The notes beneath the pieces are model-generated. The model ran no database searches and had not been told where the DNA came from. It worked only from the letters and a program-made list of their open reading frames with translations. The position numbers were made by a program, and so were the translations under genes. Positions 1-27,772 of a stretch of 27,772 nt of DNA are shown in pieces. How positions within the stretch are numbered: position 1 is the first letter of the stretch; the number at the start of each line of letters is the position of its first letter. Origin of the DNA: Spirogloea muscicola (taxonomy: Eukaryota; Streptophyta; Zygnematophyceae; Spirogloeales; Spirogloeaceae); the NCBI GenBank assembly GCA_009602725.1, contig WELB01000273.1, positions 108,324-136,095 of the forward strand, written 5' to 3'.

Positions 1-1921
1 GGCACCGCCGTCGGGCCGGGCGCCGCCATCGGCGCCGGCTGCGTGGTGGGGCCCGGCGTGCGCCTCGGCCGCGACGCCACGCTCGCGTGAGCGCCGCACT
101 CACAGCCGCTGCCACTGCTTCTCGCGCGCCTCCGGCTCCCCTGTACCTCATTAGTCTGGAAACTGAAATCTATCAGGCCGTGTTGACGTGATTGTGCGCC
201 GTCGCCAGGTACAATGTGGCGCTGCAGAACTGCACGGTCGGGGACCGCTGCACCTTCCACAGCGGCGCCTGCGTCGGCCAAGATGGTGCGCCACCCACCT
301 CTGCGCTGCAGCGAGGCGGCCTCTCTTGCCGCACTCCAGGTGGCCCAGCCCGTGCTGTCAGTGTGGCCCAAGTGCTCGCTCGTCCCTGGCGCACTGGCCG
401 ACAGCTGGGGCCTGGCTTGCTGATGCGGCTTCACGGCTGCCCGGGCTCTGGCAGAGCAGGCTTCGGATTCACCATCGACAACGAGGGCCGGGTCGTGAAG
501 AAGCCCCAGGTGGGTCCGGGTCGGCAGGTCACACCACCTCGCTGCAGAGTGCCCATGTCACGCTCAGTGTGTAGGTGGAGCCTGGCCCACCATATGCGCT
601 GTCAAAGAGGCTGGTGTCCAACGTCGCCGTCCTTGATGTCGCGAGACCACTGCCGCTGATCTGCAAGCTGCCTCGATGCTCTATTCAGCTTCTGCGTGTG
701 ATCATTGGGGACGACGTCGAGGTGGGCGCTAATTCCTGCATTGACCGCGGGAGGTGCAAACCGGAGCCCTCAGCAAGGCTTCGGCACAGGCTGTTGACCT
801 GTCGCCGTTAAAGTGCAGAGGTAGGCGCACCACCGAGTGTCATGCGATTCTATGCGACTCCCTAACACCTCCACTGCTCTTTCCTCTACGGCAGCTGGCG
901 TGACACCGTCATTGGGGACTGCGTGAAGATTGACAACCTTGTCCAGGTTTGTCTTTCAGTGCTCTGCCTTTTGCATTCAGAATAACGGACCTTTACTTGC
1001 CTTTGCGGCACTGTGCACCTGAGTCGAATGGCACAAGCCACGCGGGCAGTTGCTGAGACGTGTGGAATCGTATGCAGATTGGGCACAACGTGGTTATCGG
1101 GCGCTGCTGCCTGCTGTGTGGCCAGGTTGGCCTGGGTGGCTCGTCTACGTGCGTATGCCTCCCCATTCCTTGACTTGGTGACCTTTCGGCGCCTCATGTT
1201 TTTGGTCTTGCAGCTACTTTACCTCTGCCAGACCCCCAATGTGGCTCCAGTGCATTCTGTGCATGGTCCTACCACAGACACCAATTGGTTAAGTTCACGT
1301 TGCGATACTATGACATGCCTGGCGATGGCCCTGCCGAGGCACTGCAAGTAACGGCCACTTCTGGCCGTCGATGACTGCAGGCTTGGTGACTACGTGATAT
1401 TGGGAGGCAAAGCGGGCGTTGCTGATCACATGTCCATCTGCTCCAAGGTGCTCTTACACACCTTCACGTACACGGAGACTCTCCAAGAGCTAGTGCTTTT
1501 TTCAGTCGTGGGGCCCTAGCAATACAGGGCAAGACTGTTGTCAGATGGTGAGGTACCACAGCATTGTGTCACTTTGTGATCATTGTGTACGTCCATGATG
1601 ATCCAACAGGTGCGTGTTGCTGCAAAGGCCGGTGTGATGCGTGACATCACTGAACCAGGAGATTATGCTGGCTTCCCTGCAGTGAGTTGCTCTTCTTTTG
1701 ACAACGCCTTGTACAAGAGGCTGGCACTCGACTTCTTGATATCTCTGTTCAGTATCAATTTCCTGGGAGTCAAAGTGACTAACTTAAAGTAGCTTCAGTT
1801 GTAGTGCAGCTACCTACTACTTAACCAGCTCATGGGTAATGAACAGGTACCAGCACGAGAGTGGCGCAAGGCGGCTATTGCTTTCAGGCAGATGGGGCGC
1901 TCAACGTCCAAGCCAGATTGA
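1..1921 (+). CDS. lpxD: LpxD, UDP-3-O-acylglucosamine N-acyltransferase, spliced, 5' partial
   Basis: Adds the N-linked hydroxyacyl chain to UDP-3-O-acylglucosamine in lipid A-type synthesis; in plants the pathway is mitochondrial. Nine exons join in one frame (204 residues plus stop): 1-86, 209-285, 460-509, 689-753, 895-946, 1078-1148, 1381-1447, 1610-1681, 1847-1921, each flanked by GT and AG. The product shows hexapeptide repeats of the left-handed beta-helix ([20 protein letters not shown]), then [48 protein letters not shown] with the expected catalytic His, GGKAGVADH and [18 protein letters not shown], in family order. The N-terminal uridine-binding domain and start codon lie before the window. 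Exon 1 is about 86% GC, exon 8 about 56%. It ends 390 bp from the convergent KNL1 gene. Plant-type LpxD is the only reading I consider likely. Confidence 0.93.
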
Positions 1922-2310
1922 GTGCTACTGATTTGGTATAGAAACCCGAACTTGGAAGTGAAAGCACGGCTACGAGGCTCCTGGTGACCATTTTCAGGCA
2001 TGCTGACATTCTTGGGCGGGCTTGCAGCTCCAGCTTGTAACCATAACCTTGTTCGATGACCTGGATGAGTCTTGCTCTCCTGAGAAGGAGTGCCACTACT
2101 CGGTTGTACAAATAATGTTGCTACGGTACTTGGTGGCAGAGTGAAGTACGGTCTGCTTTATTACCTATCACTTTGTTGCCTTTGGTGATGACATAAATCA
2201 CAAAGCTACTGCTAAGAGCTTGGACTGGGCTAACTATGTCAACTTGCTACATCTATGCCAGTCTCAGCAAGACGGTACCTCAACTTGGAGCAGTACATTT
2301 GTGTATGCCA
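1922..2310. other. Convergent intergenic spacer lpxD / KNL1
   Basis: Lies between the stop codons of two convergent genes and presumably holds both 3' UTRs. No open frame here resembles a protein, and I see no clear polyadenylation signal or repeat. Confidence 0.6.
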
Positions 2311-3663
2311 TCAGTATGCCAGCAAGCTGCTGACAGCTTCACAGATGGGCTTCAAGCGCATGCAGTTGCCTTCTGCTTCTGGAACGCGCTTGATAGCCGC
2401 TGCTATTTGCATCTCATTCAGTGCAGGGCCTGGGTCGCCGCCAGCATGAACAATCTCTATCTGGCAGGGTGTGGCGGCGAGCCTGCAAGCACAGCAAACC
2501 GCAAGCAGTCAGTGGCTGACCAACTTCTACTTGTGACCTGTCAATACATCCTGTGACGCTGTGCACACTGAATGTAAAGGAAACTGAAAGCTGTAGACTC
2601 ACCTTGCATTGGTGTCCACGTGGACAAAGACATTGAATTTTATGTCTCTTGCCAGCTCAATGAAGTTGAGGCAGACCATGGCACCCTCGTCTGCACAGCA
2701 GGGCAGGTACAGTAACCTGGTCAAGGCTGTTTCCAATTTGTCACAAGGAAACGATCACAGCAAGGTCTCCAAGGCAACAGAGAGGTCCTGACTCACACCT
2801 TTCTGTTGGGAGGCTTTGGTAAATGCAAGGCATGGGAAGGCCCAGCGGCACTCCCTCATCTCAAGCAGAAGGTCAAGCACCCGGCAGATGCTGCCCTCTA
2901 ATCTCTGCTTTGCCGAGGAGAAAGAGGTGTCAAGTATATGCTGGCTTCCCAACCATGGTGGGCAGTGTTTTGCCACAACCAGAACAAGCCGAAATGCTGG
3001 CCCCACCAGACTTAGCACAGAGATTGGACTATCATCTGGATGTGAGTTCTACGAGGAGACGGTCAGACCTGGGGCACTGACCATGGCACAAACCTGGAGG
3101 AGAAGCGGGACCTCTGAGCACAATATGGTGGCCTGCTGTGTCCACTGGTCAAGCAGCGCTTCAAACAAAGCGCCTGCACCCAAATGAGGAAAGGCCTGCA
3201 ACGGCACGAATGGACGGTAGCTGTCAACAGCAAGAAGTGGGTGCCGAGGCCAGAGTATGACAAGGCTTAGTCAAGAACGGCAGACGTCAACATTGAAAAG
3301 TGGGTGCTGAACCCAGTGTGATGGCAAGACCTTACACAGAGGAATAGCACCGTAAGCACAAATCAATGTCAAGCTCTGAATCATGTGAAGCCAAGGTCTG
3401 ACTGACCTCTTCAATGGCAGCTTTATCCATTGTAAGGGCTGCCTGCACCTTGTCGCCAATCTCAGCTCCGGAAGACCCTATCCTGCAATCAGGGATGCCC
3501 CAACGAAACCTATAAGACATTCAATTCTCAATCTTGTGTCAACACCAAGAACTAAAGTTGTTACAGTCACACACCTGAGCATGGCATAGTTGCGGAAGCA
3601 GAGCTCCAACTCAACCTCACATTGGCCTCTTGCTCTACAGACAGCCTTTTGAAGTCCCCATGC
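2311..3663 (-). other. KNL1: KNL1 C-terminal RWD-like exons
   Basis: Exons 3663-3575 (AWGLQKAVCRARG, CEVELELCFRNYAML), 3509-3407, 3195-3112 (AFPHLGAGALFEALLDQW), 2907-2799 (QRLEGSICRVLDLLLEMREC), 2726-2603 (LLYLPCCADEGAMVCLNFIE, then DIKFNVFVHVD) and 2482-2311 (LAATPCQIEI to the TGA). A short coiled coil leading into a Trp, alternating strands, a helix pair and two final strands match the tandem-RWD end of KNL1 proteins. Phases join without conflict if the 2799 donor (G|GTGTGA) is used rather than the stronger-looking GTGAGT two bases further on. Confidence 0.75.
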
Positions 3664-6600
3664 CTGCAATGGTGACCAAAGCTTTTAGTCTGTTGACATG
3701 CTAATTTCCATGCCCATTTGTCCAGATCCTCTATGGAAGATCACTTTCTTCTCTTTGCATGGGGGTATGATGCAACAGATATAGCTATCTGACACCTTCT
3801 AATCATATATTGACTTGCATGAGATTCTCAACAATAGTGACCCTCATGTATCGGAAGTCCATCTATGTGCATCCAATGTCCGATCACTGTCAGACTCGCC
3901 TGCAGCTCTGAAATGACGTTGGCACGCCTCTGCAAGTCCGTAAATCTTGCAGCATCTTCGCCACCCTCATGTAGAGATGATGTTGTGTCAGACAGCCTGC
4001 ACTGTTGTTCAAACAGGCTAGCCTCAGCTTTTGAGGCTCTTCTGTCCTCGCCCTCCAGCAGCTCCTGTTCCTCCTGCACAGTCCAACACACATCAAGGTC
4101 AGACATTCCCTTTCCTTCCAATCTTGCATGGCCTGCTCATTGCCCTTCTGATCCTTGTTCAGATGATGGCACATTTGTATGTCAATTCTGTGGTATGCAT
4201 GCCAGCCTCACTTTGATCTGCTGGCACAGTGTGTGCAGGCGTTCTCGACTTGCCGCCAGCTTAGCCTCCAGCTCATCTTGTCTCCGCTTCTGCAATAGAC
4301 CATCTTCTTGTTTGATGGCTGTGCCTGAGGAAGAGCCGGTATCTGCTGACTCTAGAACTTGCCTATGCTGGCCATTCGGGGATGCATGCCATTGCTATAA
4401 GCTTGTTGTCACAAGATGGAGCATGGATGACACTTCATGCTCTTCATTTACCATTCAATTAGGAAACAGCTTAAATGGATTGTGACTTCACCTCCACTGT
4501 GAGCCTGTGATGCAGAGCGCTGCAGGCAGCTATATTCTTCTGCATGATCGTAAATTGCTCCTCAAGTGCTTGAAGCCTTGCCCGCTCCTCCATCTCTGCC
4601 TCTGCCTCTTGCTGTAGATTGAGCAGACTGCCAGCATTCAGGTAAACTTGCAGTGGAGTGATATGAGTCAAAGTAGTAAAAGACGTGCAAGAACGTCATC
4701 AACTTTTATGCTCACAGCGAGTGAGTTGCCAGTGGCCGTAAGAGCATCGTGTAGCTGCGCCTCATACTCGGCTCCGAGCTGTGCGCATCTGCGCCGCCAC
4801 TGCAGCCTGCTGGCCTTGCCGGCCTCCTCAACCATTCTCCGGGCGGTCAGGTCTCCTTCCTACATCAGATGTCTTGATGCATCAGAAAACATCCAACATC
4901 ATGACAAGTTGATCTGATGGGGCTGAGATTTTATCCAAATGTCAGCCTCAGGGAGTTCCTTACGTGGACTCTTGACTTCAGCCCAAGACCTGAATGTGGC
5001 CACCACGAGCTTGCTCACCTGAAAATTGGCAAAGAGAGGAGGGTTGTCCTCTGACACCCTGCGGTCAAGGTCCGCCACAGCCACCTCCTTCTGCAGAACC
5101 ATTGCTTGGAGCTCTGCACACTTGCTTCCCAGTATCTCCGCCTGCTTGCAACAGGTAAAAGCGATTCCAGTTACTGCGTAAGAACGAGCGAACACATTTC
5201 GTCAGCTCACCAAAGAGAATGGTGCCAGTAGTCCTTGGCGTGCGAGATGTGTACCTCAGGTGCATCCAAACAGGAGGCAATGAGGCTTGCTGCCAGCTCT
5301 CCTGAAGGCGTCTCCCTCTTGCAGTCCTCCTCTGCACTTGCCGGGTACAAAGGAGGGCGGCTGACATCCGCCTGCAGATCTCCGTCCAGATTGACCTGCT
5401 CCACAGCTAATACTACTCTCAGCTTCTTGCTCATGCCACCGTACTGAGCCCCAGAGCTTGAGGTGCATCACATGGTGTCCCATTTTCAGGCAGCTGCACA
5501 AGCAATCCTACCTACTTTGTAACAAGGACATGGAAAGCAATGGGGCTTGGACCTGCGAGAGCACGAGGAATGCAGACAAGGTGACTTGTGCTAGAGACAC
5601 AGGCTGTGGTCCCCGTGGATCATCACCCCTGGCCTCAAGCTGCCCTGCCAAGTCAGCCTGCAGGCAGCGCGAGTCATGCCCAGTGTCACGTATATCAGAG
5701 GGAGCTGCTGCTCGGCATGCTGGAACCATGGGGTTCCTCTCCTTCATTGACAATGGAAGTCGGAGCGGGCTCGGCAACGAGTACCCACAGACCTGTGTAG
5801 TTGGCAACTCATCCTTGTTCTGCCAAGCTCGCCAGCCTGCACTGGAGTGTGCTGTATGCGCATCATGCATCCCAGGACTACCGTACTCTAGCATCACCTT
5901 GCAGTCAACCTGCAAGAAAGCAAACAAGATATTTGATAGCTCTCAGATTGGACTCTGCCAGCCTGCCGGTGGCTCCCTTGCTGATGCTTCAAGGCTGCCA
6001 TCTCCAGTATACCAGATGTTTCTTCAGAGCAGCACATGGGCATTGATTTGGTGGAGTGAGTCAGCAAAGCCAATTCGCACCGAGGGTGTATCGCCAATGG
6101 GACGTGTGAAGTCTTTTGGGCTCTCCCAGCTGCCAGTGGGCTGCGGCAAGGAAAACTCCGCCACCCCCTACAGCACCATGTAGAACACCGCAGCAAAGAC
6201 GCTCAGAAGAGGGGCCAGAAGGTTGGCACAGGATGACCATAGCAAGCTTTCCAAGAACAACAGGCACGTTATGCAGGATTTCTTGGTTGGTTGGGCTTGC
6301 CTTGGTTAAGTCCTCACCGCCCTCCTCCTCATCCCTGCATCGCCACATGTAAGCCCGTGGTAAATGATACTGGGTCAGAAAGTATGCAGGACTCCACAGG
6401 CTCTGGCTCCGACAGCCCCATTTCTCCTACCGATTTTGTTGAGTTGAGTAGTGGCTCTTTCATACCCTTCTCTTAGTGCTTCACATGTAAAGCGATTGAC
6501 GCCAAGAGTAGGTTGGCAGCTAGAGTTTCAAATGGAGAGGAAGTGAGCAAGGTGCGGCAGGCACCTTGCCAGGAGCTTGCCAAGCCCAGGGACAGCCATA

Positions 6601-9600
6601 GTTATTGTGCTGTTCTGAAGCGTGGACAGCTTTGCCAAAAGGCCTGCTCCAATCTCAGAGCCATGTTCTGCTGGCAACATCAAGATAGTGATATCAACAA
6701 TACCACAAAAGGCTGCAAGGCTTTGCATGAGCAGAGGGGAGAAGGAGAACGTGATGACGGTGATGTGCAAGCACGTCAATGAAGTGGGCCTGCCTTCAAG
6801 CGTGAGCCGTGGGCGCTTTGCGGAGCTTCTGAGCACCGCCCTTGGCATGGACTGGGCAAGCTCGTCAAGGCCAACTGCTTGCTGCCCCAAGGCCTCTCCA
6901 GGTGAGACCGCCCACCTGCCAATTATACCCCATGGGGCAACCGGCTGCGCCTGCCAGACACGGCCACTTTGCTGCCCCTATGAGAGGCTGTTCCGCAGGT
7001 AAGCTAGACTGAAACAGAGTTGGTCTGCAAGAGATGTTTGGGAGGGGCAGAAGAGGAGGGAGGGGCAACACAGCAAAGTGATCAAAAGCTTGGGCAGATT
7101 GAGGGCCACAGATACAGGATAAAAGAGGACCACAGGGAAGAGAGAGGGAACAAATGGGAGCAGCATTGTGGGCTCAGAACATGTAGTTGGGAAAGGTAGA
7201 GAAGGGTGGGGGTGAGCGATAGCAAGGAGGCAAGAGCCTACTCCCTGCACCGGCACTGGAGTCCAAGGTGCAGCCGGGAGCGTTGCCAGTGTCATGCTCT
7301 GCACCCTGTGTAAGCCAGTGCTGCTTCCTGCAACAACACAATGCCACCGTTGAGCAGCCTATACTACAGCCATGCATGAGCTCGTCCAGGCATACTAGTG
7401 ACCATGCATATTGGCGAATCAATCTTGACTCTTACGTCGGAGGTCACGTAACCGGTCCTTTGGCCGTCTCCTGCGCATGCTCAGACTGCTGTGCTCAAGG
7501 GTCGACCTGCCGCCCAAACAGGCCGGTGCATACCAGTGCCAGTCAGGCCAGGGGCATCACACAGGACAATGACTCATCAATGAAGCTGGATGACAATCAC
7601 GAGTTAACGTATAAGCATTGTGAAGCCAGACCTGAAGGCTGGAAGCAAAGGCCGTGCTGAGCTCGCTACCACTTGATGCTCGCCATTCACAGGTTCCTCC
7701 TGTCTCAACGATGCAAGCACGAGTGCCGGCTAATTATCAGCCAGCTACAACTCACAGGAGCAGCAAGCTTCAGCAAGTGATGCTGGCCGTGGACATGGGC
7801 ATATGCCACACTGGCTGGCAGCAACTCCGTAAGATCGTCATTATTCGGCAGCTTGGACGCCCTTTGCATAGGCACGCACATTGGGCTGGACGATGGAGGG
7901 AGCATCCTTGCAACGATGTGGTGAAGGTTGTTCCACCGCGACTCGCACAGGAGGGCAGTCATGCACCTCTGCTTGTGTTTCTGCGGCAGATTAAATGGAG
8001 GCATCATCAGTTTAATTGCCAATATACGAGAAAGCTATGCCCACATTGGTACAGGAGAGGGGGCCAAAACGGGCCAGACCTTGGGCAACATGCTCCCAGA
8101 GCTCAGCTTCCTTTAGCAGCAGTACAGGCGCCTCAGCTTCGGGGTAAACAGGCGGCAGTCGGAGCTGGTCATCAAGTGCCACGAGGTCCTCAAAGCGCGG
8201 CCGCGATGCGCCACCAGCAAGGCTCCCGCGCCGCGACCCCCGAAGAGATGTGCGACGCACGACCTTGGGTGAGAGCTTCTCTAAGCGCGCCGCTGCCTCT
8301 GACTCTGTAAGGGGCGCAAGGGCTGCACGCCTCCTGTTGGCGCCTGCCATGGGCAGCGCTCTCAGCTCTTTATCCTCAAGAATGTCAGAACCTGTGCCCC
8401 CGGGCGTGTCTATGGCTGCTACGTCTGTGCTGTCAGATTTTGTTGGATCTAGTTTTGCAGGATCCTCGTCTATGGACGGCTTATCCTCGCCACGGACAGA
8501 ACTGGTGGCAGGGGCCTGCAAGCCATCCTCTGGAGTCTCCTCGGCCTTGCGGCCACCTGCTCCGAGGCCAGCAGCGGCCACCAGTTTGGGCAGAACCAGG
8601 GTTGTCGTCGCATCACCGAGAGCATCCACCATCAGCAGCTGTGCCATGCAACACATGTGGGACTCAGAAGCTCTGGCGATAGAGTGCTGCATGCGGACAA
8701 GCAGAGCTGTTGGCTGCTGAGAGACTTGGGGCGCTTGGGGGGCTGCTGTTGCACGCACATCACGTAAGTTTGGGACAAGCGCAGTGATAGTGCCGAGCTG
8801 CTGTGAAGTGGAGCTCATATTCGTGGTGTCGTCCTCCGTGGCAGCCTGGCCAGGATGCGGCGCCGCCTCCATCAGCGGCAGCATTTGTCGCATGTCGATT
8901 GGCCCTGTCTTGTCGCCGTCCAGCCCGTCCTCACTGCAGAGGGAAGGCAAGTGGCTGACGTAATCCCGAGAACTCCAGCCCGGGTGCAGCTGCCGGCCAT
9001 GCAAGCCGGCCCCTGACACAACACTCACCTGCTGAGGGGCGAGACAAATGTCGCTGGGGAGTAGAAGTTGACCTCCACGCTCGAATCATTGCTGAGAAGC
9101 GGCGGCGTGGTGACAGCGGCCCTTGCAGAGCCGACTGCGGCCCCGTCGGCCGCCTCCCTGCCAGTCCTGACTGTGACACCGCCCTGCGCCCGGCCGAGGA
9201 TGCCGAGCTCCTGGCAGAAGGCCGGCACAGCGAGGTGCAGCGGCACGGTGTGCCCAGGGGATGGCAGGCGCAGCCCCCGATCGGCTAGCGACACGTCTGT
9301 TGAGGGCGGCACTGCACCTACGGCGATGGAGCCTCATTCAGGACATCCGGTGCTCGAAGGATGGGGGCCAAGAGGATGGGCTCGGCAGCCCTAGCGGCAG
9401 CCACAGCCGGTCGTGGTGCCAACCTTCAAGTGCCGTGTCCCTGATGGCCGCTGCTGCCGCCGGCTCGCCTCCAGTTGAGCAGGGCGGCGGCAGGACTTCT
9501 AGGGCGGCCGCCAGCTCCGGCGGCGTCTGGTACTCGTCGTCCTTCACGAAGTGCCGCACCTGTGGCACGTCCGCGAAGCTCACCCTGGCGGCGCCGCCGC

Positions 9601-9905
9601 CGCGAATGCCTGCCAGTCAGAACGGCCGGCTGCATGCACCGTTGGCGCGCGGCGCCCGTGATGGCGTCGGCTGCAGCAGAGGCCGCCAGAGCAGACCTCC
9701 GCCCGGACGACCGCCGCTTCCTGCGGCGCGCATGGAGGTCCGGCGTGACCTCCAGCGCGCCAGCCTCGCCCGCGGCCTCGAGCTCGACCGTCACGTCGAA
9801 GCTCGCGCCACCGGCCGCAGCGGCGGCGGCGACGGCAGCAGCGGGCGCCTTGCCGCGCGGCGACCTGCGCAGCGCGCAAGGTGACTCGACCGCGGCGGCC
9901 GCCAT
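2311..9905 (-). CDS. KNL1: KNL1/Spc105/Spc7 kinetochore scaffold homologue, multi-exon
   Basis: KNL1 is the scaffold of the outer-kinetochore KMN network: it recruits PP1 and checkpoint kinases and binds Mis12 through its RWD domains. Start chosen at 9905, the first ATG of an Ala-rich exon upstream of the PP1 motif. Recognised parts in order: RVSFADVPQVRHF (about residues 89-101); a disordered Ser/Thr-rich exon of 296 residues with basic phospho-site-like RRTS and RRGS; a single MELT-like KDFTRPIGD followed by GFADSLHQINAH, matching the start of the Spc7 domain; a coiled coil containing CLDAPE, AEILGSKCAEL and WRRRCAQL; and an RWD-like C-terminus. The resolved exons give about 1,330 residues; 6141-6564 is not resolved. 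No SILK motif and no MELT array were seen, so the middle is diverged. Family identity rests on motif order; the exon set needs transcript support. Confidence 0.85.
3888..6140 (-). other. KNL1: KNL1 Spc7-domain and coiled-coil exons
   Basis: Nine exons, all phase 0: 6140-6036 (KDFTRPIGD, then VRIGFADSLHQINAH), 5909-5793, 5657-5586, 5443-5255 (ends CLDAPE), 5141-5019 (AEILGSKCAELQ...NPPLFANFQ), 4859-4716 (ARRMVEEAGKASRLQWRRRC), 4611-4492 (QEAEAEMEERARLQALEEQF), 4289-4212 (KRRQDELEAKLAASRERL) and 4073-3888 (EEQELLEGEDRR...RANVISELQ). The pattern P-x-x-E-I-L-x3-C-x-E-L, then N-P-x-L-F, then W-R-x-R-x3-L is the Spc7-family signature. The heptad-like Leu/Glu/Arg/Lys pattern indicates coiled coil. 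The start at 5141 could instead be 5144. Confidence 0.8.
6565..9317 (-). other. KNL1: KNL1 middle exons 3-7, low-complexity region
   Basis: Phase-compatible exons: 9317-9029 (95 codons), 8933-8045 (296 codons, strong acceptor CCCTCTGCAG), 7980-7756 (75 codons, donor GTGAGT), 6977-6775 and 6720-6565, the last two separated by a 54-bp intron with a pyrimidine-rich 3' end. The sequence is rich in Ala, Ser, Thr and Pro, with acidic stretches and only loose MELT-like fragments such as DDLTELL. No folded domain is recognisable, as expected for the KNL1 tail. Exons 6-7 are less certain than exons 3-4. An additional exon in 6978-7755 cannot be excluded. Confidence 0.6.
9424..9905 (-). other. KNL1: KNL1 exons 1-2: N-terminus with PP1-docking RVSF motif
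   Basis: Exon 1 (9905-9640) encodes 88 codons plus two bases. It is Ala-rich, with a basic patch (ARRRKRRSSGRR). A 55-bp intron (9639-9585) joins it so that the split codon creates the R of RQRVSFADVPQVRHF; exon 2 runs 9584-9424. RVSF followed by V-x-x-F and acidic residues plus TPPE is the layout of plant and fungal KNL1 N-termini that dock PP1. Without this splice the RVSF frame is out of phase with the ATG frame, which supports the intron. Confidence 0.8.
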
Positions 9906-10160
9906 GGCCGCGGCTGCCGGGCGCGCTGCGGCGGCGTCTGCGGCGGCTGGGCGAGGGGACTATTGTGGGGGGGAACCCGGGAGAAGGGACCGTTGGGATT
10001 TGAATTTGGACGCACTCCTCGTTCGGCGCATTCTCCACTTCGTTCATCCTTTATCTGGGCTGGTGGCCAATCGCAGCCGTCGCCTCTACTGTACTGGACG
10101 AGTCTCTCTCTTTTCGGCGCAGTCCTGTCTGCTTAGACATGCGGCTGCTGAATGTCTAAG
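9906..10160 (-). promoter_or_regulatory. Presumed KNL1 5' leader / promoter region
   Basis: GC-rich DNA directly upstream of the KNL1 ATG, before the first repeat module. No TATA box or named element is recognisable; assigned by position only. Confidence 0.35.
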
Positions 10161-10422
10161 TGAAGTGGCCTCTCACAGCAGAAAGAAGTGGCCTCTCACA
10201 GCCATTGCCCTAAATCGTAAAATGCTGTATGCTTTTCCAAAGGGGCTGTGGAAAGGCCAGCCCAGACAGAATGAACAAGGTCCAACCGGCCGAAAGGCGC
10301 CAAGACCACACGCTGTGCAAGAGTAGAAAGCGGCTGCTGATATGAAAGAATCGGCTGTGAAATGCCAGCCAGATGCATACAGGTGTTCATGACGGAGCCA
10401 AAGGCTAGGCAGACAGGGCGCC
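10160..10422 (-). repeat. Hairpin module and associated 3'-tail repeat
   Basis: Contains a - strand hairpin module (10235-10307: GGGGCTGTGG...CCAGCCC with AATGAACAAGGTCC beside it). It also holds a tail block (about 10336-10410) that recurs at 11115-11172, 13295-13392 and 17792-17866 and carries a shared TGGCTCCGTCATGAA core. Read on the - strand, both lie downstream of the stop of the 10424-10776 fragment, so they look like its 3' UTR. Confidence 0.65.
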
Positions 10423-10423
10423 C

Positions 10424-10776
10424 TCAATACCCCCGTGTCAGCAGTAGGAAGTCAGATGAGCTGAGGGGAGGAAGAGCAACCCCGCTGCGCAAGCCAGAGG
10501 CTGCTGCAAGGGCGCGACCAGCCCGGCAGTGCAAAGCAATCGCCTGGGAGCGCTGTAGGCACATGGACAATCGCATACGGTAGCAGGAAACAAGACCCAA
10601 AGGCACCGAGCCACCGGGAAGGGCAGCACCCTGTTCCCGGCGCCGCTGGTCAGCTTGAGAGGCCAGCAGCGAAATTAACGAGGACCACCGACCCCCACAC
10701 CCATGGATGTCCACGGCCAGGGGGTAGAAGGTATCATCCGCCGGGTGGTCCTTGTACTTGTATACGCTATGCAAAG
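10424..10776 (-). pseudogene. 5'-truncated LINE-like nuclease C-terminus (copy b)
   Basis: The - strand frame carries KDHPADDTFYPLAVDIHG, then YRMRLSMCLQRSQAIALHCR and GRALAAASGL, and ends FLLLTRGY-stop. It aligns by eye to the last 120 or so residues of the long frame at 15207-16584. It starts abruptly at about 10776, next to the 3' end of the repeat at 10779. It has no start codon or upstream domain of its own, so it is a truncated retrocopy or relic. Confidence 0.75.
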
Positions 10777-10778
10777 AG

Positions 10779-11067
10779 AATTTCGTGTATTTGAAACAAA
10801 CGAAGGCCAAAGGCCAAGTACAAAGGCAAGCACATCTAAAGACCTACATAATCTACAGCAAAGTGACCCGCTCAGTAACCACGGGTCAAAACATAAAGGT
10901 CGCTAATCGATGCCTGAATACTAGATGTCAGATACGAAGCCCTTCTGCCACCAACTAGAGCTCGGCCAGCTTTCTGGTGCAAGGCATTAGCCTGAGCATG
11001 CTGCAAACAGGCCGAAAAACGTCGTCGCAAGAAAGACGGATATGCAGCTGGCAAGCCCAACTCAACC
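10779..11067 (-). mobile_element. 289-bp 5'-truncated LINE-like copy, inverted twin of 16585-16873
   Basis: By eye it differs from the reverse complement of 16585-16873 at about 4 of 289 positions, with no length change. It encodes LPAAYPSFLRRRFSACLQHA, KAGRALVGGR and SISDLYVLTRGY-stop, then about 95 bp of non-coding tail ending in TTCGTGTATTTGAAAC when read on the + strand. Flanks ATGCAAAGAG (10769-10778) and ATGCAAGAG (11072-11080) resemble a degraded target-site duplication. It belongs to a subfamily whose tail lacks the GGGCTGGC hairpin. Confidence 0.85.
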
Positions 11068-11660
11068 AACCATGCAAGAGTACAGCGAAGGAGTGTGTAT
11101 TACAGCGAAGGGTGGCAGCTTTTAAAGGCCAGCCAGGTGCATACAGAATTTGCCTAGTCTGTGGCTCCGTTGAGGTGGGCATTGTATCGGATCCGGGCAA
11201 ACTGCTAATCAGTAATAGCCGGTCTGCAGACGATGCTCTGTCCACCCTGGACGTCTTGCACAATATACTTTGAAGTCCTTCCTTCGAATGGGAGAAACAA
11301 CTCATCCAATATGAAATAATTCTTTCTTGGCTGGCTTTGCTGGCCCCCTTTTTCTATGGGCGAGCACTTTCTAACACCAGGCAATAGTTGTGAGAAAAAC
11401 TCATCCAAAGAGTAGAAAGAAGTGGCTCTTCCATAGGACGGATTCGTGTATTTGAGACAAACGAAGGCCAAATGGCCAAGTACAAAGGCAAGCACTCCAA
11501 AGGGGGCGAGGGCTGTGAAAAGCCAGCCCGAAAATAAGTGACAAGGTCCTGGTGAGAGGTCAGCCCAAAGGAATGAAGAAGGTCTGAAAAGCCTGGAAGG
11601 CGCAAAGACATGTAATCACTCTATGTGACTCCTGCGGAAGGACGCTCAATAACCTCTACT
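11068..11660. repeat. Mosaic of tail repeats and hairpin modules, both strands
   Basis: Holds a tail block (11115-11172, -), a + hairpin module (11328-11370, CTGGCTTTGCTGG then CTATGGGCGAGC), a tail fragment of the 289-bp subfamily (11443-11495), and - hairpin modules (11500-11590, with CTGTGAAAAGCCAGCCC and a second GGTCAGCCC unit). No gene is supported; open frames here run through the repeats. Confidence 0.65.
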
Positions 11661-11679
11661 GACCAGTTGCACCGCAGTG

Positions 11680-12398
11680 CAAGTGCGAGTGCGAGTGCAG
11701 CGCGTGTGCGGAACAGGCAACGCTGATCCTGCGGAGTTAACTGCGCACATGCTTCGCTGCGCACACGGGGGAGAGTGGACCAGGTTTTATGATCTCCTGC
11801 ATGACGTATGCTCGGCGTGTTCCTGGAGGCCAGCTATACCGTAGCCTTGGATACGATGTGTGTCATGCCCATTCAGCTGGGGCCTGACCGTCGTCTCCTT
11901 ACACGGTGCGCTGACCTCGTCGCCTATCCTGCCCGGAGGGGTTCCCCAGCATCTTAGCGGACGATGTGACTTACTACTCTGTCGACTCCGCCAACACCAT
12001 CAACTTGGCCGCGGAAGCAGGGCAGGCGATTGGCAAGCTGCTAGCGGAGAAGAGCGCAAGTAAGCGGACCACCCTGCCGTCGATGAGTTTGTGGCACTGG
12101 CGATGGACGTGCATGGGACATTTGGCAGGCGGTTGGTGGCTGGACCTCTCACAGCGGCTTGCACGGCGGGCCATCAATCGTCGTTAGCGACAGCAAGGTG
12201 AGCTGTCCAGCTTCAACGCCGCCGGTCGCTTGCCTCAGTTACGCATGTGGCTCTCCATATCTTTTTTGCGGTCCCAGGCTCATGCCGTGCACTTGCGGAC
12301 AGGCCGAGCTTTGGCTGCTGCTTTTGGGTTTTGTCGGGGCGAGTTCTTGTCCAGCTGCAAGTCAGTCCGACTTGCGGCTGCTGACTCGGGGTTACTAA
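11680..12398 (+). pseudogene. Degenerate LINE-like nuclease region (copy c)
   Basis: Successive frames match the long copy in order: a Cys-rich start, ELTAHMLRCAHGGEWTRFYD, a segment like the PD-(D/E)XK region (RCADLVAYPAR), SQRLARRAINRR, then a copy of the GRALAAA block and SDLRLLTRGY-stop. Frames change at least twice and an in-frame stop follows INRR, so it cannot be translated. It is the second longest copy in the window. Confidence 0.75.
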
Positions 12399-12427
12399 GC
12401 TTCCACTTGCATAGCTGTGTAAGTTTA

Positions 12428-13028
12428 GCCCCTTTTGGCCCTTTGGCGCTTGTCCATTCTGTCTGGGCTGGCTTTGTACAGCCCTCGCCCCCTTTTGGAA
12501 GCGCCCTTTCCTTTCTTGAAGCACCCGGCTGGCTTTCACAGCTGCTTCTGAATATGAGCAGCAGAATTGTGCTTATATGATGGACTCTATTTCTCTATTA
12601 CGTGGCCTCTCACAGCCAATGCCTTACGTTTGAAGAGCTGTTTCTATCTTGTAGCACGGGCCTCGCGCACGCAGTACCAGAAAAAAGAGAGAGAGACTCT
12701 TCCAAACGAGGGCGATGGCTGTGAGTGGCCAGCCCAGAAAGCCAATGTTGTGTAACGAAGTCCGAAGGGGCCAGAAAAGCCCACCCACTCCGTAGTGGCA
12801 TGGGCCTCTCGCGCTCTCGACTCAGCTCTCCGTCTTTAGTGATTGCTTGCTTTCCTGGGTGTCATTCGCTTTCTGACTCCTTTGGACCATGATAACAACT
12901 TTTTGAGCTGGCTTCTCAAAACCCTCGCCCCCTTTGGAAACTGCTTCTTCTCCTCTCTTATTGGATTCTGTATATTTTATGGGCTGGCCCTTCACAGCCC
13001 TCGCCCACTTGCCAACTTGCTGCTTCGT
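12428..13028. repeat. Group of hairpin modules
   Basis: Modules: 12428-12506 (+, TTGTCCATTCTGTCTGGGCT...CAGCCCTCGCCCC), 12699-12780 (-), 12880-12950 (+, weakly conserved) and 12960-13028 (+, GGGCTGGCCC...CAGCCCTCGCCC). The first lies about 30 bp after the stop of copy c and looks like its 3' UTR. No coding sequence is recognised. Confidence 0.65.
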
Positions 13029-13930
13029 TCTCCGCAGCCTTGCTCCGCATGCTTCCAGTCGCCTGATGTCAGTCAGCTGCGACCAATGAAGAGCTGGCTT
13101 CGCTGCTAACTGGAGCTGGCTGACAGGTCGATGGGTACTATCATTGCCGGCTCATAGGATGTGCCCCGCCCGCCTTCAAAGAATACGTACTTGCCACTGG
13201 TGCAAATTGTTCAGGACATTGTCTGCCACGGTCCAGCTCGATTTGATGATTTCAAGCATGATCATCCCACCCGGCTCTTGCCATATCATCTCGCAGAAGT
13301 GGCCTCCTGCTTTGTGGCTCCGTCATGAAGACCTGTATGCATCTGGCTGGCTTTTACAGCCGCTCCTAAAATATCAGCAGCCGCATTCTGTGTGCAGGCT
13401 CAACGACCAACTTGTCAAAACTCAGGCACACTAAGGACAGTAGCAATCAAAGTCTTTCTGGCCAGAAGTGCTTGTGGTGTTTCAATCACACTGCTGTAAT
13501 CCTAAGGCCTCCTTCAGCACTGTGACTTCTCTAGGACATCATTTTTGAATCGAAGGATGCTTCTGAGAGGCCAAGATGCTGCCTGCCACGCGCCAGGTGG
13601 GGGAAGGAGGGCAATTCCAGTTATGCAGGTCCAGGAAGAAGTGGGTTGCTGAGGTAATGGACGACTGCTTTGCGTGCCTCAGAGGTCCTTGCATTCAGAT
13701 TGATTGGACGCCTGTCACTGCGCTTAACTTGGTGGAGGCAAGTACAAGGGCGGTGCAAAAGTACCTGTAGAGTGTGTGCTAATGATTGGATATTCCAGAG
13801 CTCAGTATTTGGTTGCTTCTTATCTGTCGCTTTACCGACCGTTTGACTTTTTCGGCTCCGAGTGTCACCTCTGAGTGTTGAATGATCTAGTCTCAGTCAG
13901 TACAAGGCTGTAAGTGGCCAGCCCGCGTAC
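13029..13930. other. No recognised gene; one tail repeat and a short unassigned frame
   Basis: The tail block recurs at 13295-13392. A + frame at 13576-13770 encodes 64 residues (with RKKWVAEVMDDC and CIQIDWTPVTALNLVEAS) and matches nothing I recognise. It could be chance or part of the repeat family. A - hairpin fragment is at 13897-13927. Confidence 0.4.
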
Positions 13931-13934
13931 ACAG

Positions 13935-13993
13935 CCTCCCCTTTGTTAGGCTGCCTCTTCTTCCGACTTGCGGCTGCTGACCAGGGGTCAGTG
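13935..13993 (+). pseudogene. Minimal LINE-like C-terminus (copy i)
   Basis: Only the last dozen or so codons remain: SSDLRLLTRG followed by Q-stop. The same terminal motif is seen in the other copies. Confidence 0.6.
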
Positions 13994-14650
13994 AGCAGGC
14001 TTGCTCGGTGAGGAAGACGCTATCAGAAGAGGGCGGTCGGTGGTGTCTCCGATTACGGAATCCCTTGAACCTTTGGACCTTGGACCTTGGACCTTTGCGG
14101 GCCCGCTGTCACGGCCCTCTGACCTCCTTTGGTGCCGCTGCTTCAGATTCTTCTTCTACGAAAGAAGAAGGCGCGCGGTGCGCATGAAACAAAAAGGAGG
14201 AATTCTAGCCAACACATTGTTCAGGCAAAACTAGCACAAAAAGATCTGAGGCTATATAAAACGAAGCCTTATGGTAAGGTGGCTAAGGTAACAGTGTGAC
14301 GTTCGTACAGAAAAAGAGGACGAGTGAGCTCTTGGAAAGGGGGGGCTCTGTTCGGCCCCTTCGGACCTTGTCAATCCTTTGCGGGCTAGCTACTCACAGC
14401 TGGCTATACTTCTGTCTACAGCCCTTGCCCCCTTTGGGAGAGCCACTTTCTTGAGAAGGGGGCTTCGGACTGGGAGAGGCCAGCCGGAAGAGATGGACAA
14501 GGAACGAAGGGCTCGGAAAAAGACAAGAAAGCGCGGCCAGATTGACTGGTGGCTGGGAAAGGAAGAGAAGTGGCTCTCCCGAAGAGGCAAGGGCTGTGAA
14601 AAGTTAGCCCGACAAGATCTGACAAGGTTCGAAGGGGCCAAAAGCGCTGG
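13994..14650. repeat. Hairpin modules in both orientations
   Basis: A diverged + module sits at 14075-14160, with TTGGACC repeated three times at its start. 14358-14455 holds a + module with two CAGC arms. 14455-14515 (-, GAGAGGCCAGCCGG) and 14574-14645 (-, GGCTGTGAAAAGTTAGCCC) follow; the last lies after the stop of copy d on the - strand. No gene is supported. Confidence 0.6.
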
Positions 14651-14679
14651 CTCAGAATTTGGGTAGGATGAATTAGTCA

Positions 14680-15065
14680 AAAGCACAAGTGAGGAGCCGC
14701 ATATCCGAAAGACTATCATCCGGAAGGCAATTCTCTTGACGAAAGATAGAGGCTGCAGCGAGAGCACGGCCAGCACGCAGGTGCAAGGTGTGGGCAGGGG
14801 ACCGCTGGAGGAAATGGAAAGGCGCATGCGGTAGACTTGAGCAAGCGAGCCAGCGGCATTGAAGTCAGCCGGCTCACCTCACCTGCGGGACACAGCGCGC
14901 CGCGCAAGCCTGGCTAGCAGGTCGAGCCACTGGGAGCCGAGAGCCCCGTGCACATGCACGGCCAGGGGTACGAACTCGTCTCCGGCCGGGTGGTCGGAGT
15001 GCTTCGCCGCCTTGGCTGCTACCGGGCGAAGGTTGAGGAAGGGCGGTGCAGCCTTATCCTGGTGT
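14680..15065 (-). pseudogene. 5'-truncated LINE-like copy d
   Basis: The - strand encodes AAKAAKHSDHPAGDEFVPLA, HGALGSQWLDLLARLARRAV and, after a frame break, SLAQVYRMRLSI and LSDMRLLTCAF-stop. These match the long frame's last third. It begins directly beside the hairpin module 15078-15150, which follows the stop of the 15207-16584 frame. On the - strand the order is therefore body, hairpin, body, hairpin. Confidence 0.75.
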
Positions 15066-15077
15066 GGTGGAGAAGAA

Positions 15078-15150
15078 AGGGCTCGCCCATTGAGGATATG
15101 GGCTGGAACAGCCAGCCCAAAAAGGAATGAACAAAGTACCAGAAGGGGGC
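15078..15150 (-). repeat. Hairpin module in the 3' UTR of the long nuclease frame
   Basis: On the - strand it reads TTTGTTCATTCCTTTTTGGG, CTGGCTGTTCCAGCCC, then a stretch ending ATGGGCGAGCCC, about 60 bp after the TGA. The stem is GGGCTGG / CCAGCCC with a TGGC-type loop border. Confidence 0.75.
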
Positions 15151-15206
15151 TAGGCGAAGCATTAAGGAAGACAAGCACAAAAAGAAACAATGCAGCTACG
15201 AATCAC

Positions 15207-16584
15207 TCAGTAACCCCTGCTAAGCAGTCGTAGGTCAGAGATGCTAGGCTGCTGGAAGTGGGTCCCCTGACCAGAGCCAGAGGCAGCAGCAAGGGCGCGG
15301 CCGGCACGCAGGTGCAGCGCGCCGGCCATTGACCGCTGCAGCGAGATGGCCACGCGCATGCGGTACACCTGCGCGAGCGACCCGGCTGCAGGGAAGTCCA
15401 CCGGCTCCCCATGGAAGCGGCGGGCGATGGCGTGGCGGGCGAGCTGGTTGAAGAGTTCTAGCCACCGAGCACCCAACGCCCCATGGGTGTCGATAGCCAG
15501 CGGAAAGAACACGTCTTCCAGCGGATGGTCAGCATACTTCAGCTCCTTTGCCCGAGCGGCGCAGGCGACCGCATGCCCAGCCTTGGTGGCACACTGGGCG
15601 GGGTGGGAGCGGTCGAATGCGTCGGTAGTCACCACGTCTAGGAGAAGACGTGGCCCACCGGCTTGTGGGGTGGCCACAAGGTCGACACGACGTGCGTGGA
15701 GACCGTCGGCCCTTTCCTGGAGCGGCATGACGCCGGAGTGCTTTGCTGCCACCGAGTAGCCAGCCTCCACCAGGATGCCATGCATCGCATCCCGGAGGCG
15801 GTCGTGGGCCGCCGTCCGCTCTCCGCCGTGGGAACAGCGCAGAACGTGGGCAGCCAGCTCGCCAGGCCCGGACCCTCGCTCGCCACATTCGCATTGACGC
15901 ACACCTTGAAGGCATGGCGGCGGCAGGCCAAGCAGCCGGTGAACGGCAGTGCGAAAGACCTCGTCGGAGAGCGTGAGGGCGTCGTTGATGGGGAGGGCCT
16001 GAAGCCACGCCGCTGCCCTCGGGAAAGAGGCCGTTTGCAGTCGTGCGCCCCCGCGCAGGTCGGCCTCGGGGATCTGCAGCACGGCGGTGGTGAACGCGGC
16101 CTTGTCGACCACGGCCGCGAAGCGCGCTTGGACACGCAGGTCAGCGGTGTGCGCGAGGTGCGCAAAGGAGACCGCCTGGCCTGCCAGGTCCGGGTGCGCC
16201 GCGAGCAGCTCCTGGTGGGCGGAGCGAAGCGACACCTGGAACGGCAGCGCGCCTGTGTCAACCTCCACCACCGCCTGCTCCAGTGCACGCCGGCCGTGGA
16301 CCATGAAGCGCTGGGCCACAGAGGCGGCAGTCTGCGCCCAGCTGCCGAGGTATGCAGCCCGGCAAGAACGGGCGAGCGGGCGCAGGCCGAGACCACCGTG
16401 GCTGAGGGGTAGCGCCGCCTGGTGGAGCCCGCCAGTTCCAAGTGGGGCCCCACCGGGCCACGAGGGCTGCCAGCGCCGGACAAGGCGGGAGGCGGAGGTC
16501 CAGGCCCCCGGTTGGCGGCAGCGCGAGAATGGGGGCGCGCCGCACGGCCAATCTAGGCTACACACGTCGTGCAGGTGTGTTTCC
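15207..16584 (-). CDS. LINE-type retrotransposon polyprotein, C-terminal part: Zn cluster plus PD-(D/E)XK-like nuclease
   Basis: About 455 codons without a stop. Order: ALPLSHGGLGLRPLARSC, the block that usually follows the reverse transcriptase and thumb of LINE-like proteins; a helical segment; a Cys/His cluster (CECGERG, then HVLRCSHGGERTAAHDRL); then ARRVDLVATPQAGG and LLLDVVTTDAF, a D-x(n)-D-V-V pair resembling PD-(D/E)XK restriction-like endonucleases; FFPLAIDTHGALGARWLEL; YRMRVAISLQRS; and SISDLRLLSRGY-stop. The catalytic RT part is absent: homology ends near 16584, where the inverted 289-bp repeat begins. The first ATG (16610) lies inside that repeat, so no genuine start is proposed. 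Compared with its neighbours it has no breaks, suggesting recent insertion. The fold assignment is by motif only. Confidence 0.75.
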
Positions 16585-16873
16585 GGTTGAGTTGGGCTTG
16601 CCAGCTGCATATCTGTCTTTCTTGCGACGACGTGTTTCGGCCTGTTTGCAGCATGCTCAGGCTAATGCCTTGCACCAGAAAGCTGGCCGAGCTCTAGTTG
16701 GTGGCAGAAGGGCTTCGTATCTGACATCTAGTATTCAGGCATCGATTAGCGACCTTTATGTTTCGACCCGTGGTTACTGAGCGGGTCAATTTGCTGTAGA
16801 TTATGTAGGTCTTTAGATGTGCTTGCCTTTGTACTTGGCCTTTGGCCTTCGTTTGTTTCAAATACACGAAATT
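16585..16873 (+). mobile_element. 289-bp LINE-like copy, inverted twin of 10779-11067
   Basis: Same content as its twin: a C-terminal coding piece ending SISDLYVSTRGY-stop (16778-16780) and a tail containing CTTTGGCCTTCGTTTGTTTC. It abuts, head to head, the point where the long - strand frame loses homology. It therefore either inserted there and displaced the 5' part or marks a rearrangement joint. No convincing target-site duplication. Confidence 0.85.
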
Positions 16874-16893
16874 GTTCTTGCCGCACGGAAGAT

Positions 16894-17007
16894 GGCTCGC
16901 CCATAGAGAAAGAGGGGCTGGCAAAGCCAGCCCACAAAGAATGGACAATGTCCAAAGCCGAAGAATGAGATGCCGAGGAAGGACTCCTCTATTCTACCAA
17001 TCACGAC
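16894..17007 (-). repeat. 114-bp hairpin repeat, inverted twin of 21703-21816
   Basis: Contains a perfect stem GGGCTGGC-AAA-GCCAGCCC (16915-16933), flanked by GGCTCGCCCATAGAGAAAG and AATGGACAATGTCCAAAGCC, itself a small GGACAATGTCC palindrome. By eye only about 3-4 positions differ from the reverse complement of 21703-21816. Confidence 0.85.
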
Positions 17008-17023
17008 AACATACTAGGGAAGC

Positions 17024-17281
17024 TCAGTACCCGCGAGTGAGCAACATCAGGTCTGAGTAGCTCGAGGCAGGGAAGGAGGCACTCCGCCGAGACCCGGAGG
17101 CAGCGGCCAGAGCGCGTCCTGCGCGAGTGTGGACAGCGTGGGCAAGGGATCGCTGGAACGATACCGCCAAGCGCATGCGAAAGACCTGGGCGAGCGACCC
17201 GGCGGCGTTGAAGCCGGGCAGCGCCCCGGGCGGACGGGCATCGGGGCGAGCCGCGGGCTGATTTGTCGCCCATTGCGACAA
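17024..17281 (-). pseudogene. 5'-truncated LINE-like copy e
   Basis: Encodes GFNAAGSLAQVFRMRLAVSF, AVHTRAGRALAAASGSR and SYSDLMLLTRGY-stop, open from its 5' break to the stop. It matches the last 85 or so residues of the long frame closely. Confidence 0.75.
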
Positions 17282-17284
17282 ATC

Positions 17285-17350
17285 ACTTTGTTCTCTTTGG
17301 GCTGGGCCTTTCCCAGCCCCTATCCTCTACGGGCGCGCACTTCTTCTTGC
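17285..17350 (+). repeat. Hairpin module
   Basis: TTCTCTTTGGGCTGGGCC, then CCCAGCCCCTATCCTCTACG and GGCGCGCACTTCTTC. Stem GGGCTGGG / CCCAGCCC. Confidence 0.7.
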
Positions 17351-17469
17351 GGCGGGGCCGCTGCCGCGCCGTTTGCGCGCCCGCGCCCCGCCCCCCCGCT
17401 GGAGGAAGAAAGAAAGACTCTTCCAGCAGAGAGGAAGAAAGGACGCTTCAGGAGAGGGCGGTGGCTGGG

Positions 17470-17685
17470 AGAGGGTCGTCAGGGCGACGTCTTCCCGCCC
17501 TCTAGCTTTTCTGACCTGCACTTGCTGACTAGAGGTTCTTCTTGAGGTTACTGAGAGCCTCCTTGTCGTCTTTAGCACTTAGTCCCCTGCTTTCTGCGCC
17601 AGTCGGCTCCTCTTGACCTTGTCCATTCCTTTTGGGCTGGCTTCTCCCAGCCACCGGTCAATTTGGCCGCGCTTTTCCTGAGAGG
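17470..17685 (+). pseudogene. LINE-like C-terminus (copy h) with its hairpin 3' tail
   Basis: Coding remnant QGDVFPPSSFSDLHLLTRG, followed by a local duplication around the stop (GGTTCTTCTTGAGGTTACTG). A tail of about 60 bp leads to a hairpin module at 17607-17685 (GACCTTGTCCATTCCTTTTG, GGCTGGCTTCTCCCAGCC). It shows the stop-to-hairpin order clearly. Confidence 0.7.
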
Positions 17686-17791
17686 CCACCCCAAAGAAAC
17701 GAGTGAACAATGTAGAGGGCGATAGCTGTGATGGCCGGTGATGGCCGGGGATACTAAGAGCGCCCTGCATGCCCAGCCTGCGCCTTTCTTC

Positions 17792-17866
17792 TGTGGCTCC
17801 GCTAACCTAGTCATGAACACGCTTTTATGCTAGACTAGTATCTGTATTCACCTGGCTGGCTTGCAG
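17792..17866 (+). repeat. Tail repeat block
   Basis: Shares TGTGGCTCCG, CATGAACAC, TCTGTATTCACCTGGCTGGC with blocks at 10336-10410, 11115-11172 and 13295-13392. Interpreted as part of a longer 3' UTR subfamily. Confidence 0.5.
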
Positions 17867-17869
17867 ACG

Positions 17870-18075
17870 TTGTCACCACCGACTGCTTTGATTCCAGGAG
17901 CTCTCGTTGAGGAGGCAGGCTATGCAGTCCGCCACGCAGCGGGCGCCAAGGAGAGGAAGTACGCAGATCACAACGCTGGCGACGACTTTGTCGCGCTTGC
18001 AGTCGACGCCCACGGGGCGCTTGGGACTCAGTAGCTCGACCTACTCCGGTGACTTGCGCGGGCTGCTGTGAGGAC
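17870..18075 (+). pseudogene. LINE-like copy f, internally deleted
   Basis: Encodes LVEEAGYAVRHAAGAKERKY, then DHNAGDDFVALAVDAHGALG, then TQ-stop. Against the long frame it lacks the nuclease-core segment between AGYSV and AKELKY. It appears to continue into copy g beyond an AT-rich insertion. Confidence 0.65.
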
Positions 18076-18258
18076 AAAACATTGGTCTTTCCTATGAGCA
18101 GACGATTGAAATAAAGAACTGTTCCCTTAGATACTTACGAATATATAAGGGCGTACAAGTTATGTCTATGTATATCTACGATGAAATGGAAGGCTATTAT
18201 CGCCTTCTTAATATGCAGGATCTTGAGAGTCTAATTCATACTTTACTGGCCCCTTAAT
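18076..18258. other. AT-rich insertion within a LINE-like copy
   Basis: About 180 bp, far richer in A/T than its surroundings, containing ACGAATATATAAGGGCGTAC and several short TAT-rich runs. It separates the two halves of one degenerate copy (f and g). No open frame or terminal repeat is evident. Origin unknown. Confidence 0.5.
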
Positions 18259-18484
18259 GTATAAGTGCCGCCAAGGGCAGCAGAGTGAGCAGCCCGGGTT
18301 CGATGCTGTCGGGTTGCTTGTTCAAAAGTACAGGATGCGCCTTGCAATCCCTCTGCAGCGGTCCTTAGCATTTGCCGTCCACTTGCATGCAGGCCGCGCC
18401 GTGGCTGCTGCCTCCACGTTCCCTCAGGGCGACGCATTTCCGTCCACTTATTCTGACTTGCACTTGCTAACTAAAGGTTACTGA
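18259..18484 (+). pseudogene. 5'-truncated LINE-like copy g
   Basis: Encodes YRMRLAIPLQRSLAFAVHLH, AGRAVAAAS, then TYSDLHLLTKGY-stop. Followed after about 70 bp by a GACCTTGTACATTCCC tail without an intact hairpin. Confidence 0.7.
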
Positions 18485-18589
18485 GATTCCACTTGCTGAC
18501 GTCTTGGAGACTAGCATCCTGCTTTTTGCGCCATCCGGCCCTTTCAGACCTTGTACATTCCCTGCCAAAGGCACAGCGAGAGTGAGCCA

Positions 18590-18910
18590 GCTCTTCAAAG
18601 AAGGAAAGGAAGTGGCTCTCAAAAAGTGGCTCTGAGAAACGCCAGCCCGAGAAGAAGGATAGAAAGGCTGTGGACAGGCCAGCCCCAAAAATTCTTCCAG
18701 GAGAGGGTGATGGCTCTGATCGGCCAGCCAAGATGAAGATTGTCCGGAAAGGATTGACAGGAGGAGAAAGACGCTCCATCAGAGGGCGATGACTGTGAGT
18801 TGCCAACCCAAAGAAGAACACAAAGTCGAAGGGACCAGAGAAAGCGCTAAAGGAGGACACTTTCAGGAGAGGGCGGTGGCTGTGACAGGCCAGCCCAGGA
18901 AAGGAATCGT
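18590..18910 (-). repeat. Tandem group of about five hairpin modules
   Basis: Units at about 18611-18660, 18670-18692, 18698-18740, 18770-18835 and 18850-18905 repeat the pattern GAGRGNGRTGGCTNTGANNGGCCAGCC with irregular spacing (R = purine). They carry no nuclease-derived coding sequence. Confidence 0.65.
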
Positions 18911-19159
18911 TACAGACGGGACTGGCTTAATTAACAGCGCTTCCAGATTGACTGGCTTATTGGGGTCATACGCGTGGTCAAGCAGGTATACAAAGCACAC
19001 AGTGACTCAACGATTCCCACTAAACACTCTGTAATCCCTGAGGGAGGTAGCCCCCTGAGGCGCCACGTCAAGCTGCGCTCTGGCGGCGCGGGGCCCGCGC
19101 TGGGCGTGCGAAAATGGAGAGTGTATAATGTGATGGAGGGTCTGATTGGCCAATTAGAA
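18911..19159. other. No recognised feature
   Basis: Mixed-composition DNA between two repeats. Open frames are short and unrecognised, and no repeat unit is apparent. Confidence 0.5.
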
Positions 19160-19407
19160 TGGCAAGCACATTGACAGACATACATTACCTGCTGCTAAGC
19201 TGACCTGCTCACTTACCACGAGTCAGCACATAGAGGTCGCTAACTGATACCCAACTACCAGACTGCATTGACAAGCTCTTGTGCCACCAGCTAAGGCTCG
19301 ACCAGCTTTTTAATGCAAGCATGAGCCTGAGCTCATGCTTGCAAACAGTTTGACACACGACTTCGCAAAAAAGACAAAGAAGCTCCCGGCATGCCCATCT
19401 GGACTGG
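19160..19407 (-). pseudogene. Diverged copy of the 289-bp element
   Basis: Aligns by eye along most of 10779-11067 in the same order (GGCAAGCACA, AGGTCGCTAA, TGCCACCAGCTAAGGCTCG, TGCTTGCAAACAG) but with many differences and small indels. It is an older member of the same subfamily. Confidence 0.65.
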
Positions 19408-19700
19408 AAGCATATGACGCGTCGTGCATATCATAGACGTGCGATATTCTCAAGTAGGGTATAAAACGAGGACCCATGCAGCCAAAAATGTCAATCTGCG
19501 GCTGGTGGGAGGTAAACTATGCGGGGGTAGTCAGATTAGTGTTGCAGCTTTCTCTGCTCTCCGCTTCCCACTGCGTAACCAGCAACGTGGGTCGATGCTG
19601 GACTCTTTCACGCCTCCGTCACAACCACATCGACCAAGTCTCGTGGACCTCCGCCAGATTATATACCACTTTGTCTAGTGTGCGACGGCGATGGCATTTC
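19408..19700. other. No recognised gene
   Basis: Short open frames on both strands resemble nothing known to me. No hairpin module until 19702. Confidence 0.45.
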
Positions 19701-19701
19701 T

Positions 19702-20075
19702 GTGACTGGGCTGGCCTTGTCGATTCTTTTTGGGTTGGCCATTCACAGCCCTTGCCCCCATTGGGAGTGCCACTTCTTGCCCCCCTTTGGAAGATTAACT
19801 TCCCTCTCACAGCCACCGCCCTCTCCTGGAAGCACACGAAATTCTCCTGGAAGCGTCGTTTCTTGATGATGGCGTGTAGCAAGATGATGATGGTGTGATG
19901 ATGATGTGATGGCGCGTGATGGCGTGCCGGGTGAGCGCCGGCCTTCGGAAAGAGATACTTTCCTTCCATTGCCACCACCCTTGCCTGGAAGCGTCCTTTC
20001 TTCAACGATGGCGTTCGGCAAGATGATGATGGTGTGATCATGTGATGGCGCGTGATGCGGATTGAGCGCCCGGGC
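19702..20075 (+). repeat. Hairpin module followed by a tandem duplication with GATGATG runs
   Basis: A hairpin module (19702-19790: GATTCTTTTTGGGTTGGCC, CACAGCCCTTGCCCCC) precedes two direct copies of a unit of about 110-130 bp, at 19803-19935 and 19967-20070. Each has CCTGGAAGCGTC, GTTCGGCAAGATGATGATGG (or the GTAGCAAG variant), then GTGATGGCGCGTGATG and TGAGCGCC. The units differ by several substitutions and a duplicated TCCTGGAAGC in the first. Confidence 0.65.
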
Positions 20076-20129
20076 GGGGGGCGCGCGGGCGTGCGGCTAA
20101 CCGGGCGGGGGCGCGAACGGGGCGCACCG

Positions 20130-20350
20130 GCCACGAGACGCGCTGGCTGTGAAAGGCTAGCGCCCCCACAAAAGACAAGCTCGAGGGGAGGCCCAACATG
20201 ACCGGACAACCCGCCCTACGAGACCAAGTAAAACGTATTCCAACAACCGTCGGAGGGCTGCCGCCTAGGAGCCTGCAAAAGAGCGCAGTGGCAATGGAGT
20301 GCTCTTTCCAAGGGAACGGCGGCCGAGACAGGCCGGCCCAGAAGAATAAC
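20130..20350 (-). repeat. Diverged hairpin modules
   Basis: 20135-20190 (CTGGCTGTGAAAGGCTAGCG with GACAAGCTCGAGGGG) and 20293-20345 (GGCCGAGACAGGCCGGCCC). Both are in the minus orientation and weaker than the others. Confidence 0.5.
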
Positions 20351-21360
20351 ACGCCTTTAAGAGCAGCACCAGCAGAGAGCTGCCAGAGAGCACGATGTTC
20401 ATCCTACTCGCCAACCCAGTCCTCATCGGCAATTGAAGGTCGAAGGTCGAAGAGAGAAGCATGTACTACAATTGGACACTGGATCAACAGAGAGGCAATC
20501 CTCAAATTACTGGCAGAGCTAAGAGACCCAGTGTTAGCAGAAAAGGCTCATCGGACTCAGAACGACATCCACTCTCGAAAGGCAGCAACCTCACCTCAAC
20601 AAAGGAATAATATAAAGACTGGCATCAAGAAGTTGCCCTTGACACGTGAAGGAAGGGTAAAGTGGGTGTAAATAGATTGAGAACTTGAGCAGAAGTTTAC
20701 AGCTACTACTGCCCCAGTTAATCTGTCAGCTGAGGACTTGCAAGAATGGCATCACATAGTATTCGCTGTTCATGTGGCAAGAAGAGGTGTAGTCCGGGGT
20801 AGGAGAATCATGGGAAGTGATAGAGGAAAATATCGAGCACGTGCGTGAGAGCTCCATTCTTACTCAGGCGATTCATCAGTGCCAGATTTCCATTTGGTTG
20901 ACACTCCATGTAAGCATCTCTCGGAGTACCACTGAAGGGCTTTAAGCAGAAGAGCTGCAATATTTCAAGGTATCCAAGGGCTCGAAGAGGCGAAGTGAGG
21001 CGTTCGCAGCGCTTAGAATGTGTAAACACGGCTCTGAACACTGTACAAGCGCACCAGCCTGCCTTTTACGTTGTCGGCTGCCTCAGGATGGCCAGTTTGC
21101 CTTGGAAAAGGCCTCTTTGCAGCGCACCAGCAGGATCTCAGGACCACAGGCCCTTGACCATCAGAGCTCCACGTTTGTTCCTGTCAGACAAGATTGATAT
21201 TCCTGATGTTTTCCAGCTGCTCGGATGTATGTTGGCCCGCTTCGGAGGACTACATGTAGGACAAGGAGCCTCTATCCTGCCGCGCTATCACCACCCCCCT
21301 TACTGTTCTTCCAGACAACTGGGAACTGGAATCAGGAGGGAGGGGATGTGGAGGTGGGGG
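20351..21360. other. Low-repeat island with unassigned coding-like frames
   Basis: About 1 kb without hairpin modules or nuclease remnants, with more moderate GC. A + frame to 20671 includes IGHWINREAILKLLAELRD and EKAHRTQNDIHSRKA. Another + frame near 20690-20840 includes NLSAEDLQEWHHIVFAVHVA. A - frame at 20808-21041 includes LEILQLFCLKPFSGTPRDAY. A + frame at 20995-21498 includes DKIDIPDVFQLLGCMLARFG. I recognise no family in any of them. They may be pieces of a decayed gene or another element, or chance. Confidence 0.35.
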
Positions 21361-21365
21361 AGGCT

Positions 21366-22095
21366 AATTGAGAGGCCAGCCAAAGAGAGAAGGGGCGCGG
21401 AGCGCATAAATCGAAAGGGTGGTCAAATCAAAGAGGCAAAAGCTAGTGCAAACGTGGGGCTACCTCAAACGAAGCCCTGCGCTAAGGTGGCAAGGTAACA
21501 GAGAGAAAGAGGGAAGAAGCATTTGTGAAAGAGGGCGATGTTTGAAGTGGCCTGTAGTGGCGTTGTATGGGCTGGCTTTTCACAGCCCTTGCCCCCATTG
21601 GGAGAGCCAGTTTTCTTCTGTAGCGGCCACGCACTTTGCCGAGGGGCTCGTCCTCTCGAACCTTGTTCATTCATTTTGGGCTGGCCGTTCCCAGCCCCTA
21701 TCCGTCGTGATTGGTAGCGTAGAGGAGTCCTTCCTCGGCATCTCATTCTTCGGCTTTGGACATTGTCCATTCTTTTTGGGCTGGCTTTGCCAGCCCCTCT
21801 TTCTCTATGGGCGAGCCTTCTTCTATCCTCTATCGTTCTTTGTTCATTCTTTTTTGGGCTGGCTTGTCCAGCCCCTATCCTCAATGGGCGAGCCCTTTCT
21901 TCTATGGGCGAGCACTTCCCTCTCTTTGTAGTTGAGGTCAGTGAGTGGCCCTCCGGAATGTCCACTTGCTTCGCGTGTTTGCGCTTTTCCCCATTGGGAG
22001 TTCCACTTCTTCTTTCCGGCTCCTCAGAATCCGGACGATGTTGTCGGGCTGGTCCTTTCGCAGCCAACGCCTCCCCCCTCTCGGAAAGCTCCTGC
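21366..22095. repeat. Dense hairpin-module array
   Basis: One - fragment (21366-21403) and then + modules at 21553-21620 (GGGCTGGCTTTTCACAGCCC), 21653-21702 (CTTGTTCATTCATTTTGGG), 21752-21830 (perfect stem), 21834-21920 (GGGCTGGCTTGTCCAGCCCC, with GGGCGAGC twice) and 22005-22095 (diverged). Units follow the order TTGTNCATTC, hairpin, (T)GGG(C/A)GAGCC, TTCTTC. No nuclease remnant separates them. Confidence 0.75.
21703..21816 (+). repeat. 114-bp hairpin repeat, inverted twin of 16894-17007
   Basis: Perfect stem GGGCTGGC-TTT-GCCAGCCC at 21778-21796, preceded by GGACATTGTCC. Near-identical to the reverse complement of 16894-17007 from CGTGATTGGTAG to GGGCGAGCC. Confidence 0.85.
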
Positions 22096-22536
22096 TGCTG
22101 TTCTGCTGTTTCCGCTTTCCGGTCCCTGCCGGGCACCTGGACCGCTCCAGTCGGGCCGGCCTTGTCATAGCCCCCTCGGAGCTCAAGTCTTTCGCAGCCA
22201 CCTGCCCGTTCGGAAGAGGGGGGGGCCTTCTTCTCGTCCTTCTCGGCGACAGGCGGGCCAACACAAGAATGTCAAACCAAACCATGCTACACAACAACAC
22301 AGCAGAGGGAGGGTGGCAAGGGCGAGGCGCCCATCGGGAAAGAGGGGCTAGCAAAGCGGACAGGATGCAGAGGAGCGTGTACAAGGTGTGCCAGGGCCGG
22401 AAGGCGCCAAGAGCAGGAACCTACCCAACCCAGGGGGGAGGAGAGGCCGCCCACCCCCTGGCCACACCACTCCGCCGGCCCAGGCGCCGGCAGCTGCCTG
22501 CCGCACGCATTCTCGGCCCCCCCCGCCGCCGCCGCC
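22096..22536. other. Upstream region of the PC-esterase gene, with a decayed hairpin module
   Basis: A - module at 22327-22415 (CGCCCATCGGGAAAGAGGGG, CTAGCAAAGC, ...GTGCCAGGGCCGGAAGG) ends about 120 bp before the start codon, so the gene's promoter probably includes or abuts repeat DNA. No TATA box recognised. Confidence 0.5.
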
Positions 22537-24950
22537 ATGGCGCCGCCGCGCGCCGCCTGCCTCCTGCCGCTGCTCGNGGGGCCCGCGGCGGCCCCCGCGC
22601 CGACCCACTTCGCATGGGCGGGCGTCTTCCAAGGCAAGCACTCGCCGATCGTGCCCATGCGCCAGTGGAACGCGGAGCGCAGCCGCTTGCACCATCGGGC
22701 TTTCGCGCGCATCGACGGCTCCAGGACGCACTCCGCCGTCGACGTCGCCCTGGTACGGCCTCCGAGCCCTCGCTTCCCTCAATGCGCTCAGGTGGCCTGC
22801 ATGCCTGATGCGAACGAGTCTCGCGGGCATCGGACGCTCCACCAGCCACCACCAGCCCGTCTTGCCCTTGCTTAGTGGAGCAAGCCACCCTCATGTGATC
22901 CTGGACTGGGTCCATCGTAGTCAACTCTCACGAGTGAAGCCACTCGCTCACCGGACGCTTATCGACGAAAGGCGACGACGTGCGACGCCTGCAAGATTAG
23001 TGTGTGCCGGCACTTGCAGCAAGCGCCGAGAAATTGCTGACCTCAGGCACTCACACGCAAGTTGGGGCGGCGTTGTACGAGAGATGAGTGCCTAAGTCTA
23101 CCCTCTGCGACATTGGCAGCTGCTGGCAGGGAAGAGAGTATCGATTGTGGGGGACTCCCTCTCGCGCCACCTCAGCCAAACATTCATCATCGCGCTCCAG
23201 CAAGCTGGATACGAGGAGTTCATCTCCTTTGTTACAAAGAGGTGAATCACGAGGTGCCCAAAGGCAGTGGGCGTCAGGGGGCTATTCACTACGCCACAGA
23301 GTAGCTCGAGTACAGCTGGGGTGCTCATTTCCATGCCAGCAATCGTGCAGCTCAGTTTCGTATTCCAGTATTTTGGCTAGCATGTACGCGCTTAGCGGCC
23401 TGCTCTGCACCACGACCAGGGTTGACCACGCTAAGTGCAACGTTGCTTAGGACCTGAAGTCAAGGAGTTCTGCTGTTTGTGATGTTCTGCCTGACTCAGC
23501 TTCTACTGCAACGTCGCCATGAACGACACAATCTTAGACATGCCGCTGAGAATTGAGGTTGAGGCCACGAAGACAGCTCAGTCCGCACACGTGCAACAAG
23601 ACTGCGACACCGCCGTGAGGTCACATACATTGGAGGGGCCTTTCCGTAATATGACATGGAACCACTACGATGGTCCGTAACTCTTGCTCTGACTCCGCAG
23701 CCCATGGTCGATACTGGCTTGCCCATTCAGCTCCTCTGTATGAGGTCATGAGGCTTGACCAAATTGGCAAGTTCCTCATTAATAGCCATGTCAGGTTTGT
23801 GGATGTCATGTCTACTACATAAGCTGCCCTTGCTCTGTGGACTGTGCCTTTAAGGACAACACGTAAGGCTTGTAGTGCTTACTCTGGCATAGAGTCTTCT
23901 TCTGTGTGCACAGCATACATGCTACCACATCCAGACATTCGCGACAAGAGGAAAAACTTGTATCCAGCAGTTCTTGACCACATCTTCTCACAGTCTGACG
24001 TGGTGAGCAAAAACGAGACAGTGGGGCATCGCAAGGCCAACGGAGCTATTCAAGCTCAACAGGCTATGCACTTGATAAGACCTTTACATCTGATAGCAAT
24101 TCAAAGCCTACTTGCGGGCTGCTGCTGATCAGCACCTTCTTCTTGTGTAGGTCATAGTCAACTTTGGAATTCACTATCACCCTGAATCCAGGGACATCCT
24201 CCATCACCACTACCGAGAGCTTGCACAAGCCATGGCCGCAGACAACAAGCTGCCAGGCAAACTGGCATTCTTCAGGGAAACTCTTCCCCAGCATTTTCTG
24301 ACACCCGATGCATCTGGAGCTTACAACTTAGCATACCTTCGGACACAGGCACGGGAATCTGGCACGAAGTGCCACCGCTGCGCCAATCTACACCTTCAGG
24401 TGAACATCCTTGCAGTGGTTGGGCTTGCGCAAGTCAAGACTTGGGGTACTGTGGCAGTTCCTCTCGTGCATTTCTCATTGCTTGATTGGTCCGTGGAGGC
24501 ATCCTGCAAGAAGGTGGATGTTAGCCACATGTCATTTTTCCCACATCGACCGATGGGCACTAGGAAGCTGGTGCACTTATCTGCATGCAGAGAAAGGAAC
24601 AACACCACGTGCTGCAATGTATGTCTGGCGACTGGCTATTGATCTGTTGGAGTCCTTGACATTATCCATCGTGCCAGAGCTGGAGGAATGACTTGATGGA
24701 GGAGGAGGCTAAGAAATGTGGAATTCTGATCCAGAGGGCATTTTGGCAGATGAACTTCCACGAGCATCACGTCAATACAATAGCAGCTGCCAATGGTTAC
24801 AGAGACTGCACGCACTGGGGATTGGTGCCGGCATGGTGGGCCCCACTTTGGGACACCATGTACCTGACACTTGTTGAGGGGTATAGGTTGATGGGCTTAG
24901 AGCCAGGGGGGTCCACCTTCCCCAATCAGTTGAGAGAACGGACCGAGTAA
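22537..24950 (+). CDS. PC-esterase (GDS / DCTHW) family protein, multi-exon
   Basis: Family members are secretory-pathway O-acetyltransferases or esterases acting on polysaccharides (TBL/CASD1-like, SGNH fold). Exon 1 (22537-22752, 72 codons) begins MAPPRAACLLPLL, a likely signal sequence; one base (22577) is N. Later exons: 23120-23241 (LLAGKRVSIVGDSLSRHLSQ, nucleophile Ser in GDS), from 23316 to at least 23383 (WGAHFHASN), about 23500-23672, 23701-23789 (ending LDQIGKFLINSH), 24151-24399 (VIVNFGIHYHP, FRETLPQHF) and 24678-24950 (HVNTIAAANGYRDCTHWGLV, catalytic D-x-x-H; W-W-A-P-L-W-D). GDS, NFG-HY, FRETLPQHF and DCTHW in this order define the family. Splicing between exons 1 and 3 and between 23383 and 23500 is unresolved, and a small exon near 22876 (WSKPPSCDPGLG) is possible. 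Substrate cannot be inferred. Confidence 0.82.
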
Positions 24951-26425
24951 ATTGAGGTGCTTGCAGGTGCTTGATAAGCCTGCTATGCACGGCGAGTGCA
25001 CCGCCTTCTTATTCCTTGGTCAGCCTAGGCTTCTTGTACAATGTAGCAGCAGGACCCTCCGCCAGAAGGACTAGACATAGACACTGCCTGTAAAAGATAT
25101 GCGCGCGTGCCTGACGTCACGACTACTCCCTATACGAATGCCTTCCGTGGTCAGCATTTCGGAGTTCCACACACAGGGACAAACCAACCCTCCATGCTGC
25201 ATTAGTATACGCTACTGGTTTGCTAGTTTCAGACTTGATCTGATAGGGGGAGTATTAGCTGAGGGACAGTGGCTAGTAGCAGCAGATTGTCCTCAAGATC
25301 AAGACCACGAACTGTGAACCTCATCACATACCTCATCACATGCTCACAGAGAAGAGCCTCAATGAGTGCTTGTCGCGTTGTGGTCTACGAAAGCCAGAGA
25401 AGTCCTGAGCTTCTAGACTGCATAATGAGTGCACTGCAATAATTCTTGCAGTAGATATTGGCGTTGTGGATAGTCTAAAGCAGCAAAGCTAAAAGCTGAT
25501 GTCGCTATTCATGAAGCAGCTCATTGTGCCTTTAGAATGGGCACAACAGCAGTACAGGCAGGATCAATTTACAAAGTATGGAACTCTGTGTGACGTCTTG
25601 CAGAGCGCGTTCCAATTTGTCTCATCACGAGGGGCTCCAAAGCTGGCGCTAGACCCAAGATAAAAAGTGGCCTTCCTATGACTTGCCCTTGTTAAGGATG
25701 CGCACTTGAGCGTCAATGCCGCTCAGAGTGCACCGCAGCTGAGTTGGGTGCAGGGGAGCACCGGAAGACGAAAGGGGAGTTGGGAGGGAGGTTGTACGTT
25801 TGTCAGGTTTGTCAAGAGGTTGTGATTGTTATAGATGAGGATGGATAGGCACGGCTAACAGTACCTCCGCCTTATCATAGGAGGGCTACATGCGATTCCC
25901 TTTGTGAGAATCGTGGTATCGCACCAGAGCCCTTCTTGCCTCAACATTATTGGTTACCCTGCCAATACTAAGACAGTCTAGGATTATGTACTCCATGTAC
26001 GTCTCGAAGTGGTATTCACACGGCCAATGGGACAAATGTGCAATGTCTCCAGTGAAGCAGGACAAGCCTCTTTCCTGACATCAGCTGATGCCAGTCGTGC
26101 TTGGCATCGGACAACTCTCCACACACTTGCAAAGGACAGCAACTGATCAGTATATAAAAGTAACTGTCATTGCAGGCAAAGAATGTGCAACTGTTCGACT
26201 GCAAAGACCTGGCCATGGGGATAAGAGTAAAGGCAGGAGCAAGAACATGAAGGAGAGTATGTACGAGGAGCCCATCCTGCAGTACATGGCAGCGAGGGCG
26301 TGTCTCAAGCACTCCTCACCCTACGTAGACCTGAGGTCAAGGACCCTAACCTCTATGTTCGTAAAATACCTCAAGTGAGCAGCGCAGCCTACTGCAGTGC
26401 GGTGTAGGTGCCGACATCCACAGAC
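24951..26425. other. Convergent intergenic region, no recognised gene
   Basis: Lies between two convergent genes. Short frames exist (for example + 25099-25317, + 26088-26378 with YVDLRSRTLTSMFVKYLK), but none resembles a known family or has flanking splice signals I trust. No hairpin module or nuclease remnant here, unlike 9906-22536. Confidence 0.5.
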
Positions 26426-27772
26426 TTATGATGACTGCGTTACTCTGGATGACGAAAGGAAGCCGCTGAGCGAGCCTGAGACAAATGCACGGATGGTGAC
26501 AATACCCAAGCCGAGCTCACCAAGTTGTGCGGTGATGGCAGGCTCCTGGGCAAGCGCCCTGTTCAGATACGCGCTATCCACCTCAACAAAGGTCTGACCC
26601 TCTCCAATTATACGCACTCGCATGTTGCTGCTGGGTTGCAGGCACAGCAGGCTTCGAATCTGCCAAAACTCAGCTGTACATGTGTTACTTGAAGCATCTC
26701 ACAGACGGATTGCATTGTCAAGCCTAGAGTTACTTACTGGCAGCCTTGCCTCAGTGTGAGACATTTAGGGACTGCTCAGCTCGCCTGTCAGAAGTGCTGA
26801 TTGATGCTGACCTGAGCCTCGGCTCTCTCCACCAACGAGAGCATCTCCGGCGTGGCTGGCACTCCGAAAGCCAGGCGGCTGCGCAAGCAGGGCGCCGCAG
26901 CCAGATCCCAATTGGGCAGGCCGGCCGCTTTGGCAAGTGCCTGCACATTTCTCGATGCTGGTGACAGTCAGAAAAATAGGCCTTCGGCAAGTTTGAGCGA
27001 CCACGTGGGCAACAGCCAAGCTTGTAGGCATGCACCTGGCTGAGCACAACCAACAATACTTGAGGATCAGAGTCAGCTCAGGACTGATCAGTACCACACA
27101 GGCAGTGGACCATTAGGCAAAAGCATCTGGCTGAAGGACAGATTGCGAGCGTACTCGCACAGTGGTCTTGGGAAGCTGGGCCAGAGGGCTCGCGACTGCA
27201 AAGTCCATGGCTGCCAACAGCCCAAGCCTCGTTGGGTCTCTCAGATCATCAGCATTGGTTCCGTTGAAGAGCACCACGTGCTCTGGTAGCCAACATACAC
27301 GAGAGTGGTGATCAGGAAGCGGTGTTGCACAGAGGGTGATGGCATTCGGAGTACAGCGTGCAGGGGCTAGCGTAACAAAAGGCCGTTGCTGTTGGCGTGT
27401 CAAGACGCATCGATGGAGGCGCAACCACCTGCGTTGTCGAGGTGAGCTGCTGCAGCGGCAGCTCTGCCAACGGCATGCAGCGTCGTGTACAGCTCCGTCT
27501 TGCAGTGGTAGCAGCTGGTGCCCAGGTTGGCAACGTACTCAGGCACCTCGCCCTCCCTCGTGGCCACCTGCCTCCGCCATGAGCCTACATGCCACGCTGT
27601 GAGCCGCGACTGTGGCCGCTGCCAACAGCGCGCCGCGCAGGCACAGAGGGTGGACTGGGGAAGGGGGGAGGTCGACCTCCAGCAGGCGGATGCCGAGCGC
27701 GGCCGCCACCTGCCTCGCGCCGGCCAGCTGCGCAGCGGGCAATGCGGCGCTCGTGCCGATGCAGGCGAGCGT
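26426..27772 (-). CDS. larE: LarE-like ATP-dependent sulfur transferase, spliced, 5' partial
   Basis: LarE converts the pyridinium dicarboxylate precursor of the nickel-pincer nucleotide cofactor by adding sulfur, in L. plantarum from its own cysteine. Exons on the - strand: 27772-27677, 27546-27429, 27282-27155, 26940-26812, 26659-26426; phases fit and give 234 residues plus stop. Visible blocks: AAQLAGARQVAAALGIRLLE, EYVANLGTSCYHCKTELY, VVLFNGTNADDLRDPTRLGL, ASPLAQLPKTTVRALAKAAG, LPNWDLAAAPCLRSRLAFG with the CLxSR cysteine expected to be the sulfur donor, VRIIGEGQTFVEVD and FVSGSLSGFL near the end. The PP-loop (SGGxDS) would lie beyond the window edge. The first exon is about 77% GC. The LLEV/EVPEY junction is the least certain. 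Whether a LarA partner exists cannot be seen. Confidence 0.9.

Follow-up and report, generated by a model that had tools for sequence, protein, structure and literature searches.

The window analysed here, a stretch of 27,772 nucleotides of Spirogloea muscicola contig WELB01000273.1, contains a retroelement island of about 12 kb with many broken copies of a LINE-like element with a conserved 3′ hairpin. A covariance model of the hairpin module gave 33 matches at E ≤ 1 (best E = 1e-17; all 17 training modules are among the 33), all of them within positions 10,229–22,074, and across the whole window it gave none outside these limits at the same threshold; the module is real and restricted to the retroelement island at 10.2–22.1 kb. 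Its inner hairpin has GGGCTG/CAGCCC arms of up to 8 bp, and exact GGGCTGGC occurs 19 times in the window, always inside the island. Box 1 (TTGTYCATTC) is found exactly at eight places, all inside the island, compared with about 0.1 expected by arithmetic on uniform bases, and with one mismatch at seven sites, five of them inside. Exact box 3 (GGGNGAGCC) has nine occurrences in the window, including one at 6119 outside the island and one at 17244 outside any module. The ends of well-preserved copies, with tails read by eye, are CTT-rich and without poly(A).

The longest C-terminal open reading frame, A1 (467 aa, 15210–16610, − strand), covers what we judge by eye to be the region C-terminal to the reverse transcriptase (RT), with a C/H cluster, motifs like those of restriction-like endonucleases (RLE) and the tail SDLRLLSRGY; the true fragment begins near 16560, because the first residues of the frame run into an antisense B copy. 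Its 3′ module (15079–15139, −), recovered by both the covariance model and folding, comprises box 1, the inner hairpin and box 3. Covariance-model modules also follow the C-termini of A2 (14672–15016, −, with one stop and one frame change; module 14571–14630), A4 (17027–17212, −; module 16893–16953, with an 8-bp inner stem and an outer stem), which was absent from the earlier list, and A5 (11615–12398, +, a decayed copy with the RLE-like region and C-terminus; module 12445–12505). The A3 C-terminus (10427–10759, −) is followed immediately past its stop by a C-type 3′ end with a hairpin (10335–10400, −) and then by an A-type module as the second unit (10229–10283, −; covariance model), and A6 (17851–18484, +) lies in two pieces, with a one-mismatch box 1 at 18551 and the hairpin broken off. 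Two remnants with modules have weak tblastn values but recognizable ends: A10 (13956–14139, +; E 3.0, SSSDLRLLTRG), in whose GGGCC/GGCCC hairpin a T-A pair has changed to C-G, and A11 (17500–17672, +; E 0.34, SFSDLHLLTRG). Downstream of remnant A12 (stop near 11648) lie first a poorer hairpin at 11566 and then a covariance-model solo module (11492–11549, −). A B subtype (16583–16777, +; 10875–11027, −; 19268–19500, −) has a similar C-terminus, but its 3′ end is of another kind and lacks the module; two such 3′ ends (16585–16881, +, and 10771–11067, −) are 98% identical, and a longer B-related copy spans 19148–19500 (−).

A preliminary description had listed five C-terminal ends leading to the same three-part module, near 10424(−), 12396(+), 14672–14690(−), 15207(−) and 17545(+). 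All five carry SDLxLLTRGY or a close variant followed by a stop, and each has a GGGCTG-loop-CAGCCC-type hairpin downstream on the same strand, the one of A2 at 14610 being imperfect. The full set of boxes proved less constant: box 1 is exact at four of the five and box 3 at two. At stop 10424 a hairpin does lie downstream, but the first one belongs to the C-type 3′ end (TGGCTGGCATTTCACAGCCG, 10371–10352), and the A module at 10263 comes second, at a distance of 161 nt from the stop. Further ends lie at 17024(−), 18484(+) and about 13993(+), with weaker remnants at 11648(−) and 17755(+). Among A- and C-type C-termini, 9/10 have a same-strand hairpin 53–107 nt downstream of the stop (binomial 1.6e-7, given that an equally close hairpin exists for 13.8% of the island's strand-positions). 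Ends A12 and C2 are biased, since they came to notice during inspection of the sequence upstream of modules; without both, the count is 7/8, and it is 5/6 when limited to A1–A6, the six copies with tblastn matches at E < 1e-10. None of the three B-type ends has the module, so the 3′ tail is not universal even among related C-termini. The hairpins were picked by eye, 35 for this test and 33 for the stem test below; of 40 oriented candidates the latter left out the A6 box, 11566, 18648, 19708, 20163, 22352 and 10057, of which 11566 and 18648 entered the coupling test. Stop positions in the coupling and score-profile analyses are accurate to about 3 nt, except in A2, which has a frame-shifted end, and in A11, where the score profile took a second stop close by.

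Alignment scores, expressed as z against letter shuffles for the 21 pairs of seven copies, delimit the conserved tail: z was 2.9 over the last 60 coding nucleotides (z > 4 in 8/21 pairs), 0.9 in the spacer (0/21), 5.6 in the module (12/21) and 0.0 in the flank past it (0/21). This profile left out A3 (first tail C-type), A6 (hairpin missing) and C2 (C-type). Raw identity of aligned columns (coding 71%, spacer 74%, module 76%, flank 69%) fails to separate the segments where the scores do, because gapped alignment inflates poor segments. The proposed coupling between the hairpin and the 3′ ends of these LINE-like elements is supported.

The description of this frame as nuclease-bearing is borne out at the level of motifs. 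In A1, RVDLVATPQAGGPRLLLD at aa 308 reads as RVD-X14-D, an interpretation of our own, and KELKY at aa 355 (15534–15548, −) fits KX2KY as defined in passages of PMC5678591, where it marks the position that the catalytic K takes in the restriction-like endonucleases of LINEs. Upstream of these motifs, at aa 240, is a C/H cluster of the form CX1CX12HX3C, and the CCHC knuckle CX2-3CX7-8HX4C was not found before the nuclease motifs in A1; because this spacing differs, we say that the element works like RLE-encoding LINEs and do not claim membership among them. Two AlphaFold2 predictions had mean pLDDT values of 36.5 and 45.1, too poor for a fold search. Searches of Pfam with the scanned open reading frames gave no significant match to the element and no RT match, and PDB sequences likewise gave no significant match; neither an RT nor an N-terminal portion was recognized in the window, and the copies seem to be truncated past the RT core. 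In Rfam there was no significant match to the element (the sole match at E ≤ 1 was a microRNA family, E 0.6, below its gathering score), and nothing in the window matched rRNA. Pattern searches for protein relatives returned 3 and 126 matches in viral contigs and 29 in genome contigs, none of which was confirmed, and DNA-pattern relatives were not found in the viral contigs.

When 12 of the 3′ ends were folded, box 1 paired with box 3 as an outer stem around the hairpin in A1, A4 and A5 (fold z −3.20, −3.68 and −3.35), and the other nine ranged from −1.60 to +0.76. Compensatory change in the stem, which the preliminary description had proposed as a check, is suggestive when the C subtype is included (p 0.004 for cells paired and 0.0026 for double changes) and not significant without it (p 0.23 and 0.11). 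Counting distinct arm pairs gave 0.08 and 0.06 for all modules and 0.49 and 0.34 without C; in a shuffle test the double changes were reached in 0/500 shuffles, a result that leans to the covariance model's structure. The inner stem is nearly invariant between copies. MAFFT consensus folding was of little use, because varying loop lengths shift the arms out of register. Covariation of box 1 with box 3 as an outer stem was set aside: fold energies favour it in three copies, but the partner-swap test gives it no support (p 0.15 with 10 modules, 0.29 with 22 and 0.37 with 20). A stable fold in three copies, placed near the RNA 3′ end and ending in tails that by eye are CTT-rich rather than poly(A), would also be in keeping with a module conserved for 3′-end formation, stability or export of the transcript instead of RT binding. 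Nothing in the window sequence itself counts against such a role; binding of the LINE tail, however, has direct precedent (PMC4176376), and we consider the RNA-processing role unlikely.

Modules also occur away from C-termini. All three groups noted earlier (12880–13028, 18590–18910 and 21553–22095) are present in the covariance-model matches and the hairpin listing, although the second lies on the − strand and consists largely of a D variant that lacks boxes 1 and 3 in exact form. On the + strand, two covariance-model solo modules lie head to tail at 12885–13021, a solo C-type 3′ end at 13315–13385, and further covariance-model solo modules at 14363–14436 (a short insertion between ACAGC repeats), 17283–17340 (of the same subtype as a resident module at 21658) and 21549–21609; on the − strand, five solo hairpins, mostly D-type, run head to tail at 18640–18917. 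The earlier alternatives for such units were extreme 5′ truncation or a SINE-like parasite. Truncation is supported for at least two. The solo modules resemble 5′-truncated copies more than SINEs because one of them, in nested insertion I (see below), carries 74 nt of LINE 3′ UTR at 97% identity, because homology to LINE tails starts at various points (−74, about −32, about −26 or the hairpin itself), and because a small-RNA head was not found.

That the solo modules are a non-autonomous, SINE-like family with a borrowed LINE tail is, on the same evidence, quite unlikely. They are numerous, three of them (11529, 19732 and 21856) start about 17–25 nt upstream of the hairpin, near the base of the outer stem, and pairs of SINEs and LINEs with a common tail are known in green algae, as with SINEX and RandI/Dualen of Chlamydomonas in the relevant part of PMC3747384. 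The search for a SINE head, however, which covered tRNA, 5S, 7SL and the B box, gave no match to the three RNAs, the island contains no B box even when one mismatch is allowed, and there is no single 5′ start; for the shortest units the case against a SINE is weaker. The start near −20 also bounds the homology between the 3′ UTRs of A1 and A4, and may therefore be a sign of conservation, not of a fixed head.

At two places, module-carrying fragments sit inside resident modules. The resident module at 21658–21703 (+) runs to CTATCC and resumes at 21902–21920. Within it lie nested insertion I (21704–21822, +), a piece of 3′ UTR with an A4-subtype module that is 97% identical to 16888–17007 and is flanked by CTATCC at 21698 and 21823, and nested insertion II (21834–21901, +), an A1-subtype module (93% across 69 nt) with CTAT on either side, at 21830 and 21902, or TCTAT if the end of the insert is placed one base earlier. 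Removal of 21704–21822 and 21834–21901, with one flanking repeat of each kept, restores a module that aligns to 17299 and A1 with a score reached by 0/1000 random right flanks. The second place is a D-type hairpin whose 5′ arm (19708–19716, +) is interrupted in the loop and whose remainder begins at 19804; the insert (19717–19803, +) holds an A-type module and an additional 3′-box-like fragment, possibly from more than one event, and the joined hairpin matches that at 18896 with a score reached by 6/1000 random flanks. Hairpin neighbours up to 150 nt apart share a strand in 13/14 cases (14/18 at 200 nt, 16/22 at 300 nt; 6/9 within 200 nt for covariance-model matches alone). We set aside tandem duplication as an explanation for the arrays, because TRF output for the window (six rows) has periods of 6–20 nt only and no array of module-sized units. 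The missing period, the similar same-strand stop distance at 9/10 A/C ends and the 97% copy of spacer and module as a single unit make it very unlikely that we are dealing with an independent repeat, mobile or satellite-like, that happens to prefer LINE 3′ UTRs or gene-poor islands, even though groups of modules without coding sequence, and C and A modules in either order past the stops at 10424 and 12396, would fit such a repeat.

The module is thus probably the structured 3′-terminal tail of a LINE-like retroelement with RLE motifs, of the stringent type and with Zepp-like nesting of 3′ ends. By analogy with known LINEs, we infer that the RT recognizes the module: the folded module in the element RNA would be bound by the element's own enzyme, and target-primed reverse transcription would begin near the CTT end, in the manner of stringent-type LINEs. 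The enzyme may often halt early, perhaps at stems within the module itself, and so leave very short copies that consist of the module alone or with a little 3′ UTR, and repeated insertion in the same orientation into or beside resident 3′ ends would produce the head-to-tail arrays of solo modules. A more speculative extension, which we also regard as unlikely, gives the module a dual part, as an RNA tail recognized by the enzyme and as a DNA landing site in resident copies. The three insertions with a reconstructed empty site lie in resident modules, at CTATCC, TCTAT and a hairpin loop, though this is not a rate, because empty sites were sought only at modules. Were it true, an RLE-like LINE would feed on its own tails and build arrays of recognition modules while leaving genes unharmed.

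What is known of stringent tail recognition comes mostly from animal LINEs. One case is described in PMC4176376. An element with RLE-like motifs, a compact and sharply bounded tail of 61 nt and many natural truncations would be convenient for testing how the structure of the tail governs recognition and early stopping together, and its self-nesting shows a route to amplification away from genes, as in Zepp. The element is ordinary in kind, a useful new example that does not overturn known biology.

The zebrafish L2 LINEs ZfL2-1 and ZfL2-2 are APE-type elements. Their 3′ tails are of the stringent type (PMC4176376; review PMC3747384), and the element described here resembles them in having a conserved stem-loop near the 3′ terminus, past the stop (9/10 A/C ends, module z 5.6), that is kept in short copies; it differs in its RLE-like motifs, apparently CTT-rich tails and near-invariant stem, and binding of its tail by the RT would be a parallel to these elements. 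The Chlamydomonas RandI/Dualen LINEs have non-poly(A) repeat tails, and SINEX elements have their 3′ end in common with the LINEs, one bearing a (CTTT)n tail (sections of PMC3747384); Dualen encodes an RLE as well as an APE (part of PMC4640811). The likeness of these systems to ours is one of description, and our search found no SINE head here. KX2KY, RVD-X14-D and the upstream C/H cluster recall R2-like RLE LINEs (passages of PMC5678591), from which the cluster spacing and the lack of an rRNA match in the window set the element apart. Zepp belongs to the L1 clade and ends in poly(A) (sections of PMC3747384), unlike the element here with its RLE-like motifs and its CTT-rich ends that by eye are free of poly(A); the nested 3′-end arrays, with two nested places and same-strand neighbours, nevertheless resemble Zepp/ZeppL, which insert into existing copies, are frequently 5′-truncated and form clusters made mostly of 3′ ends (part of PMC8226300).

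Matches to the module, a 3' unit of about 61 nt comprising box 1 (TTGTYCATTC), an inner hairpin and box 3, are confined to a retroelement island that spans approximately 10.2 to 22.1 kb of the window, the whole of which (27,772 bases) has 49-72% GC per kb and the appearance of eukaryotic nuclear DNA, possibly from a green alga. A covariance model of 61 positions, trained on 17 modules, returned 33 matches at E<=1, including 23 at E<=0.01, across the whole window, all within 10,229-22,074 and none beyond the island at E<=1; two weak matches (11423 and 17671) lacked the hairpin. Beyond the island the element ORF gave no tblastn match better than E 0.005, the best there being 0.15. Hexapeptide repeats are encoded at the left end of the window (1-500), where a 29-residue piece matches Pfam Hexapep at E 3.2e-6; they are perhaps part of a gene for an LpxD-like acyltransferase.

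The preliminary description had proposed that the hairpin is coupled to the 3' end of a nuclease-bearing LINE-like family, and the coupling is supported: nine of 10 A/C-type ends carry a same-strand hairpin, at 89, 62, 53, 91, 69, 107, 89, 82, and 98 nt past the stop, against a chance level of 13.8% of strand-positions (binomial 1.6e-7). A12 and C2, which are among the ten ends, came to notice through inspection of the sequence preceding modules, a source of bias; without them the count is 7/8 (~7e-6). The tenth end, A6, retains box 1 with one mismatch but has lost its hairpin, which is broken off, and none of the three B-type ends, which are related in the C-terminus, has a hairpin within 300 nt. 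The C-type ends (10335-10400, -; 13315-13385, +; 12526, +; 17853, +; 11135, -) represent a second 3' end type, variously decayed, with boxes of their own and a hairpin core (GGCTGGC...CAGCC) in common with the module. Two B-type copies, 16585-16881 (+) and 10771-11067 (-), are 98% identical over 297 nt and appear to share a 5' start position; they could be a fixed-length non-autonomous unit.

The nuclease part of the proposal stands in qualified form. The longest ORF (15210-16610, -; copy A1) had no significant match in Pfam or PDB and contains C-X-C...H-X3-C at residue 240, RVD-X14-D at 308, and KELKY at 355. A KX2KY motif in which the catalytic lysine is displaced has been published as a mark of LINE restriction-like endonucleases (RLEs); the C/H spacing differs from the CX2-3CX7-8HX4C cluster given there (PMC5678591). 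On these motifs the element's nuclease is putative; structure predictions of the protein were too poor for use. When the ORF was compared to the window with tblastn, the same C-terminus was found in more copies on both strands, most of which terminate in SDLxLLTRGY or a near variant followed by a stop; A10 (E 3.0) and A11 (E 0.34) were weak matches taken in on their SDLxLLTRG ends. A recognised RT core was absent from every copy in the window, as expected for 5'-truncated LINE copies.

Conservation along the 3' ends was evaluated as alignment z computed against letter shuffles (seven copies, 21 pairs). Mean z was 5.6 in the module and 2.9 in the final 60 coding bases, compared with 0.9 in the spacer and 0.0 in the flank; z exceeded 4 in 12/21 pairs for the module, 8/21 for the coding bases, and 0/21 each for spacer and flank. 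Raw identity in aligned columns (coding 71%, spacer 74%, module 76%, flank 69%) did not tell the segments apart, since short unrelated sequences also align generously once gaps are allowed, and the claim of module conservation therefore rests on alignment scores. Independently of this profile, blastn homology between A1 and A4 begins at approximately -19 relative to the hairpin. This is the pattern expected of a functional 3' tail.

Evidence for RNA structure is mixed. The single-sequence folds of A1, A4, and A5 (z -3.20, -3.68, and -3.35) are predicted to enclose the inner hairpin in an outer pairing of the box 1 and box 3 regions, and the three boxes described initially may therefore form one structure. 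The other nine of 12 folded ends had z of -1.60 to +0.76, and similar pairing at 19732 and 21569 had non-significant z. Over 33 hairpins, 179/198 stem cells were paired (p 0.004) with eight double changes (p 0.0026). Leaving out five C-subtype rows gave 151/168 (p 0.23) and three (p 0.11), and with one count per distinct arm pair covariation was not significant with or without those rows. The model's own alignment, which leans towards structure, gave a higher pair count and double changes reached by 0/500 shuffles. A T-A to C-G stem change is present at 14099 and 20339; a partner-swap test of the outer stem was not significant. At 14396-14422 (+), a 17-nt stretch with ACAGC on either side lies within a module hairpin.

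Solo modules, for which 5' truncation or a SINE-like parasite had been suggested, fit best as truncated, partly nested LINE tails. The segment 21704-21822, starting 74 nt upstream of its hairpin, is 97% identical to 16888-17007, the 3' UTR and module of A4, and 21834-21901 matches A1 at 93% over 69 nt. Both are situated within another module, flanked by CTATCC and by CTAT or TCTAT, respectively, and removing them leaves one intact module that aligns to 17299 and A1 (0/1000 random right flanks reached its score). The same kind of interruption is seen in the loop of a D-type hairpin at 19708, which continues at 19804; rejoined, it matches the 18896 module over 40 nt (6/1000 random flanks reached this score), and its insert, with no clear target-site repeat, may be composite. 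This empty-site search covered modules only. Downstream of D-type 3' boxes, 19830-20060 holds two related stretches with GATGATGGTGTGAT repeats. Neighbouring hairpins lay on the same strand in 13/14 cases within 150 nt, 14/18 within 200 nt, and 16/22 within 300 nt (6/9 within 200 nt for covariance-model matches alone), and TRF periods in the window were 6-20 nt only. A SINE origin keeps some probability for the shortest solo units, although searches revealed no head of tRNA, 5S, 7SL, or B-box type. A perfect inverted repeat with arms of 11 bp and a loop of 5 nt (17259-17285; TGATTTGTCGC CCATT GCGACAAATCA) lies between A4 (-), at its upstream end, and the solo module at 17283 (+).

The module is real and forms a LINE 3' tail with sharp boundaries; overall it is probably best explained as the structured tail of a LINE-like element and, by analogy with stringent LINEs, the element's RT may recognise it. 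Among the titles and abstract openings covered, no RLE LINE with such a tail was found in an alga. Recognition of the tail through a stem-loop is reported as established in stringent LINEs (PMC4176376), RandI/Dualen and SINEX of Chlamydomonas are listed as having LINE/SINE tails in common, with repeats other than poly(A) (PMC3747384), and nested arrays of 3' ends have been described for Zepp (PMC8226300).
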